The notes beneath the pieces were generated by a model, which saw only the letters and a program-made list of their open reading frames with translations, had not been told where the DNA came from and did not search any database. A stretch of 64,000 bases of DNA, taken from contig NZ_CP061336.1 of assembly GCF_005473905.2 (NCBI RefSeq), positions 1,914,501 to 1,978,500 on the forward strand, in the 5' to 3' direction. A program made the translations under genes and the position numbers. The DNA comes from Ruminiclostridium herbifermentans. Lineage in GTDB: Bacteria > Bacillota > Clostridia > Acetivibrionales > DSM-1351. Positions 1 to 64,000 of this stretch are shown piece after piece (within the stretch, counting starts at the first letter, position 1; every line of letters starts with the position of its first letter).

Positions 1-1026
1 AAATTTGCATCTGGAAGCGAACCGGATGTTTTTGGTTTATGGCCGGGTTCTGATATAAAATATCTAATTAAAGCTGATAAAATTGCAGATATTACCGACA
101 CCTTAAAGCAAGACAGGACATGGATGGACTCTTTCGATCAAGCAAGCTTTATGGCAACAACCTATAACAATCGTATATATGGAATTCCATATGAACTTGT
201 ATTTGAAGGACTTTTCATTAATAAAGACTTATTTGATGAATACGGTGTAAAGGAACCTGCAAATTATAAAGAATTAAAGGACGCAGTAGCTATATTCAAG
301 AAAAATGGAATTATACCCATAGCATATAATTCTACTGCAGAAGGTTCATATATTTATCAAAATATAATAGCAAGTTTAGGTGGTTCTCAAGGCGTTGAAG
401 AGTACCTAGTCGATGGTAAAATTAATAATTGCTATATCGATGCAATGAAATACATGAAGGAATTATATGACATAGGTGCATTTTCAGAAGATTCAATGAT
501 GATTTATAGTGACGAAAGAAATGATCTGTTTTTTACAAAGAAGGCAGCCATGATAGTTCAAGGTTCATGGTTCATACCATACTTCGAAAAGGATGATACA
601 AGCGTAAAAATGATTCCATTTCCATCAATGACTGATGAGGATTCAAAGATGCCTACAGGCTTAGGCGGAGGTACATTCTTTATTAGTAAAAATGCTTGGA
701 ATTCATTCATCAAAAGAGATGATGCTATTGTGTTTTTAAAATATTTAACGTCAAAAGAATCAGCTTCATATTTTTATAATACTGCTGGAATGCTAACTTA
801 TTTAAATATGGAAATGGATTTTCAATCAGCTAATAGTTTATTAGCAGAACAGAGTACAGGAGTTTATAAAAGAATTCTTTCTAAGAATAAAACACCTATC
901 CCTGATCATATTATCGAAAGATCGGCATGGGAAGATATAGTAATAAAGCAGTTTCCAAAATTTCTACTAGGAGAAAAAACTGCTGAGGAAATATGGGATC
1001 AAGTTGTAGATAAAATCTCTAATTAA
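1..1026 (+). CDS. extracellular sugar-binding protein, 5' end missing
   Basis: The reading frame is open from the first base of the window, so the N-terminus (signal peptide and lipobox) lies outside. The visible 341 residues have the fold pattern of family 1 extracellular solute-binding proteins: an SGSEPDVFGLWP-like segment at the edge, then GIPYELVFEGLFINKDLF and a C-terminal EEIWDQVVDKI helix. It ends 16 bp before a YesM-like sensor kinase. In clostridial cellodextrin loci a binding protein in this position acts as the extracellular sensor of a three-component system. That role is inferred from position; an ordinary transporter binding protein is the alternative. Confidence 0.85.
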   Translation, partial: KFASGSEPDVFGLWPGSDIKYLIKADKIADITDTLKQDRTWMDSFDQASFMATTYNNRIYGIPYELVFEGLFINKDLFDEYGVKEPANYKELKDAVAIFKKNGIIPIAYNSTAEGSYIYQNIIASLGGSQGVEEYLVDGKINNCYIDAMKYMKELYDIGAFSEDSMMIYSDERNDLFFTKKAAMIVQGSWFIPYFEKDDTSVKMIPFPSMTDEDSKMPTGLGGGTFFISKNAWNSFIKRDDAIVFLKYLTSKESASYFYNTAGMLTYLNMEMDFQSANSLLAEQSTGVYKRILSKNKTPIPDHIIERSAWEDIVIKQFPKFLLGEKTAEEIWDQVVDKISN

Positions 1027-1042
1027 AAAAACTGAGGTAGAT

Positions 1043-2884
1043 ATGATAAACAAAGTGACATCTGGTATATACTGGCAAATAATGAGGCTTATTAGATTTT
1101 ACAGAAATATATCCATCAAAAAGAAAATTTTTCTAATACTATATATTCAAATACTTATCCCATTAATTTTTATTGGGTATTTTAGCTTTAAAACATCTGA
1201 GAATATTATAGTTGAAAAGTCTAAAACATATTCAAATGAATTATTAAGCATTATAGAACTTAGACTTCAAGATACAATAAATAACTTAAATATGTTAACT
1301 CAGAATATAGGTAATGATGAAGGAATATATTCAGCATTACTTAATGATGACAGCAGTATAAATAGGCTGCAAAATTATGAAGTTAGGGCAGATATTATTA
1401 ATGCGTTTCAAAAAATAGTTCCTAATCAAAATAATATTTTAGCATTGTGTATTGTAACAAAGACTGTAAAGATTATTGAATATGACAGAAACAGTGTAGA
1501 ATCTGATATTAAGTCAGTAGTATTACAAAACTATACTGATATGCAAAAATACGCAAGAGCTGCTGGAGGTGGATCTGTATGGTATTTTGATTCTAATGAT
1601 AATGCATATTTGATAAAAATGATTTATAATAGGGATAACTATCAGGAAATAGGTCTATTGGTGGTTCAGATAGACAAGCAGTCTTTCAAGGGCACTTTGG
1701 GGGGCTCAGAATCAGAGTTAATGAAAAACTTAACAATACTATCTCCTGATAATAGCATTATTTATTGCAGAGACAAAGCAACTTTTAATAAATATAGAAA
1801 AACAATTCAAGATACATTTAATGGAGTTGATAATAAGGCAAAAATTTTTGTTGCATCAAGAACATTAGGTGAGTTAAGATGGACAATAGTAACATATATT
1901 CCCTTAAAACAATTACATGCGGATGTTGAGGGACTTAGAACAAATATGATTTTAATTTGTTTGGCAGCTATTTTGCTATTAACCTTTGTAAGCTTCTTTG
2001 TATCATTTGATATGATTAAACCTATAAATCAATTGGTAACAGCTATGAAGGGAATGAATATTCATAAGATTTCTAGCAGCTATATAGAAATTGACAGAAA
2101 TGATGAACTTGGCTTCTTGCAGAAAACCTTTAATACTATGACAAAGGAGATGGATCATTTAGTCAATTGGATTTATAGAGAACAAATTACACGTAAAGAG
2201 GCTGAAATTAAAGCATTACAGTCTCAAATTAATCCTCATTTTTTGTTTAATACATTAGAATCAATAAATTGGATGGCTCAATTAAATAATATTCCTGAAA
2301 TAAGTGAAACAGTATCTGATTTATCAACGCTATTAGATATTAGTATTGGAAGAGATGACAGACTTATAACTATTGAAGAAGAGTTTATTTATATAGATAA
2401 ATATATTTCGCTATTAAAAAGAAGATTCGAAGATAAAATTACATTGAATAAAGAAGTTAATCCACAGGTTTTATATTTGAAGATTCCAAGATTGCTTATT
2501 CAGCCGTTAATTGAGAATGCAGTTTATCATGGTGTAGAGAATAATAGAGGCAAAGGAATTATATCACTTGTTGCAGATATCGTAAATGATATGATTATTA
2601 TAGAGGTAATAGATAATGGAAATGGAATTCCATCAGAAGAACTGATTAAATTGAATAATGGACTAAGTATGGATAATAATACATACTTTAATTCTCTAAG
2701 TAATAAAAAGGATAAAAGTATAGGTATTGAAAATGTTAACAGAAGAATTAAACTATTTTATGGAGAAAAATATGGCTTGAAAATTGAAAGTAAAGTTAAT
2801 ATTTATACAAAAGTATCTGTAACCTTACCTGTTCAAATTCACAATACCAAGGAGGGCTATTATGTACAAGGTTCTAATAATTGA
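1043..2884 (+). CDS. YesM-type sensor histidine kinase
   Basis: Membrane sensor kinase of 613 residues. A first membrane segment lies at about residues 28-50, followed by an extracellular region of about 250 residues, a second membrane segment near 298-322 and a HAMP linker. The His_kinase dimerisation motif INPHFLFNTLESINW has its phospho-acceptor His near residue 399, and a C-terminal ATPase domain has the N-box LIENAVYHG and G-box DNGNGIP. The ATG has GAGGTAG upstream. Its 3' end overlaps the next gene, the response regulator, by 23 bp in another frame, which implies translational coupling. It probably senses extracellular sugar, perhaps through the upstream binding protein, and phosphorylates the AraC-type regulator. 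Confidence 0.93.
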   Translation: MINKVTSGIYWQIMRLIRFYRNISIKKKIFLILYIQILIPLIFIGYFSFKTSENIIVEKSKTYSNELLSIIELRLQDTINNLNMLTQNIGNDEGIYSALLNDDSSINRLQNYEVRADIINAFQKIVPNQNNILALCIVTKTVKIIEYDRNSVESDIKSVVLQNYTDMQKYARAAGGGSVWYFDSNDNAYLIKMIYNRDNYQEIGLLVVQIDKQSFKGTLGGSESELMKNLTILSPDNSIIYCRDKATFNKYRKTIQDTFNGVDNKAKIFVASRTLGELRWTIVTYIPLKQLHADVEGLRTNMILICLAAILLLTFVSFFVSFDMIKPINQLVTAMKGMNIHKISSSYIEIDRNDELGFLQKTFNTMTKEMDHLVNWIYREQITRKEAEIKALQSQINPHFLFNTLESINWMAQLNNIPEISETVSDLSTLLDISIGRDDRLITIEEEFIYIDKYISLLKRRFEDKITLNKEVNPQVLYLKIPRLLIQPLIENAVYHGVENNRGKGIISLVADIVNDMIIIEVIDNGNGIPSEELIKLNNGLSMDNNTYFNSLSNKKDKSIGIENVNRRIKLFYGEKYGLKIESKVNIYTKVSVTLPVQIHNTKEGYYVQGSNN

Positions 2885-4484
2885 TGATGAGTCGATTATA
2901 AGAAAAGGAATTAAAAATATAATTAATTGGAGACATCTTGAATGTGAGGTGTGTGCCGATGCATGTGATGGAGTTGAAGGACTTGAACTCATAAAGTTGC
3001 ATCGACCTGACATTATTATCACTGACATTCGTATGCCTGGGCTAGATGGAATAAGTATGATAAAGCAAGTTAAAATATTAGTTCCAAATGCTAAAATAAT
3101 TATTTTAACAGGTTTTCGAGATTTCGACTATGTACATGAAGCTATAAAGTGTGGAGCGTTTGATTTCTTATTGAAGCCTACCAAAATAGAAGAACTTACC
3201 AATGTTCTAACTAAGGCAGTTAAGGAGTTTAACGAGCAAAAGCTTAAACATTTAGAAGTGGACAAGTTCAAGCGTTTATATGAGCAGAGTATTCCTGTTC
3301 TAAGGGAAAAATTATTATATGATGTTATTTATGGCATTATTACAAATGAAGATGAGATAAAAGAAAAGATGGAACTTTTTAACATCAATATAAGTAATTT
3401 TGTACTTGTTTTAATGGAAAATGATTTTGATGAAAAAACAACAAGTTCTCAATATGACAAGCAATTATGTCAAATTGGAATAGTAAATTCCTTTGAGGAA
3501 GTATTTGCTGAGAAGTATGAAGTGACCAGCATAATGCTTAACACCAGCAGAGTGGCATTTATTATTCAAAAATTTGATAAATCTACCATAGATATTTCTG
3601 AAGTAAGTGAAAAGTGTGGCGATCTTCAAGAGGTCATAAATAATGGCTTTGGATTTACAGTTACTATTGCTGTTAGTTCAAATGGAACTTCTGCTTTGGA
3701 GTTAACCGACAAACTAAAAGAGTGCATGGGTTCCCTTGAATATAAGACTTATATTGGAAATAATTCTATAATTCAATATAGTGATTTAAATTCTTTCTTT
3801 AGATATGATGATTACTCTGCTTTGGAAAATTATCAAAAGCAATTGCTTGAAAATATAAAGTCTGGAAATAGTGAGTTAGTAAAGGTTACAACACAAAATA
3901 TATCTAAGTATGTAAATAGTAATAATATAAATATTAGCTATTTAAAGAATTTTTACTATAGTACACTTTCATCAATTAATAATATCAGAATATCTGTTTT
4001 AGCTATTGATGCTGATAAAAAGCATGAAGAGGGAAGAGATATAGCAAGCTTGTTAAAGTTAATTGATAAATGTGATAGTGTTGACGAATTGAATTCTTTG
4101 CTTGAAGAAGTATCAATGAGAATAGCATCAAGGGTAAATAGCTTTAATAATAAGAGTTTAAAGTTAATTCTAAGAAAAGCCATTGATTATATACATGAGC
4201 ATTATAATGAACAGGTTACCCTTAATGAAGTTGCTGAGAACATATACGTTAGTACATTCTATATTAGCAGAATGTTCAAGAAAGAACTTGGTATAAGTTT
4301 TGTAGATTATCTTAACGATGTCCGTATCGAAAAAGCAAAAGAATTATTAAAGGATGTTAAATACAAGACATATGAGGTTGCTGAGTTAGTTGGTATTCCT
4401 GATCCTCATTACTTTTCAAAAATATTTAAAAAATATTCAGGCATGACTCCTTCAGAGTATAAAGAGACTTTGTTTATTAGCTGA
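2862..4484 (+). CDS. YesN-type response regulator, AraC family
   Basis: Cytoplasmic regulator of 540 residues. The N-terminal receiver domain has acidic residues IIDDES, phospho-acceptor Asp55 in TDIRMPG and conserved Lys in LLKPTK. A long middle region follows, then a C-terminal AraC double helix-turn-helix (about residues 435-540, ending with the typical ISRMFKKELG and YFSKIFKKYSGMTPSEYK segments). The start ATG lies inside the end of the kinase gene behind AAGGAGGG. The paired kinase is directly upstream and the ABC permease genes start about 250 bp downstream, so it most likely activates the importer operon in response to cellulose breakdown products. Confidence 0.93.
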   Translation: MYKVLIIDDESIIRKGIKNIINWRHLECEVCADACDGVEGLELIKLHRPDIIITDIRMPGLDGISMIKQVKILVPNAKIIILTGFRDFDYVHEAIKCGAFDFLLKPTKIEELTNVLTKAVKEFNEQKLKHLEVDKFKRLYEQSIPVLREKLLYDVIYGIITNEDEIKEKMELFNINISNFVLVLMENDFDEKTTSSQYDKQLCQIGIVNSFEEVFAEKYEVTSIMLNTSRVAFIIQKFDKSTIDISEVSEKCGDLQEVINNGFGFTVTIAVSSNGTSALELTDKLKECMGSLEYKTYIGNNSIIQYSDLNSFFRYDDYSALENYQKQLLENIKSGNSELVKVTTQNISKYVNSNNINISYLKNFYYSTLSSINNIRISVLAIDADKKHEEGRDIASLLKLIDKCDSVDELNSLLEEVSMRIASRVNSFNNKSLKLILRKAIDYIHEHYNEQVTLNEVAENIYVSTFYISRMFKKELGISFVDYLNDVRIEKAKELLKDVKYKTYEVAELVGIPDPHYFSKIFKKYSGMTPSEYKETLFIS

Positions 4485-4731
4485 AAAGGATTTTTAAAGC
4501 TTATGCAAAGTAATTGTGAACTAAATGTAATGAGAGTGTAATATTTTGTTGTTCAAATTTGTGCAGTGTTGTTGACAAGATATTGCACATTAAAGCAAGT
4601 TGGTCTATTTTGTGATTGTCTTCAATTTATTAATATATATATATAGCAAAGCGGGCATAGTCGTTGTATTCATTATGAACGCCTGTTTTTGGTATCACAT
4701 ATTACATATAATGAAGGGTGGCATAGTAGCT

Positions 4732-5718
4732 ATGGGAGTAACTCAAACTGGAACAAAAGATGTAGCTGTTCCCTTAAAAGCCAAAAAGACTGGCTTTTTG
4801 AGAGATATAGTAAAGAACAAAGTACTATACATAATGATGCTCCCTCTGTTGGTTGTTTTATTTTTTAATAACTATTTACCGATGGCGGGCGTGTTAATTG
4901 CATTTAAAAACTACCAGTATCACGGGAATAACTTTTTTGAGAACTTTATCCTTAGTGATTGGGTAGGCTTTAAAAATTTTGAATTTTTTACAGCAACACC
5001 AGATGCATTTACTATTACAAGAAATACTTTAGGATATAATTTTGTATTTATTTTTCTTGGTTTAGTAATATCTGTACTTTTTGCAATTCTTCTTAACGAG
5101 ATTAAGAACAAGTTCTTATCAAAGTTCTATCAAGCAAGCATGTTGTTACCATACTTCATGTCTTGGATAGTAGTAAGTTATATCGTTTTTGGTTTATTAG
5201 GTGAAGAGAAAGGTTATGTAAACAAATCATTGCTTCCTATGTTGGGTATGGAGGAAATTGGATGGTATGCAGAACCTGGAAAATGGCCGTTTATATTAAC
5301 TATCGTTAATATATGGAAATTGACTGGATACAACACAGTTATATATATAGCTGCAATAGCTGGTATAGATCAAGAGTTTTATGAAGCAGCTATTGTTGAT
5401 GGAGCATCAAAATTCCAGCAAATTAAAGCTATAACTATTCCGTTATTAAAGACATTAATGATAATTCTTACTCTTTTAGCAGTAGGAAAGGTTTTCTATT
5501 CAGATTTCGGATTGTTCTTCCAAGTACCAAGAAATACAGGTGCGTTATATGATACAACACAGACTATCGATACATACGTATACAATGCGTTGCGTAATTT
5601 GAACGATGTGGGAATGGCATCAGCATCAGGTTTATATCAGTCTGTATGTGGATTTGTACTAGTAATGGTTTCTAACTTGGTAGTTAGAAAGATAGATCCA
5701 GATCAAGCTTTATTCTAA
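4732..5718 (+). CDS. sugar ABC transporter permease, LplB type
   Basis: Integral membrane permease of 328 residues in the binding-protein-dependent transport family. About six membrane segments are visible and the ATPase-contacting EAA loop reads EAAIVDGASKFQQIKAITIPLL near residues 220-240. I placed the start at the ATG after AAGGGTGG; upstream in-frame ATGs add a poorly conserved hydrophobic extension and lack a ribosome site. The 247 bp between the regulator gene and this start are AT-rich with no clear terminator. The gene lies 13 bp from a second permease, so the two form the heterodimeric channel. No ATPase gene is present; such systems commonly share a distant MsmX/MsiK-type ATPase. 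Confidence 0.92.
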   Translation: MGVTQTGTKDVAVPLKAKKTGFLRDIVKNKVLYIMMLPLLVVLFFNNYLPMAGVLIAFKNYQYHGNNFFENFILSDWVGFKNFEFFTATPDAFTITRNTLGYNFVFIFLGLVISVLFAILLNEIKNKFLSKFYQASMLLPYFMSWIVVSYIVFGLLGEEKGYVNKSLLPMLGMEEIGWYAEPGKWPFILTIVNIWKLTGYNTVIYIAAIAGIDQEFYEAAIVDGASKFQQIKAITIPLLKTLMIILTLLAVGKVFYSDFGLFFQVPRNTGALYDTTQTIDTYVYNALRNLNDVGMASASGLYQSVCGFVLVMVSNLVVRKIDPDQALF

Positions 5719-5731
5719 GGGGGGAAGATTC

Positions 5732-6658
5732 ATGAAGCATAAAGATGATGTACAATATGGTACAGTTAATAAGTTAAATGAAATTAAACCCTTTTGGAAT
5801 GGGGTACTTCATTTGATATTTGTAATATATTCATTATGTTGTATAGTTCCGCTTATTCTGATAATTGGTATATCCTTTACAGATGAAAAGACTATTACTA
5901 TACATGGATATAATTTTATACCAAGAGTTTTCAGTTTAGAAGCTTATAAATGGGTAGTAAAAACAGGAGAAGCAATATTTAGAGCATATGGAATATCAAT
6001 TTTTGTAACAGTAGTTGGTACATTGTTAAGTTTAGCAATAATTTCTATGTTCTCATATGTAATATCAAGAAAAGACTTTAGACACAGAAATAAGTTTGCT
6101 TTTATAGTATTTTTTACAATGATATTTAATGGTGGTTTGGTACCATGGTATATGGTATACGTTAATGTATTACATATGAACAATACAATATTTGCATTAA
6201 TTATACCACCTCTTGCAAATGCATGGTATGTAATGATTATGAGAACATTCTACCAGACAAATGTTCCTGATTCACTTATTGAATCAGCAAAGATTGATGG
6301 TGCAGGAGAATTTAGAACATTTGTACAAATTGTTTTACCTTTGGCAAAAGCAGGACTTGCAACAGTAGGTTTGTTCCAATGTTTAACATATTGGAATGAC
6401 TGGTATTTACCACTTATGTTTATAGATGATTCTAAATTGTTCAATTTGCAATATCTATTATATAAGACTCTTGCTGCTATACAGTACTTATCACAGGCTG
6501 CAAACTTACCACAAGGTTCTCAGGCACTTGCAAATCTGCCATCTGAGACAGCCCGTATGGCAATGTGTACTTTGGCAATAGGTCCTATTATAGTGGCATA
6601 TCCGTTCTTCCAGAAATATTTTGTAAAAGGTTTAACTGTAGGTGCTGTTAAAGGCTAA
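5732..6658 (+). CDS. sugar ABC transporter permease, YtcP/LplC type
   Basis: Second permease, 308 residues, with about six membrane segments and the EAA loop SLIESAKIDGAGEFRTFVQIVLPL near residues 188-210. The C-terminus FFQKYFVKGLTVGAVKG is typical of carbohydrate permeases of this branch. The ATG follows AAGGGGGGAAG closely. It is cotranscribed with the preceding permease and with the binding lipoprotein 57 bp downstream, from which it is separated by a small GAAA-capped hairpin. Confidence 0.93.
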   Translation: MKHKDDVQYGTVNKLNEIKPFWNGVLHLIFVIYSLCCIVPLILIIGISFTDEKTITIHGYNFIPRVFSLEAYKWVVKTGEAIFRAYGISIFVTVVGTLLSLAIISMFSYVISRKDFRHRNKFAFIVFFTMIFNGGLVPWYMVYVNVLHMNNTIFALIIPPLANAWYVMIMRTFYQTNVPDSLIESAKIDGAGEFRTFVQIVLPLAKAGLATVGLFQCLTYWNDWYLPLMFIDDSKLFNLQYLLYKTLAAIQYLSQAANLPQGSQALANLPSETARMAMCTLAIGPIIVAYPFFQKYFVKGLTVGAVKG

Positions 6659-6660
6659 TA

Positions 6661-6676
6661 CCATACGAAAGTATGG
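6661..6676 (+). other. intercistronic stem-loop with GAAA tetraloop
   Basis: A perfect 6-bp stem CCATAC/GTATGG closes a GAAA tetraloop between the second permease gene and the binding-protein gene. No U-run follows, so it is not a terminator. Its position suggests an mRNA processing or stabilising element that lets the binding protein be made in excess over the permeases; this role is inferred. Confidence 0.5.
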
Positions 6677-6715
6677 ATAGCAATAAATATATTTATAATT
6701 TTAAGGAGGTTCACA

Positions 6716-8251
6716 ATGCAAAAGGCAAAGAAACTAATAGGTTTAGCTTTGGTTACTTGTATGGCTATCTCAATGGTAGCTGGATGTGGGGACAAAGAAA
6801 CAACAGAACCATCAAATTCAACTAATGCAGCAGCTGAATCATCTGTAGCAGCTGAGTCATCAGCAGCACTTGATCCAGTAGAATTGCAATGGTATGTTGT
6901 AGGTAATGGTCAACCAAATGACATGGACAAAGTTTTAGAAGAAGTTAATAAGTACTTACAACCAAAAATTAACGCTACTCTAAAACTAAACATCTTTACT
7001 TGGGGTGATGACTTCGAGAACAAGATGAGTGCAAAGATTCAATCAGGTGAAAAGTTTGATATCACATTTACAGCAAACTGGGCTTGTAACTATCAGCAGA
7101 ATGCTCCTAAAGGCGCATTTGTAGATCTTACTCCACTTATGGATCAATATGCTCCAGAAACAAAGAAGTTACTCGGTGAAAACGTTATAAAGGGTGCTTC
7201 AATCGATGGTAAATTATATGCTATTCCTACTAACAAAGAAATGGCTCATAACTGGGGTTTCTTAGTTAACAAGGATATGGCAGACAAGTATGGTATTGAT
7301 TTATCAACAATTAAGAAGTTTGAAGATTTAGAGCCAGCTCTAGCAATAATCAAAGAAAAAGAAGGAGCAAATGGAGTTGAAGCATTCCAGACTCTTACTG
7401 GTGAATCAGCTTACAGAATCCTTGACTTTGAAAAGTTAGTTGATGATAACGTTCCAGGTGCATTATATGGTGACGGAAGAGACACAACAGTTGTTAATGA
7501 CTTCGCTACACCTGAAGCTATGTCATTATTCACAACTCTTAACAAATGGTACAAAGCTGGATATATCAGAAAAGATGCTGATACTATCACAGACTATGCT
7601 CCAGCTAGAAAAGCAGGTAAAGTATTTGCTACTACTGCTTCATTAAAACCAGGTAAAGATGCTGAGCAATCAATTTCTGACGGTGTAAACTGGAAGCAAA
7701 TTGATATCACTCCACCAAGAGCTACTACTCGTGAAATGACTGGTTCAATGCAGGCTATTTCAAAGACATCACCAAACCCAGAAAGAGCTCTTATGTTCTT
7801 AGAGTTAATGAACACAGATCCTTACCTCTGTAACTTAGTTAACTACGGTATAGAAGGAGTTCACTATACTAAACTTAACGAAACAACTATTGAACAAACT
7901 CAAGCTGGTAAAGACAACTACAACAACAGCTTACAATGGTTATTTGCTAACCAGTTCAACACATACTTATTCTCAACAGAAGATCCTGATAAGTGGAATA
8001 AGTTCAGAGAGTACAATGCAAGTTCAGCTCCATCACCAATTCTTGGTTTCACATTTAATACTGAGAACGTTAAGACTCAGATCGCTGCTTTAACAGCTGT
8101 TAAGAAGCAGTTCATGCCTGGTCTAGAAACTGGTAAAGTTGATCCTGCAACAGTTGTTCCTAAGTTTACTGAAAAACTAAAAGCAGCTGGTTTAGATGCA
8201 GCTCTTGCTGAAATGCAGAAGCAAGTTGACGAATTCGTAGCAAAGAAATAA
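6716..8251 (+). CDS. sugar-binding lipoprotein of the ABC importer
   Basis: Extracellular lipoprotein of 511 residues. It has a signal peptide with lipobox SMVAGC (lipidated Cys about residue 25), then a Ser/Ala/Glu-rich linker and a family 1 solute-binding fold with a C-terminal DUF3502-like region. The ATG has a strong AAGGAGG site. Codon use is richer in preferred codons than in neighbouring genes, as expected for an abundant protein. It lies after the two permeases and before a terminator, and is likely the cellodextrin-binding subunit of this importer. Ligand identity is inferred from the adjacent cellobiose phosphorylase. Confidence 0.92.
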   Translation: MQKAKKLIGLALVTCMAISMVAGCGDKETTEPSNSTNAAAESSVAAESSAALDPVELQWYVVGNGQPNDMDKVLEEVNKYLQPKINATLKLNIFTWGDDFENKMSAKIQSGEKFDITFTANWACNYQQNAPKGAFVDLTPLMDQYAPETKKLLGENVIKGASIDGKLYAIPTNKEMAHNWGFLVNKDMADKYGIDLSTIKKFEDLEPALAIIKEKEGANGVEAFQTLTGESAYRILDFEKLVDDNVPGALYGDGRDTTVVNDFATPEAMSLFTTLNKWYKAGYIRKDADTITDYAPARKAGKVFATTASLKPGKDAEQSISDGVNWKQIDITPPRATTREMTGSMQAISKTSPNPERALMFLELMNTDPYLCNLVNYGIEGVHYTKLNETTIEQTQAGKDNYNNSLQWLFANQFNTYLFSTEDPDKWNKFREYNASSAPSPILGFTFNTENVKTQIAALTAVKKQFMPGLETGKVDPATVVPKFTEKLKAAGLDAALAEMQKQVDEFVAKK

Positions 8252-8317
8252 TATAAATTTAAATTGAACAGCTTTTTATCAAGTCATTAGTTGACTAGAT
8301 GGTAGCTGAATGAAAAA

Positions 8318-8352
8318 GGGGCTAGCGCTAGTATAGCGTTAGCCCCATTTTA
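8318..8352 (+). terminator. intrinsic terminator after the ABC importer operon
   Basis: A 13-bp stem, GGGGCTAGCGCTA against TAGCGTTAGCCCC with one wobble pair and a 3-nt loop, is followed by ATTTTAAAT. It ends the permease/binding-protein transcript ahead of the LacI gene. Confidence 0.85.
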
Positions 8353-8419
8353 AATAAATATAAAGGTTTAGTAAAGTTTTCTGCTAATATCTCATGGAGG
8401 CCAAAAGGGTAATATAAAA

Positions 8420-9487
8420 ATGAAAAGTGAAGAGATAGCTAAAATAGCAGGTGTTTCAAGAAGTACTGTTTCAAGAGTGATAAATAATTATCCCAATGTA
8501 CCAGATGAGACAAAGAAAAAGGTATTAGAGGTAATAGAAAAGTATAACTATCAACCTAATACTTGCGCAAGAGTTTTGGCAGGTAAAAAAAGTGATACCA
8601 TAGGTTTGTTTATAGTGAGTATAGCTGATGCTGAAAATCCAAATAGGCTATACAAAAATGATTATTTTAATCAATTTACTAATGCAGTAGTTGATTGTGC
8701 AAATTCAAGAGGTTATTATGTTTTAATAAACATTATTTACTGTGAAAATGATTATAGACGTGTTAATGAGATATTTTTACAAAAGAGAATTGATGGCGGT
8801 ATAGTATTAGGTACTGAAAAAGAGGCAGCAGCCCTCATAAATGTATCAAAAAAGGGTTGTCCAATAGCATTAATAGATTATGATGCTGAAGAAATTAAAA
8901 AGAATGAATCAGAATACGAAAACTTAATTGTAGTAGGTTCTAAAGATTATGAAGGAGCTGTAGAAGCTGTTGAATATCTTATTTCATTGGGACATAAAGA
9001 AATAGGCTTATTATCAGGAAGATTATCTACATTTTCAGGCAGGCAGAGATATAAGGCTTTTGTTGATACAATGAAAAAGCACAATTTAGAAATTAGAGAA
9101 GAATTTATTTTGCAGGGAGACTTTATTAAGTCTAAAACAAATAGTGCGGTACAAGCGTTAATTAACAAAGGAAAGTTACCATCAGCAATATTTTCATCTA
9201 ATGATGATATGGCAATTGAGGCAATTGAGTTATTCAAATATAATAATATAAGAGTACCAGAAGATATATCAATAATAGGTTTCGATAATATAACTCTTGC
9301 ATCGTTAATTAAGCCAGCACTAACAACAATAGAAACACCTATTTATAGTATTGTTGAAAAAACAGTTGAGGAACTTATACATAATATTAGTAAGACTAGA
9401 AAAGGTTTTAGAAGCTATAGTTATAATACTAAAATGGTTATTAGAGAGACATGTACAAAGAAGTTAAATTCTTTGTTGACATTATAA
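8420..9487 (+). CDS. LacI-family transcriptional regulator
   Basis: DNA-binding regulator of 355 residues. The N-terminal helix-turn-helix and hinge read EEIAKIAGVSRSTVSRVINN (residues 4-23) and YQPNTCARVLAGKKSDTIG. The periplasmic-binding-protein-like effector domain carries SAIFSSNDDMAIEA and DISIIGFDNI. The start is preceded by AAAAGGG about 10 nt upstream. It sits 31 bp before the cellobiose phosphorylase gene in the same orientation, so it probably controls that gene, itself and perhaps the importer. Effector and operator are not evident; cellobiose or another disaccharide is a guess from context. Confidence 0.93.
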   Translation: MKSEEIAKIAGVSRSTVSRVINNYPNVPDETKKKVLEVIEKYNYQPNTCARVLAGKKSDTIGLFIVSIADAENPNRLYKNDYFNQFTNAVVDCANSRGYYVLINIIYCENDYRRVNEIFLQKRIDGGIVLGTEKEAAALINVSKKGCPIALIDYDAEEIKKNESEYENLIVVGSKDYEGAVEAVEYLISLGHKEIGLLSGRLSTFSGRQRYKAFVDTMKKHNLEIREEFILQGDFIKSKTNSAVQALINKGKLPSAIFSSNDDMAIEAIELFKYNNIRVPEDISIIGFDNITLASLIKPALTTIETPIYSIVEKTVEELIHNISKTRKGFRSYSYNTKMVIRETCTKKLNSLLTL

Positions 9488-9518
9488 ATTAATAAAATAA
9501 TAAAGAGGAGATAAAAAC

Positions 9519-11954
9519 ATGAAATACGGATTTTTTGATGATCAAAACAAAGAATATGTTATCACTACTCCCAAAACGCCTTATCCTTGGATAAATTATT
9601 TAGGTACTCAGGAGTTTTTCTCATTGATTTCAAACACTGCTGGAGGCTATTGTTTTTATAAGGACGCGCGTTTACGCAGAATAACAAGATATAGGTATAA
9701 CAATGTTCCAATAGATATGGGAGGAAGATACTTCTATATTAATGATAATGGGACTTTATGGTCACCAGGCTGGTCACCAGTTAAAGCAGAGTTAGATAGC
9801 TATGAGTGCAGACATGGTATGGGTTATACTAAAATAACTGGAAGCAAGAATGGTATAAGCGCAGAAGTATTATTCTTTGTTCCTTTGAATTTTAATGGTG
9901 AAATTCATAGAGTGAGAATTAAGAATACTACAGGTGAAGATAAGAGCTTGAAGTTATTCTCATGCATTGAGTTCTGCTTATGGAATGCTCAGGATGACCA
10001 AACAAACTATCAAAGAAATTTAAGCACTGGTGAGGTTGAAGTTGAAAAGTCAGTAATTTATCATAAAACTGAATATAAAGAGAGAAGAAATCACTTTGCT
10101 TTCTATTCAGTAAATGCTGATATTACAGGATTTGATACAGATAGAGATACTTTTGTTGGTCTTTATAATGGATTTAATGATCCTCAAGTACCAATAAGCG
10201 GAGAGCCTACAAATTCTATTGCTCATGGATGGGGACCAATGGCATCTCATTGCATTACTATTGACTTAAAGCCAGGCGAGGAAAAGGAATACGATTTCAT
10301 ACTTGGATATGTAGAAAATGACGAAGATGATAAGTGGGAAAGCAAGGGTATAATTAACAAAAAGAAAGCATATGCAATGATTGAGGAAAAAGGTAATCCT
10401 GCTGCAGTACAGGCTGCTTTTGATGAACTGAAGGAATCTTGGAATAATCTCTTAACTCAATATAAGCTTGAACATAAAGATGAAAAACTTTGCAGAATGG
10501 TTAATGTATGGAACCAGTATCAATGTATGGTTACTTTCAATATGTCACGAAGTGCTTCTTATTTTGAAACAGGTATAGGTAGAGGAATGGGCTTCAGAGA
10601 TTCAAATCAGGACCTCTTAGGCTTTGTTCATCAGATTCCTGATAGAGCAAGAGAAAGAATACTTGATATTGCTGCAACACAGTTTGAGACAGGTGGAGCA
10701 TATCACCAATATCAGCCATTGACTAAAAAAGGAAATGATGAAATTGGCGGAAACTTTAATGATGATCCATTATGGTTAATTGCAGGTGTAGTTGCTTATA
10801 TTAAAGAAACTGGCGATATGGGCATACTAGATGAGATGGTTCCTTTTGACAATGATGAAAATAATAAGGCAACATTACTTGAGCACTTAAAGCGTTCATT
10901 CTATCATGTTGTAAATAATTTAGGACCTCATGGCTTACCTTTAATTGGTAGAGCTGACTGGAATGACTGTCTCAACTTAAATTGCTTCTCAACCGCTCCA
11001 GGTGAGTCCTTCCAGACAACAACCAGTAAGGATGGAAAGGTTGCAGAGTCTGTATTTATAGCTGGTATGTTTGTGTTATATGGTCCAGAGTATGTTAAGT
11101 TGTGTGAATTAAAAGGAAACGTTGATGAAGCTAAAAAAGCTCAAGAAGAAGTTGAAAAGATGAAAGAAGCTGTTCTCAAATATGGTTGGGATGGCGAATG
11201 GTTTATTCGTGCATATGATGATTTTGGACAAAAGATAGGAAGTCACGAAAATGAAGAAGGAAAGATATTTATTGAGTCACAAGGCTTCTGCTCAATGGCA
11301 GGAATAGGTGTTGAAGAAGGCTATGTAGAAAAGGCTCTTGACTCAGCAAAGAAATATCTAGATACTCCATATGGTTTAGTACTAAATAATCCTGCATTCA
11401 CTAAATACTATATAAATATGGGTGAAATATCAACATATCCAGCAGGATATAAAGAAAATGCAGGTATTTTCTGTCATAATAATCCATGGATTATGGCTGC
11501 TGAAACTGTTATTGGAAGAGGAGACAGAGCTTTTGAATATTATAAGAAAATAGCTCCTGCTTATATTGAAGATATAAGTGATATCCATAAGACAGAGCCT
11601 TACGTTTACTCACAAATGATAGCAGGTAAGGATGCTGCTAAGCCAGGTGAAGCAAAGAACTCATGGCTCACTGGTACTGCTGCTTGGAATTTCGTTGTTA
11701 TATCACAATACATATTAGGTATCAAGCCAGATTATAATGGACTTATGATAGATCCTTGTATTCCAAGTGATTGGGATAGCTATAAAGTAAGTAGAAAGTT
11801 TAGAAATGCTACATTTGAAATTTCTGTAACTAATCCAAACCATGTTTGCAAGGGCGTTAAAAAGCTTGTTCTTGACGGAAAAGAAATTGAAGGTAACATT
11901 ATTCCTGTTCTTGATGATGGAAAGGTACACAATGTTGAAGTGGTAATGGGTTAA
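9519..11954 (+). CDS. cbpA: cellobiose phosphorylase (GH94)
   Basis: Cytosolic enzyme that cleaves cellobiose with phosphate into alpha-glucose 1-phosphate and glucose, saving ATP during cellulose growth. The 811 residues match the length of clostridial GH94 cellobiose phosphorylases. The N-terminal beta-sandwich begins with [20 protein letters not shown]. The (alpha/alpha)6 barrel includes [14 protein letters not shown] and the catalytic-acid segment GRADWNDC with Asp483. The SD is AAGAGGAG. It follows a LacI gene and the cellodextrin importer, giving a complete uptake and phosphorolysis pathway. Cellodextrin phosphorylases of the same family are longer, which favours cellobiose as substrate. 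Confidence 0.95.
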
Positions 11955-12020
11955 TTTTATAGGAATCATGATATATAAGCACAAAATATACAATGTATAT
12001 GTTTGACAAAACTTCAATAT

Positions 12021-12054
12021 AAAAGCCAGAGGGCAAATCCTCTGGCTTTTATAT
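12021..12054. terminator. bidirectional intrinsic terminator
   Basis: The perfect arms AAAAGCCAGAGG and CCTCTGGCTTTT surround a 6-nt loop. Flanking A and T runs let it work in both directions. It separates the convergent cellobiose phosphorylase and sensor kinase genes. Confidence 0.9.
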
Positions 12055-12055
12055 A

Positions 12056-13861
12056 TTACAAGGGAAGTTTTACAATAAATTCTGTACCTTTGTCAGGTTC
12101 ACTAATAATGCTGATATCACCGTTATATAGGTGAACAATGTGCTTTACAATTGAAAGCCCTAAGCCAGTTCCACCCATATTTCTTGAACGGCCTTTATCC
12201 ACCCTGTAAAACCTTTCAAATATTCTGGGTTGATGTATAGATGGAATACCAATTCCAGTATCTCTAACTGAAATTGTAGTAGTACCATGCAATTTATTTG
12301 CATTTATAAAGATAGAGCCATTTTCATGATTGTACTTAATAGCATTATCAATTAAGTTTATTAGCATCTGTTTGATTCTGTACTTATTAACTAAGATAAC
12401 TATGTTGGGATTAACATTGACATGAAGCTTTATCTTCTTTTTTAATATTGAAGGTTCTAATAATTGTATAACTTCATCAACAATAAGCTTTAACCTATTC
12501 TGTGAAACTTGTTCGTCATTTCTCATACTTTCAATTTCAGATAATTGAAGTATGTCATTTATCAAGTGGTAAAGCCGCTCGGCCTCAATATCAATTATGT
12601 CTAAAAACTTTGAAGCAACTGCAGTATCATCGATTGCTCCATCTTTAAGGGTTTCAACAAAACCTCTGATTGATGTTAATGGAGTTTTTAGTTCATGGGT
12701 AACATTAGAAACAAACTCTGTACGAATTTGTTCTAGTTTTTTTACAGAGGTTACATTATGCAGGGTAATTACACCACCAGCATTTTTATGATTAATCTCC
12801 GCGCTTTTTATTGGATTAGTATAAACTTTATAAATAAAATTACTAACCATTCTAGGTGAAAATATAGTAATTTCATCAGTGAGAGCCACATTATTTTGAA
12901 TAGTGTCCTCTAAGAATGAATTGATTTTAGCATTTTTTGTAATGTCAAATAGGTTTTTCCCAATAATTCCAGGACCATAACTAACCCCAAAAATATCACA
13001 AGCACTAGTATTAATAATCAATATTTTATAATTTGTATCAATTGCAATTATTCCATCTCGCATACTATTAATTATTGTGTCTATTCTTATATTTTTATCT
13101 AATATTCCACATAGTGTATTGTCAAGCTTATCTGCCATTTCATTAAAAATATATGCTAATTCTTCAATTTCATCATTAGAGTAGATTTCCACTCTTTTTT
13201 TGTAGTAACCACTGGCAATTTCTCTTGTAACATTTATAAGCTTATTTAAGGGAGATATAAGAATATTTGATACCTTGAGAGAAATAAACAATGTAAGCAA
13301 TAATCCTACTAATACACCTATAATGGTATATAGGTAAAATGAGTTATTTATTGAATTTATTTGATTGACAGGAACAGCAACTCTTACAAATATATTCTTG
13401 CTCTCAATAAAATAAGCAACATATATATAGTCAAGATTTAGTGTTTCGCTTAATCGCTCATCGAATCCTAATTTATCTTCAAGCGCGTCTTTTATTTCTT
13501 TTCTAGTCATATGATTTTCCATATCCAAAGCACTTGAATCAGAATCACCTAATACTTTACCATTATGGTCTATTATAGTTATTCTTGTAGCAAGAGAAAA
13601 GTTTGATGTATTGGAATCTTTTTCGCATAGCAGCTTTGCATAATCATTAGCTAGCTTATTATACTCGATTTCCGAGGTTGTATTTAATTTTTGTTCTATT
13701 TGATAGGCTAATAAAATAGCTATGTTTTCACAATTGTTTTTGACTTCATATATATAAAAATATCTGGATAATGCAGTGGTAAAAATACCTGCTATAGTAA
13801 TTGCTATTATTACAAGTAAAATTGTGTATTTTACAATTTTATTCTTCATTAATACGTCCAT
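12056..13861 (-). CDS. PhoR/WalK-like sensor histidine kinase
   Basis: Membrane kinase of 601 residues. It has an N-terminal membrane segment (about 8-30), an extracellular sensor of about 140 residues, a second membrane segment near 175-195, a HAMP domain, a PAS domain (about 255-330), a HisKA motif FVSNVTHELKTPLTSIRGF and a HATPase domain with N-box NLIDNAIKYN and G-box RDTGIGIP. It pairs with the PhoB-like regulator upstream on the same strand, although 407 bp separate them, more than usual for such pairs. The first ATG (13861) and a second at 13849 both lack a convincing ribosome site. Ligand unknown; phosphate sensing is only one possibility. Confidence 0.92.
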   Translation of the reverse strand: MDVLMKNKIVKYTILLVIIAITIAGIFTTALSRYFYIYEVKNNCENIAILLAYQIEQKLNTTSEIEYNKLANDYAKLLCEKDSNTSNFSLATRITIIDHNGKVLGDSDSSALDMENHMTRKEIKDALEDKLGFDERLSETLNLDYIYVAYFIESKNIFVRVAVPVNQINSINNSFYLYTIIGVLVGLLLTLFISLKVSNILISPLNKLINVTREIASGYYKKRVEIYSNDEIEELAYIFNEMADKLDNTLCGILDKNIRIDTIINSMRDGIIAIDTNYKILIINTSACDIFGVSYGPGIIGKNLFDITKNAKINSFLEDTIQNNVALTDEITIFSPRMVSNFIYKVYTNPIKSAEINHKNAGGVITLHNVTSVKKLEQIRTEFVSNVTHELKTPLTSIRGFVETLKDGAIDDTAVASKFLDIIDIEAERLYHLINDILQLSEIESMRNDEQVSQNRLKLIVDEVIQLLEPSILKKKIKLHVNVNPNIVILVNKYRIKQMLINLIDNAIKYNHENGSIFINANKLHGTTTISVRDTGIGIPSIHQPRIFERFYRVDKGRSRNMGGTGLGLSIVKHIVHLYNGDISIISEPDKGTEFIVKLPL

Positions 13862-14268
13862 ATCAAGTTATAGAAATGTCATAATAAATTACTTGTATGA
13901 ACCATGAACCCCCTTTATATTTTTAGTATGCAAGTTCTTTTTAAGCAACAACCTACAAAGTGATTATATAACTGCTGATGGAGGTTAGTATCAAACCTAA
14001 ACTTCCGATTATTATTCATCAATTTACAATTATATATTTTGTTAGTCAAATTTATTAATGAACATTGGGTCAGTAATAATTGTATTAATTTATTTTTTAT
14101 GGACTATTAGCTACTGCTGATTCAGTCAGTTGTTTCAGCAACACTCCAATTATAAGAATGAACATTTAATAAAATTTATATAAAAAATTGAGTTAAATCA
14201 ACTAAGTAACTGATATATAGTAACTATTGTGATAAAATTATTTTTTCAGTCCATAATAACTAACTTCA
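13862..14268 (-). other. 407-bp gap between response regulator and kinase genes
   Basis: No protein-length ORF. On the minus strand a strong AAAGGGGG site precedes an 8-codon ORF (13905-13879, MVHTSNLL) ending 17 nt before the kinase ATG. A 9-bp inverted repeat, GTCCATAAT/ATTATGGAC at 14249-14276, overlaps the regulator's stop codon but lacks a U-run. The rest is AT-rich without recognised structure. Confidence 0.5.
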
Positions 14269-14979
14269 TTATGGACTTTGCTTATCATTAAATCTATATC
14301 CTATGCCCCTAACTGTTTCAATAAGCGTTGGATTTTCGTCATTTTCTTCAATCTTTTGTCTCAAATAGCGAATATGTACATCAACAGTTCTAGTTTCCCC
14401 ATAGTAATCAAATCCCCATACCTTATCAAGAAGATACTCTCTAGACAAAACTTTACCTTTATTTTTCATTAGTATTTTTAAAAGTTCAAATTCCTTTAGG
14501 GGCATTTCTATAATTTTGTCTCCCTTGTAAACTTCTCTTCTTGTACAATTAATTGTAATATCTGCATGGGAAATAATAGTATCAACCTTTTGCTCATTAG
14601 AAGTATTTACCCTTCTAAATAAAGCTTTTATTCTAGCTAATAACTCTCTAACACTAAAGGGTTTTGTAATATAGTCATCAGCGCCTAATTCTAAACCTAA
14701 TACTTTATCAAATTCTTCACTTTTAGCTGTTAACATAATTATTGGAACAGCATTTGTTGAATTATTTTGTCTTAATCGTTTGCAAACCTCTAAACCATCA
14801 ATACCTGGCAGCATAATATCCAGAATAAATAAGTCTGGAGTGTTATCAAAGCAATTAGATAATAAATCTTCACCGTTATCAAAAACACTAACCTTGAATC
14901 CGTTTGACTCAAGATTGTATTTAATCAACTGCTGTATATGCATTTCATCTTCAACAACAAAGATAGTATGTTTAGACAT
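14269..14979 (-). CDS. PhoB/PhoP-like response regulator
   Basis: OmpR-family regulator of 236 residues. The receiver has phospho-acceptor Asp54 in FILDIMLPG and Lys in ITKPFSVREL. The C-terminal winged helix ends in TVDVHIRYLRQKIE and VRGIGYRF. I chose the internal ATG at 14979 because GGGGGAAAT lies just upstream and the protein then starts directly with the receiver strand (MSKHTIFVVEDE); the longer frame adds 27 unlikely residues. It is the likely partner of the downstream PhoR-like kinase. Confidence 0.93.
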   Translation of the reverse strand: MSKHTIFVVEDEMHIQQLIKYNLESNGFKVSVFDNGEDLLSNCFDNTPDLFILDIMLPGIDGLEVCKRLRQNNSTNAVPIIMLTAKSEEFDKVLGLELGADDYITKPFSVRELLARIKALFRRVNTSNEQKVDTIISHADITINCTRREVYKGDKIIEMPLKEFELLKILMKNKGKVLSREYLLDKVWGFDYYGETRTVDVHIRYLRQKIEENDENPTLIETVRGIGYRFNDKQSP

Positions 14980-16024
14980 TATTTCCCCCAAATCAAAATG
15001 ATTATAATCCTTAGTTAGTGCTAAATGCTTGTGTGACCTATTATAGTCTTTGTCGGCCACTATATATTATATTAGATGGCGGACACTAGATTGTATGAAG
15101 CTGGAAAACTCTTAAACGAATATTTTCCGCTCATCATTCGCACATTCACTCTATTATAAATGACCAATGCAACAAAATTTGTGGTATGGTCATCAATATG
15201 TTTTAAATATATCATATTCCTTATAGACATTCAAATCATCAAAAACATAACTTTTTTATGTTAGTAAAAAGACCATTAATTATATTAAGTACTATATAAA
15301 TATAAATGCTAATTCTCTGTAAACAATGGTTTAATAAAGTCAGATACTTGTTTACTGTAAAATATCTCTTAAGGCTTTGATATTTCCAAAGATGAGTTTA
15401 AATCTTTCGCTATTACTTAATAATAGTATGTCACAAAAATATTTCTGTTATCCAATTAAATCAATAATATCAGTACAGTTTTAATGTGGGTTTAATTCTA
15501 TGTTAACTTAGTGTTAATAGTATCAATATTCATAGGGTTATTATTAACATAATAAAATTTTTGCATAGATAAAATTTATATATGAGTACAATATAAGTAA
15601 TTTATAGTATTATTTTTCTGATTAATGTTGTCGGAAGGTTAGATTTTCATAATAATAGGTGATAAGTAATTGACTAAATGGGTTTACAAAATTACAGATA
15701 CTAATGAAGCTTTAAAAAGTATAATAATTGGAAATAATTAATAAATTAGTTGTATGATAAGCTTGCTTATAGAATAATTTTTTGCAATTGAAACAAGTGA
15801 TATTCATTTCATTAAGACATAGTTTAAACAGTCCCTTAAAGGCAAATAAAAGTTTGATACATTTACAGTTTATTCACTGCCATTGACAGGCTGATGTATA
15901 AAACGGCAAGCTATTTAGTTTTTTGCAGAAAAACCATACGATGTCGGTTTAAGTACATTATGATATATTAATAAATATACTGCACCAGTAAACTTCTTTT
16001 TGTGCGAAGATTGAATTATAATAC
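14980..16024. other. long AT-rich gap without a gene
   Basis: About 1 kb with no convincing ORF in six frames. A TTG-start ORF of 23 codons (15672-15743) behind AGGTGAT is probably chance. TTTAAACAGTCCCTT near 15828-15842 resembles the terminal repeats of some insertion sequences, and the region may hold decayed mobile DNA. TTAACT and TTAATA at 15503 and 15514, spaced 11 bp apart, resemble a PhoP box but lie about 520 bp from the regulator start. Confidence 0.4.
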
Positions 16025-16110
16025 AAAAAGTGCTACTGAACTGTTTTGTCTGCTATATAAAAGGAGTGTGAAGCTTAAAATTTTGCAGACTTATAAGTTT
16101 TCAGTAGCAC
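16025..16110 (-). terminator. large compound terminator after cheW
   Basis: The outer arms GTGCTACTGAA (16030-16040) and TTCAGTAGCAC (16100-16110) pair perfectly over 11 bp, and an inner pair GTCTGC/GCAGAC is nested inside. On the minus strand the outer arm is followed at once by TTTTTG, so this reads as an intrinsic terminator for cheW. The loop of about 59 nt is unusually long; a small palindromic element recruited as terminator is an alternative. Confidence 0.6.
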
Positions 16111-16119
16111 AAAATAATA

Positions 16120-16536
16120 TTATTTTTCAAGTAACTTTTCTAAATCCAAAATAAGCACAATTTTGCCATCTTTCTCAGCGACTCCGCTAAAGAATTTACC
16201 TGATAAACCAGCAATAAGCTCTGGTGCTGGTTTTATATCTGAATCTTCATAACTAATTATTTCACATACTTCATCAACTAATAATCCAACCACCGATTGG
16301 TGATTCAATATAATAATACGAGTACTTTCATCAAACTCAATTGGAGGATAACCAAATTTTTTCCTCACGTTAAAAACCGTATGAACCTTGCCTCTAAGAT
16401 TAATTAGTCCTTCAATATATACCGGAGTATCAGGCACCTTGTAAATATCAGTAATTTTCTCAATAATATTTACACTATTAATATTAATGGCAAATACTTC
16501 GTTGTTAACTTTAAATAGAACTAATTGTGTAGCCAT
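16120..16536 (-). CDS. cheW: CheW-like chemotaxis coupling protein
   Basis: Cytoplasmic adaptor of 138 residues that links chemoreceptors to CheA. It is a single CheW domain: QLVLFKVNNEVFAININSV at the start, then the VYIEGLINLRGKVHTVFNVR segment and VGLLVDEVCEII. Start ATG at 16536 with GGGGG 10 nt upstream. The gene is alone here, with no cheA or receptor beside it; a soluble-tail chemoreceptor occurs 40 kb away in the window. Several CheW paralogues per genome are common in clostridia. Confidence 0.92.
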   Translation of the reverse strand: MATQLVLFKVNNEVFAININSVNIIEKITDIYKVPDTPVYIEGLINLRGKVHTVFNVRKKFGYPPIEFDESTRIIILNHQSVVGLLVDEVCEIISYEDSDIKPAPELIAGLSGKFFSGVAEKDGKIVLILDLEKLLEK

Positions 16537-16959
16537 AAGCAAACCCCCTAAGTAGTAACTATAGATAAAACATACCCTTAAACTTTATTATATCAGCATA
16601 AGAAAAAATCGGCAATTTATTTTTTTATATTCATGAAATTGGCAGATAAAAAAGAATTTTGTCAATTAATATATAATCCAACTTTCCAATGATAAGTTTA
16701 ACACCACGACTTTTCAACTGGGAATGTTGAATTATATAATCTATAAATAGCGTCAAAATTCAAGGAGTTATTACAAGCTTATTTTAACTGGGATATTTAA
16801 GTAAAAAATAGTAATATGAAATTTTGTATAATTATAAAATAAACCAATCAGCTATAAATACATCTCTAAGCCGATTGGTTTACTTCAGTAAATAATAATA
16901 TAAAGATTGGTCTTTCGTCTTTGATTAATATAGAACTGTGTCTGTAATTTAAAGCATAA
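16537..16959 (-). other. gap holding the argJ terminator
   Basis: No gene. At 16840-16882 the arms TAAACCAATC and GATTGGTTTA form a 10-bp stem around a loop of about 23 nt. On the minus strand the stem runs into TTTATTTTAT, fitting a terminator for argJ. The remaining sequence is AT-rich, with the cheW ribosome site at its left edge. Confidence 0.55.
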
Positions 16960-18162
16960 TTAACTTCTGTAGCTTCCGTTAATTTTTACATAATCATAAG
17001 TAAAGTCACAGGTCCAAATTCTATCAGAAACATTGCCCCTTTTCAAATTAATTCTAATTAAGATTTCTTTTTTCTTTAATATTTCCTTAGCTGCATTTTC
17101 ATCAAAATTAACTGCACAACCATTTCTGCAAACCAAAAGATTTCCTAAATGAATATCAGTAAGATTTGGGTCAAAGGTGGCTCCAGAATAACCTACAGCA
17201 GTAATAATTCTGCCCCAGTTTGCATCTTCTCCGAATATTGCAGTTTTTACAAGTGGGGACTTAGCAACTGCAGATACTGCTTTATATGCATCATCTTCGT
17301 CTAATGCTCCATCAACTATAACTTCAATAAGCTTAGTAGCACCTTCGCCATCCTTTGCTATTAATTTTGCCAAATAAGTACAAACATACATTAGTGCATC
17401 TACAAACACTGAATATTCATAATCCTCTTTTACAATAGCATCATTATCGGCATATCCATTTGCCAAAACAAAAACTGAATCACAGACACTGGTGTCACCA
17501 TCCACAGATATTCTGTTAAATGTTGATCTTACGCAATGTTTAAGGGCCTTATCAAGCAGACTTCTTGAAATATTAGCATCAGTAGTAATAATACCAATCA
17601 TTGTAGCCATGTTGGGATGTATCATTCCAGAGCCTTTTGCCATACCGCCAATACGAACCTTTTCACCCTGAAGTTCTATTTCAACTGCAATTTCTTTTGG
17701 TACTAAATCTGTTGTCATAATTGCTTCTTCAGCATCGGAGCCTCCATCAGCACTAAGTGAATTGACAGCAGATCTTATTCCTGAGCGAATATTTGGCATA
17801 TTTAATTTTGTACCAATAACTCCGGTTGAATTTACAAGAATATCTTCGGGTTCACAATTTAGCAGTTCAGCAGCTAATTTAGTCATATCCTTGGCATCAT
17901 TATAGCCGCTTTCTCCTACACAGGCATTGGCATTGCCGCTGTTAATTACTATAGCTCTTGCAAAACCGTTTTTTATATGTTCCATCGAAACCTGAAGGGA
18001 ATGTCCTTTTACAACATTTGTAGTGAATACACCAGAGGCAACTGCTGTATCATCTGAGCAAACAATTGCCAAATCTTTTTTATTGTTTTTCTTAATGCCA
18101 CAAGCAACACCAGTTGCTTTGAAACCTTTAGGAGCAGTAACTCCACCTTCTATAATATTCAT
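16960..18162 (-). CDS. argJ: glutamate N-acetyltransferase / amino-acid acetyltransferase
   Basis: Arginine biosynthesis enzyme that moves the acetyl group from N-acetylornithine to glutamate and, when bifunctional, also makes N-acetylglutamate from acetyl-CoA. The 400 residues match the ArgJ family. The autocleavage site is clear in GMIHPNMATMIG: the precursor is cut between Ala186 and the nucleophile Thr187 to give alpha and beta chains. Other family segments are VINSGNANACVG and GEGATKLIEV. SD GGAGGTTAATT precedes the ATG. No other arg genes are adjacent. A decayed second copy of part of this gene lies upstream at 18619-18682. Confidence 0.96.
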   Translation of the reverse strand: MNIIEGGVTAPKGFKATGVACGIKKNNKKDLAIVCSDDTAVASGVFTTNVVKGHSLQVSMEHIKNGFARAIVINSGNANACVGESGYNDAKDMTKLAAELLNCEPEDILVNSTGVIGTKLNMPNIRSGIRSAVNSLSADGGSDAEEAIMTTDLVPKEIAVEIELQGEKVRIGGMAKGSGMIHPNMATMIGIITTDANISRSLLDKALKHCVRSTFNRISVDGDTSVCDSVFVLANGYADNDAIVKEDYEYSVFVDALMYVCTYLAKLIAKDGEGATKLIEVIVDGALDEDDAYKAVSAVAKSPLVKTAIFGEDANWGRIITAVGYSGATFDPNLTDIHLGNLLVCRNGCAVNFDENAAKEILKKKEILIRINLKRGNVSDRIWTCDFTYDYVKINGSYRS

Positions 18163-18237
18163 AATTAACCTCCATAGGCTATAAAATTAACCTTATTAAT
18201 TTGTTATATTGTTATTATAAACAATATTTGTATGTAG

Positions 18238-18350
18238 ATTATACATAAATTTACTTAATGAATCAATTATATTTGATACATATATGTGTATAATTATACA
18301 TAAATTTGCATGATGAATCAATTATATTTTATATATATGTATGTATAATT
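18238..18350 (+). repeat. 55-bp tandem repeat, two copies
   Basis: Two consecutive 55-bp units start ATTATACATAAATTT at 18238 and 18293, and the start of a third is at 18348. By eye the full units differ at 7 of 55 positions. They lie just upstream of argJ (about 75-185 bp before its start) and may include its promoter region. Confidence 0.75.
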
Positions 18351-18618
18351 ATGCAATTTATACAAAATTACCTAGAAGAAATTGTTTTAATGACTTAGAA
18401 TAACAGTATCTGGCTTATAGTGTATATATAGTCCTTTCATCAGTAATGAAAAAAATAATACATATGGTTAGTTATTGATTTGTAAAATAAATCAATATAT
18501 TATATATAAAGGTAATAATGATTGATTAAAAATATCAAATAGTTATTATATGTAAAATATATTAAAACATAAGAAAAATATTTGTTTTTGAAATGAAAAT
18601 AAATAGATAGGAGAATGC

Positions 18619-18682
18619 CAATCAGACTTATTTAAATAGTGTCATTATTAGTAATAATGCCAATCTTTGTGGCTATATTGGG
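18619..18682 (-). pseudogene. decayed 64-bp copy of an argJ segment
   Basis: This stretch aligns without gaps to argJ 17553-17616 in the same orientation, with about 51 of 64 positions identical by eye. The matched segment encodes the most conserved part of ArgJ, around the autocleavage Thr. Flanks show no clear similarity. It looks like what is left of a second argJ copy or of a local duplication; it cannot encode a product. Confidence 0.7.
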
Positions 18683-18982
18683 CATTAAAGAAATTTAAAT
18701 GTAAAAAAGTTTGTGATTCTTGTAATTATTGTTCATCAATAATTAATCAGGTTGCCATAAGTACAGCATCAAAAGGTTAAAATATTAAAGGTTATGCTAA
18801 ATAAAATTGAAAAGAAAATTAATTGATGGTATTATTAATTTGATTATAATTTAACAGTGTTTTTGGTTATAATATACATAATTAAATTAGTAGGCTTTAT
18901 CGGAGCAATTTGGTACATAGTTATTGGAATTTTAAACTTTGAATTTTTTATTTTTATATAAATAAATTAAGGAGGAAAAGTA

Positions 18983-19327
18983 ATGAGTGATTGTTTATTT
19001 TGCAAAATAGTAAACAGGGAAGTACCTTCAACACCTGTTTATGAAACTGACAAGGTTTATGCATTTTTAGATATTGAACCTGAAGCACCAGTACATGTTT
19101 TGATTGTACCAAAACAGCATATTGCTTCTCATAATGAATTAACCGCTGAGAATGTTGATATTATGAAGGATATCCATTTAGCTGTAAATGAAATAGCAAA
19201 AAAGCTTGGCGTAGCTGAAAGTGGCTATAGACTTATTAATAACTGTGGTCCAAATGCTGGTCAGACAGTTTTGCATCTTCATTATCATATTATTGGCGGC
19301 AGAGAATTAAGCACTAAAATACTTTAG
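18983..19327 (+). CDS. HIT family nucleotide-binding protein (HinT type)
   Basis: Small cytosolic protein of 114 residues with the histidine triad HLHYH (His98, His100, His102) and the N-terminal CLFCKIV zinc-type motif of HinT proteins, which hydrolyse adenosine phosphoramidates. ATG with AAGGAGG upstream. It precedes rpsU in the same direction, but rpsU has its own promoter. Near full length for the family, ending soon after the triad as usual. Confidence 0.95.
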   Translation: MSDCLFCKIVNREVPSTPVYETDKVYAFLDIEPEAPVHVLIVPKQHIASHNELTAENVDIMKDIHLAVNEIAKKLGVAESGYRLINNCGPNAGQTVLHLHYHIIGGRELSTKIL

Positions 19328-19361
19328 ATTAACTATTATTTAAGTGTTTTATAAATAATGG

Positions 19362-19391
19362 TTGACACAATTTTGAAAATTAATATATAAT
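19362..19391 (+). promoter_or_regulatory. sigma-A promoter for rpsU
   Basis: A consensus TTGACA at 19362-19367 and TATAAT at 19386-19391 are separated by 18 bp. It lies about 100 bp upstream of the rpsU start and after the HIT gene stop. Confidence 0.8.
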
Positions 19392-19423
19392 ATACTGTGT
19401 GCTGTAATTAGCATAATTCCCTA

Positions 19424-19444
19424 TAGTATGTTGTTAACATACTA
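19424..19444 (+). other. hairpin in rpsU leader
   Basis: TAGTATGTT and AACATACTA form a perfect 9-bp stem with a GTT loop in the untranslated leader between the promoter and the GGAGGGAGG ribosome site. A role in message stability or ribosomal-protein autoregulation is possible but not shown. Confidence 0.5.
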
Positions 19445-19492
19445 CGGCTATTTTCCCGGCACAATTGCTATTATCGGAGGGAGGGAAATTTT

Positions 19493-19669
19493 GTGTCTGA
19501 AGTAAGAGTTAAAGAGAATGAGTCTTTAGATAGTGCTCTTAAAAGGTTTAAAAGATCTTGTGCTAAGTCAGGTGTTTTAGCTGAGGTTAGAAAGAGAGAG
19601 CATTACGAAAAGCCTAGTGTTAAGAGAAAAAAGAAATCTGAAGCTGCAAGAAAAAGAAAATTCAAATAA
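19493..19669 (+). CDS. rpsU: 30S ribosomal protein S21
   Basis: Protein of 58 residues. The sequence from the GTG at 19493 reads [20 protein letters not shown] and ends in a basic tail [13 protein letters not shown], typical of S21 of the small ribosomal subunit. GGAGGGAGGG lies 6 nt upstream. It is followed 36 bp later by the yqeY homologue, a common pairing in Firmicutes. Confidence 0.97.
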
Positions 19670-19705
19670 AACTGTGACAATGGTAGTTTACAGGAGATAT
19701 TTGTT

Positions 19706-20149
19706 ATGTCATTAAAAGCTTTGTTAGTTCAGGATTTAAAAGAAGCCATGAAGGATGGCAATACAGCTTCAAAAACAGCTATTCAAGTGGCGAGGTCGGC
19801 AGTGCTTCAGGTTGAAAAAGACACGAAGGTTACCCTAGACGATGATGCTATAATTGAGATTATTGCTAAAGAGGTTAAAAAGAGAGTTGAAACTTTACCT
19901 GACTTTGAAAAAAGTGGTAGACAGGATCTTATAGATAATCTAAAAGCTGAAATTGAAGTATTGAAAAAGTATTTACCGAAGCAGTTGAGTGAAGAAGAGA
20001 TTGAAGTTATTGTAAAGAACGCTATTTCTTCGACTGGTGCTCTTTCTGCAAAAGATATCGGAAAAGTTATGCAGGTGGTTTTGCCTGAGACTAAAGGTAA
20101 AGCTGATGGTAAACTAGTAAATCAAATAGTTAAAAAATTATTAGGATAA
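19706..20149 (+). CDS. yqeY: GatB/YqeY domain protein
   Basis: Protein of 147 residues related to the tRNA-binding tail domain of the amidotransferase subunit GatB. The pattern LKEAMKDGNTASKTAIQVAR near the start and a C-terminal DIGKVMQVVLPETKGKADG motif are characteristic. Its cellular role is not settled. SD AGGAGAT. Cotranscribed with rpsU and ended by the terminator directly after it. Confidence 0.94.
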   Translation: MSLKALLVQDLKEAMKDGNTASKTAIQVARSAVLQVEKDTKVTLDDDAIIEIIAKEVKKRVETLPDFEKSGRQDLIDNLKAEIEVLKKYLPKQLSEEEIEVIVKNAISSTGALSAKDIGKVMQVVLPETKGKADGKLVNQIVKKLLG

Positions 20150-20154
20150 GAAAG

Positions 20155-20180
20155 AGCTCGGTTATATAACCGGGCTTTTT
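20155..20180 (+). terminator. intrinsic terminator after rpsU-yqeY
   Basis: AGCTCGGTT and AACCGGGCT pair over 9 positions with one wobble around ATAT, followed by TTTTT. Confidence 0.9.
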
Positions 20181-20419
20181 CTGTACGAGTACGTGAGGCA
20201 AACTGGGTGTGTTGCAGTAATAAAATGTACTGAGCGGTAGGATTAGGGATTAGTCTAAACAACAGGGTTAGCAGAAATGCAAACTGTAACATGAATTGAA
20301 TTTGCCTCCTTGTTAAAAAGTTTGAGTTTTCTGCTTACCAACTTGCTTTATTAGTTAGGTTATTGTATATATATAACTTTATGAGATATAATTATATTAG
20401 TAATTATAGGAGACAATAT

Positions 20420-20884
20420 ATGGCTACAGAAATAGAGAAAAAATTTCTTGTTATAAATGATAAATACAAAAGTTCAGGCACTAAAACTTTATTTAAACAA
20501 GGATATTTAAGTGTTGATTATGAAAGAACAGTTAGGGTTAGGAGCTTTAATGGACAAGGTTTTTTGACAGTAAAAGGGAAGACTAAGTCTTGCAGCAGAG
20601 AAGAGTATGAGTACAAAATTCCTATGCAGGATGCTGAAAGAATGCTTGATAATTTATGCATTCAACCTATTATTGAAAAGTTTAGATACTTCTTGACATA
20701 TGAAGGTTGTAAGTGGGTTGTTGATGAATTTTTAGGTGTAAATGAAGGTCTTGTTACTGCTGAGATAGAGTTAGAAAACGAGCATCAGACATTTGCAAAA
20801 CCAGATTGGGTGGGAAATGAGATAACATTTGACATAAGATATTTCAATTCAAATCTTGTAGAAAATCCTTTTAAAAGCTGGTAG
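20420..20884 (+). CDS. CYTH domain protein
   Basis: Protein of 154 residues. The N-terminal [11 protein letters not shown] carries the ExExK signature of CYTH enzymes (triphosphate tunnel metalloenzymes), and alternating charged strands such as [17 protein letters not shown] line the predicted tunnel. Members hydrolyse inorganic triphosphate or act on other triphosphates; substrate cannot be told here. I chose the ATG at 20420, preceded by AGGAGA; a longer frame starts 57 bp upstream without support. It likely forms an operon with the YkgJ-type gene 28 bp downstream. Confidence 0.9.
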
Positions 20885-20912
20885 TAATATTTCTCAACGC
20901 GGGAGGAAAAGA

Positions 20913-21173
20913 ATGGACTGTAGAGATAACTGTGGTGCCTGTTGTATTTCACCTTCAATATCATCAGCTATTCCCGGAATGCCAAATGGTAAGCCTGCTG
21001 GAGTGAGATGTATTCAGCTTACTGATCAAAATAGATGTAAGCTATTTGGTAAGACTGAAAGGCCAAAAGTCTGTGCAGCTTTAATGCCATCGGAAGAAAT
21101 GTGTGGTCATTCTCAAAGTGAAGCCATTGCTTATTTGAACATGCTAGAAGAACAAACTAGTCATAAAAGATAG
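20913..21173 (+). CDS. YkgJ-type cysteine-cluster protein
   Basis: Protein of 86 residues with nine cysteines, beginning [20 protein letters not shown] and continuing PAGVRCIQL...RCKLFG...[12 protein letters not shown]. This spacing matches the zinc- or iron-chelating YkgJ family, whose function is unknown. SD GGGAGGAAA. It follows the CYTH gene closely on the same strand. Confidence 0.88.
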
Positions 21174-21502
21174 TTGATTAAATATAATTCTTTTTAGTTT
21201 AAAAAGCTACTTGTGTATTTTATACATATTCAGTGAATATGACATAGTGCTTTGTATAGTGTTTTGATTAATAAATAATTAGTTGTTTTTTAGTTAATAT
21301 AACAGATGTTTTATGATGGTGAACTAATTAAAAAATAATTAGTTGATTTTGGCTGTCTTGTAACGTATAACTTGTAACTTGAAAGAATTTGCATAAACAT
21401 TTGTTTTGAGTAGTGAGATATTAGATTTGAATATTGATATAAAAGCAAGCAACATATAGTTTTATTAAATTGTTTCTACTTTAAGTTATTCAGGAGGTTA
21501 TA
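21174..21502. other. gap without recognised features
   Basis: AT-rich, with two imperfect copies of TAATTAGTTG near 21276 and 21337 and no ORF. The only functional sequence seen is the AGGAGG ribosome site of the next gene at its right end. Confidence 0.4.
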
Positions 21503-22087
21503 ATGGATAAAATTTTAGTATTTATGTATGATGATATGGCAGATTTTGAAGTGGTTTATGCCACTCATTTGCTTGGACATGAACTGTCAAAGAAAATCGT
21601 AACTTGTGCATATGACAAAAGACCTGTAAAAAGTAAGGGCGGAATGGTTTTTATGCCTGATATTACTGTGGCAGAGGCTGTTTCGGATGATTATGCTGGA
21701 TTTATTATTCCAGGAGGATGGAATCCAGTTGTAAAAGAAGAAATTCTTACCCTTATAAATGATTTCTATAATAGTGGAAAGCTGCTTGCTGCTATTTGTG
21801 CAGGTCCTAGATATTTTGCAAAGGCAGGTATACTAAAAAATGTTAAGTATACCACTTCAATTGTGGAATGGACTCAAGCAAGAAGAGAAGCTTTTGGAAA
21901 TGAAGATGATCCTTTTCCTAGAGAAAATTTTGTTAACACAAGGGTAGTTCGGGACAAAAATGTAATTACTTCTAAGGGAATTTCGTTTGTGGATTTTGCA
22001 ATTGAAATCGCGGATTATTTTGGTATGTTTAAAGACGACTCTGATAAGCAGGAGTTCTTTAAAACTATAACTTGCTATAATAAATAG
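21503..22087 (+). CDS. DJ-1/PfpI family protein
   Basis: Cytosolic protein of 194 residues of the class I glutamine amidotransferase-like superfamily. The nucleophile elbow AAICAGP places Cys99 after a beta-strand, and an acidic residue (Asp/Glu) near the start (DMADFE) is where DJ-1 members keep the one that lowers the Cys pKa. Members include deglycase-like, chaperone and protease proteins; the exact activity is not predictable. SD CAGGAGG. Monocistronic by spacing. Confidence 0.9.
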   Translation: MDKILVFMYDDMADFEVVYATHLLGHELSKKIVTCAYDKRPVKSKGGMVFMPDITVAEAVSDDYAGFIIPGGWNPVVKEEILTLINDFYNSGKLLAAICAGPRYFAKAGILKNVKYTTSIVEWTQARREAFGNEDDPFPRENFVNTRVVRDKNVITSKGISFVDFAIEIADYFGMFKDDSDKQEFFKTITCYNK

Positions 22088-22372
22088 TTTGAGAAGAACT
22101 ATCAAAATAATTTGAATAATTCTAGCTTCACACATAAATGTTAATAAACTAGATTTAGATCAAAAAGTTGGAACATGTTTAAGTTTACCAGTGGATTCTT
22201 TTAATATAACTTATTTATTTTATAAAAATTCCTATTGTAAATTGGTTTGATTTTTCATTTGATATCGATGACATACTTGGTATTACTAGGTTTTAATAGA
22301 TATGTTCTGCTGCGAAGTATGAGAATATAAATGCTTGTCTCGATTTAATGTAGTACTTGGAGGAAAATTTTA

Positions 22373-23107
22373 ATGTGTAAAACAGTATTGATTACTGGAG
22401 CATCAAAAGGAATTGGCTATGAAACTGCGAAATTATTTGCCCAAAGTGGTTATAATGTAGTTATAAACTATAATAAGAGCAAAGAAGCAGCAATTAGTTT
22501 GATGAATGAATTGCTTGAGAAAAAATGTAGTGTAATGGCTGTACAAGCCGATGTGAGCTGCAAAGAGCAGGTTGATAGCATGATAAATTCAGTAAATAAG
22601 CAATTTGGAGATATTGATATATTAGTTAATAATGCAGGTATTGCAAAACAGAGACTTTTTACAGATATCTCAACACAAGAATGGGATAATATGTTTGATA
22701 TAAATGTTAAAGGTATGTTTTTATGCTGCCAAGGTGTGTTGCCTGCTATGATAAGAAATAAATCAGGCAAAATAATAAATATCTCATCTATATGGGGAAT
22801 AACAGGAGCATCCTGTGAAGTTCTATATTCTGCAACAAAAGCAGCTGTTATTGGACTAACAAAGGCATTAGCTAAGGAACTTGGCCCCTCTGGTATACAA
22901 GTAAATTGTGTAGCGCCTGGTGTTATTGATACTGATATGAATTCAGATTTAGATATGGATTCAATTGAGGAATTAAAAGATCAAACACCTCTTGGAACAA
23001 TAGGGAAATGCATTGATGTTGCAGAGACAATTGCCTTTTTAGCTCATGAAAAAGCAAATTTTATAACTGGACAGGTAATTAGTCCTAATGGTGGGTTTTT
23101 AATATAA
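22373..23107 (+). CDS. SDR oxidoreductase, possible EF-P 5-aminopentanone reductase
   Basis: Short-chain dehydrogenase of 244 residues. It has cofactor motif TGASKGIG (residues 8-15), NNAG at 86-89, catalytic Ser139, Tyr152 and Lys156, and a C-terminal GGFLI. It resembles FabG, but GITGASCEVLYSATKAAVIG and the absence of neighbouring fatty-acid genes are closer to YmfI-type reductases that modify elongation factor P. A generic 3-oxoacyl reductase is the alternative. SD TGGAGG. Confidence 0.88.
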   Translation: MCKTVLITGASKGIGYETAKLFAQSGYNVVINYNKSKEAAISLMNELLEKKCSVMAVQADVSCKEQVDSMINSVNKQFGDIDILVNNAGIAKQRLFTDISTQEWDNMFDINVKGMFLCCQGVLPAMIRNKSGKIINISSIWGITGASCEVLYSATKAAVIGLTKALAKELGPSGIQVNCVAPGVIDTDMNSDLDMDSIEELKDQTPLGTIGKCIDVAETIAFLAHEKANFITGQVISPNGGFLI

Positions 23108-23225
23108 CGAGGCATAAAAATATACATAGGAAAATTTCAGTAATAAATATCTTGTATTTCAGACATGATAAGTAGTATACTAAGCTAGTGCTAATATTAA
23201 TTAATAATTAAGGTGGTGAATTCAA

Positions 23226-23321
23226 GTGGGCGCGGACCCGTATCATAGTAGTTATTATCATAATTATATAATTTATGGGAGGGCTATGTGCAGCTTGGCT
23301 TCAATACTGCTACAAGGCTAG
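23226..23321 (+). CDS. leader ORF upstream of corA
   Basis: A GTG-started ORF of 31 codons sits behind a near-consensus AAGGTGGTGA, 6-8 nt from the start. The peptide begins MGADPYHSSYYHNYIIYG, with His/Tyr-rich first half, and resembles nothing I recognise. Its second half covers GGGAGG (23277-23282), which can pair with the strand that sequesters the corA ribosome site. It stops 34 nt before the corA ATG. This is consistent with a translated regulatory leader peptide. No homologue comparison was possible. Confidence 0.45.
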   Translation: MGADPYHSSYYHNYIIYGRAMCSLASILLQG

Positions 23322-23349
23322 AAGTATGTCCTCCCAATGAATGGAGGAC
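23277..23349 (+). promoter_or_regulatory. alternative hairpins controlling the corA ribosome site
   Basis: GTCCTCC (23328-23334) pairs perfectly with GGAGGAC (23343-23349), an 8-nt loop between them, and GGAGGAC is the SD of corA. The same CCTCCC can instead pair with GGGAGG at 23277-23282, inside the leader ORF. The two structures exclude each other, one hiding and one exposing the SD. Regulation by leader translation or by metal binding is inferred. Confidence 0.5.
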
Positions 23350-23354
23350 TTTTA

Positions 23355-24338
23355 ATGTTATCGCTATCTTTTTTTCAAGATAAAAAGCAAACGCCGCAAA
23401 TAGAAAAAGCTGTAACAGAAATAAAGCAAATTACTTTCAATGGACTTACATGGATTGACATTACTAAACCTACTAAAAAAGAAATTGATATGCTTGAAAA
23501 AAAATATGAGTTCCATGAGTTGCCATTAGAGGATTGCTTAACAGAGCATCAGCGTTCAAAGGTTGATGAATATGATGATTATTGTTTTATAGTAATGCAC
23601 TTTCCAAGATATCGTAAGGATACTATGAGACTTGACTCTGAAGAGATAGATATTTTTCTAGGTCACAATTATTTAATAACATTGCATGAAGGAGAGTTAA
23701 AGCCTTTAGTTGCATTCTCAAATATGTGTAATTTAAAGCAAGAGGCAAGAGAGAATTTTATGGCTGAGGGCTCTGCGCTATTGTTATATGAGATAATAAA
23801 GAGACTTTTTGATTATTGTTTTCCAATGCTGGACAAGATAGGTAATATGCTAGATGGTTTAAACAAAAAGATATTCAGAGAGCAAAAAAGAGTTATGCTT
23901 GAAGAAATATCAATAGCAAAAATGCAAATAATTAACTACAGAAGAATACTTAAGCCTCTTAGACCTGTTATATTGATATTGGAAAAGGCAATTAGGAGAT
24001 ATCTTCCTGAAGATATGGAAATGTATTTTGACGATATTACAGATAAAGCTGAAAAGATTTGGGATATGCTAGAAAACTATAAAGAAGTAGTGGAAGCCAT
24101 TGATGCAACCTATGAGTCATTAACTTCACATAGAATGAATAACTTAATGCGAACATTTACAACTCTACAGGTTATAGTTTTTCCAATGACATTAGTAAGC
24201 GGATTATTTTCAATGAATGTTGAAGGAATTCCATTAGCAAAAATAAACTTTGCATTCTGGATAGTTTTTGGAATGATATTTGTACCAATGACTATAATTG
24301 GTTTACTGATGGTTTTTAAACGTAATAAATGGTTTTAA
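23355..24338 (+). CDS. corA: CorA-family divalent cation transporter
   Basis: Membrane protein of 327 residues with a large cytoplasmic N-terminal domain and two C-terminal membrane segments (about residues 265-290 and 298-320). The GMN signature after the first segment reads SMN here (GLFSMNVEGIP). Start at 23355 chosen because GGAGGAC is 6 nt upstream; the longer frame from 23337 begins inside the regulatory hairpin. CorA proteins carry Mg, Co or Ni; ZntB relatives move Zn. The Gly to Ser change leaves ion preference open. Confidence 0.9.
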   Translation: MLSLSFFQDKKQTPQIEKAVTEIKQITFNGLTWIDITKPTKKEIDMLEKKYEFHELPLEDCLTEHQRSKVDEYDDYCFIVMHFPRYRKDTMRLDSEEIDIFLGHNYLITLHEGELKPLVAFSNMCNLKQEARENFMAEGSALLLYEIIKRLFDYCFPMLDKIGNMLDGLNKKIFREQKRVMLEEISIAKMQIINYRRILKPLRPVILILEKAIRRYLPEDMEMYFDDITDKAEKIWDMLENYKEVVEAIDATYESLTSHRMNNLMRTFTTLQVIVFPMTLVSGLFSMNVEGIPLAKINFAFWIVFGMIFVPMTIIGLLMVFKRNKWF

Positions 24339-24534
24339 ACTAATATAATTACAGTTGCATGTTGCCAAATATAATTTAAATGGAATTTTGACCAATAGTT
24401 TTTTAAAATGTTGATGGAGTTTAGCCTCTTTGGAGATAATGGCTAATATATAATTTTATGTGGCAATATATGGCAAGAATATACAACTAATATTTGGTAT
24501 AATTAGTGGGCATATATGAGGGAGGTTCTATATA

Positions 24535-25332
24535 ATGAACGATACTTCAAAAATTAAAAATTTTTTTGAATATCTTCCAGAGTGTATTAAGTTTTATAAA
24601 TTGAAAAATGAGGGTCTAGTAAAGGCTATATTTTTAATGATTCTTATTTTTCAAATTGCTGGCAACTTTATACAGTATAAGCTTTTGGATTTGATATCCT
24701 TGGATGATATAGAATTGTTATCTTCATTTTTGACTACAGGTTTGGTTAATGCAGACATAGAAGAATTATATCCTTCTGAGCAGGCTATTTATATATTTGT
24801 TGCTATATTAATAACATTATTATTAGTAAAATTGATTTCAAATTTACTTCTTTCTGTGTACATGTATTCATATATATGTGAAATCAAAGGAAGGACATTA
24901 AAAGCAATTGATAGCCTTAAAGGAGCATTTAAACATATTGGTCGTCTTATTGCCTATAATATAATATTTGGTTTAATGGTAGCTATAGGAACAATGTTTT
25001 TCTTTATACCAGGTATAATTGCATACATAATATTTGTTTTTGGATATTGTTATATTCTTGATATTAAATTAACTGTTCCAGATGCCATTACAGCGTGTTC
25101 TGAGATAACTAAAGGTAAGAAGCCTCAGATACTGAGTGTATTTGCTGGATTTTTTCTAGTTTTTGAGTTACCAATGATATTGATATTCTCAGGAACTTCT
25201 TTCGGAACTGCTTGCTTAGCTTCTTTTTTCAGCACTATTGTAAGTTTGATTTTACAAAGACTAATAGTTCAACTTTACATGGACTTGGAGTATAAGGAAG
25301 AACGAAAGAATAATAAATTTTCGCAAATATAA
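24535..25332 (+). CDS. hypothetical multi-pass membrane protein
   Basis: 265 residues with about five to six hydrophobic segments (near 30-50, 95-115, 140-165, 165-185, 205-230 and 225-245) and a short charged C-terminus EYKEERKNNK. Composition resembles the broad group of clostridial proteins related to the membrane domain of glycerophosphodiester phosphodiesterases, but no catalytic motif is visible. SD GAGGGAGG. Stands alone between corA and a tRNA gene. Function unknown. Confidence 0.75.
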   Translation: MNDTSKIKNFFEYLPECIKFYKLKNEGLVKAIFLMILIFQIAGNFIQYKLLDLISLDDIELLSSFLTTGLVNADIEELYPSEQAIYIFVAILITLLLVKLISNLLLSVYMYSYICEIKGRTLKAIDSLKGAFKHIGRLIAYNIIFGLMVAIGTMFFFIPGIIAYIIFVFGYCYILDIKLTVPDAITACSEITKGKKPQILSVFAGFFLVFELPMILIFSGTSFGTACLASFFSTIVSLILQRLIVQLYMDLEYKEERKNNKFSQI

Positions 25333-25356
25333 TTATATCAATAGTTTTGAACGGTA

Positions 25357-25384
25357 TTGACAATATATAGGTTTCCTGTATATT
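25357..25384 (+). promoter_or_regulatory. sigma-A promoter for the tRNA locus
   Basis: TTGACA at 25357-25362 and TATATT at 25379-25384 with a 16-bp spacer, upstream of the tRNA remnant and tRNA-Val. Confidence 0.65.
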
Positions 25385-25421
25385 ATTAAAAAGTGAGTTG
25401 CTTTTAATGAAATAATGTAAT

Positions 25422-25466
25422 GGCTGTTTAGCACAGTTGGTTAGAGTTAGATATTTTGTCTACAAA
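25422..25466 (+). pseudogene. degenerate tRNA remnant
   Basis: GGCTGTTTAGCACAGTTGGT followed by TAGAG copies the 5' acceptor strand and D arm of a tRNA, very like the intact tRNA-Val 82 bp downstream. After a weak anticodon-like stem the sequence no longer forms a T arm or acceptor 3' strand. It lies between the promoter and the intact tRNA, so it is probably transcribed as part of the precursor. Confidence 0.65.
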
Positions 25467-25503
25467 TTATAAGTATGAATTAAATATTGCTTATAAAACA
25501 AAA

Positions 25504-25580
25504 GGTCGTTTAGCTCAGTTGGTCAGAGTACTACCTTGACATGGTAGGGGTCACTGGTTCGAGCCCAGTAACGACCACCA
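25504..25580 (+). tRNA. tRNA-Val, anticodon GAC
   Basis: Complete cloverleaf of 77 nt including an encoded CCA. Acceptor GGTCGTT pairs with AACGACC, the D arm contains AGCTCAGTTGGT, the anticodon stem is CTACC/GGTAG with loop TTGACAT, and the T arm holds GGTTCGAGCC. Confidence 0.97.
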
Positions 25581-25583
25581 ATA

Positions 25584-25609
25584 AAAAACTGCTTAAGGCA
25601 GTTTTTTTA
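25584..25609 (+). terminator. terminator after tRNA-Val
   Basis: AAAAACTGC and GCAGTTTTTTT form a short stem with a run of T, directly after the CCA end. Confidence 0.85.
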
Positions 25610-25807
25610 TTTATATTATAATCAAACAAAATCTGTATCCATTATCCCATTTATCTAAGCTGTACTGGTGTACCATTATTAGCAATAAGTAATTTACCTG
25701 AAACTAGTATAAAATAAACTAGCATAACTAGTTGATTTATTACAGTTTAACTGAGTTTTTTAAATTTATATGTGATTGTAAATTATATATTTGTTGTAAA
25801 GCGTAAT

Positions 25808-26017
25808 ATGCTGTATACTGAAATGAGTACAATTAATTATGATTTAGAAGGCGGTAGAAAGTATGGCATTTGTTTATTTGGTTTATTCAATATTATATTA
25901 CTTCTGGGATTAATAGGCGTTGGGATTTATGGATTCATTTTATTTGTAAAACTTGCTAATAGAGGTATTAAAGCACTTGATATTTACATAAATGAAAAGA
26001 CAAATAATAGATATTAG
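25808..26017 (+). CDS. small conserved-type membrane protein, start uncertain
   Basis: About 69 residues with one strong membrane segment (NIILLLGLIGVGIYGFILFV) and a tail LANRGIKALDIYINEK that recalls small clostridial membrane proteins ending in a similar RGI-ALxIY motif. None of the in-frame ATGs has a ribosome site. A good site, GAAGGCGG, instead precedes an out-of-frame ATG at 25863. A recent frameshift or a non-ATG start is possible. Function unknown. Confidence 0.45.
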   Translation: MLYTEMSTINYDLEGGRKYGICLFGLFNIILLLGLIGVGIYGFILFVKLANRGIKALDIYINEKTNNRY

Positions 26018-26395
26018 GTTAATAGATTACAAGGTTAGAAATGTAGTTACATACTTGATGTTGGTCAAGAAATTATATTTATAGATAATTGACAATTTTA
26101 AAATGTATTTTTTTATAAATTAATTATTTGAAAAAATTAATTTCGTAACTAAATTCTCTTTTTGCATCATATTATTATTAAAGATAAAGATTTTTGTTGG
26201 CAGTTAAGATTATATAGGAATTGTTGTATTGTGCTAATTTATAAGAAGAGGCAAAATATGGCGCCAATTAAGTTCAACCCAGTATTAATATTGGTTTTTG
26301 GCTTAAAACTAACACAAGACATCAAATTAGCTATTTTATATCTAAGTTACACTGCTCAAAGTATTCTTTAAAATATATGAAAAGAGATTTTGTAA
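26018..26395. other. gap without recognised gene
   Basis: AT-rich. An inverted repeat AAATTAATT/AATTAATTT lies near 26116-26142. A 69-codon ORF here has no ribosome site and a random composition. Confidence 0.4.
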
Positions 26396-27403
26396 ATGCT
26401 GCAAAATGTTATAACACTGATATTGAGTTTGGGTATTATACTTCTTGGCTGTGAGTTATTTACAAATGGAATAGAATGGCTAGGCAAACAACTAAAGCTG
26501 GGGGATGGCGTTGTTGGAAGTATTTTTTCAGCAGTGGGAACATGCCTGCCTGAGACATTGATTCCTACAATAGCCTTGCTTTTTTCTAATAGTGATATGA
26601 ATTCAGTTAGTATAGGAATTGGAGCAATTGCAGGTGCTCCTTTTATGCTAGCTACTCTGGCATTCTTATTAACAGGTCTTAGCACAATAATATTTTCAAA
26701 AAGACGAAAAACAAAATATGAGTTAAATGTAAATCTAAATGTATTGAGCAGGGATATTTCATTTTTCATAATTGTATATACAAGTGCAATTTTAGCATCA
26801 GTAATTACATTAGGTTTTGTAAAGAGTATTATATCAATTATTTTAGTAGCCAGTTACATAAGTTATGTAGTAAAAACTGTTAATAATGATGAAGCTAGTA
26901 ATGAAGAAATTGAAGAATTAGTAATTTCTAAGGTTTTTAATACTAGAACCAGTACAATGATGATTATTATACAGACCTTATTTGCATTAGGTGCAATAAT
27001 ATTTGGTGCAGAACTGTTCATAAGCAATATTGAGATAGTTGCAAAGGCATTGGACATATCTACACTAGTATTATCAATAATAATTACTCCAATAGCAACA
27101 GAACTTCCTGAAAAATTCAATAGTATTATTTGGATTAGTAAGGGTAAAGACACTCTTGCTTTGGGAAATATTACTGGTGCTATGGTTTTTCAGAGCTGCA
27201 TCCCAGTTGCTATAGGTATTCTCACTACTAATTGGATTTTGGACACAATAACTTTACTTAGTGCTTTTTTAGCAATAGCCTCTGCATTGGTAACCTATAT
27301 TTGGATAAAAAAACTGAAGTATTTAAATTGGATTCCATTGATGTCGGGCGGTATATTTTATGCTTTTTTCATTTGCTTTTTGATTATAAGAGGATTTAAA
27401 TAG
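26396..27403 (+). CDS. CaCA-superfamily sodium/calcium exchanger-like protein
   Basis: Membrane protein of 335 residues with about ten segments arranged as two inverted repeats. The alpha-1 motif reads VVGSIFSAVGTCLPETLIP and the alpha-2 motif IIITPIATELPEKFNSI, each with the acidic residue that binds cation, and each is followed by a G-I-GA-x-x-F type helix (IGAIAGAPFM and LGNITGAMVFQ). Such proteins exchange Na or H for Ca or K; the substrate is not clear. The ribosome site before the ATG is weak (AAGAGAT). Confidence 0.9.
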   Translation: MLQNVITLILSLGIILLGCELFTNGIEWLGKQLKLGDGVVGSIFSAVGTCLPETLIPTIALLFSNSDMNSVSIGIGAIAGAPFMLATLAFLLTGLSTIIFSKRRKTKYELNVNLNVLSRDISFFIIVYTSAILASVITLGFVKSIISIILVASYISYVVKTVNNDEASNEEIEELVISKVFNTRTSTMMIIIQTLFALGAIIFGAELFISNIEIVAKALDISTLVLSIIITPIATELPEKFNSIIWISKGKDTLALGNITGAMVFQSCIPVAIGILTTNWILDTITLLSAFLAIASALVTYIWIKKLKYLNWIPLMSGGIFYAFFICFLIIRGFK

Positions 27404-28100
27404 TTTAGATAAAACTGTCATACAATGTATTAAACAATGATAGTGCAGATAATTAATTGTATGAAAAGGAATTAAAACTGAACATAATTTTTGTATTAAT
27501 GAAACAGCATAATCAGTATTCATGTATAATTAAAGATGGTCAGCAGACACTAAATTTATTGCTGAAGGGGCTGCTGAAAAATAGCATTTTCTGTATACAC
27601 ATTTCTTATTGCAAGAAATAGTACTAAGTAGCAATATATAACTGTGAAGCAGGGGTAGAATTGATGCTAGAAATAAAGGTGAAGAACAAGTATTGTAGCC
27701 GGCACAGCTGAAGTAAGCAGCTGTGAGTATTGACCCAAGACAGGATGAATTGGTTATACGGTTGGTGGAAGTACTTGTTCTTTAGCGCAATTATTTCTGC
27801 GTCAATTTTGGGTGCGAGTTATAGACCGCAAAAGTGCTTGAACTTTTTGAGGCTAGAAAGTGCACCATTTAAGCACCAACTATACTTTTAAGTTATTTTG
27901 GCAACAAGCCATTGATAATGCTGCTGCACCAACAAATTATTTAAGTGGGATGTTTGAGTAATATAATTAACTTAGCAATTTTTTATTGATAATTCTCCCC
28001 ATACCATAGAATTATATGCGAATGTTATTTAATATATTTAAATATGATTCAAACTTTGATGAACGTTAATGCGGTGTCAGAGCAAAGTCTGCAAAAAGTA
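27404..28100. other. 697-bp gap of decayed repeat DNA
   Basis: No gene. GGGGCTGCTGAAAAA near 27567 resembles insertion-sequence ends and matches GGGGCTGTTGAAAAAC at 33606. The fold-back repeat lies at 27658-27810. GGCAACAAGCCATTGATAAT (27900-27919) and the following bases match the right arm of the repeat at 42412-42609. The region is a patchwork of repeat fragments. Confidence 0.55.
27658..27810 (+). repeat. fold-back repeat, copy A
   Basis: A 153-bp element whose ends are inverted: left GAATTGATGCTAGAAATAA, right (reverse complement) AAAATTGACGCAGAAATAAT. The interior, including AGCTGTGAGTATTGACCC and AGACAGGAT, matches the copy at 33685-33839 in the opposite orientation with roughly 80 percent identity. 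No transposase is present, so it behaves like a small non-autonomous (MITE-type) element. Confidence 0.7.
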
Positions 28101-28505
28101 TTATAAAATATTTTCTAAAGAAAACCTTTCTCTTTTTGGTATATGAAGAACATATTGCCTAAGTGCCTTTAGTTCAGCAACTGCTGATGAAAAATCTTCA
28201 CTCTTAATATATTCCATTGTTTTTATAAAAGAATTATCAATATTATCTATTTCGTAGTGATCTAAAAGCATGGCCCAGAAATATCTGGTTTTTTTCCAGC
28301 TTACTTCAAAGTCGGCAAGCTGCTTTTTTGCACTATCCCATTTTTCTTTTGTTACAGAGTTGTAGGTGTCATTTAAGCTGGTATCTAGTTTAATAGATGA
28401 ACATTCTAGATAGTATTGCAAGAACACACCTGAAAGTATAACACTTAACAGTAAACAAACTATAATAATTATTACTTTAACATTATAATATACTGTTTTA
28501 TTCAT
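28101..28505 (-). CDS. DUF4363 family protein
   Basis: 134 residues: one N-terminal membrane segment (about 11-30) and a soluble helical domain with WDSAKKQLADFEVSWKKTR, the pattern of DUF4363. Function unknown. It follows the DUF421 gene by 11 bp on the same strand, an association common in clostridia, so the two proteins probably act together at the membrane. Confidence 0.88.
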   Translation of the reverse strand: MNKTVYYNVKVIIIIVCLLLSVILSGVFLQYYLECSSIKLDTSLNDTYNSVTKEKWDSAKKQLADFEVSWKKTRYFWAMLLDHYEIDNIDNSFIKTMEYIKSEDFSSAVAELKALRQYVLHIPKRERFSLENIL

Positions 28506-28516
28506 TTGTATTTTAC

Positions 28517-29194
28517 CTACTTTCTTTCTTTAGCTTGGCAAAATAATTTTCCTTGGCAGTCAATACTTGCAAATAGTACATCTTTAATTGAATTAATGCC
28601 CATTTTCTTAAGTTCATATTCTAGCGTAGACCTATCATAATCTAAACGCTTCAGGTTTTCTTTTATCAGTTCTCCATCTATTATTAATTCAGTTGCAGGA
28701 GCCTCATATTTTGCGTTTATATTTAAGTCTTCTGGTGTAACACTTCTCTTGGAAGCTTTTGGGACTACACTTAGCTGTCCGTTGGATTCTAATATTGCAA
28801 ACTCAACGTCAGCAATATTGTAAATATCTTTAGTTCTAAGCTGTTCTAACAAATCATTTAACGTATACAATTCTTTTTGAAATACATCTTCATTTATTTT
28901 TCCGGCAGAAATTAGTACACTTGGCTTACCGCATATGATGTCTCTTACTTTTTTGCTCTTCAATGTTATAAAAGATATAGAAATTTGAATTGCCAGCATT
29001 GTTAAAATGGGTATTATTCCATGCAATAAAGGAATGCCTGTGTTTTGCATTGGAACAGATGCCAGGTCAGAAATCATAATTGCTACAGCTAGTTCAAAGG
29101 GCTGTAACTCACCTATTTGCCTTTTTCCCATAATTCTCATGGCAACAATAACAATTGTATAAAGTATTATTGTTCTAATAAAAACTACCAGCAA
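28517..29194 (-). CDS. DUF421 (YetF-like) membrane protein
   Basis: Membrane protein of 225 residues: three N-terminal membrane segments with the family signature MRIMGKRQIGELQPFELAVA, then a soluble domain duplicated in the YetF family. I placed the start at the TTG at 29194, preceded by AAAGAGGT, which gives the usual N-terminus; an upstream GTG at 29275 adds 27 residues but has no ribosome site. It heads the pair with DUF4363. The role of YetF proteins is not settled. Confidence 0.85.
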   Translation of the reverse strand: MLVVFIRTIILYTIVIVAMRIMGKRQIGELQPFELAVAIMISDLASVPMQNTGIPLLHGIIPILTMLAIQISISFITLKSKKVRDIICGKPSVLISAGKINEDVFQKELYTLNDLLEQLRTKDIYNIADVEFAILESNGQLSVVPKASKRSVTPEDLNINAKYEAPATELIIDGELIKENLKRLDYDRSTLEYELKKMGINSIKDVLFASIDCQGKLFCQAKERK

Positions 29195-29454
29195 TATATC
29201 TACCTCTTTCGAAAAAATTATATATCTGATATTATTTAGTATTATGAATAAAATAATACTTGAAAAAAGTAGCACTATTTTAGTATTTATATAATAATTT
29301 CAAAAGATTAATAGAATAAATGCATTCTAAAACTTATTTATTAGTATGGTGGTATAATTAGAAGGTATTAGATTATAAATATCAATTAGATAGAAAATTA
29401 TATTGCTTCAATAATTGAGTTGTAAGAGGTACAATAGTTATTTTGGAGGTTATT

Positions 29455-30072
29455 ATGCAGGTAGTTGTAATTGGGTGTGGTAAAGTTGGATCAAAATTTG
29501 CACATATGTTATCAGAAGAAGGAAATGATGTGGCAATAGTTTCTAATGATTCAGAATCATTTAAGAATCTTAGCCCTGATTTTGACGGGATTAAAGTAAC
29601 GGGAGTTCCAATTGATCAGGATATATTAAAAATGGCAGGTATTGAAACAGCAGATGTGCTTGTTGCGGTAACTGAGGATGACAATATTAACATAATGGTT
29701 TGTCAGGTGGCTAAGGAGATATTCAAAGTTCCGAAGGTAATAGCAAGAATATACAATCCAGCTCGTGAGCATATTTTTCATGAATTTGGACTTGAAACAA
29801 TTTGCCCTACCGATATAACTGTTAATGTTATGAGAGCATCAATGGAATCAGGAAACGATATAAGTTCACATGTAATTGGTAATACGTCTATTGTTTTTAG
29901 ACATGTTAAGCCGGAAAATAGTTATATTGGAAGAAAGATTCAGCACATAAAAGTCAAGGAAGGCATGATTTTTGGTGTGTATAGAGGGGGAGAATTTATA
30001 TTTGCAAATAAAGCAGGGAAAATTTTAGAGGATGATGTTATTGTTATGGCAGATAATGCTAAAAGATATTAG
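29455..30072 (+). CDS. TrkA-type potassium uptake regulator 1
   Basis: Cytoplasmic gating subunit of 205 residues. It has an N-terminal Rossmann fold VVVIGCGKVGSKFA that binds NAD(H) or ATP and a C-terminal TrkA-C domain. It partners membrane TrkH/KtrB channels, none of which is in the window. TTTGGAGG precedes the ATG. Its stop codon TAG forms the first bases of a two-hairpin repeat. A second TrkA-type gene follows at 148 bp. Confidence 0.92.
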   Translation: MQVVVIGCGKVGSKFAHMLSEEGNDVAIVSNDSESFKNLSPDFDGIKVTGVPIDQDILKMAGIETADVLVAVTEDDNINIMVCQVAKEIFKVPKVIARIYNPAREHIFHEFGLETICPTDITVNVMRASMESGNDISSHVIGNTSIVFRHVKPENSYIGRKIQHIKVKEGMIFGVYRGGEFIFANKAGKILEDDVIVMADNAKRY

Positions 30073-30175
30073 CTCGAAAATAAAGTTTGTGCAAACATGG
30101 TGCATTTTCGAGCAGCAAAAACCCGCAAGCGTGTTTTTGAAAGTGTTGGTTGTGCAAACATGGTGCATTTTTTAT
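30072..30175 (+). repeat. two-hairpin interspersed repeat, copy 1
   Basis: Starts inside the stop codon of the preceding gene. GCTCGAAAAT and ATTTTCGAGC form hairpin one (30072-30113). CAAAAACCCGC and GCGTGTTTTTG form hairpin two with an AA loop. Then the segment TTGTGCAAACATGGTGC, already present in loop one, is repeated. Hairpin two with its T-run may end the first transcript. Related copies are at 46844 and 61054. Confidence 0.8.
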
Positions 30176-30219
30176 AGTTATTTATTTTTTGTTGTCTAAT
30201 GTAAGTGTGGGAGGTTAAT

Positions 30220-30876
30220 ATGAATATTGTAATTGTTGGTGGTGGAAAGGTAGGTTACTATTTAGCTAAGACTCTTCAACATTATAAACATAAAATAGCT
30301 TTAATTGAAAGAAAAAGAGATTTGTGTGAAAAAATTGCAAATGAACTGAGGATAGCTGTTGTCAATGGTGATGGCACAAATATTGAGCATTTGACTGAGG
30401 GTCTAGTTAATGAATCAGATACTTTTATTGCTGTTACAGGAAAAGATGAAGACAATCTTATTGCCTGCCAGCTTGCAAAAAGAAATTTTGGAGTAAGAAG
30501 GACAATAGCAAGGGTTAATAATCCAAAGAATATAGAAATTTTTGAAAAGCTAGGTGTAGATATTGCTTTAAGTAGTACTTCAGTTATTGCGGATTTAATT
30601 GAGCAAGAGGTTGATTTCATGGGAATGAAGACTCTTATGAAACTTAAGGGTGGTAAGGTGGCACTAAGTGAAATAAATATTACTGAATCATCGCCAGTCG
30701 TAAATAAATCCTTAAAGGAGATATCAATTCCAAAGGACTGTGTATTGATTTCCGTAATTAGGGGAGAATCTGTACTTATTCCTAAGGGCGATACTGTTTT
30801 ATTAGATGGGGATTTCATTATTACAGCATCATCACTAGCTGACCAACAGGAATTAAAAGAATTCTTTATTGGATAA
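30220..30876 (+). CDS. TrkA-type potassium uptake regulator 2
   Basis: 219 residues with Rossmann motif IVIVGGGKVGYYLA, the acidic ribose-binding residue in ALIERKRD, and a TrkA-C domain after residue 140. Same architecture as the preceding gene but clearly divergent, so not a recent duplicate. Such two-gene pairs are common in clostridia. Start at 30220 behind GGGAGGTTAAT. Predicted to regulate K uptake with a channel encoded elsewhere. Confidence 0.92.
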   Translation: MNIVIVGGGKVGYYLAKTLQHYKHKIALIERKRDLCEKIANELRIAVVNGDGTNIEHLTEGLVNESDTFIAVTGKDEDNLIACQLAKRNFGVRRTIARVNNPKNIEIFEKLGVDIALSSTSVIADLIEQEVDFMGMKTLMKLKGGKVALSEINITESSPVVNKSLKEISIPKDCVLISVIRGESVLIPKGDTVLLDGDFIITASSLADQQELKEFFIG

Positions 30877-30944
30877 TAAAGTTAAACAAAAATAATTATA
30901 GTTGCAATGACATTATTTTTTGTGGTAGAATTGTTCAAAGAATA

Positions 30945-31202
30945 TTTAAAGCGATGATTAATTCTTAGTAGCTGTCTGCAGTTATTTTTAGAGAGCAATC
31001 TGGTTGGTGAAAAGATTGAAATACGCAGAAATGGTGAATTACAAATTATGAGCGGCTTTTGCCGGGTATGCCCGTTATAGCTTTTTGAGACATCTTTTTA
31101 ATTATATTAGCAGCATTTGCTTTATGACAATAATAGGTGTGAATTAAGGTGGTACCACGAGCTCTTCGTCCTTATATAAGGACAAAGGGCTTTTATTTTT
31201 GC
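30945..31202 (+). promoter_or_regulatory. T-box leader of tyrS
   Basis: Contains the T-box core AAGGTGGTACCACG (31146-31159), stem I elements AGAGAGCAATCTGGTTGGTG and CCCGTTATAGC, and a terminator GTCCTTATATAAGGAC within AGCTCTTC...AAAGGGCT followed by TTTTATTTTTG. A TAC triplet in GAATTACAAA fits a Tyr specifier. Uncharged tRNA-Tyr should stabilise the antiterminator and switch on tyrS. Confidence 0.92.
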
Positions 31203-31309
31203 AGAAAATATTTCAATCCAACTTGGATTTTATACGCAATAATGAGAATCAAGTTAACGAAAATAGGAGTTCAGATTTATTATTATTAGATTAAGAGGAG
31301 TGGTATGTA

Positions 31310-32539
31310 ATGAAAAATGTTTTTGATGTTTTACAGGAGAGAGGTTTTATTGCTCAGACAACTCATGAAGAAGAAATTAAAAAGTTATTAGGGGAAAAGA
31401 AGGTTACTTTTTATATTGGGTTTGATCCTACTGCTGATAGTTTACATGTTGGGCATTTTCTGCAATTAATGGTTATGGCTCATATGCAGCAGCATGGTCA
31501 CAGACCAATCGCGCTTATAGGCGGCGGAACTGCAATGGTTGGAGACCCAACAGGTAAAAATGATATGAGAAAAATGATGACAAAGGAAATTATCGAGCAT
31601 AATTCCAACTGCTTTAAAACTCAAATTTCAAAATTCATTGATTTTTCAGATGATAAGGCAATTATGGTTGATAATTCTGATTGGCTCTTAGATTTGAACT
31701 ATGTTGAATTTTTAAGAGATGTTGGAGTTCATTTTTCTGTTAATAGAATGCTTACTGCTGAATGCTTTAAAAGCAGAATGGAAAGAGGTTTAACATTTTT
31801 AGAATTTAATTACATGTTAATGCAAAGCTATGATTTTCTAGTATTAAATCAAAAATACGATTGTCAAATGCAATTGGGCGGTGACGATCAATGGTCTAAT
31901 ATTCTAGGAGGACTTGAACTTGTCAGAAAGCGTGAATCAAAGAGCGTTTACGGTATGACATTTACTCTTCTCACTACAAGTGAGGGTAAAAAGATGGGAA
32001 AAACTGAGGGAGGAGCTATTTGGCTTGATCCTCAAAAAACAAGTCCATATGAATTTTACCAGTACTGGAGAAATGTTAGTGATAGCGATGTTGAAAGATG
32101 CTTGGCTTTGTTAACTTTTTTACCAATGGAAGAGGTAAAAAGATTAGGTGCGCTTAAGGATGCACAAATAAATGAAGCAAAAGCTGTGCTTGCTTTTGAA
32201 GTTACAAAAATTGTTCATGGTGAAGAAGAGGCATTAAAAGCAAAAGAGGCTGCTGAAGCAATTTTCGGAGGAAAAGGAAAATCAGATAACATTCCATCAT
32301 TTGAAATTAGTTCAGCAGAACTTGAAGCAGGAATTAAAATAGTTGATTTATTAGTAATGGCTGGCTTAACACCTTCAAAGAGTGAAGCACGCAGAGCTGT
32401 ACAGCAGGGTGGGGTTTCTCTAAATGAAAATAAGGTGAATAGCATTGATTACGTTGTAGGAAAAGATGATTTGGTTGATGACCAAATGATGCTGCAAAGA
32501 GGTAAAAAGAACTTTATAAGAATTAAAATAAACAGTTAA
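31310..32539 (+). CDS. tyrS: tyrosyl-tRNA synthetase
   Basis: Class I synthetase of 409 residues that charges tRNA-Tyr. HIGH-type motif HVGHFLQL (residues 47-54), KMSKS-type motif KKMGKTEGG and a C-terminal S4 RNA-binding domain ([18 protein letters not shown]). Tyrosine pocket residues sit in [10 protein letters not shown] and [14 protein letters not shown] with AGAGGAG. Controlled by the upstream T-box. Confidence 0.97.
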
Positions 32540-32864
32540 ATTAATCATTGAAATTAAGTATCTTAAATCAAATATCTAACGTAAGTTCTATAGGTGTGGG
32601 AGAATCTCCTGCACCTTTAATTTTCTATTTTGACGTTTTGGTTCTATTTGAAATTAAATGAAAAATTAGTGATTATTATCTTAAAAACATCGTGTCAATA
32701 CAAAGTTGAGTGCTGCACAATTTTTCTACCATTCATTGTCTACTAATTCAAAGGTTTTATAGAATAAAATTTAAACAATTTGAAACAATATTATAGAACT
32801 TGGATTTAAATATAGATAAAAAACTATATTTAGTTCGAGTATTAATATTATGGGGAGGATTATT
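32540..32864 (+). other. gap with tyrS terminator
   Basis: At 32592-32616 AGGTGTGGGAG and CTCCTGCACCT form an 11-bp stem with two wobble pairs, followed by TTAATTTT, a terminator for tyrS. The rest is AT-rich; the promoter of the coat genes should lie here but I see no clear match. Confidence 0.7.
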
Positions 32865-33059
32865 ATGCCACTTACAAGTAAAGAACTTATGCTAATACAA
32901 GATAATATTAGCATGTGTGAAAGTAACATAAAATATTTGCAAGGTTGTGCTCAGCTTGCAACTGACAGTCAGGTAAAAAGTCTCTGCAATCAATTAGCAA
33001 GCGAGGAAAAGAACGATCTACAAATTCTTATGAAGCATATAAATACTGCTGGACAATAA
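32865..33059 (+). CDS. small CotF-related spore coat-like protein
   Basis: 64 residues, all helical, LTSKELMLIQDNISMCESNI, with pattern close to the N-terminal part of clostridial CotF-type coat proteins. Start at 32865 behind GGGGAGGATT. It precedes a coat F family gene by 18 bp, and both likely come from one sporulation transcript. Two cysteines (residues 17 and 27) could crosslink in the coat; that is inference. Confidence 0.75.
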   Translation: MPLTSKELMLIQDNISMCESNIKYLQGCAQLATDSQVKSLCNQLASEEKNDLQILMKHINTAGQ

Positions 33060-33077
33060 TATATAGGAGGCGATATT

Positions 33078-33347
33078 TTGGCAAATTTATCAGATAAAGA
33101 AATAATGTCATCAATTTTAAATGAAAAAAAATTAGCTGCTTCTGCTTTAACAACTTTGGTACTTGAAAGTTCATGTCCAACATTAAGAAATGATGTTCAG
33201 AGCATTTTGACAAAGACCTTTAATGGTCAAAAGCAAGTTTTTGATATGATGTCACAAAAAGGTTGGTATCCTGTTGAAAATGCTAATCAACAAGAAATTA
33301 CAATGGCACAGCAAAAGGTAAAAAATATCCAATCACAAATACTGTAA
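33078..33347 (+). CDS. CotF family spore coat protein
   Basis: 89 residues from a TTG start behind ATAGGAGGCGAT. It matches the Coat_F ferritin-like helical domain: LSDKEIMSSILNEKKLAAS, then TLRNDVQSILTKTFNGQKQV and the end segment GWYPVENANQQEI. Proteins of this type are packed in the spore coat or inner spore layers. Cotranscribed with the preceding small gene and ended by a long hairpin. Confidence 0.88.
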   Translation: MANLSDKEIMSSILNEKKLAASALTTLVLESSCPTLRNDVQSILTKTFNGQKQVFDMMSQKGWYPVENANQQEITMAQQKVKNIQSQIL

Positions 33348-33362
33348 AGTAATAATACAATG

Positions 33363-33432
33363 GGCAGTTTTGACAATATACATACAATTTAAATGGACAA
33401 GTTGTATGTATGCGTTCAAACTGCCTTTATTA
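33363..33432 (+). terminator. long-stem terminator after coat genes
   Basis: GGCAGTTTTGA pairs with TTCAAACTGCC, and inside it ATACATACAA pairs with TTGTATGTAT. TTTATTAT follows. Confidence 0.8.
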
Positions 33433-33485
33433 TACATAACATAAACAGGTTTTTCATGCACCTTGCAGGTTAATGTGGTTTACTG

Positions 33486-33513
33486 GTACTTCCGTACAAA
33501 CTTATCTAAAAGG
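33486..33513 (+). repeat. 28-bp dispersed repeat, copy 1
   Basis: Starts GTACTTCCGTACAAACTT and continues ATCTAAAAGG. It differs from 46752-46779 at two positions and has the same orientation. The first 12 bases form an imperfect palindrome around GTAC. Confidence 0.7.
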
Positions 33514-33684
33514 CTACTCCCAAGATATTTGTAGAATTTGTTTTGGCTCATTATAGTTAATTATACCGCTTTACCACATTCAGCATCCATGCTTAATTGT
33601 AACGAGGGGCTGTTGAAAAACAACTCTTTAAATAAGTAATATATATCAAACTGCTTAAATAGTACTCCCGTGCTGCTTGCTCAC

Positions 33685-33839
33685 GAAATTGACGCTGAAA
33701 TAATTGTGGTGAATAACAACTACTTCCGCCGACCGTATTACCAAGGCATCCTGTCTCGGGTTAATACTCACAGCTACTTTACTTCCGCTGTATCGGCTAC
33801 AATACTTGTTTTTCACCTATTATTTCTAGCATCAATTTC
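33685..33839 (-). repeat. fold-back repeat, copy B
   Basis: A 155-bp element with terminal inverted repeats GAAATTGACGCTGAAATAAT and, on the other strand, GAAATTGATGCTAGAAATAAT. Inverted relative to the copy at 27658-27810. Both copies keep an open frame of about 57 codons with similar text (IDAEII...ILS.VNTHS), but neither has a start or ribosome site. Confidence 0.7.
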
Positions 33840-34385
33840 TAACCGAGCTTAGCTATTAGATATATATTACACTCGCAAAAAAGATACCAGTATACATGTT
33901 TTACAACAGACCATAGTAGAACTAACTATTCTTCACCAACTAATTAAAACAAATATCATAAACCAGCATCCCATTTATTTGATTTGTACTTTTGTATATT
34001 ACTTCTTCCTAATTACTGATAAATTATAGCGTAGTAACACTTTATAAATATAAGCATAAAATAGTATTGCAGGGATACGTAAATAAATTTCATTATATAA
34101 TAAAAAGACTGCTAATGATTTTTATTTTATGACTATTTAGCAATTGACACACGACGTCCATACTGCATTGAAAGCCAGAATATATATCAAGTAATTTAAT
34201 GATAAATTCTAGAAAATATAGTCTGATAGTTTTTTACATATATTTGAACTGTCAGATGAAGATATTAGGAATTTGTAAATGACTGTTAATGGCTATATAT
34301 GATTTAACAATCATAGTACTATAAGGAGGGAATCACGTGTATTTAAACATATTAAAAATGTCCCAATGTGACGGAGGTGTGTTAT

Positions 34386-34745
34386 ATGAGCAAAATAATA
34401 GTCACGGGAGGTAAAAAATTAAAAGGTGAGATTAGAATTGAAGGGGCAAAAAATTCAGTCTTACCAATATTAGCTGCTACAATCTTAAATGGGGATGAAA
34501 ATATTATTAAAAACTGTCCAATGTTTAAGGACGTAGAAGTTATTTTAGATATTCTAAGAAGGTTAGGATGTAAAGTAAAAGTAGAAGATAATACAGCCAT
34601 AATAGATTCGACTACAATATCTTCTACTATTGTTCCTGAAAATCTTGCAACAGAAATGAGGTCTTCAATAATTTTAATGGGACCACTACTTGCAAGAGAA
34701 GGAAAAGTAACTATAAGCTATCCAGGTGAATGTGTTATAGTATGA
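34386..34745 (+). pseudogene. murA: murA 5' piece (UDP-GlcNAc enolpyruvyl transferase, N-terminal part)
   Basis: Encodes the first 119 residues, from KIIVTGGKKLKGEIRIEGAK with the substrate-binding Lys-Asn (GAKNSVLP) through EMRSSIILMGPLLAREGKV to YPGECVIV and a stop. MurA makes the first committed step of peptidoglycan synthesis and is normally about 418 residues. The rest is found at 47085-48014. Start ATG behind GGAGGTG is good, and the frame is undamaged up to the break at the catalytic PGGC motif, where GGC reads GEC. Either half of a split protein or a broken gene; a second murA elsewhere would be needed in the latter case. Confidence 0.85.
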
Positions 34746-34748
34746 ATA

Positions 34749-35165
34749 CTAAACAATTGCTTTCAGCTTATTTAATTCTAATTTCATTTTTCTGAATTCT
34801 AATGCTTTTCTTATTTTATTAATAAATACAAGTTTATCTGTCTGAGTAAGTGGTTTTTTGATAAAATCAAAAATGTCATAAGCAAATGCTTTTTCGTAAA
34901 CCTCTTTTTCAGCACTTGAAGCTAAAATAATTGGGATTTCTCTGTACAAATCGGTTTTAGAAAACAGTTCCAAAAATCCAAATCCATCTAGAACAGGCAT
35001 TTCTAAGTCTAAAATAATAATATCAATATTTCTGCTTTCAAGCAAATCTAGAGCTTCTTTTCCATTAAGTGCAGATACAAAATTGACGTGCTCTCTATAG
35101 AGATAGTTTCTGAGAATAGCATTATCCAAAGCGTTATCATCAGTTACAAGAATTGTACTAACCAT
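34749..35165 (-). CDS. single-domain receiver protein
   Basis: 138 residues: one CheY-like receiver with acidic pair TDDN, phospho-acceptor Asp in IIILDLEMPVLDGFG and Lys in FIKKPLTQTD, ending in a helix RKMKLELNKLKAIV. Start ATG at 35165 behind GAAGGAG. The stop lies 3 bp from the stop of the convergent murA piece. The C-terminal helix looks like the beginning of a linker to an output domain, so truncation at the same breakpoint that cut murA is possible; free-standing receivers of this size also exist. Confidence 0.85.
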   Translation of the reverse strand: MVSTILVTDDNALDNAILRNYLYREHVNFVSALNGKEALDLLESRNIDIIILDLEMPVLDGFGFLELFSKTDLYREIPIILASSAEKEVYEKAFAYDIFDFIKKPLTQTDKLVFINKIRKALEFRKMKLELNKLKAIV

Positions 35166-35923
35166 ATTTAACTCCTTCAAAAATATTATAATACCTAGAT
35201 TAAAATTGAAACTTCCAATATGTAAAAATATTGAAAAATTTCGTTATAATCTGGGGGCATAAGCGAGGCGAGAAAAATTCTCACTTCTTTAAAATTTAAT
35301 CGGGTATTCGCCACTTATAAAAGTGGGTGACATTTCCTTACCTCGTTATATTTAAATATTCTATAAAAAGTAGCAAGAACCTTCTTAATTATTTAAAAAA
35401 ATTTAAAGAATTTTTTAGAAAAATATGTACATAGTATACAAAGTTTATTTTTAATGAAGATTTAGCTAATGGTTATAGGCCTACAACTTTAATACAAAGA
35501 TTAATTTTGATTTAACATTACATAAGAAAAATATTATGATATAATACTTAAGATAAAAGTCATAGAGTAGCACCTCTTATTACTAATTTGCATTTAAAAT
35601 TACCCATTTGTGAGGATGGAGCAAAGCTTCGCAAATGTTGTCCGAATACTAATCTTCCACGCACACTTTCGGTACATAAATAAAACCATTGTGGAAGTTA
35701 CGCAGTATTTGAACAATCCATAAAAAGCTAATAGCAGCTTTTTGATATGAGAAGAGAATGATGAATGCACGTAATGTAAACTTCGCATTTTTCAAGCTAT
35801 GAATCGCTGTATATACAGCACACTGCTCAAGCGGTGATAAAAATATTCAAATCAGTATTTTAGAATATTGTTTCTATATTTTAAATACAAAATAGTATTA
35901 TTAGAAAGTAGGATCAAATAGCT
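35166..35923. other. 758-bp gap with repeat fragments
   Basis: Contains the repeat at 35228-35350. A hairpin CTTCCAC/GTGGAAG lies near 35656-35696, and AAACTTCGCA at 35789-35798 matches the ends of the repeat at 42412. A 62-codon minus-strand ORF is without ribosome site. The promoter of the sigma factor gene should be at the right end but none is obvious. Confidence 0.45.
35228..35350 (-). repeat. structured repeat, copy 1
   Basis: On the minus strand it reads AACGAGG...CCACTTTTATAAGTGGCGAATAC. The 20-bp core ACTTTTATAAGTGGCGAATAC matches 49333-49353 with two differences, and weaker similarity extends on both sides. CGAGG/CCTCG at its ends and two internal stems suggest a folded RNA or a mobile fold-back element. 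Confidence 0.45.
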
Positions 35924-36520
35924 ATGAAACTTGAAAACGAAAAACTTCTTTTAAAGAAGGCGCGGGATGGGAATGTTCAAGCATTTGAGGAACTTACCAG
36001 CACTTATTATATAAAGGTATACAATATTTGTTATAGAATGTTGAATAATTCTGAGGATGCAAGTGAGCAGGCGCAAGAAGCGTTTATAAAAGCATTTAGA
36101 TATATTAAAGACTTTCAAGGCAATTGCTCTGTTTCTACATGGTTATATCGCATAGCAACTAATGTGTGTCTTGATTTTTTGAGAAAGAATAAATATAAGA
36201 AAGATATTTCACTTGAGCAAAAAACCTTTGAGGATCTTAAGGTAGAAGATAGGTTGATTTCAAAAAGCCCAGGACCTGAAAAATTGGCAGAAATTAATGC
36301 TCAAAGGAAAGCTATAAATGATGCACTTTCTACAATGAGTGAAAAAAACAGACTAATAATTGTACTTAGGGATTTAAATGGATTTAGCTATGAAGAAATA
36401 GCTGATATTATTCAGGCGCCTGTTGGAACAGTTAAATCAAGAATTAGCAGGGCAAGAGCTGAATTAAGAGATTTATTGTGCAAAGATAAGGAACATTTAT
36501 TTACTGATTACGTCAAATAA
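35924..36520 (+). CDS. ECF sigma factor, SigW-like
   Basis: RNA polymerase sigma subunit of 198 residues with region 2 (EELTSTYYIKVYNICYRML and WLYRIATNVCLDFLRK) and region 4 (VLRDLNGFSYEEIADII and GTVKSRISRARAEL) and nothing else, the ECF layout. SD AAGTAGGAT is modest. It is followed 20 bp later by a membrane anti-sigma protein. Likely a cell-envelope stress regulon; target promoters unknown. Confidence 0.93.
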   Translation: MKLENEKLLLKKARDGNVQAFEELTSTYYIKVYNICYRMLNNSEDASEQAQEAFIKAFRYIKDFQGNCSVSTWLYRIATNVCLDFLRKNKYKKDISLEQKTFEDLKVEDRLISKSPGPEKLAEINAQRKAINDALSTMSEKNRLIIVLRDLNGFSYEEIADIIQAPVGTVKSRISRARAELRDLLCKDKEHLFTDYVK

Positions 36521-36540
36521 TATTGAAGGGAGGGATAACA

Positions 36541-37806
36541 ATGAATTTCTGCAAAGATTGTGATGAATATATTTCGTTATATTTAGATGAACTGTTAGAT
36601 GACGAGACAAAGTCTGACTTTTTAGAGCATATGGAACAATGCAGTCAGTGCTCAGCTAAATTTGAGGATGCTTTATTTTGTGCTGAGTTGTGTAAGGAAG
36701 AACAGGAGATACCGCTTCCAGAGAATTTTTCAGAAACACTACATATACGATTACAACAGGTAAGCGAAAGTACAAATAAAAATAATACACGAGAAAAATT
36801 AGCATTTATTATAAAAAGCAAAAGGCTAATTGCCAGTCTATCAACTGCAGCAGTTCTTGTTATTTCATTATTAGCATATAATTTGATGCCAAGTATGGTT
36901 ACTAAGGACCAATCTACTGCTAATTACAGTGAAACTGCACAAATGGAAATGAGCAAAATGGCAGAAGATACTGATAATTCAGGTGATATTTCTGTAAATA
37001 GTGAAGAGGAAAAAAGCATACAAGCTAAAGCTAACGGTGAAAATAATATATCAAGTACAAATGATACCAAAGAAGCAGCTGCAGGGGGTCCATCAGAAGA
37101 TGCAAAAATTAAAATAACCTTCAGTGAACCAGCAACAGCAGATAAAAAAGAAGATACTATTGCAGACAATAGCTTTAAAATGAGAACTTTTGAAGATAGA
37201 GAGAATACAGAAAGTGGCAGTAAAGATGTGCTGCTAGAAAATGACACACTACAATATTCAATATTAGGTAATAATTTAGATACTAAAGAATATATTTCAA
37301 ATTATTCCGAAATAAAAATGGAGGTATCAGCTGAGGGCACTGAAATTGAAAAATTAAAATTATTAATGAACGATGTTGGTGCAAGTGAATTACATATATT
37401 TGCAGATAACAATATTGTTGAAGATTCTAATATGATTTTTGCTGGAAGCCCAGATAAAGATAACTCAAATGTTTCAACAAATGAGATAGCAGAAGCCTTT
37501 GTTACAGACCCAGAATATATTGATTACTATTTGACATTAAATCAGTATAGTTTGCTTGAAGCTAAGGCAGCAAAATATCATCTGGAATTTAACTCCAAAA
37601 CTGATATAATAAAAAAAGATGTTACTCACATCTATAATGAAATAAATAAAAAGCAAGAGGAAATAGATAATAAGATTACAAATGCATCAAAAAATAATGA
37701 GGATGTATCTGTTTATCAAGCAGAAAAAGAAAGACTTACTGAAGAGTTGAATAAAATAACTAATGAAAAAGAAATAGTTGTTCTCAGGATATATTTGGTC
37801 TATTAA
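36541..37806 (+). CDS. membrane anti-sigma factor with zf-HC2 domain
   Basis: 421 residues. The N-terminal zinc-binding anti-sigma domain has the HxxxC-xxC pattern in FLEHMEQCSQCSAKF, a single membrane segment at about 107-122 follows, then a Ser/Asn/Glu-rich extracellular linker and a C-terminal domain with a coiled coil near 365-410. Start at 36541 with AAGGGAGGG. It should hold the ECF sigma at the membrane until a signal releases it. The extracellular part is typical of envelope-sensing anti-sigma proteins but no specific ligand domain is recognised. Confidence 0.88.
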   Translation: MNFCKDCDEYISLYLDELLDDETKSDFLEHMEQCSQCSAKFEDALFCAELCKEEQEIPLPENFSETLHIRLQQVSESTNKNNTREKLAFIIKSKRLIASLSTAAVLVISLLAYNLMPSMVTKDQSTANYSETAQMEMSKMAEDTDNSGDISVNSEEEKSIQAKANGENNISSTNDTKEAAAGGPSEDAKIKITFSEPATADKKEDTIADNSFKMRTFEDRENTESGSKDVLLENDTLQYSILGNNLDTKEYISNYSEIKMEVSAEGTEIEKLKLLMNDVGASELHIFADNNIVEDSNMIFAGSPDKDNSNVSTNEIAEAFVTDPEYIDYYLTLNQYSLLEAKAAKYHLEFNSKTDIIKKDVTHIYNEINKKQEEIDNKITNASKNNEDVSVYQAEKERLTEELNKITNEKEIVVLRIYLVY

Positions 37807-37891
37807 TATTTATATTTATGTAATAATTATAATAATGGAATTTCACAGTTGACTATAATCTTGTAAGAACGCCCAAGGAGGCTTATTAATT

Positions 37892-40573
37892 TTGGAAAAG
37901 ATAATGATTGTTGACGGTAATAGTATTTTGAACAGGGCTTTTTATGGTCTTAGCAAAACAGCAAACCTTACAAATTCTGAGGGTTTACACACAAATGCTG
38001 TATTTGGATTTATAAATATTTTATCTAAATATTTGGCAGAAGAAGAGCCTAAATATTTATGTGTGGCTTTTGACTTAAAAGCACCTACCTTTAGGCACAA
38101 GGAGTACGATCAATACAAGGCCCAAAGAAAGGGTATGCCACCAGAATTAGCAGAGCAGGTTCCTATTATCAAGCAGGTTTTAGATGCTATGAATATTAAA
38201 AGGGTTGAGGTAGAGGGATATGAAGCAGATGATATATTAGGCTCAATTTCTCTATGCGCAGAAGAAAATGGAATGGAAGCTATTTTATTAACTGGTGATA
38301 GAGACTCTTTGCAGCTTGCTTCAGAAACTACAAGAATAAAGCTTCCTGTTACAAGAGGAAACAAAACTGAAACAGATGAGTATGATTCTCAGAAAGTTTT
38401 TGAAAAATATGGAGTGGCTCCTATTAAGCTGATTGATGTAAAGGGACTTATGGGAGATTCTTCAGACAATATTCCAGGTGTTCCTGGAATTGGAGAAAAA
38501 ACTGCCCTTGATTTAATTAAAAAGTTTGGCAGTATAGAAGGGATTTATGAAAATATAGAATTAGTTGAAAAGAAAGGCGTTCGTGAAAAGCTGGAGGCAA
38601 ATAAGGATCTAGCTTTCCTATGTAAAAGACTTGCTACAATTGAGAGAAGAATGCCTAATATTTGTAACATTGAGCAATATCTTAGAGTTGATTTTGATAA
38701 AGACAAGCTTTATGACATTTTTAAGAAGTTGGAGTTTAAAACCTTTATAGATAAATTTGGTTTAAAAGATAATACTTCTTTACAGCCTTTAGATAATATG
38801 GCTGTGGAACATATAAAAATAAGTTCTATAGTTGATTTAGAACAGTATATTAATGCAATTAAATCAAGCAAAAAAATGACTGTTTATTATCGCATGGATA
38901 TTTCAGGAAGTTTTGTAGATGATCTTTGTATATATGCGTGTGAGGATGATTCATTACCAGCAGTTTTTATATTCTCAAAGGATTTTTCAAGTGAATCAGC
39001 AATAAAAGCTCTAAAGGGCATATTTGAGAATCAAGAAATAAAGATATATGGTCATGACCTAAAGGCGTTTATTAAGCATTTAAAAGCTTCAGGCATAGAA
39101 ATAAATGGCCTTGCCTTTGACACAATGATTGCGGCTTATATATTAGAGCCTACCAGAAGCAGCTATAGGATTTCGGAGTTATCTGAGGATATTCTGAATA
39201 AGACAATAACTCCTGCAGAGAATTTGTATGATAAACACGGTAATAAGCTGCAAGATCTTAAAATAGATTCAAATACAATCTGTGCAACTTGCGCTAAGGT
39301 TATTTTTGAATTGGTTCAGGCACTTACTCCCATTATTAAAGAAAATGAGCAGGAGGAGCTCTTTTATAATATTGAACTGCCACTTGTGGAAGTCCTTGCA
39401 GATATGGAACTATGGGGCTTCAAGGTGGATGTAGAGGGACTTCAGAATTTTTCAAAGGAGTTAGATGGAAAAATCTCTGTTTTGGAAGATGAGATTTATA
39501 TGCTTGCTGGTGAGAATTTTAATATAAATTCTCCTAAACAATTGGGAGTTATTTTGTTTGAAAAGTTAGGGCTGCCTTCAGCTAAGAAAACAAAAACGGG
39601 ATATTCAACAGGTGCAGAGGTTTTAGAAAAGCTATCTCAAAAACATGAGATTATTGATAGAATACTGGAATATAGGCAGTTGATGAAATTAAAATCAACT
39701 TATGCTGATGGATTGTTGACTGTCATTGACAAAAATACAGGTAAAATTCATTCAAGCTTTAACCAAACAGTTACAGCAACAGGAAGAATTAGCAGTACAG
39801 AACCAAATCTTCAGAATATTCCAATAAAGCTGGAACTTGGCAGAAAAATAAGGAAGGTTTTTATTCCCTCTGACAAAAATTATGTACTGCTTGATGCCGA
39901 TTATTCTCAGATAGAATTAAGAGTTTTGGCCCATATTACAGGTGATAAAAATATGCTTGAGGCATTTAATAACAATGAAGATATTCATACCACTACTGCC
40001 TCAAAGGTATTTGGAATCCCTATAAATGAAGTTTCTCCAATTATGAGGTCTAGAGCAAAGGCTGTAAACTTTGGTATTGTATATGGAATAGGAGATTTCA
40101 GTCTGGCACAGGATATTGGTGTTACAAAAAAGGAAGCAAAAAGATATATAGATGAATACCTGAATAAGTACTCCAGTGTTAAAGAATATATGCATGATAC
40201 AGTTGAAAAGGGCAAGGAGCTAGGCTTTGTTACTACTATTTTTAACAGAAGAAGATATCTTCCAGAACTTAAGTCCAGCAACTTCCATATGCGTGCATTT
40301 GGAGAACGCGTTGCTATGAATACTCCAATACAGGGTACTGCAGCAGACATAATTAAAATATCTATGGTAAAGGTTTATAATGAACTTAAAAAAAGGAAGT
40401 TAAAATCAAGATTGATATTACAAGTACATGATGAACTTATAATAGAAACTGAAAAGACGGAGTTAGATGAGGTTTCAAAGCTTTTGAAGTACTGTATGGA
40501 AAATGCAGTGTCATTAAGAGTTCCGTTAACTGTAGATGTTAAGTATGGAGAAACGTGGTATGAGACAAAATAG
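37892..40573 (+). CDS. polA: DNA polymerase I
   Basis: Repair and Okazaki-fragment polymerase of 893 residues. The N-terminal 5'-3' exonuclease (about 1-290) carries DGNSILNRAF and the helix-hairpin-helix GVPGIGEKTA. The middle exonuclease-like domain lacks the DxE motif and is probably inactive for proofreading, as in many Gram-positives. The C-terminal polymerase has motif A DADYSQIELR, motif B RAKAVNFGIVYG and motif C QVHDELIIE. TTG start behind AAGGAGG; an ATG four codons later is an alternative. It overlaps coaE by 14 bp. Confidence 0.97.
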   Translation: MEKIMIVDGNSILNRAFYGLSKTANLTNSEGLHTNAVFGFINILSKYLAEEEPKYLCVAFDLKAPTFRHKEYDQYKAQRKGMPPELAEQVPIIKQVLDAMNIKRVEVEGYEADDILGSISLCAEENGMEAILLTGDRDSLQLASETTRIKLPVTRGNKTETDEYDSQKVFEKYGVAPIKLIDVKGLMGDSSDNIPGVPGIGEKTALDLIKKFGSIEGIYENIELVEKKGVREKLEANKDLAFLCKRLATIERRMPNICNIEQYLRVDFDKDKLYDIFKKLEFKTFIDKFGLKDNTSLQPLDNMAVEHIKISSIVDLEQYINAIKSSKKMTVYYRMDISGSFVDDLCIYACEDDSLPAVFIFSKDFSSESAIKALKGIFENQEIKIYGHDLKAFIKHLKASGIEINGLAFDTMIAAYILEPTRSSYRISELSEDILNKTITPAENLYDKHGNKLQDLKIDSNTICATCAKVIFELVQALTPIIKENEQEELFYNIELPLVEVLADMELWGFKVDVEGLQNFSKELDGKISVLEDEIYMLAGENFNINSPKQLGVILFEKLGLPSAKKTKTGYSTGAEVLEKLSQKHEIIDRILEYRQLMKLKSTYADGLLTVIDKNTGKIHSSFNQTVTATGRISSTEPNLQNIPIKLELGRKIRKVFIPSDKNYVLLDADYSQIELRVLAHITGDKNMLEAFNNNEDIHTTTASKVFGIPINEVSPIMRSRAKAVNFGIVYGIGDFSLAQDIGVTKKEAKRYIDEYLNKYSSVKEYMHDTVEKGKELGFVTTIFNRRRYLPELKSSNFHMRAFGERVAMNTPIQGTAADIIKISMVKVYNELKKRKLKSRLILQVHDELIIETEKTELDEVSKLLKYCMENAVSLRVPLTVDVKYGETWYETK

Positions 40574-41186
40574 GGATTCAATAGTCCTAGGAGTAACTGG
40601 AGGTATTGGAAGCGGTAAGAGTACTGTCTGCAAGATACTCAGTGACTTAGGGGCTGAGATTATTGATGCCGATGTTATCAGCAGACAAATTGTTATGCCT
40701 GGCGAAAATGCACTGATAGAACTAATTAATACATTTGGTAAAGATATTGTTGATGATTTTGGACAGCTAAAAAGAAAAAGATTGTCTGAAATAGTTTTTG
40801 AGGATAGGGATAAGCTTCAAAAGTTAAATAGCATTATGCATAAACATGTGGCTAGGATAATACAAGCTAGAGTAAACGAACTAACTATGCAAAAATCTAG
40901 GATAATTGTTATAGATGCACCAATACCAATAAAAACAGGCTTTTTAGATTTATGTGATAAAGTATGGACAGTATCTGCACAAATGGAACTGCGTATTGAC
41001 AGGATTATTAAAAGAAGTGGCTTGACATATAACGAAGCATTGTCTCGAATTAAATCACAAATTTCTGATGAAGAGTATATTAGCATTGCAAATACTGTTA
41101 TTTATAATGATGGAGATTATTTAAAACTAAAAGAGGAAGTACAAAATGAATTTAACAGTATTTTAGAAAAGTATAAGTGTGACTAA
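40560..41186 (+). CDS. coaE: dephospho-CoA kinase
   Basis: Last enzyme of coenzyme A synthesis, 208 residues, phosphorylating the ribose 3'-OH of dephospho-CoA. P-loop GVTGGIGSGKST (residues 10-21) and the DADVISRQIV motif are diagnostic; the LID region RIDRIIKRSGLT follows. I start it at the ATG at 40560, inside the end of polA, behind GGAG; longer upstream frames are unsupported. The polA-coaE pairing is common in Firmicutes. Confidence 0.95.
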   Translation: MRQNRDSIVLGVTGGIGSGKSTVCKILSDLGAEIIDADVISRQIVMPGENALIELINTFGKDIVDDFGQLKRKRLSEIVFEDRDKLQKLNSIMHKHVARIIQARVNELTMQKSRIIVIDAPIPIKTGFLDLCDKVWTVSAQMELRIDRIIKRSGLTYNEALSRIKSQISDEEYISIANTVIYNDGDYLKLKEEVQNEFNSILEKYKCD

Positions 41187-41234
41187 GCCTCTGTATTCAC
41201 TGATATCATAAGTTATATAAAGGCTTAGTTTTAT
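41183..41234 (+). terminator. probable terminator after polA-coaE
   Basis: CTAAGCCT (overlapping the coaE stop codon) and AGGCTTAG pair over 8 bp across a loop of about 30 nt, followed by TTTTATT. Confidence 0.5.
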
Positions 41235-41252
41235 TGATTTTGAGGTGATTAT

Positions 41253-41831
41253 TTGAAAAAGAAGACTAGGAATAGGCGTAAGGGATTTCATATATTTTTG
41301 CTTTTGATAGTATTTATTATTTTTTCAGTAAACTTAGCAGGATATGCTTTACGACAAATATTCCCAACTAAATATTCCCAATATGTGGAGAAATATTCTG
41401 ATGAATATGGTTTAAATAAAAATCTTGTATATTCAATTATCAAAGCAGAAAGCGGGTTTAATCCTAATGCAATATCCCCTAGAAAAGCAAAGGGCTTAAT
41501 GCAAATAATGGACAGTACTGGTGAGTGGGCAGCAGAAAAAATTAAAATTAAGGATTTTGATAGCAGTATGTTACTAAAGCCAGAGACTAACATTAGAATA
41601 GGGTGCTGGTACATTTCCAAATTAATTAATCAATATGATCAAAATATTGACCTTGCACTGTCGGCATATAATGCAGGCAGCGGAAATGTAGCAAAGTGGC
41701 TGAAAGATACTGATATAAGCAGTGATGGTATAACATTGGATAGAATACCATTTAAGGAAACTGAGAATTATGTAAAAAAGATTAAGAGGTATAATTATAT
41801 ATATAAAAAGCTTTACGGTGAACAAAAATAA
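41253..41831 (+). CDS. membrane-anchored lytic transglycosylase
   Basis: 192 residues: a basic N-terminus KKKTRNRRK, one membrane segment (about 12-32), then a Slt-type domain with catalytic Glu in VYSIIKAESGFNP, the SPRKAKGLMQIM motif and the AYNAGSGNVAKWL motif. It cuts peptidoglycan between MurNAc and GlcNAc outside the membrane. TTG start behind GAGGTGAT. Usually placed beside coaE and polA in clostridia. Confidence 0.94.
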   Translation: MKKKTRNRRKGFHIFLLLIVFIIFSVNLAGYALRQIFPTKYSQYVEKYSDEYGLNKNLVYSIIKAESGFNPNAISPRKAKGLMQIMDSTGEWAAEKIKIKDFDSSMLLKPETNIRIGCWYISKLINQYDQNIDLALSAYNAGSGNVAKWLKDTDISSDGITLDRIPFKETENYVKKIKRYNYIYKKLYGEQK

Positions 41832-41898
41832 TGATATTTTATAGATATAGATATGGATTATTTCATTTTATTATTTCATTTTATAGGGAGGAAAGAAA

Positions 41899-42240
41899 AT
41901 GAAATCAGTGCTATTTGAAAGAGACTTGCTATATCCTACAGATAATGTAATTGAACCTGGAATTATACATGTTGAAATTCTAAATCCAGATAATTCTAAA
42001 ATGCCGGTAATTGTTGAAAGCAAGTCTAGCCATTCAGCTGTTGAGAACATAAGCGCAGTTTTGGATGTATTACAAAAAGATATTTTTGATAGAATTAACA
42101 TTAAAGTATATGAGAACACATCTGTGTATATTTTATTAAATGAATCCGACAAGACTAAATATGGTGATGTTAAATATCTAAAGGTTGTTTATAATGGCGT
42201 ACAAGAATTCACATTGGAGCCATTTGATGAAGGGTTTTAA
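41899..42240 (+). CDS. hypothetical protein
   Basis: 113 residues with an excellent ribosome site (GGGAGGAAAG) and a mixed alpha/beta composition, beginning MKSVLFERDLLYPTDNVIEP. No signal peptide, membrane segment or metal motif. Not recognised. It follows the lytic transglycosylase gene by 67 bp and is ended by a strong terminator, so it is probably in that transcript. Confidence 0.7.
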   Translation: MKSVLFERDLLYPTDNVIEPGIIHVEILNPDNSKMPVIVESKSSHSAVENISAVLDVLQKDIFDRINIKVYENTSVYILLNESDKTKYGDVKYLKVVYNGVQEFTLEPFDEGF

Positions 42241-42286
42241 GAATTGTTTTTAGAAACTATTTATAGAATAAGACACAGCATAGTAT

Positions 42287-42377
42287 AACACCTTATTAAG
42301 ACACTACAATATTAATGATAGATATTTTCTAGTGCTATCATTAATATTGGTATTTATTTGGAGTAAGGTGTTTTTTT
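42287..42377 (+). terminator. long-stem intrinsic terminator
   Basis: The outer arms AACACCTTA/TAAGGTGTT and the inner perfect arms CAATATTAATGATAG/CTATCATTAATATTG give an unusually long hairpin, followed by TTTTTTT. Confidence 0.85.
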
Positions 42378-42411
42378 GTTGACAAAAGTCAGGTTATCTT
42401 GCAAGCTTAAA

Positions 42412-42609
42412 CTCAAACTTCGCAGTTGGAAATTTTGCTTATAGCCTGTTACAGCATTATCAATGGAATGAGCGATAAAATAATAGTATGAAAGAGTTGT
42501 ATGAGAAAAAGCTTGCATTATGGATACAGTTTTGTAATATAAAATAACAAAATCTGTGGCAACATACCATTGATAATTCCACTACACCAATATATTTGCG
42601 AAGTTTGAG
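42412..42609. repeat. 198-bp inverted-repeat element
   Basis: Ends CTCAAACTTCGCA and TGCGAAGTTTGAG are perfect 13-bp inverted repeats. Inner arms ATTATCAATGG/CCATTGATAAT add 11 bp. The right arm is similar to 27900-27957. It carries no gene and lies between a convergent gene pair, filling nearly all of the space after the terminator. Confidence 0.7.
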
Positions 42610-42640
42610 CTGGAAATAAGTTTATTTATAAGTAGTTCAT

Positions 42641-43654
42641 TTATATAGTTCTATTAATTGATTGGGCAACAAGTCTCAATTCATCCATTAGTGTACCGAA
42701 TCTTTCCGGCCTAAGTGATTGAGGACCATCACAGAGGGCTGTTGGCGGATTTAGGTGAACTTCGATTATTAATCCATCAGCACCTGTTGCGATAGCTCCT
42801 TTAGCAAGTGCAGGAACATATTTCCAATTACCTGTTGCATGACTTGGGTCTACTATAATTGGTAAATGAGAAACTTCCTTTATTACAGGGATTGCACTTA
42901 AATCAAGAGTATTTCTTGTCATTGTTTCATACGTACGTATACCTCTTTCACATAGAATTACATTTTGGTTTCCTTCAGCAATAATATATTCAGCTGCCAT
43001 TAACCATTCTTCTATTGTTGCAGATAAGCCTCTTTTAAGAAGCACTGGTTTATTTGTCATACCTACTTCGCTTAGCAGCCTGAAGTTTTGCATATTTCGT
43101 GCACCTATTTGGAAAATATCAGTATATTTATTTACAAGTTCTACATCTCTAGTGTCAACTACTTCTGTTACTAATTTAAGACCTGTGGCTTCACGACCTG
43201 CTACCATTATTTTGAGGCCATCCTCCTCAAGACCTTGAAATGCATATGGGGAACTTCTCGGCTTAAATGCTCCGCCACGGAGTATTTTGGCTCCGCTGTT
43301 TTTAACACTGACAGCAGTGGTGATAAAATCCTTTTCATTTTCAATTGCACAAGGCCCTGCCATTACAACAATTTCATTACCACCGATTTTTACATCTCCT
43401 AAATCAATAATTGTAGGTGTTTGCTGAAGTTCATTGCTTGCCAGCTTGTAAGGCTTCATAATGGGAACTAATGTTTCAACACCCTGCATTTGTGAAATTG
43501 CATGAATATTTAGAAGTCTTTTATCGCCTATAGCACCTATTACTGTTTTTACATCTCCCATTATTGGGTGTGTTTTAAATCCAAGTTCAATTAGCTTGCT
43601 TTCAACATTTTGGATTTCTTGAGCAGTTGCATTTTGTTTCATTACTATAATCAT
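42641..43654 (-). CDS. aroF: 3-deoxy-7-phosphoheptulonate synthase (DAHP synthase)
   Basis: First enzyme of the shikimate pathway, joining phosphoenolpyruvate and erythrose 4-phosphate. 337 residues of the type I-beta group: an N-terminal ACT-like domain ([20 protein letters not shown]) for feedback control, then the barrel with [33 protein letters not shown] and IVDPSHATG metal/substrate motifs. Start placed at 43654, the usual N-terminus, although the strong AGGAGGTG is 38 nt upstream across a hairpin. A T-box leader precedes it. Confidence 0.94.
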
Positions 43655-43700
43655 AATTATATCCATGTCCTGCCAAAAACGACATGGACTTGCACCTCCT
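43655..43700 (-). promoter_or_regulatory. aroF: SD, hairpin and start region of aroF
   Basis: AGGAGGTG (43700-43693) is followed by TCCATGTC, an 11-nt loop and GACATGGA, a perfect 8-bp stem, and then 7 nt to the ATG. If the stem forms, SD and ATG are about 12 nt apart in space. The ATG within the left arm would start a 27-codon ORF in another frame (43685-43602) overlapping aroF. Confidence 0.5.
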
Positions 43701-43845
43701 TCGTTAAGTTAATTCTTTAGGCAAATAATAATGTGTTATGCATTAAAATGGAAAATCCACCCTAATCGCATTAAATTTTAATCACTTTAAATTACATTGC
43801 TATATTTGTTAAAGATTTGTGATGAACCTTGCAGTAGATTATCAA

Positions 43846-44120
43846 ATAAAAAAAGCCCTCATCCCTAATAAAATAGGGACGAAGACTTACATCCACGCGT
43901 TACCACCCAAATTGGTTAAAACAACCCACTCATCCATGTACAGGAATAACTAAAAGCTATCCGATACACTCCTTCTATAACGGGAAGACCCGGTACGACC
44001 TACATATAAGTTTCAGCCAACTGTTCGTGGGAGAACTTCGAATATACTATCTTGCAATGCTTCCATCATCTCATTGCTCGCTGTGAAGACCCATATATTT
44101 TACTTTTCCCATTCATCACA
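43846..44120 (-). promoter_or_regulatory. T-box leader of aroF
   Basis: On the minus strand it has the T-box core TTGGGTGGTAACGCG (43910-43896), a CCCGTTATAGA stem element and a terminator in which GTCCCTATTTTATTAGGGAT lies within the larger stem ending GAGGGC TTTTTTT. TTC occurs twice in the expected specifier region, which suggests phenylalanine; Tyr or Trp cannot be excluded without folding stem I. Confidence 0.88.
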
Positions 44121-44204
44121 TTTCACTACAAATATAATATTAAATAAATATTAACATGTTTTTACAAATAAAGTCAACTACTTTTTTATAATTAGTTCAC
44201 GAGT

Positions 44205-44255
44205 CACGAGATGTAATATATTCTAATTGCGAGACTTGGCTTGAAATTGATGCTA
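44205..44255 (+). repeat. partial copy of the fold-back repeat with its flank
   Basis: GAAATTGATGCTAGAAAT at 44233-44250 is identical to one terminus of the fold-back repeat. The preceding ACGAGATGTAATATATTCTAAT also matches the flank of copy B. The element stops short at the gatD 3' end. Confidence 0.6.
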
Positions 44256-44260
44256 GAAAT

Positions 44261-45007
44261 TTATTTTAATATTCTTTGAATAACAGTGTTTCTTGCTTCA
44301 TTTTCAAAGGTATCATCCAGCTTCCCAAGGGCATCAAAATCAGTATACTTTTGTTTTAATGCTAAAGTCAGTAAATGATCTGTCAGCATAGGATTTTTAG
44401 GAAGAAGGCTTCCGTGAGAATAGGAACAGTAAACATTTTTGTATACCGCTCCTTCATAGCCATCAGTGCCATTATTTCCATTACCAAATAGAACTTTGCC
44501 CAAAGGACGAATATTTTCACCTAAGTAAGTTCTGCCTGAATGATTTTCAAATCCAACAATTTTAAGAGGATTGCCGTTTTCCATTATAAAATTGCTTTCA
44601 AATACAATATTTCCTATCATTCTTTCCTTACCGCCAACAGTCCATAAATCTAGTGCTCCAAGAAACTCTATTTCTTTACCATCCCAGGTCTTGTAGTATT
44701 TACCCATAAGCTGATAGCCGCCGCAAATACATAGAAAAACCTTCATATTTTCAATTGCATTTTTTATTTCAGTGTTTTTTTGCTCCAGAACATCTTTTTG
44801 GATAATTTCTTGCTCATAATCTTGTCCGCCGCCTAAAAAAATAATATCATAATCAGAAGCGTCAAAATTATCTCCAATTGTTACATTTTGCACAGTTGTA
44901 TTAATGCCATGCCACTGAGCACGTTTTTGAAGTGCTAATATATTTCCTCTGTCTCCATAAGTATTCAGAAGATCAGGGTATAAATGACAAATATTTAAAT
45001 CAAACAT
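44261..45007 (-). CDS. gatD: lipid II isoglutaminyl synthase, glutaminase subunit
   Basis: 248-residue class I glutamine amidotransferase domain that releases ammonia from glutamine for MurT. Nucleophile in FLCICGGYQLMG (Cys95) and catalytic His in YCSYSHGSLLPKNP are visible. The substrate-contact arginine is expected in YGDRGNILAL. Its ATG overlaps the murT stop codon (TAATG), so the two are coupled. Together they amidate D-Glu of the peptidoglycan stem peptide. Confidence 0.94.
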   Translation of the reverse strand: MFDLNICHLYPDLLNTYGDRGNILALQKRAQWHGINTTVQNVTIGDNFDASDYDIIFLGGGQDYEQEIIQKDVLEQKNTEIKNAIENMKVFLCICGGYQLMGKYYKTWDGKEIEFLGALDLWTVGGKERMIGNIVFESNFIMENGNPLKIVGFENHSGRTYLGENIRPLGKVLFGNGNNGTDGYEGAVYKNVYCSYSHGSLLPKNPMLTDHLLTLALKQKYTDFDALGKLDDTFENEARNTVIQRILK

Positions 45008-46410
45008 TATTTCCAGAACTCCTTTAAATTAAACTTTTTCTTTAATATACTTCGAATATCAAGCATTGCAGTGTAAGTGGGAAGAATATAGAAACAACCT
45101 CCCGGCGGTGTTTTTTTCAAGCCTTCTTCAATTAGCATGTGATAATCTTTTATTATTCTAATCTTCGAGGTGTCAAGACCACTGTATTTGAGGCGTACAG
45201 CCATATCTTCTCCTCTTACACCTGATGTAATCAGTCCGTCAATTTTATCGGATACATTATTCAACTGTTCAAAATCAACATCCCACAGCCATGAAATATC
45301 AGTTCCATCAGCTAAGTTGTCATTAATTAAAAAGGCAGTATTTAACGATTGATTTTCAAGGGCTAAAAAGCTGAGAACCTGATTAAAACCCGTAGGATTT
45401 TTAACAAGTATTAGCTTAATAGTCTTGTCCATAACATTTATTGATTCCATTCTGCCAAAACCAGATTCAAAGGATTGCAGTGCATTTGAAATAGTTTCAA
45501 CCTTATAACCTAAAGCAAGTCCGCAAGCAGCAGCTGCCATTGCATTGTAAATGTTGTATAAACCAGGCAGATTAATTCGAGTAACAAACTCATTATTTTC
45601 TTGCAGCAAAGTGGAGGAGCATTTGCATTTTATAGTAGAATAGCTGCTGCCAGCTTCTTGTATTTCAATACATTCTAAATGAGCATCTGGCCTTTTGTAT
45701 CCGCAATTAGTACAGTAAAAGCCTCCTAGATGTCCATAAATACGATTTGAGTATTCATATTTATTTTTGCATTGGATACAGAACATAGCATCGGAATTCA
45801 TATTTTCTGAAGTAGCCTGATATGCTTGTTGATTAATTCCATAGTAAATTACTGGTTTTGCAGTAGCTATTCCCAGGGAGGCACACATTGAGTCATCTGC
45901 ATTCAAAATTAAAGCAGTATTATCACCAATTCTTTCAAGACCTGACTTAACTGCATTTAGTGTAGAATAAAGTTCACCGTATCTATCTAATTGATCTCTA
46001 AAAAAGTTTGTAACAATAACTGCCTTTGGTGTAAGATGCTTTGTTACTTGATTGAAGGCGGCTTCATCGCTTTCAATGAGGGCAACCTTGTGTTTAGGTT
46101 TTCCACTAATGGAAACTGCTTGGATGAATAAAGTTGTTATTCCGCTTAATAGATTAGCGCCAGATTTATTTGTTATGTAATCTACATTGTTGTTCTTCAG
46201 AATTTCTTCTACAATCCTTGTTGTAGTAGTTTTGCCATTAGTGCCAGTAACCATTATAATCTCAAAATTTGATGCAATTGATTTTAGAATATCTGGGTAA
46301 AGCTTAAATGCAACTTTTCCGGGCAGAGTAGTACCGCCTCTCTTCAAAAGGTGCAATAAAAAAATGGTTAGTTTGGATGCAATGATAGAGATAACTTGTC
46401 TTATTTTCAT
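45007..46410 (-). CDS. murT: lipid II isoglutaminyl synthase, MurT subunit
   Basis: 467-residue Mur-ligase-like ATPase. Walker motif VTGTNGKTTTTR, central ligase domain with an inserted four-Cys zinc ribbon (CIQCKNKY...FYCTNCGYKRPD) and a C-terminal DUF1727 domain with LVKNPTGFNQ. It activates the D-Glu carboxylate so that GatD ammonia can be added. Start placed at ATG 46410; an ATG four codons upstream lies in a hairpin arm. The gene pair lies in the 12-kb segment between the two murA pieces. Confidence 0.94.
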   Translation of the reverse strand: MKIRQVISIIASKLTIFLLHLLKRGGTTLPGKVAFKLYPDILKSIASNFEIIMVTGTNGKTTTTRIVEEILKNNNVDYITNKSGANLLSGITTLFIQAVSISGKPKHKVALIESDEAAFNQVTKHLTPKAVIVTNFFRDQLDRYGELYSTLNAVKSGLERIGDNTALILNADDSMCASLGIATAKPVIYYGINQQAYQATSENMNSDAMFCIQCKNKYEYSNRIYGHLGGFYCTNCGYKRPDAHLECIEIQEAGSSYSTIKCKCSSTLLQENNEFVTRINLPGLYNIYNAMAAAACGLALGYKVETISNALQSFESGFGRMESINVMDKTIKLILVKNPTGFNQVLSFLALENQSLNTAFLINDNLADGTDISWLWDVDFEQLNNVSDKIDGLITSGVRGEDMAVRLKYSGLDTSKIRIIKDYHMLIEEGLKKTPPGGCFYILPTYTAMLDIRSILKKKFNLKEFWK

Positions 46411-46459
46411 AGTATTATCCATGCCACAGATTTACGTGTAAAATGGATTTGTCCTCCTT
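46411..46459 (-). promoter_or_regulatory. murT: SD, hairpin and start region of murT
   Basis: AAGGAGG (46459-46453) is followed after 4 nt by ATCCAT, a 20-nt loop and ATGGAT (46422-46417), then 6 nt to the ATG. The linear distance is 42 nt, but the stem would leave about 10 nt. The order and part of the text (AACGAAGGAGG, TCCAT, ATGGATA) are shared with aroF. Confidence 0.5.
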
Positions 46460-46843
46460 CGTTATAAACATAGTGCTAAGTTATAATTTACTTTCGTATA
46501 TATAAATTCCATTTGGTATGGGAAAATTATCAATGTTTTTAACAAGAAAATTAGTTTGTTAAGCAATTACTTAACTTTAAATAAACTTTCCCACACTTGT
46601 ATTTTCAATTACTAAAGTAATAAGCATATTAATATTATATAAATATAATTATCATTAAATGGTAATATTTAAACATTTCAATTACACATTATATCATATA
46701 AATAAGCTTATTTATGAATTTTTCAGATAAATTTAGTATATTGGCTAATTAGTACTCCCGTACAAACTTATCTAAATGGAATTATTGACATTTACATTCA
46801 AAATATCACATTTGCTGGGCAATATTAAATTGTGATATAATAA
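46460..46843. other. gap between murT and the repeat array
   Basis: AT-rich; no ORF. The only recognised element is the 28-bp repeat at 46752-46779. A promoter for murT should be on the minus strand here, but none stands out. Confidence 0.4.
46752..46779 (+). repeat. 28-bp dispersed repeat, copy 2
   Basis: Starts GTACTCCCGTACAAACTT and continues ATCTAAATGG, matching 33486-33513 with two differences in the same orientation. Confidence 0.7.
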
Positions 46844-47084
46844 GCTCGAAAAGATAATTTGTACATACATTGTGCTTTTTCGAGCAGCAAAAACCACAAG
46901 TGGTTTTTGGAATGTAGAGATATTTGTGCGAACATAGTGCCTTTTCGAGTTGTTGAGATATTTATACTTACATGGTGCTGTTTAGAGCGGTAATAACCTC
47001 ACATGGTTTTTGCAGTATAGAGATTTTTGTGCGAATATAATGCTTTTTCGAGTTGAAAAACCCACAAGTGTTTGTGCCAATATA
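46844..47084 (+). repeat. array of two-hairpin interspersed repeats, copy 2
   Basis: The first unit is intact: GCTCGAAAAG/CTTTTCGAGC, then a perfect 10-bp hairpin CAAAAACCAC-AA-GTGGTTTTTG (46888-46909). Three or four degenerate units follow, each recalling TTGTGCGAACATAGTGC, TTTTCGAG and AAAACCCACAAG. The last, TTGTGCCAATATAGT, ends at the first recognisable murA codons. Confidence 0.75.
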
Positions 47085-48014
47085 GTAACACATTCAGGTG
47101 GGTGTGAAATAGGCCCAAGACCTATTGATTTACACTTAAAAGCACTTAGAAGTTTAGGCGCCAAAATAAATGATACTAATGGCGGGTACATAAGTTGTGA
47201 AACTGACGGATTAAAAGGTTGTGAAATATATCTCGATTATCCTAGTGTAGGAGCAACTGAAAATGCTATGATAGCTGCAGTATATGCTCAAGGTGATACT
47301 ATTATCAGAAATGCAGCAAAAGAGCCGGAAATAATAGACTTACAGAATTTCCTTCAAAAAATAGGTGCAAAAGTTACCGGAGCTGGCTCAAGCGTTATTA
47401 GGATAAAGGGATACGAGAAAAAATTAACTAAGGTAGAACATACTGTTATTCCAGATAGAATTATATCTGGAACATATATGGTGGCATCTGCTATAACAGG
47501 TGGTAATGTAACTATTAAGGACATTATTCCTGAGCACATTATTTCAATTGCATCGGTATTAAGGGATATTGGGTGTCAGATTAATATTAAGAGAAATGAT
47601 ATCCAAGTAATTTCTGGAACTAAGTTAGATGCAATAGAAGTAATCCGAACCTTGCCATACCCTGGATTTCCAACTGATATGCAGGCTCAGATGATGGCAT
47701 TATTAACTTTATGCAAAGGCACAAGCATTATTATTGAAACTATATTTGAAAGCAGATATAAGCATGTGGATGAGTTGCTGAAAATGGGAGCTAATATCAG
47801 AATAGATGGACGTATGGCTGTTATAAAAGGTGTTAACCGACTTAATGGTGCACAGGTAGTAGCAAGGGATTTGCGTGGAGGTGCGGCACTGATTTTGGCT
47901 GGTTTGGCTGCGCATGGTGAAACTACTATTACTGGTCTTGAACATATTGACAGAGGCTATTATAAGGTTGAAGAGAAACTGTCTGAATTAGGGGCAGAGA
48001 TAATAAGGATATAG
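47085..48014 (+). pseudogene. murA: murA 3' piece (UDP-GlcNAc enolpyruvyl transferase, C-terminal part)
   Basis: Encodes about 309 residues from VTHSGGCEIGPRPIDLHLKA, which holds the catalytic Cys, through GAEIIRI, the normal MurA end. The frame is intact and continues upstream into repeat DNA to a TTG at 47010, but no ribosome site is present. Added to the piece at 34386 it makes one complete MurA. It stands in the ancestral position directly before ftsQ (6 bp), so this side is the original locus. Could be a translated half of a split enzyme or a dead fragment. Confidence 0.85.
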
Positions 48015-48020
48015 ATACAA

Positions 48021-48860
48021 ATGAAAAATACTTCAAATAATGCCGATTACAAAAAATCAATAAATTTAAAAAGAAAGCGTGCGAGAGCAAAAAGGATCAG
48101 AAGGTTATTGCTTACAATTATTATTGTAACTGCTGCTATTATTTTTGCGCGCTCATCTTTTTTTATAGTAGATGAAATTAAAGTAACAGGCAACAAGAAG
48201 TATTCGTCTAACGATATAATATTTAATACTGGGCTTATAACAGGACAAAATGTATTTAAAATGTTAGGAGAAAAACCAAAGAATTTAATATCCTTTAGAT
48301 TTAAAGATAGGGAACAAAATGTTTATGAGTCCATGCCATATGTCAAATCTGTAAGTGTTAGACCTATGTTACCTAAAGCAATAAGAATTAAAATTCAAGA
48401 GAGAACTCCTTTTGCAATTCTAGAATATAATGGGACAAGCATATTGATTGATAAGGAAGGATATGCTTTAGAAACCATTAAAAATCCTGACATAAAAAAG
48501 AAGTATTTTAAAATAATAGGTACATTGGTGGATAGCTATAATTTGGGACAAGAGGTAAAATTTAAAGGGGAATCTCCATTACAGTTAGTAATATTATTTT
48601 GTGATACACTATTAAAAAGTGATAAAAATTCAGATATTAAGTTATATGATAAATTTACTTCTATTAAAGTTTCGGATATAAGTAGTGTAACTGCTAATTT
48701 TGAAGGAAGAATAGATGGGGAATTTGGAGACTTAGATAACCTTGAATATGATTTGAAAGTGTTTAAACAAATATTTACAAACAATATTACTAAAAATCAG
48801 AAAGGTACATTAGTTTTTTCAACTGGCAGCGAGCACCCATATTTTGTGCCTAAGGATTAG
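48021..48860 (+). CDS. ftsQ: cell division protein FtsQ/DivIB
   Basis: 279 residues: a very basic cytoplasmic N-terminus (KSINLKRKRARAKRIRR), one membrane segment at about 29-46, a POTRA domain starting FFIVDEIKVTGNKKYSS, and the FtsQ/DivIB domain with PYVKSVSVRPMLPKAIRIKI. It is part of the FtsQLB complex that activates septal wall synthesis. It begins 6 bp after the murA 3' piece, without a strong own ribosome site (AAGGATATAG), implying that translation or transcription from murA matters for it. Confidence 0.92.
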   Translation: MKNTSNNADYKKSINLKRKRARAKRIRRLLLTIIIVTAAIIFARSSFFIVDEIKVTGNKKYSSNDIIFNTGLITGQNVFKMLGEKPKNLISFRFKDREQNVYESMPYVKSVSVRPMLPKAIRIKIQERTPFAILEYNGTSILIDKEGYALETIKNPDIKKKYFKIIGTLVDSYNLGQEVKFKGESPLQLVILFCDTLLKSDKNSDIKLYDKFTSIKVSDISSVTANFEGRIDGEFGDLDNLEYDLKVFKQIFTNNITKNQKGTLVFSTGSEHPYFVPKD

Positions 48861-48940
48861 AAAGAGGATTAAAATAGAATTAAATATATTGGTTTACAAA
48901 AGATGATACTATATAAGATACAATATGAAAGGAAGATATT

Positions 48941-49300
48941 ATGATACCCATTTTAGGATTAATTGCAGGAATTTTAATAGGGATGTTTATACCAATAACT
49001 ATTCCATCAGAGTATTTTACATACGTTGCAGTTGCAATACTTGCAGCCTTAGACTCTGTTTTTGGTGGTTTGATAGCAACTATAAATAAAAAGTTTGATA
49101 TGAGAATTTTTCTGTCAGGTTTTTTTGGGAATGCTCTATTAGCTGCTACTCTGGCTTATATTGGCGACAAATTAGGACTTCAGATTTACCTTGCAGCTAT
49201 ATTTGCATTTGGTAATAGATTGTTTTTAAACTTTGCATTAATTAGAAGATTTGTATTGAATAAGTTCTTCAAAAAAGATAATATAGTTAATGAAGAATAA
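48941..49300 (+). CDS. sbp: small basic protein (DUF1290)
   Basis: 119 residues with three to four membrane segments, matching the Sbp/DUF1290 family found in division clusters of Firmicutes: MIPILGLIAGILIGMFIPI, then AALDSVFGGLIATINKKFD. Function unknown. SD GAAAGGAAG. In many clostridia DUF881 genes flank it; they are missing here, and a repeat fills the space to ftsA. Confidence 0.92.
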   Translation: MIPILGLIAGILIGMFIPITIPSEYFTYVAVAILAALDSVFGGLIATINKKFDMRIFLSGFFGNALLAATLAYIGDKLGLQIYLAAIFAFGNRLFLNFALIRRFVLNKFFKKDNIVNEE

Positions 49301-49307
49301 TGAGGCA

Positions 49308-49385
49308 AAAAGAAGATTTCCTCTACTTCTATAAGTGGCGGATACAGCTTTAGTTTTACACGGTGAAATATCTACAGCCTTGTTG
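49308..49385 (+). repeat. structured repeat, copy 2
   Basis: The core ACTTCTATAAGTGGCGGATAC (49333-49353) matches the reverse complement of 35308-35328 region with two differences; similarity is weaker outside. ATTGATGCTAG at 49434-49444, further right, matches the end of the fold-back repeat. Confidence 0.45.
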
Positions 49386-49497
49386 AAATACCGCTGAATC
49401 AAATGAGATTTTCTAAAAACTGAAAATTTCATATTGATGCTAGGTATTATAAGTACTTTTGAAGGGTATTTGGTAAGAATATTAGGGGGTCAGTTTT

Positions 49498-50733
49498 GTG
49501 TCTGATATCATTGTAGGAATAGATATAGGTACTTCAAAAGTAAGTACTGTTATCGGTAAGGTTGACAGAGCACTAGAAGTTGAAATTTTAGGTAGGGGCA
49601 TAGCCTCTTGTACTGGAGTAAAGAAGGGAATAATTATTGACATTGATGCTACGTCTGATTCCATTCGGAATTCTGTCAGAATTGCTGAAGCTCAATCTGA
49701 AGTTAAGGTTATTTCAGCATATATAAATATTTCAGGTCTGCATACTAATATAATCAAGCATAGAAATTTTACTAATATTGTTAGCAGTAATAAAGAAATT
49801 ACAAAAGAGGATGTTCAGAAACTCATTTATTCTGCTGGAACAATATCTATAGCTGAAGACTGTGAAGTTATTGATGTTGTACCAAGTCAATTTATTGTGG
49901 ATGGATATGATGGAATAATTGATCCTGTTGGTATGAAAGGCTCTATATTAGAAGGCGACTTTGATGTAGTAGTTGGGAAAATAATATCCGTTCAAAATAT
50001 AATCAGAAGTGTTGAAAAAGCGGGGATTAAAGTTGATGGGCTTGTAGCTGAAGGCTTTGCAGCTGGGGAATGTATTTTGATGCCAGATGAAAAGGACATG
50101 GGAGTTATTTTGGTTGATATAGGTGGTGGAACTACAGAAGTAAGTGTATTCAAAAACGAAAAGTTGGTAATGAATCACTGTTTTGCTGTAGGGGGCGATC
50201 ATATTTCTAATGACCTGTCCATAGCCTTAAAAATGTCTTATGCAGAGTCTGATAGAATAAAGAAACAGTATCAGTTGGCCTCAACAAGACTAATAAAAAA
50301 TGATCAAGAGATATCTGTAAATGATATAAGTGAGAGTTTCAAGAAAAATATAATGGTATCTGATGCCATAGAAGTAATAGAAGCAAGAGTTTCAGAAATT
50401 TTTAGTCTTTGTCACGATATGGTTGAGAAAAAATGTCCAGGAAGCTATGGAGCGGGTGTCGTATTGTCTGGTAATGGTATTGCTGCATTAGATGGTGCAT
50501 CTCAGCTTGCAAATGAGATTTTTCAATTACCTGTAAGAGTTGCATCACCAAAGCTTAAAGATATTACTTCTTTGGAATATTGTACTGCAGCAGGAATAGT
50601 TAAGTTTATTGCAAAACAAGAAAAGGAAGCTAGCACTATTAGTAAAAAAAATATTACAGAGACCAATAAGAAGACTAAAAATAATAGTTTTTTCAAAAAA
50701 TTACTTATTTCACTCAAAGAATTATTTTATTAG
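49498..50733 (+). CDS. ftsA: cell division protein FtsA
   Basis: Actin-like membrane tether of FtsZ, 411 residues from a GTG behind AGGGGGTCAG. Phosphate-1 motif IVGIDIGTSKVSTVIG, the SHS2 (1C) domain after residue 80, phosphate-2 VILVDIGGGTTEVSVF and a C-terminal amphipathic helix NSFFKKLLISLKELFY that binds the membrane. Confidence 0.96.
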   Translation: MSDIIVGIDIGTSKVSTVIGKVDRALEVEILGRGIASCTGVKKGIIIDIDATSDSIRNSVRIAEAQSEVKVISAYINISGLHTNIIKHRNFTNIVSSNKEITKEDVQKLIYSAGTISIAEDCEVIDVVPSQFIVDGYDGIIDPVGMKGSILEGDFDVVVGKIISVQNIIRSVEKAGIKVDGLVAEGFAAGECILMPDEKDMGVILVDIGGGTTEVSVFKNEKLVMNHCFAVGGDHISNDLSIALKMSYAESDRIKKQYQLASTRLIKNDQEISVNDISESFKKNIMVSDAIEVIEARVSEIFSLCHDMVEKKCPGSYGAGVVLSGNGIAALDGASQLANEIFQLPVRVASPKLKDITSLEYCTAAGIVKFIAKQEKEASTISKKNITETNKKTKNNSFFKKLLISLKELFY

Positions 50734-50758
50734 GCAATAAAATCAAAACTTGCCTAAT
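50729..50758 (+). terminator. hairpin after ftsA
   Basis: ATTAGGCAA and TTGCCTAAT pair perfectly over 9 bp around a 12-nt loop, overlapping the ftsA stop. Only TTTAAATTT follows, so it may attenuate or process the ftsA-ftsZ message rather than end it. Confidence 0.5.
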
Positions 50759-50876
50759 TTAAATTTATAATATATATTATTAATATGTATTTTTATATTT
50801 TTTAGATTTATATGAAAAGGATAATTTACAGCGTTTATAATAAAGTTTTATTACCAAAGCTAAAGGGGGATTTACT

Positions 50877-51995
50877 TTGCTAGATTTTGAAATTGATATG
50901 GATCATTTTGCCCAAATAAAGGTTGTTGGTTGTGGTGGTGGAGGAAACAACGCCGTTAACCGCATGATTGATGCCGGACTAAGGGGTGTTGATTTCATTG
51001 CTATAAATACAGATAAACAGGCTTTATTTTTATCGAAAGCCAATACAAAGATTCAAATAGGAGATAAGCTTACTAAGGGTCTTGGTGCAGGTGCTAATCC
51101 CGAAATCGGGGAAAAAGCTGCTAATGAAAGCAGAGATGAAATCACTCAAGCCATAAAGGGTGCAGATATGGTGTTTGTTACTGCTGGTATGGGTGGTGGA
51201 ACAGGAACAGGAGCAGCTCCAGTGGTTGCACAGATCGCTAGAGAAATGGGAATTTTGACAGTTGCTGTAGTTACAAAACCATTTATTTTTGAAAGCAGAA
51301 CCCGTATGCAGCATGCAGAGAGAGGTATTGAAAACCTCAAGAATACTGTTGATTCCTTAGTTACTATTCCTAATGACAGATTGCTGCAAGTTGTAGAAAA
51401 GCGTACTACAATGGTAGAGGCATTTAAAATGGCAGATGATGTATTACGTCAAGGTGTACAAGGTATTTCTGACCTAATAGCTGTTCCCGGTTTGGTAAAT
51501 TTGGACTTTGCTGACGTGAAGACAATAATGCTCAGTTCTGGTTTGGCACATATGGGAGTGGGCAGAGCTTCTGGAGAAAACAGAGCTGAAGATGCAGCTA
51601 AGCTAGCTATTTCTAGTCCTCTTTTAGAAACATCAATAGAAGGTGCAAGAAGAGTTTTAGTTAATATTACAGGTGGACCCGATATGGGGTTATTTGAGGT
51701 TAATACTGCTGCTGAATTAGTGCAAAAGTCAGCTGATCCTGAGGCAAATATTATATTTGGTGCAGTTATTGATGAAACTATGACAGATGAATTAATGATA
51801 ACTGTTATAGCAACTGGATTCGAAAGCGGACCAGTATTGAAGAAGTTTGATAAGCCTGCTGAAAAGCCAAAACAAGCTTCAACACCTGAAAACAGTTATT
51901 CTGGAAGTACTGTTGAAAAGAGTAATTCAAATGTTGTTTCACCTGATAATGAGCTTGACATTCCTACTTTTTTAAGACGTAATAGATTTAAATAA
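50877..51995 (+). CDS. ftsZ: cell division protein FtsZ
   Basis: Tubulin-like GTPase that forms the division ring, 372 residues. GTP-binding segments [28 protein letters not shown] and the T7 loop [11 protein letters not shown] are complete. A variable linker leads to the conserved C-terminal peptide [12 protein letters not shown] that binds FtsA. TTG start behind AAAGGGGGAT. Confidence 0.97.
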
Positions 51996-52134
51996 TTGCA
52001 TTTTATTCAGATTTAAGAATTATTTAGATTATGTAGGTAAAAAGTTAAGGATTTAAGTTATTTACAAAGGCAATAACTATTGGCCATAAAAAGTAGATAT
52101 ATTTTCAATTTAAATAATATTATATAGAGGATAT

Positions 52135-52176
52135 GGAACTTATACAGAATTTAATTTTGATAAGTTCCTATTTTAT
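52135..52176 (+). terminator. terminator after ftsZ
   Basis: GGAACTTAT and ATAAGTTCC form a perfect 9-bp stem with a 16-nt loop, followed by TATTTTATT. Confidence 0.65.
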
Positions 52177-52221
52177 TGCTTCTATTTTAATAGTGAGGGT
52201 AACCTAAATCTCAATGAATTA

Positions 52222-52575
52222 GGTCTATGTCAATAGTTGAGGTGGAACTGTAAACCGAAATTATATGTTTTTATTCAGCCTATTAAATTTGCTTAGTATG
52301 TGGGTGTTACAATAATATTTTAACTTTTATATTTATCATAGACACAAAGTTTTGAGCCAATTCAAAAAGGCTATATTTTAAATTGATGTTCCATTTAGTG
52401 TTATAATTTCAGTGAGAATTTAGGCTAGAACTGTAAACTAAAATTATAATTATTAGTCAATTGTGATGTTAACCACAATGAGCTAGATATTGCGTAGCAG
52501 TTTATAACTGCTGAACTATTTTGGTTCTATGACAATAGTTGGGCTGTAGCAGTACACTGAACTTTATATGAGCCA
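52222..52575 (+). repeat. three degenerate direct repeats
   Basis: GGTCTATGTCAATAGTTG with AACTGTAAACCGAAATTATA (52231-52265), AGAACTGTAAACTAAAATTA (52428-52447) and GGTTCTATGACAATAGTTGG with AGTACACTGAAC (52523-52565) are diverged copies of one unit spaced 150-200 bp apart. No coding potential. Confidence 0.4.
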
Positions 52576-52708
52576 TTTGCCTAAAAGGTGATAGGCTTTT
52601 TGCTTATTTGTAAAGTATTTAGAATTCTAAGTCTGAAATTATCAAAGTTCCTATATCAATATGCTAATAGTTAGCCAATTTGCACTGTTTAGTCACATGC
52701 AATGCTAT

Positions 52709-52776
52709 TTTGTCATACGATATTTCTTTTTCTACATTTCATTTTGACAAACTTCTGTTAACACCCTAAGTATAAT
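52709..52776 (+). promoter_or_regulatory. Spo0A-type promoter upstream of spoIIGA
   Basis: TTGACA (52744-52749) and TATAAT (52771-52776) are perfect hexamers with a 21-bp spacer. A TTTGTCAAA Spo0A box on the minus strand (52743-52751) overlaps the -35 and another, TTTGTCATA, lies at 52709-52717. The Bacillus spoIIG promoter is known for a similar wide spacer and Spo0A sites at the -35. Confidence 0.6.
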
Positions 52777-53222
52777 CTAATGTGTACAACAAATGTCTCA
52801 CATATATCTGAGAAATGTATCATTTATGCCATACGGGAATACTGGATAAAAGCATATATTTTAGCTTTATCATTTGAGGCAGTAAAACTTATTAGATGAG
52901 AAGTTAATTTTCTTAATACACTAAGGGGGCATATGGTCATCAACTTTATAAATCAATAGACTTTTCATTGGGAAATTTGGCTGGTAATATTTGATGGTAA
53001 TAATTGTATGAATTAGTTTCTGAAAAGCATGATGAATAAATAGATGAATGAATACATAAAATGCGCTCAATAAATATTATATGTTTCATACAAAATTCAA
53101 TTATAGCCTGAAGAAATAGAAGAACAAAGACAAGGTTAAGCATAAAATAAGAAGAATTTGAATATTAGTAATATAGTAAAAGTTTTGTACAATCTATTTT
53201 AACAATTTGCGGGGTATGTACA

Positions 53223-54134
53223 GTGGGGACTTATTTGGAAGTTTATTGGGATGTTCTTGTTTTAGAGAATTTTGTTATTAATTTTCTTATATTATTGGTG
53301 ACTGCAAAACTTTCAAGGTTGAGGGTGAGCACCTTACGTTTATTAGCTGGGGCTATTATAGGGGCTCTATATGTTGGGTTTATAATTATTCAGCCTGACT
53401 TAAAAGTATACTACACGGCTATTGCTAAAATATTGCTCTCTATGTTTATAGTAGCTGTTACTTTTTCGCCGCGTAAAGTGTTGCAGTTTATCAGAACTTT
53501 AGCTATATTCTACATTTCAACATTTATTTTTGCAGGAGCTGCGTTTGCTTTTCTGTTTTTCAGTCATCAGGGTGGCTTTGTTAGAAATGGGATTGTATGC
53601 GTTTTTGGACAATCGCAATGGAGTATGCTTGTATTTTCTCTGATTACAGTTGGAATTATTGTAAAGATATTTTTGGAGGTTATTCAGAGCCGACTAACAA
53701 AGGAAAATTTGTTAGTGCCTGTTAAAATATCCTTTGATAATAGAGCAATTGATTTATCAGCATTAATAGATACTGGAAATTCATTAAGGGATCCTCTTAC
53801 TAATATACCTGTTATGGTAGTTGAATTTAAAGCGTTAAAAGAACTTTTACCGCAAGAGATTAAGAGTATATTTGATTGTGCTCAAGAGGAAGATCTAAAT
53901 TATGTAACAACAATAATTTCTAAGTCAAAATGGTTTTCACGATTCAGGCTGATTCCTTTTTGCTCATTGGGAAAAGAAAATGGTATGCTAATAGGTTTCA
54001 AACCAGATTTTATTGAGATAGGTGGCGAGGACGATAAAAGAGGTATAAAAAATGTTATTGTAGGTATATACAACAGGTCATTGTCAAGAAATGAAAAATA
54101 TAAGGCTTTGCTTGGTCCAGAACTTGTTGCATGA
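53223..54134 (+). CDS. spoIIGA: sporulation sigma-E processing peptidase
   Basis: Membrane aspartic protease of 303 residues that cleaves pro-sigma-E in the mother cell after septation. Five membrane segments lie in the first 155 residues. The soluble domain has the active-site Asp183 in SALIDTGNSLRDPLTN. GTG start behind GCGGGG. Located directly before sigE, as in other spore formers. Confidence 0.95.
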   Translation: MGTYLEVYWDVLVLENFVINFLILLVTAKLSRLRVSTLRLLAGAIIGALYVGFIIIQPDLKVYYTAIAKILLSMFIVAVTFSPRKVLQFIRTLAIFYISTFIFAGAAFAFLFFSHQGGFVRNGIVCVFGQSQWSMLVFSLITVGIIVKIFLEVIQSRLTKENLLVPVKISFDNRAIDLSALIDTGNSLRDPLTNIPVMVVEFKALKELLPQEIKSIFDCAQEEDLNYVTTIISKSKWFSRFRLIPFCSLGKENGMLIGFKPDFIEIGGEDDKRGIKNVIVGIYNRSLSRNEKYKALLGPELVA

Positions 54135-54240
54135 CAAATAATAATTTTGTGGCAGTAAGATTATACATAAGATTATACAATGGAGGATTTATTAAACAGA
54201 ATACTAATAAGTAAGTCAAAATTAGGAGGGGGAACAGGAA

Positions 54241-54972
54241 ATGAAAATTTTAGTTAAAATAAAGATGTTTATTCTTATTAAGTATGAGAATATATTGAGG
54301 AGATTTAGACTAGGAGGTTTTTTTCCGGTTCACTATATAGGAGGAAGTGAGGCATTACCACCTCCATTGACTTTGGATGAAGAAAACTACTTGCTTCAAA
54401 AGCTTGAACAGAGTGATTATGGTGTTAAAAGTATACTTATAGAAAGAAACCTAAGATTAGTAGTATATATTGCAAGAAAATTCGAAAATACAGGTGTAGG
54501 TGTTGAGGATTTAGTATCTATTGGAACAATTGGTTTAATTAAAGCCATTAATACCTTTAATCCTTCAAAAAATATTAAACTTGCTACTTATGCATCAAGA
54601 TGTATTGAAAATGAAATACTAATGTACTTGAGGAGAAATAATAGAGTTAAGTCTGAAATTTCAATTGACGAGCCTTTAAATATTGACTGGGATGGAAATG
54701 AATTGCTTTTGTCAGATATTTTGGGGACTGATAATGACCTTATTCATAGAAGCCTTGAAGAAGAAGTTGATAAAGAATTACTGAATATGGCAATGAAAAA
54801 ATTGTCATCAAGAGAAAAGAGAATAATGGAGTTGAGATTTGGTCTTTCTAATGAAGCGGAAAAGACTCAGAAAGAGGTTGCAGATATGCTGGGAATATCT
54901 CAATCTTACATATCAAGATTAGAAAAAAGGATAATAAGCAGATTAAAAAAGGAAATCAGCAGAATGACTTAA
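54241..54972 (+). CDS. sigE: sporulation sigma factor E (pro-form)
   Basis: Early mother-cell sigma factor, 243 residues. The first 29 or so residues ([20 protein letters not shown]) are the membrane-seeking pro-sequence removed by SpoIIGA. Region 2 follows with [20 protein letters not shown] and region 4 with [31 protein letters not shown]. Cotranscribed with spoIIGA. Confidence 0.97.
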
Positions 54973-55041
54973 ATATCTGGGCTTAGGCTTAAAATGCAGG
55001 TTTGTCAAGGTGTTTGAGAAAAATATTTAATTGATTTAACA

Positions 55042-55069
55042 GTATAAAATTAACCTCTAGGGCAATAAT
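55042..55069 (+). promoter_or_regulatory. possible sigma-F/sigma-G promoter for sigG
   Basis: GTATA (55042-55046) and GGCAATAAT (55061-55069), 14 bp apart, match the forespore promoter pattern (GYATA and GGnnAnAnT). sigG is normally transcribed from such a promoter. The spacer is one base short of usual. Confidence 0.5.
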
Positions 55070-55106
55070 GATATTACATAGTTATTATAGCTCGGGAGGT
55101 TTTTAT

Positions 55107-55880
55107 ATGCTTATCAATAAAGTTGAAATATGTGGTGTTAATACTTCAAAACTTCCTGTTTTGACAAATGAACAGAAAAAAGTACTTTTTGAAAGAATGC
55201 ATAAGGGCGATAATTCGGCAAGAGATGAGTTTATAAAGGGAAATCTTCGCCTTGTATTAAGCGTAATTCAGAGATTTAATAACAGAGGAGAGTATGTAGA
55301 TGATTTATTTCAAGTGGGATGTATTGGGTTAATTAAGGCAATAGATAACTTCGATGTATCACACAATGTTAAATTCTCTACTTATGCAGTTCCCATGATA
55401 ATTGGAGAAATTCGCAGATATCTAAGAGACAATAACTCCATCAGAGTAAGCCGTTCACTTAGAGATATTGCCTATAAAGCTTTACAGGCTAAAGAAAGAC
55501 TTACAAACAAAAACTCAAAGGAGCCTACAATTGCTCAACTGGCAGAGGAACTCCAGTTGCCGAAGGAGGATGTAGTATTTGCTCTAGATGCCATTCAAGA
55601 CCCAATATCACTTTTTGAATCTGTATACCATGATGGTGGGGATGCCATTTTTGTAATGGATCAGGTTAAGGATGAGAAAAACATCGACGAAAACTGGCTT
55701 GAGACTATAACCTTAAAAGAAGCAATGAGAAAGTTAAACGACAGAGAAAAGCTGATATTAAATCTTAGGTTTTTCGATGGACGAACTCAGATGGAGGTTG
55801 CAGATGAAATTGGTATTTCTCAAGCACAGGTATCAAGATTGGAAAAAACAGCATTAATGCATATGAAGAAATATATATAA
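55107..55880 (+). CDS. sigG: sporulation sigma factor G
   Basis: Late forespore sigma factor of 257 residues, starting at the ATG behind CGGGAGG. The N-terminus INKVEICGVNTSKLPVLTN is the conserved SigG anti-sigma-contacting segment. Region 2 GNLRLVLSVIQRFNNRGEYVD and region 4 GRTQMEVADEIGISQAQVSR follow. Placed after sigE as in most spore formers. Confidence 0.97.
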   Translation: MLINKVEICGVNTSKLPVLTNEQKKVLFERMHKGDNSARDEFIKGNLRLVLSVIQRFNNRGEYVDDLFQVGCIGLIKAIDNFDVSHNVKFSTYAVPMIIGEIRRYLRDNNSIRVSRSLRDIAYKALQAKERLTNKNSKEPTIAQLAEELQLPKEDVVFALDAIQDPISLFESVYHDGGDAIFVMDQVKDEKNIDENWLETITLKEAMRKLNDREKLILNLRFFDGRTQMEVADEIGISQAQVSRLEKTALMHMKKYI

Positions 55881-55919
55881 CATAAAAACATAAATAAGAA
55901 TATATGTGTTTAAAAATAG

Positions 55920-55991
55920 TATGCTCCTTTATGCAATAGATAGTTCGTGCTAATGCCACGATTGTTGCAAAAGGAGCATATTCCATTTTTT
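55920..55991 (+). terminator. terminator after sigG
   Basis: TATGCTCCTTT and AAAGGAGCATA pair over 11 bp, extended by TGCAA/TTGCA inside, around a loop of about 28 nt. TTCCATTTTTT follows. Confidence 0.7.
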
Positions 55992-56107
55992 AAAATTATG
56001 TGTAAATGAAGGTGTACAAAGCTTCATATATGAGGTAAAATGAGTTTATGATAAATTATCCTGTTTCCATTCAAATTTGATGGCTCGGGAAAATGCGGAG
56101 GTTAAAA

Positions 56108-56572
56108 ATGAAGTGTCCATTTTGTGGTTTTATTGAGGACAAGGTTATAGATTCAAGACCTACAGATGAAGGTTCTGCTATTCGAAGAAGAAGAGAGTGT
56201 ACAAGATGTTCTAAAAGATTTACTACATATGAAAAGGTTGAGAGTTTGCCATTAATGGTAATAAAAAAAGATAGGTCAAGACAGCCTTTTGATAGAGAGA
56301 AACTTATGAATGGGTTATTAAGGGCATGTGAAAAAAGACCTATATCTATAAATGATTTAGAAAAAATGGTAGAAGGTATTGAGACTCAGTTACATAACTC
56401 TCTTCAAAGAGAAGTAACTACTGAATACATTGGCGAAATGGTTATGTCAAAGCTTAAGACCATGGACGAAGTAGCGTATGTGAGGTTTGCTTCAGTTTAT
56501 AGGCAATTTAAAGACATTAATACCTTTATGGACGAATTAAAAAATCTGTTAAGGGACGATAAAAAGGAATAG
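56108..56572 (+). CDS. nrdR: transcriptional repressor NrdR
   Basis: 154 residues. The zinc ribbon MKCPFCG...[16 protein letters not shown] binds DNA at ribonucleotide reductase promoters, and an ATP-cone follows (residues about 49-140, [19 protein letters not shown]) that senses dATP/ATP. Start at 56108 behind CGGAGG; an ATG five codons upstream overlaps that ribosome site. Confidence 0.97.
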
Positions 56573-56601
56573 TTATTTTAAATTTATATATAAGGCTTTA
56601 T

Positions 56602-56636
56602 AGCTCACCCAATTAATAGTTGGATGGGCTTTTTTA
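56602..56636 (+). terminator. terminator after nrdR
   Basis: AGCTCACCCAA and TTGGATGGGCT pair with one wobble and one mismatch, followed by TTTTTT. Confidence 0.85.
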
Positions 56637-56773
56637 TGTTTCATAATATTCTTCCTAAGCTGTAAAATTCATCAATAAATTTGAACTAAATATTTTTCTA
56701 AAGTTACCGATAAAGAAATTGGATAATGTCGAAAAATGACGAATAATATTAATAATACTTGGGGGTATTACAA

Positions 56774-58300
56774 ATGGAGCAGAAAGTTTTCATAATCGAA
56801 AATGAAAAAAAAGCAAATCAAGCTACAACTAATATATTATTTGGAGCAACTTTAGCCTTTCCTGCTATAATTATTTTGGGCTTGCTAAAATTTTGGAATT
56901 TTGATATGGCAAAACTATATGTGTACTGCTTAATTGGTTCTATATGCACAGTGTCGCCTTATTTATTACGAAAAATTAGAGTAAACAATACTTTCTTAAA
57001 ATACTATACTATAACAATGTCTGCCGTTGTTATAGGTGTACTTAATCTTAACTATCAGATTGGAATTCGTTTAATGTTTATGTTGCCTATTGCACTAACT
57101 TGCATTTATTTTGAAAGAAGACTTACACTAACAGCTCTAGTTCTAGAACTTATAAATATTATTAGCACAAACTACTTTAGATTTATGTCAGACCCTTTAT
57201 ATTCTGAAAATCCATTTGGAAATTACATTTATCACACAGCAGAGTATGTTTTGGAACTTTTAATACTATCTGTAATATTTATTTGGATTGCAAATAGAAC
57301 AAAGAATCTTCTTAATAGCTTGTCTGATTCGGAAGAACAGTCTTTGGTTTTTATTGATAAATTGAAAGGTATTATGAGTAGTTCTCAAAACGCCTCAGAA
57401 ACACTATCAACTTCTGTAAAAGAACTTTTATCGGCAATAGAACAAACTACAGCCTCAAATGAAAATATTAACTTCAACGCTGATAGTGCTTCTAAAGGCT
57501 GTGAAAAGAATTTACAATATATTGAAAGCACAAATACTACTGTTGCGAATATTTCAGATACTCTTAAGTTAATTTCATCCAAAACCCAGAAGTTATCCGA
57601 AGTATCTCAAAATACTTCTTTAGCAGCAGAGGAGAGTGAAAAGGTAATTTTTAATGCCATAAGCAATATGGAGGAAGTTGAACTATCCACTGTACAGAAC
57701 AAAGACATTATAAATAGTTTAGGAGAAAGATCCAAGGAAGTTGGCAGAATAATAGAAATGATTACTAGCATTGCAGAGCAAACCAACCTTCTTGCATTAA
57801 ATGCTGCAATAGAATCAGCAAGAGCTGGTGAACATGGTAAAGGGTTTGCTGTAGTCTCTGATGAAATTAGGAAGCTTGCAGAACAATCTGCAAATGCAGC
57901 GAAAGATATTTCAAACATAATAAATCAGATACAAAACGATACCGAAAAAGCGGTATATTCTATAGACCAGAGTTACGCAACTATTAAGGTGGGAATTGAA
58001 TTGGTTAAAAATGCAGGTGATTCTTTCGAAAAATTGAAGAGTTTACAGGCTGTATCCGATCAAGAGATTCAAGAAATTGCTCAAAATAGTAAACAAACTT
58101 CAGAATATGGACATGAAATTGCTGAAGTTATTTCCAATACAAAATCAATTACATCTAAGTCACTTGATGAAATAAGAGCAATTGCTTCAGCTACATCGAC
58201 TCAGACAGCGTTAATGCAGGAGATATTGTCTTCATTTGCTGTAATTGATAATATTGCAGACCAACTATTAAAACTGAGTAACAGCAATGATATTATATAA
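56774..58300 (+). CDS. methyl-accepting chemotaxis protein
   Basis: 508 residues. The first 180 contain about six membrane segments without a large extracellular sensor, so sensing may be in the membrane. No HAMP domain is evident. The signalling domain carries the hairpin tip [20 protein letters not shown] and [19 protein letters not shown], which binds CheA and CheW. Start at 56774 behind TTGGGGGT; an upstream in-frame GTG/ATG lacks support. It stands alone. Confidence 0.93.
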
Positions 58301-58380
58301 TTTCTTATGTAGATAGTTGTAATTTCTACTTCGAAAAGCATATAAGCATCAAATAAAAGTGGATAACAACTGAGTTAATA

Positions 58381-58414
58381 AAAAATGCAACTATATTTTT
58401 TAGTTGCATTTTTT
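58381..58414 (+). terminator. terminator after chemoreceptor gene
   Basis: AAAAATGCAACTA and TAGTTGCATTTTT form a 13-bp stem with a 7-nt loop and a T-run. Confidence 0.9.
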
Positions 58415-59523
58415 ACGTGCTTTTTTAATTACTATGTGTTTTCTGTTTTGATTGTATCAATTACAATTATTTGATAAAATTATAAATATAGGTAAAACGT
58501 GGGCGATAGCATTGGTGGAAGAACGTTATTTTAATAAATCAATTTTTGAAATGAGATAGGCTTCTTAGGGAAATGAAAGGTTTATATATCCTCGAAAAAG
58601 GAAAAGAAATACATCTTTTTGAGAGGATTTATCTAGAGAAAGATATGGAATTGGACGGAAAATGAGAAGGCAATTATAATAAAATTTATATGTAATTGAA
58701 TTTATGTAAAAAAAGATGATTTTTATTTATTTATATGATATAATCCATATTGTGTTAAAAGATTAATTTTTTAAATAATTTCAGGCATCATTTCTATTTA
58801 CTTCATCTGTCAGAAGAATTCAAAAAGAGTCTTAAAGTTGTTTAAAGATTTAAGCAAATCAATATGTAAAATCTTAAGTATATTTTTATATACAAGTTTC
58901 CGTAATTATTACATTCCTTTTAAAAATATAAATACAAGGTAACATAATAGAAAATACGGCTTTTCTATAAGTTGATTTAAACATTTGTAATGTTATAAAT
59001 ATGCAATATAAAATATTGCTAAAATTCTCAAAAAGCATATACATAATATATTTCCTCTAAATATAATATGATTTTTGGAAATTTAGTAATAATCTTTTCA
59101 AAGTTATATAAACTTTGTCAGCTTCCTGAATAAATTTATAATTTCTAAGATAAAAACTCTATGATGCCAGCATATCTTGAATTAATCAATAATCTGTCGG
59201 ACTAAATTGTATGTGGGGAATCTTAATTTTCAGCCAAATGGGTTAAGTTAGCTATACTTTATACTGGGTTCAAGAGCCTGTGCTTACTCGTTTTCTGCCA
59301 ATTGAGTTTAAACTTGCTAATACCAAGAATTTATAGCTGGATAAGTTAATCCAAGCAATTTATATTCATATCTAAATATTTATTTCACGTAACTTAAAAA
59401 TATAGCAAATAGCTGTACTTTTATTATGAAAATTCACTATTAATAATTCACTATAAAAAAATTCAATATTATTAAAATTCAATATTAAATAATTCACTAT
59501 TAAAAAAGAAAAGAGGATCTTAA
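58415..59523. other. 1.1-kb gap before comM
   Basis: AT-rich, no ORF supported. From 59428 to 59505 six variants of AATTCACTATTA or AATTCAATATTA stand close together. The ribosome site AAGAGGAT of comM closes the region. Confidence 0.45.
59428..59505 (+). repeat. short AATTCA(C/A)TAT repeats
   Basis: Six imperfect copies of AATTCACTATT or AATTCAATATT in 78 bp, spaced 12-18 bp apart, 20 bp before the comM start. Could be slippage products or binding sites; nothing decides between these. Confidence 0.5.
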
Positions 59524-61053
59524 ATGGTTTCAAAAATTAACAGTTGTGCGTTAATGGGAATTGACGGACGAATAGTTTCAGTAGAAACAGATATTAGTAA
59601 TGGCATACCAGCTTTTGATATTGTAGGCTTAGGTGATACTGCTGTCAGAGAATCGCGGGAAAGAGTACGTGCTGCCATTAAAAACAGTGGAATTGAATTT
59701 CCAATAAGGCGAATAACAATTAATTTAGCACCTGCAAATCTTAGAAAGGAGGGGTCAGTTTATGATGTGTCAATAGCTATAGGTATTTTGACCGCATCTG
59801 AGATAATAGTTAATAATCAGTTGGATAGCTATATGTTTTTGGGAGAACTTTCTTTAGATGGAGGTATTAAAGCCGTTACAGGGATACTTTCAATGGCAAG
59901 CTGTGCTGCTGCAAATGGAATAAAAAACATATTTGTTCCTGAATCAAATGCAGATGAAGCAGCTGTAATTAAAGATGTGAATATTTTACCTGTTAAAACA
60001 CTTATGTCAATTATTTTGCATCTTAACGGTGAAGAACTTATAACACCATATACTGTGGATATTGACAGCCTTTTTATAAATAGTATTAATTATTCCATAG
60101 ATTTTAGTGATGTTAAAGGACAAGCCAGTGTAAAGAGAGCAATGGAAGTTGCAGCTTGCGGAGCACATAATATGCTTATGATCGGCTCTCCAGGTAGCGG
60201 AAAAACTATGCTGGCGAAGAGGCTTCCTACAATACTGCCTAAGATGACCTTTGAAGAGGCAATTGAAATAACAAAAATATACAGTGTCTCAGGGCTACTT
60301 CCGCAAAAGACCTCTTTGATTACAACGAGACCCTTTAGAAGTCCCCATCATACTATATCAGATGTTTCATTAGTAGGAGGCGGGAAGCATATTAAGCCAG
60401 GAGAGGTTACGCTGGCACACTATGGAGTTTTATTTCTAGATGAGTTTCCTGAGTTTAGCAAGGAGGCTATAGAAGTATTGCGTCAGCCTTTAGAGGATGG
60501 TGAAATCTGCATATCAAGGGTAAATAGCAGCATTACATTTCCTACAAAAACAACATTGATTTGTGCTGCCAATCCATGTAAATGCGGCTATTATCTAGAG
60601 TCTTCTAAAAAATGTAATTGTACACCCAAAATGGTTCAACAGTACTTTGGCAAGCTTAGTCAGCCTCTTTTAGATAGGATTGATATTCATGCAGAGGTGC
60701 ATCCTGTAAAATATGATGATCTCTCGAAAAAAGAACCAGAAGAATCCTCTGCAGTAATTCGCGAAAGAGTAAATAAAGCAAGGAATATACAACTTGACAG
60801 ATACAAAGGCATGGGGATTTATTCAAATTCAGAATTGTCTCCTTCGTTAATAAAAAAATACTGTGAATTGGACAGATACACCTCAAATTTATTAAAAAAG
60901 GCATATGACAAGCTTGGGTTAAGTGCACGGGCTCATAACAGGATACTGAAGGTTGCAAGAACAATTGCAGACATGGATGAATCTGAAACAATAAAATCTG
61001 AACATATTGCCGAGGCAATACAGTATAGAAGCTTTGACAGAATAAAGATATAA
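59524..61053 (+). CDS. comM: ComM/YifB-family AAA ATPase (Mg-chelatase-like)
   Basis: 509 residues: an N-terminal Lon-like fold (about 1-170), an AAA+ domain with Walker A GSPGSGKT and Walker B LFLDEFPEF, a Cys cluster CAANPCKCGYY...CNC, and a C-terminal domain SARAHNRILKVARTIADMD. ComM is a hexameric branch-migration helicase used in natural transformation and recombination. Its stop TAA abuts the two-hairpin repeat. Paired with dprA downstream. Confidence 0.95.
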   Translation: MVSKINSCALMGIDGRIVSVETDISNGIPAFDIVGLGDTAVRESRERVRAAIKNSGIEFPIRRITINLAPANLRKEGSVYDVSIAIGILTASEIIVNNQLDSYMFLGELSLDGGIKAVTGILSMASCAAANGIKNIFVPESNADEAAVIKDVNILPVKTLMSIILHLNGEELITPYTVDIDSLFINSINYSIDFSDVKGQASVKRAMEVAACGAHNMLMIGSPGSGKTMLAKRLPTILPKMTFEEAIEITKIYSVSGLLPQKTSLITTRPFRSPHHTISDVSLVGGGKHIKPGEVTLAHYGVLFLDEFPEFSKEAIEVLRQPLEDGEICISRVNSSITFPTKTTLICAANPCKCGYYLESSKKCNCTPKMVQQYFGKLSQPLLDRIDIHAEVHPVKYDDLSKKEPEESSAVIRERVNKARNIQLDRYKGMGIYSNSELSPSLIKKYCELDRYTSNLLKKAYDKLGLSARAHNRILKVARTIADMDESETIKSEHIAEAIQYRSFDRIKI

Positions 61054-61125
61054 GCTCGAAAATGCACAATGTATTTTCGAGCACCAAAAATGCGCAAGCT
61101 GGTTTTTGCTAGTGTTGGTTTACAT
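61054..61125 (+). repeat. two-hairpin interspersed repeat, copy 3
   Basis: Begins at the base after the comM stop codon. GCTCGAAAAT and ATTTTCGAGC (61054-61082) enclose GCACAATGT. The second, more degenerate hairpin is CAAAAATGCGC-AA-GCTGGTTTTTG. AGTGTTGGTT follows, as in copy 1. Confidence 0.8.
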
Positions 61126-61198
61126 ATAAAAATTGTGTAGTAAAAATATACCTTTAAAAGTTTTAGTTTTTACCCAAGATAGTGAGTAGGAGGTCAAC

Positions 61199-62317
61199 AT
61201 GAAAGAAATAGAATATTGGATATGGATATCCTCATTACAGGGGCTAGGTGCTGTTAAGGCAATGGCACTACTTCAAATTTATAAAGCACCAAGAACCATA
61301 TATTTTATGACAGAACAGGAGTTAAGTGAGATAAATTTTTTAACGGATAAAAATGTTAAAGAGATATTAGATGTTGGAAAAAGAGAACGAGTAGCCGCAA
61401 TTTATAGTTTAATGGTTAAGCATGATATAAAATTAATAAATATATTTGATGATAGATATCCAAATAATCTCAAACAAATATATGATCCGCCAATTGTTTT
61501 GTATTACAAGGGCAAATTCCAAATCAATGACTTTACTATTGCAATTGTAGGCTCAAGAAGAACGACAAATTATGGTGCGTATTCAGCAAAAACTCTATCA
61601 TATCATTTGGCACTGCGGGGTGTTCAAATTGTCAGCGGTTTAGCAAGGGGGATAGATAGAATTGCCCACGAAGGATGTCTAGATGCTAATGGCAAAACAA
61701 TAGCTGTTTTGGGCTGCGGGCTTGATAGCATATATCCTCCAGAGAATAAAGGCCTTTTTGAAAATATACTAAAATGTGATGGACTAATCATATCTGAATA
61801 TCCACCAGGTATGCCTCCACTTCAATATAATTTCCCAGCAAGAAACAGAATAATAAGTGGTCTGTCATCTGGAGTATTAGTTGTAGAAGCCGCTAGAAGA
61901 AGTGGTTCATTAATAACAGTCAGTTATGCATTGGAACAAGGAAGAGAGGTTTTTGCAGTACCTGGAAATATAGATTCTGCGTATAGCAATGGAACAAATC
62001 AATTGATTAAAGATGGAGCAAAAATGGTAATAAATGTTGAAGATATACTGGAAGAGTTTCAATATGGTGAAATATCAAATAATAGTATTACCCCAAATAA
62101 TTCTTCTAGGGCAATTAAAAATTATAGTATTTTCAAAGGGCTTAATACCCAAGAAATCCTTATTGTTAAAATTATATCCAATGGAATTCACCATATTGAT
62201 GAAATAATTGAAAGAAGCAATATATCAGCTAAAGAAGTAAACAATATTTTATTTATGTTAGAAATGAAAGGGATTATTACACAACTGCCGGGTAAGATGT
62301 TTGAAATGTGTTTATAG
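61199..62317 (+). CDS. dprA: DNA-processing protein DprA
   Basis: 372 residues that load RecA onto incoming single-stranded DNA. It has an N-terminal SAM-like part, the Rossmann-type core with IVGSRRTTNYGAYS, VSGLARGIDRIAHEGC and GCGLDSIYPPEN, and a C-terminal winged helix (about 305-370). SD TAGGAGGT. The usual neighbour topA does not follow; the next 500 bp are non-coding. Confidence 0.95.
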   Translation: MKEIEYWIWISSLQGLGAVKAMALLQIYKAPRTIYFMTEQELSEINFLTDKNVKEILDVGKRERVAAIYSLMVKHDIKLINIFDDRYPNNLKQIYDPPIVLYYKGKFQINDFTIAIVGSRRTTNYGAYSAKTLSYHLALRGVQIVSGLARGIDRIAHEGCLDANGKTIAVLGCGLDSIYPPENKGLFENILKCDGLIISEYPPGMPPLQYNFPARNRIISGLSSGVLVVEAARRSGSLITVSYALEQGREVFAVPGNIDSAYSNGTNQLIKDGAKMVINVEDILEEFQYGEISNNSITPNNSSRAIKNYSIFKGLNTQEILIVKIISNGIHHIDEIIERSNISAKEVNNILFMLEMKGIITQLPGKMFEMCL

Positions 62318-62818
62318 CAAGATTTATATTGAAAAGTTTATTCATACTAATCCATAATTAAGTGTCACTCTAAAGTTTATTAATATTTTGGCAGCAGTAA
62401 ACTAATTTGTTAAGTAATTATTTACTTTTCATTTTATAAATATCCTGCAACTATAATTTAAACTGAGAAAGTTGAATTGTTATCCTTATACGTTCATCAA
62501 GTTATTTGAATTTTTTCCTTATCCGAAACAAAAGCAATCTTGACAATTGAATGATAAGGAAATAAATTTCATATCAATTACATATTTTACCTATAAAAAT
62601 TAGATACAACTTTATAAATGAGACGTCATATATTGAAATTAGATAATAATACCGATAAAAAATCGGAACTACTGAGCTGTTAATTAATTGTTTTACTCAG
62701 TAATGGGTTTAATTGCGGATTTTTGTAAAAAAATCAGAATAATTTTAAAAAATATCTTTCTTATTATTGTCATTAATGGTAAAATTAATGACAAAATTAT
62801 CTTATTAAGAGGTACATT
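62318..62818. other. 501-bp gap before the patatin-like gene
   Basis: No ORF. TACTGAG/CTCAGTA near 62671-62704 can form a hairpin. A 24-bp palindrome at 62769-62792 is listed separately. The rest is AT-rich. Confidence 0.45.
62769..62792 (+). promoter_or_regulatory. operator-like palindrome
   Basis: GTCATTAAT and ATTAATGAC are perfect 9-bp arms around GGTAAA, 26 bp before the start of the patatin-like gene. No U-run follows, so an operator is likelier than a terminator. Confidence 0.45.
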
Positions 62819-63799
62819 GTGAATAAAGCGAAAATTTTATCAATTGATGGTGGGGGTATCAGAGGAATTATTCCTGCAATGGTACTGGCTGAAATAGAGA
62901 AAATGACATCAAAACCTATATGTAAATTATTTGACTTTATTTCTGGTACATCAACAGGTGGTATAATAACTCTTTGTCTAACTAAGCCATCAAATAATAA
63001 TCAAGATTTACCTGAGTATAGCGCACAGGATATTGTAAATTTGTATGTAGAAAATGGTAAGAAGATTTTTTCGTCAGATATATTGCACAGGATAATTTCC
63101 TTTAATGGCTTATTTGATGAAAAATACAGTTCTGATGGTATCGAGTCACTTTTAAAGAAGTATTTAGGCACATCAAAATTATCAGAATGCTTAACTCGTG
63201 TTTTGATACCTTCTTATGAAATTGAACTTAGAAGACCATTCTTTTTTAAGAGTTGGCTTGCGAAAAGCAAAAATGATAAAAAGCATAATTTTTATATGTG
63301 GCAGGTAGCAAGAGCTACTTCTGCTGCGCCAACATATTTTGAGCCTTTTAAGCTAGAAATAGATAAAGATACCAATGAGTATTATAGCTTTATTGACGGT
63401 GGAGTATTTGCAAATAACCCAGCTATGTGCGCATTTGCAGATGCAAAAGTAATATATAAAAATATAGAAGATATTTTGATTGTTTCTTTAGGCACTGGAG
63501 AGTTTACTAAAAGTATACCGCATGATAAAGCAAAAGACTGGGGATTGGCAAAGTGGGCTAAACCAATATTGGATACAATATTTGACGGGGAAAGTGACAC
63601 TGTTAATTATCAGTTGAGGCAATTGTTAAAACCAAATAATTATTACCGCATTCAAGCTAGTCTTGAACAATTGGGAAAAGACGAAATTGATGATGCTAGT
63701 GATAAAAATATACATGAATTAATATTGTTGGGAAAAAGTTTAATAGAAGATTGGCAAAGAAATGGTTATCTAGATAGATTATGTTACAAACTTATTTAG
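62819..63799 (+). CDS. patatin-like phospholipase
   Basis: Lipid acyl hydrolase of 326 residues. Oxyanion motif DGGGIRG (10-16), nucleophile Ser45 in GTSTGG and the dyad Asp193 in FIDGGVFANNP complete the catalytic set. It lacks a signal peptide and further domains. GTG start behind AAGAGGT. No partner genes of the CBASS type lie in the 500 bp before it, and what follows is outside the window. Housekeeping lipid turnover or a defence effector are both possible. Confidence 0.92.
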   Translation: MNKAKILSIDGGGIRGIIPAMVLAEIEKMTSKPICKLFDFISGTSTGGIITLCLTKPSNNNQDLPEYSAQDIVNLYVENGKKIFSSDILHRIISFNGLFDEKYSSDGIESLLKKYLGTSKLSECLTRVLIPSYEIELRRPFFFKSWLAKSKNDKKHNFYMWQVARATSAAPTYFEPFKLEIDKDTNEYYSFIDGGVFANNPAMCAFADAKVIYKNIEDILIVSLGTGEFTKSIPHDKAKDWGLAKWAKPILDTIFDGESDTVNYQLRQLLKPNNYYRIQASLEQLGKDEIDDASDKNIHELILLGKSLIEDWQRNGYLDRLCYKLI

Positions 63800-64000
63800 T
63801 AAATTTAAATACATAAAGTTAAATTCGCAAAATAAATTATTAATGGATATAAATATTGGGAAAGTAAAAGGTATATGATATGTTTTAGCAGGTTGATATA
63901 TTTACCAAAAAAGTAAGAATATAGAATAATTTACTATTTTTTATATAGAATTATAAATGTAAGGTTGACAGATTATAAAATCCAGTTTAAATTAGTAGTT
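63800..64000. other. end of window, no gene seen
   Basis: AT-rich. TTGACA at 63964-63969 could be a -35 element of a gene beyond the edge; no -10 can be judged. Confidence 0.3.

Follow-up and report, generated by a model that had tools for sequence, protein, structure and literature searches.

The 64,000-nucleotide stretch of Ruminiclostridium herbifermentans DNA analysed here (the window) carries a third murA in two pieces, and it is probable (roughly 0.8) that this is a sporulation-specific gene stored in halves and reassembled by site-specific DNA recombination through LSR1, a large serine recombinase. The case is drawn from sequence and is carried by the split itself and its conservation, the missing start codons of the C-half, the anatomy of the two cut sites, the co-occurrence of LSR1, and a promoter motif preceding the N-half. 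We infer that these sites are the substrate of LSR1, that the mother cell is where it joins them, and that the product has a role in spore peptidoglycan.

The two halves in the window

The genome, a single contig of 4,817,678 bases, encodes AroA and two intact MurA paralogues, one adjoining ywmB and the other yycI/yycJ; the split gene is its third murA. Both frames of this gene are open and lie on the + strand. The N-half (34386–34745), recognized as an open reading frame (ORF), by model and structure matches, and by its relatives, encodes residues 1–119 and a stop codon. The frame of the C-half runs from about 47085 to 48014; if it is taken to begin at the crossover proposed here and to end with its stop codon, the C-half occupies 47097–48014, with the catalytic Cys codon at 47103–47105. 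The halves match positions 1–119 and 111–416 of the murA model, respectively, and align with E. coli-type MurA structures at 1–117 and 112–416. An earlier sequence-only reading of this DNA had described two complementary same-strand pieces with about ten diverged codons in common, and both statements are borne out. As for translation of the C-half, the only in-frame starts 5′ of its Gly-Gly-Cys motif are one TTG and one ATG, both inside a dispersed-repeat copy and without a Shine-Dalgarno match; as read here, the C-half in this genome is without a credible start codon of its own.

Two tandem dispersed-repeat copies, 81% alike, lie just 5′ of the second cut site (46857–47055, + strand), and ftsQ (48021–48860, + strand) follows immediately 3′ of the C-half. 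The divergent gatD and murT (44261–46422, − strand; assigned from translations) adjoin the C-half, an arrangement found within 2.5 kb of it at 19 of the 34 C-half loci examined. The intervening DNA (34727–47096) holds genes for a receiver, a sigma factor, an anti-sigma factor, polA, coaE, a lytic transglycosylase, aroF, gatD, and murT, names that come from the sequence-only reading and the translations, the receiver domain alone having been tested by domain search. The ORFs of 80 amino acids or more at 34745–47085 include no recombinase.

Cut sites and the LSR1 recombinase

In anatomy the two cut sites resemble attachment sites of a serine recombinase, with a common core, a GG centre, and covarying arms. 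The attL-like site (34702–34750, + strand, outer limits approximate) has its core at 34722–34733 and the central GG at 34725–34726, and the attR-like site (47074–47122, + strand, limits likewise approximate) has its core at 47094–47105 and the central GG at 47097–47098. Sites of large serine recombinases have a non-palindromic central dinucleotide, and the form seen here, a palindrome around a central GG, matches the expectation for them. The excision site reconstructed from 21 genomes is palindromic about the GG, with 15.5 of 25 positions paired versus 4.5–9.0 at 21 other centres. In addition, the arms covary, own pairs scoring 11.4/19 versus 9.4 when shuffled across 15 families (maximum 11.0 in 2000 shuffles), with weak symmetry in G132 (5/19) and G010 (8/19). 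In-silico joining at the short common core restored the murA frame in 21/21 pairs. Attachment sites of large serine recombinases are described as about 50 bp long (PMC5595907). A pattern search of 58 genomes for joined N- and C-halves returned only G045 and G011, both LSR1-negative with an intact gene, and no joined molecule from a split locus; a match in G038 was rejected as a C-half with an N-side-like left arm and stop codons just upstream.

LSR1, whose Resolvase, Recombinase, and zinc-ribbon domains (PF00239, PF07508, and PF13408) all exceed the cut-off, is encoded at G000:C1:1867862-1869430, which lies some 81 kb upstream of the N-half, beyond both the window and the intervening DNA. In a uniform search, the LSR1-positive genomes with a murA call comprised 41 split and 0 intact, and the LSR1-negative ones five split and eight intact (Fisher p = 1.2e-6, kinship ignored). 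These figures are put first because those obtained on adding a second LSR1 search (44/44 LSR1-positive genomes split; two split and eight intact among LSR1-negative ones; p = 4.3e-8) are biased towards the recombinase reading, that search having covered the five split LSR1-negative genomes, G045, and two controls, with the other intact genomes left out. Even the second search did not find LSR1 in the split genomes G019 and G051. A related serine recombinase lies in cis in G051 and L311 (39% and 47% identical, respectively), about 1 kb behind the N-half. Outside the order, a forward test found murA cut at the same place in 6/6 LSR1 carriers. A phage integrase as the source of LSR1 was considered and rejected: none of the 649 phage records that matched reached 60% identity, and the best 12 places listed were 25–31.5% identical.

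Upstream of the N-half, at 34037–34062 on the + strand, a pattern match to a sigma-K-type promoter suggests that the split murA is a mother-cell sporulation gene. The motif was spotted by eye and then turned into a pattern, which in its first form gave 25/34 and, once loosened and extended over 400 bp, 40/40 of the split N-halves analysed (41 split loci were tried, and G266, which was not parsed, was left out), compared with 2/21 other murA genes and 2/22 C-halves. Before LSR1, a SpoIIID-like WWGGACAA was found in 18/30 versus 1.5 in shuffles (maximum 6), and the C. difficile SpoIIID consensus KRTAACARK was not enriched there (2/30 versus 1.4 in shuffles). The sporulation gene spoIVA is present in 56/58 genomes and in five of the eight intact-murA genomes tested by tree or place; thus, a split murA is not required for sporulation.

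Under the mechanism proposed, the mother cell would produce LSR1, which, acting in trans, would pair attL at the N-half end with attR at the C-half start. Strand exchange at the central GG would yield a single open murA frame together with a circle, here a 12.4-kb excision (12,372 bp predicted from recombination at the two GG centres, the intervening DNA being part of it), or an inverted segment instead of the circle where the halves point in opposite ways. The joined gene would be read from the sigma-K-type promoter 5′ of the N-half, and its MurA would supply cell-wall precursor for the spore. A point against it is that polA and coaE would leave the chromosome on excision, a loss tolerable only in a terminal cell.

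The same loss bears on reversible phase variation, in which LSR1 would join and re-split murA during growth, not once in the mother cell. A directionality factor is described as allowing serine recombinases to be driven in either direction (PMC5025042), and a small conserved ORF was seen by eye just before LSR1 in 10/30 genomes, at most a candidate for such a factor; in the window's genus, the pattern search gave none and the by-eye look one, in G010. However, every LSR1-positive genome with a call is in the split state, every split N-half analysed has the sigma-K-type motif, excision here would take out polA and coaE, and some joins elsewhere would need inversions of up to 528 kb, all of which makes such switching improbable.

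Conservation of the split and the remaining explanations

Among the 58 genomes searched, 54 of the order have an N-half match, and 46 of these carry the split murA with its short N-half frame cut at the same place, and for this reason misassembly or chance is rejected. The halves lie 2.2 to 528 kb apart, in some genomes in opposite orientation so that an inversion, of up to 528 kb, would be needed, and the cut site is identical across families. The dN/dS ratios are 0.020–0.053 for the N-half (five pairs) and 0.020 and 0.071 for the C-half (two pairs, three further pairs being saturated). By these ratios purifying selection is strong on the N-half and the C-half alike, and together with the spread of the split across the order this marks it as old and selected. 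The sequence-only reading had held that a rearrangement or insertion broke the gene. The split stands, but a break that is recent or peculiar to this gene does not, the split being common across the order and the recombinase gene lying outside the intervening DNA. Of the four fates that it offered, an assembly artefact is contradicted, since many assemblies show this split, with the halves at such varied distances. Rescue by a second murA is half right: the genome search it proposed found two intact genes, but purifying selection still acts on both halves. Rejoining by DNA recombination is the fate favoured by the sequence comparisons, including the survey of related genomes that it also proposed.

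The fourth fate is a two-chain enzyme, the halves being translated apart and assembling into active MurA. It fits the conservation in both halves of all expected catalytic residues, which we take to be Lys22, Asn23, the Cys115 loop, Asp305, Asp369-Leu370-Arg371, and Arg397; their columns are invariant in the alignment of 14 N-halves and 15 C-halves. It also fits halves that stay as distant as they do. However, 16/23 C-halves have no start codon 5′ of the Gly-Gly-Cys motif, and in the other 7/23 the in-frame starts are at unconserved positions, one with a weak ribosome-site match, so that none has a conserved start. In addition, the N-half continues past the cut into tails unrelated between genomes, and two chains would leave the covarying arms and the link to LSR1 unexplained; we consider this very unlikely. 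Decay, with the halves as fragments of a dispensable paralogue being lost, could draw on the two intact paralogues and on the dispersed repeat preceding the C-half here, yet with low dN/dS in both halves, an identical cut across families, and invariant catalytic residues, it is scarcely credible. RNA trans-splicing of two transcripts would account equally for the missing starts and for an identical cut at any distance, but it is given the least credence of all, given that the arms at the cuts are palindromic and covary as in a site of DNA recombination, that a recombinase co-occurs with the split, and that the opposite-strand receiver gene ends 4 bases past the N-half stop, leaving little room for an intron part.

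Relation to known rearrangements

Reassembly of murA by LSR1, as proposed here from sequence, resembles sigK/skin, in which a split mother-cell gene is joined in sporulation by a large serine recombinase. This enzyme is SpoIVCA in B. subtilis, where att sites and control by sigma-E/SpoIIID are described, and CD1231, with the directionality factor CD1234, in C. difficile (PMC5025042). As portrayed there, the recombinase of skin lies inside the intervening element, whereas LSR1 is at another chromosomal place; moreover, the intervening DNA of murA consists of ordinary genes, varies in length, and has no element left, and some pairs need inversion. The gin element splits gerE of B. cereus ATCC10987, which is rejoined by the serine recombinase GirC and a second factor, GirX (PMC5595907). 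Here too non-phage DNA divides a mother-cell gene, but gin, as described, is an island of 28.6 kb that encodes recombinases of its own and occurs in certain strains of B. cereus and B. toyonensis, whereas the murA split spans the order and beyond. Excision also restores a sporulation gene in the cases of SP-beta in spsM of B. subtilis (PMC4191935) and yin in yabG of C. botulinum (PMC10747680); according to these accounts, both are prophages or prophage-like and bring their own recombinase, in contrast to LSR1, a separate chromosomal gene. Of the features of the skin/SP-beta/gin class, the murA locus has the apparent split sporulation gene and the frame-restoring short core, and it has no recombinase found within the intervening DNA.

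The open-licence literature, bioRxiv excluded, yielded no description of murA being split or rearranged, and the published developmental rearrangements that it yielded for spore formers involve prophages or islands that bring their own recombinase. What is new here is a cut kept across an order, with no element left and with a chromosomal gene elsewhere as the probable recombinase. If true, programmed DNA rearrangement has come to serve as an ordinary gene switch, one for a cell-wall synthesis enzyme, and annotation takes such halves for mere fragments; the long-standing question of why a gene stays broken in the germ line would become directly testable.

A wider view, for and against which we are evenly balanced, is that of a domesticated two-tier programme, in which a serine recombinase acting in trans would build the spore-specific murA from its distant halves by excision or large inversion in a doomed mother cell, and a cut LSR1 would add a DNA-level cascade ordering spore development. 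In at least eight genomes, from at least eight species, LSR1 too is interrupted, at one codon, so that under the two-tier view one rearrangement would have to precede the other. In the one cut LSR1 examined, the insert brings its own recombinase.

A third murA in two halves

The two MurA pieces described in the sequence-only reading, an N-half at 34386-34745 (+) and a C-half at about 47085-48014 (+), are real and lie where that reading placed them, as judged from their frames and from matches to MurA models and structures. The assembly is a single contig of 4,817,678 bases, of which the window is 1914501-1978500, and the other intact murA that the same reading proposed to look for exists twice, one copy adjoining ywmB and the other yycI/yycJ; the split gene is thus a third murA, and AroA is also present. 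A tree built from 34 proteins groups the copies of the third murA, 21 of them split and 5 intact, together (100/100) and separate from both paralogues. Among the relatives (genomes are numbered G, with G000 that of the window, loci L and contigs C), the intact gene has ftsQ behind it in G017, G021 and G025 and lies between murG and ftsQ in G045, and in split genomes ftsQ comes after C-halves. The N-half adjoins murG at 28/50 loci examined, a count in which some genomes occur twice and a few loci are intact. At locus L395 (G084:C47:1-4183), the order is murG, N-half, gatD and murT on the opposite strand, and C-half, a layout with 2.2 kb between the halves that is perhaps close to the ancestral arrangement. 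Upstream of the window's N-half lies a gene of spore-coat type, encoding a Coat F domain protein (33078-33347).

In many of 30 relatives searched, a short N-piece (about 1-115) and a C-piece (about 108-417) lie apart from each other, and across 58 genomes of the order Acetivibrionales the N-half is in a short frame in 46 and a full-length frame in 8, with no match in 4. In same-contig pairs of the window's genus, about 10-12 kb separates the halves; in G012 they are 528 kb apart and in opposite orientation, the latter also being the case in G132 and G266. With dN/dS of 0.020-0.053 for the N-half (five pairs) and of 0.020 and 0.071 for the C-half (two pairs, the remaining three being saturated), both halves are, by these estimates, under strong purifying selection, and the columns that we take to hold the MurA catalytic residues are invariant across 14 N-halves and 15 C-halves. 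In 16 of 23 C-halves, no ATG, GTG or TTG lies in the stretch from the preceding stop codon to Gly-Gly-Cys; each of the remaining seven has at least one in-frame start codon, at unconserved positions, and one of the seven has a weak ribosome-site match. Past the cut, 23 N-half frames continue into unrelated sequence, with their stops 118 to 184 codons after the first codon of the N-half. Judged from the frames, the halves cannot be two simple separate genes.

Structure of the cut sites

Both cut sites, attL at the N-half end and attR at the C-half start, look like recombination sites. They share the core CCNGGTGGNTGT or a near variant, the outer arm after the N-half is an inverted repeat of that preceding the C-half, and the arms combined as by excision form a roughly 48-bp palindrome. 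Over 21 genomes, pairing in the reconstructed excision site reaches 15.5/25 positions when centred on the central GG, versus 4.5-9.0 at 21 other centres; the joined-gene side also peaks there (10.4), and the unrecombined N and C sites give 8.8 and 9.8. The arms covary, with 11.4/19 for own pairs versus 9.4 for shuffled ones (maximum 11.0 in 2000; one genome from each of 15 families), weak matches being those of G132 (5/19) and G010 (8/19). The side of sequence constraint switches at the GG centre: the N-half side keeps the Pro codon while the codon following the first Gly drifts, and the C-half side keeps Gly-Gly-Cys with a variable Pro position. A joined enzyme would therefore take its catalytic Cys from the C-half.

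A sigma-A-like promoter precedes the C-half in 11/22 relatives; in the window it seems to have been replaced by a dispersed repeat (46857-47055; 49 matches in the genome), two tandem copies of which lie immediately before attR. The C-half at L360 (G038:C66), whose left arm is unlike those of relatives and similar to N-side sequence, is not a joined murA. Outside the order, L304 (Alkaliphilus pronyensis) and L311, from an unrelated draft genome, have a murA N-half ending right after Pro-Gly-Gly.

The LSR1 recombinase family

Among the large serine recombinases, which have 24 matches in the window's genome, one orthologous family, LSR1 (G000:C1:1867862-1869430, about 81 kb upstream of the N-half), stands out across these genomes and carries all three standard domains. 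At a uniform cut-off of E <= 1e-75, it is present in 44/58 genomes of the order. All 41 LSR1-positive genomes with an N-half call are split, and the 13 LSR1-negative ones comprise 8 intact and 5 split (Fisher p = 1.2e-6, uncorrected for kinship). A more lenient search of these five and of G045, an intact LSR1-negative genome that also lacks spoIVA, revealed fragmented or frameshifted LSR1 in G044, G041 and G027 (N-part only in G027) and found no close relative in G019, G051 and G045. About 1 kb behind the N-half, G051 has a different serine recombinase, with 39% identity over its first part, and L311 likewise has one (47%); these positions suggest that the system began as an integrating element whose recombinase targeted this murA codon.

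Now LSR1 looks like a settled chromosomal gene from its neighbourhood, with apgM within 1.5 kb in 13/30 loci, rpoN in 9/30, and, in ten genomes, a same-strand spoIVA 1.1-1.3 kb downstream. The best 12 phage matches are 25-31.5% identical. Behind the intact LSR1, a small second fragment corresponds to residues 199-245 (L133:5565-5704; G000:C1, about 1871064-1871203).

As a forward test, a search for LSR1 covered 391 genomes of the class Clostridia, with the best three candidates per genome scored; at least 25 matched, six of them outside the order. In each of these six, the murA N-piece sits in a short frame and the C-piece begins at the same place, a contig end truncating the C-piece in G084 and G286. 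As a rough base rate from another collection, short frames occur in 9 of 78 usable loci among the best 80 N-half-like ones, which are not a random sample; five of the nine belong to the order, and the remaining four include G266 itself.

Sporulation signals, proposed joining and nested cuts

The sigma-K-type motif AC[AC]-N14..16-CATANNNT occurs within 400 bp upstream of the N-half in 40/40 split and 4/4 intact loci analysed, out of 45 loci in all (Markov shuffles of the split loci: mean 2.2, maximum 8 in 300). A C. difficile sigma-K promoter has AC as the -35 box and CATATAAT as the -10 box (PMC3789822). The motif precedes other murA genes in 2/21 cases and C-halves in 2/22, and has 19 matches on both strands of the 64-kb window, so a lone match means little and the evidence is its conservation. 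WWGGACAA, a SpoIIID-like motif after the B. subtilis form of the box, is found upstream of LSR1 in 18/30 (shuffles 1.5, maximum 6); the C. difficile SpoIIID consensus (PMC5025042) is found there in 2/30, with no enrichment. Since 56/58 genomes have spoIVA, its presence is non-discriminating.

Joining by LSR1 is the most likely working of this system. Beyond the sequence evidence, we infer that LSR1 made in the mother cell would recombine attL with attR at the GG, which in the window would release a 12,372-bp circle including polA, coaE and others, a loss tolerable provided that the cell is terminal; the remaining murA-ftsQ would then be read from the sigma-K-type promoter. No joined form of a split murA turned up in the 58 genomes searched for the junction. 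Serine recombinase rearrangement of sporulation genes is already known (PMC5025042, PMC4191935, PMC5595907, PMC10747680). Compared with those cases, the recombinase here would act in trans, there is no element, and spread and target differ; a published report of this murA rearrangement was not found in the literature searched.

In G002, G003, G005, G006, G007 and G009, spoIVA is itself divided into two pieces, one covering residues 2-405 and the other about 399-492, on the same strand and 5 to 40 kb apart, and may be another sporulation gene rejoined by excision. Seven members of the genus have LSR1 cut as well, at about residue 131/132; there the missing N-part (86-93% identical) is found elsewhere, and in the four same-contig pairs it is on the same strand, 14-31 kb upstream. 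Pseudobacteroides cellulosolvens (G044) has the identical cut, about 38 kb wide, with the C-part in two frames. By eye, the cut parts have a common core and inverted arms resembling those of murA. If murA needs LSR1, one rearrangement has to come before the other in these genomes. The 14-kb insert in LSR1 of G002 encodes its own large serine recombinase and, as read by eye from the translations (L363, G002:C1:2509288-2525158), also a histidine kinase and response-regulator-like pair and long RHS-like repeat proteins.
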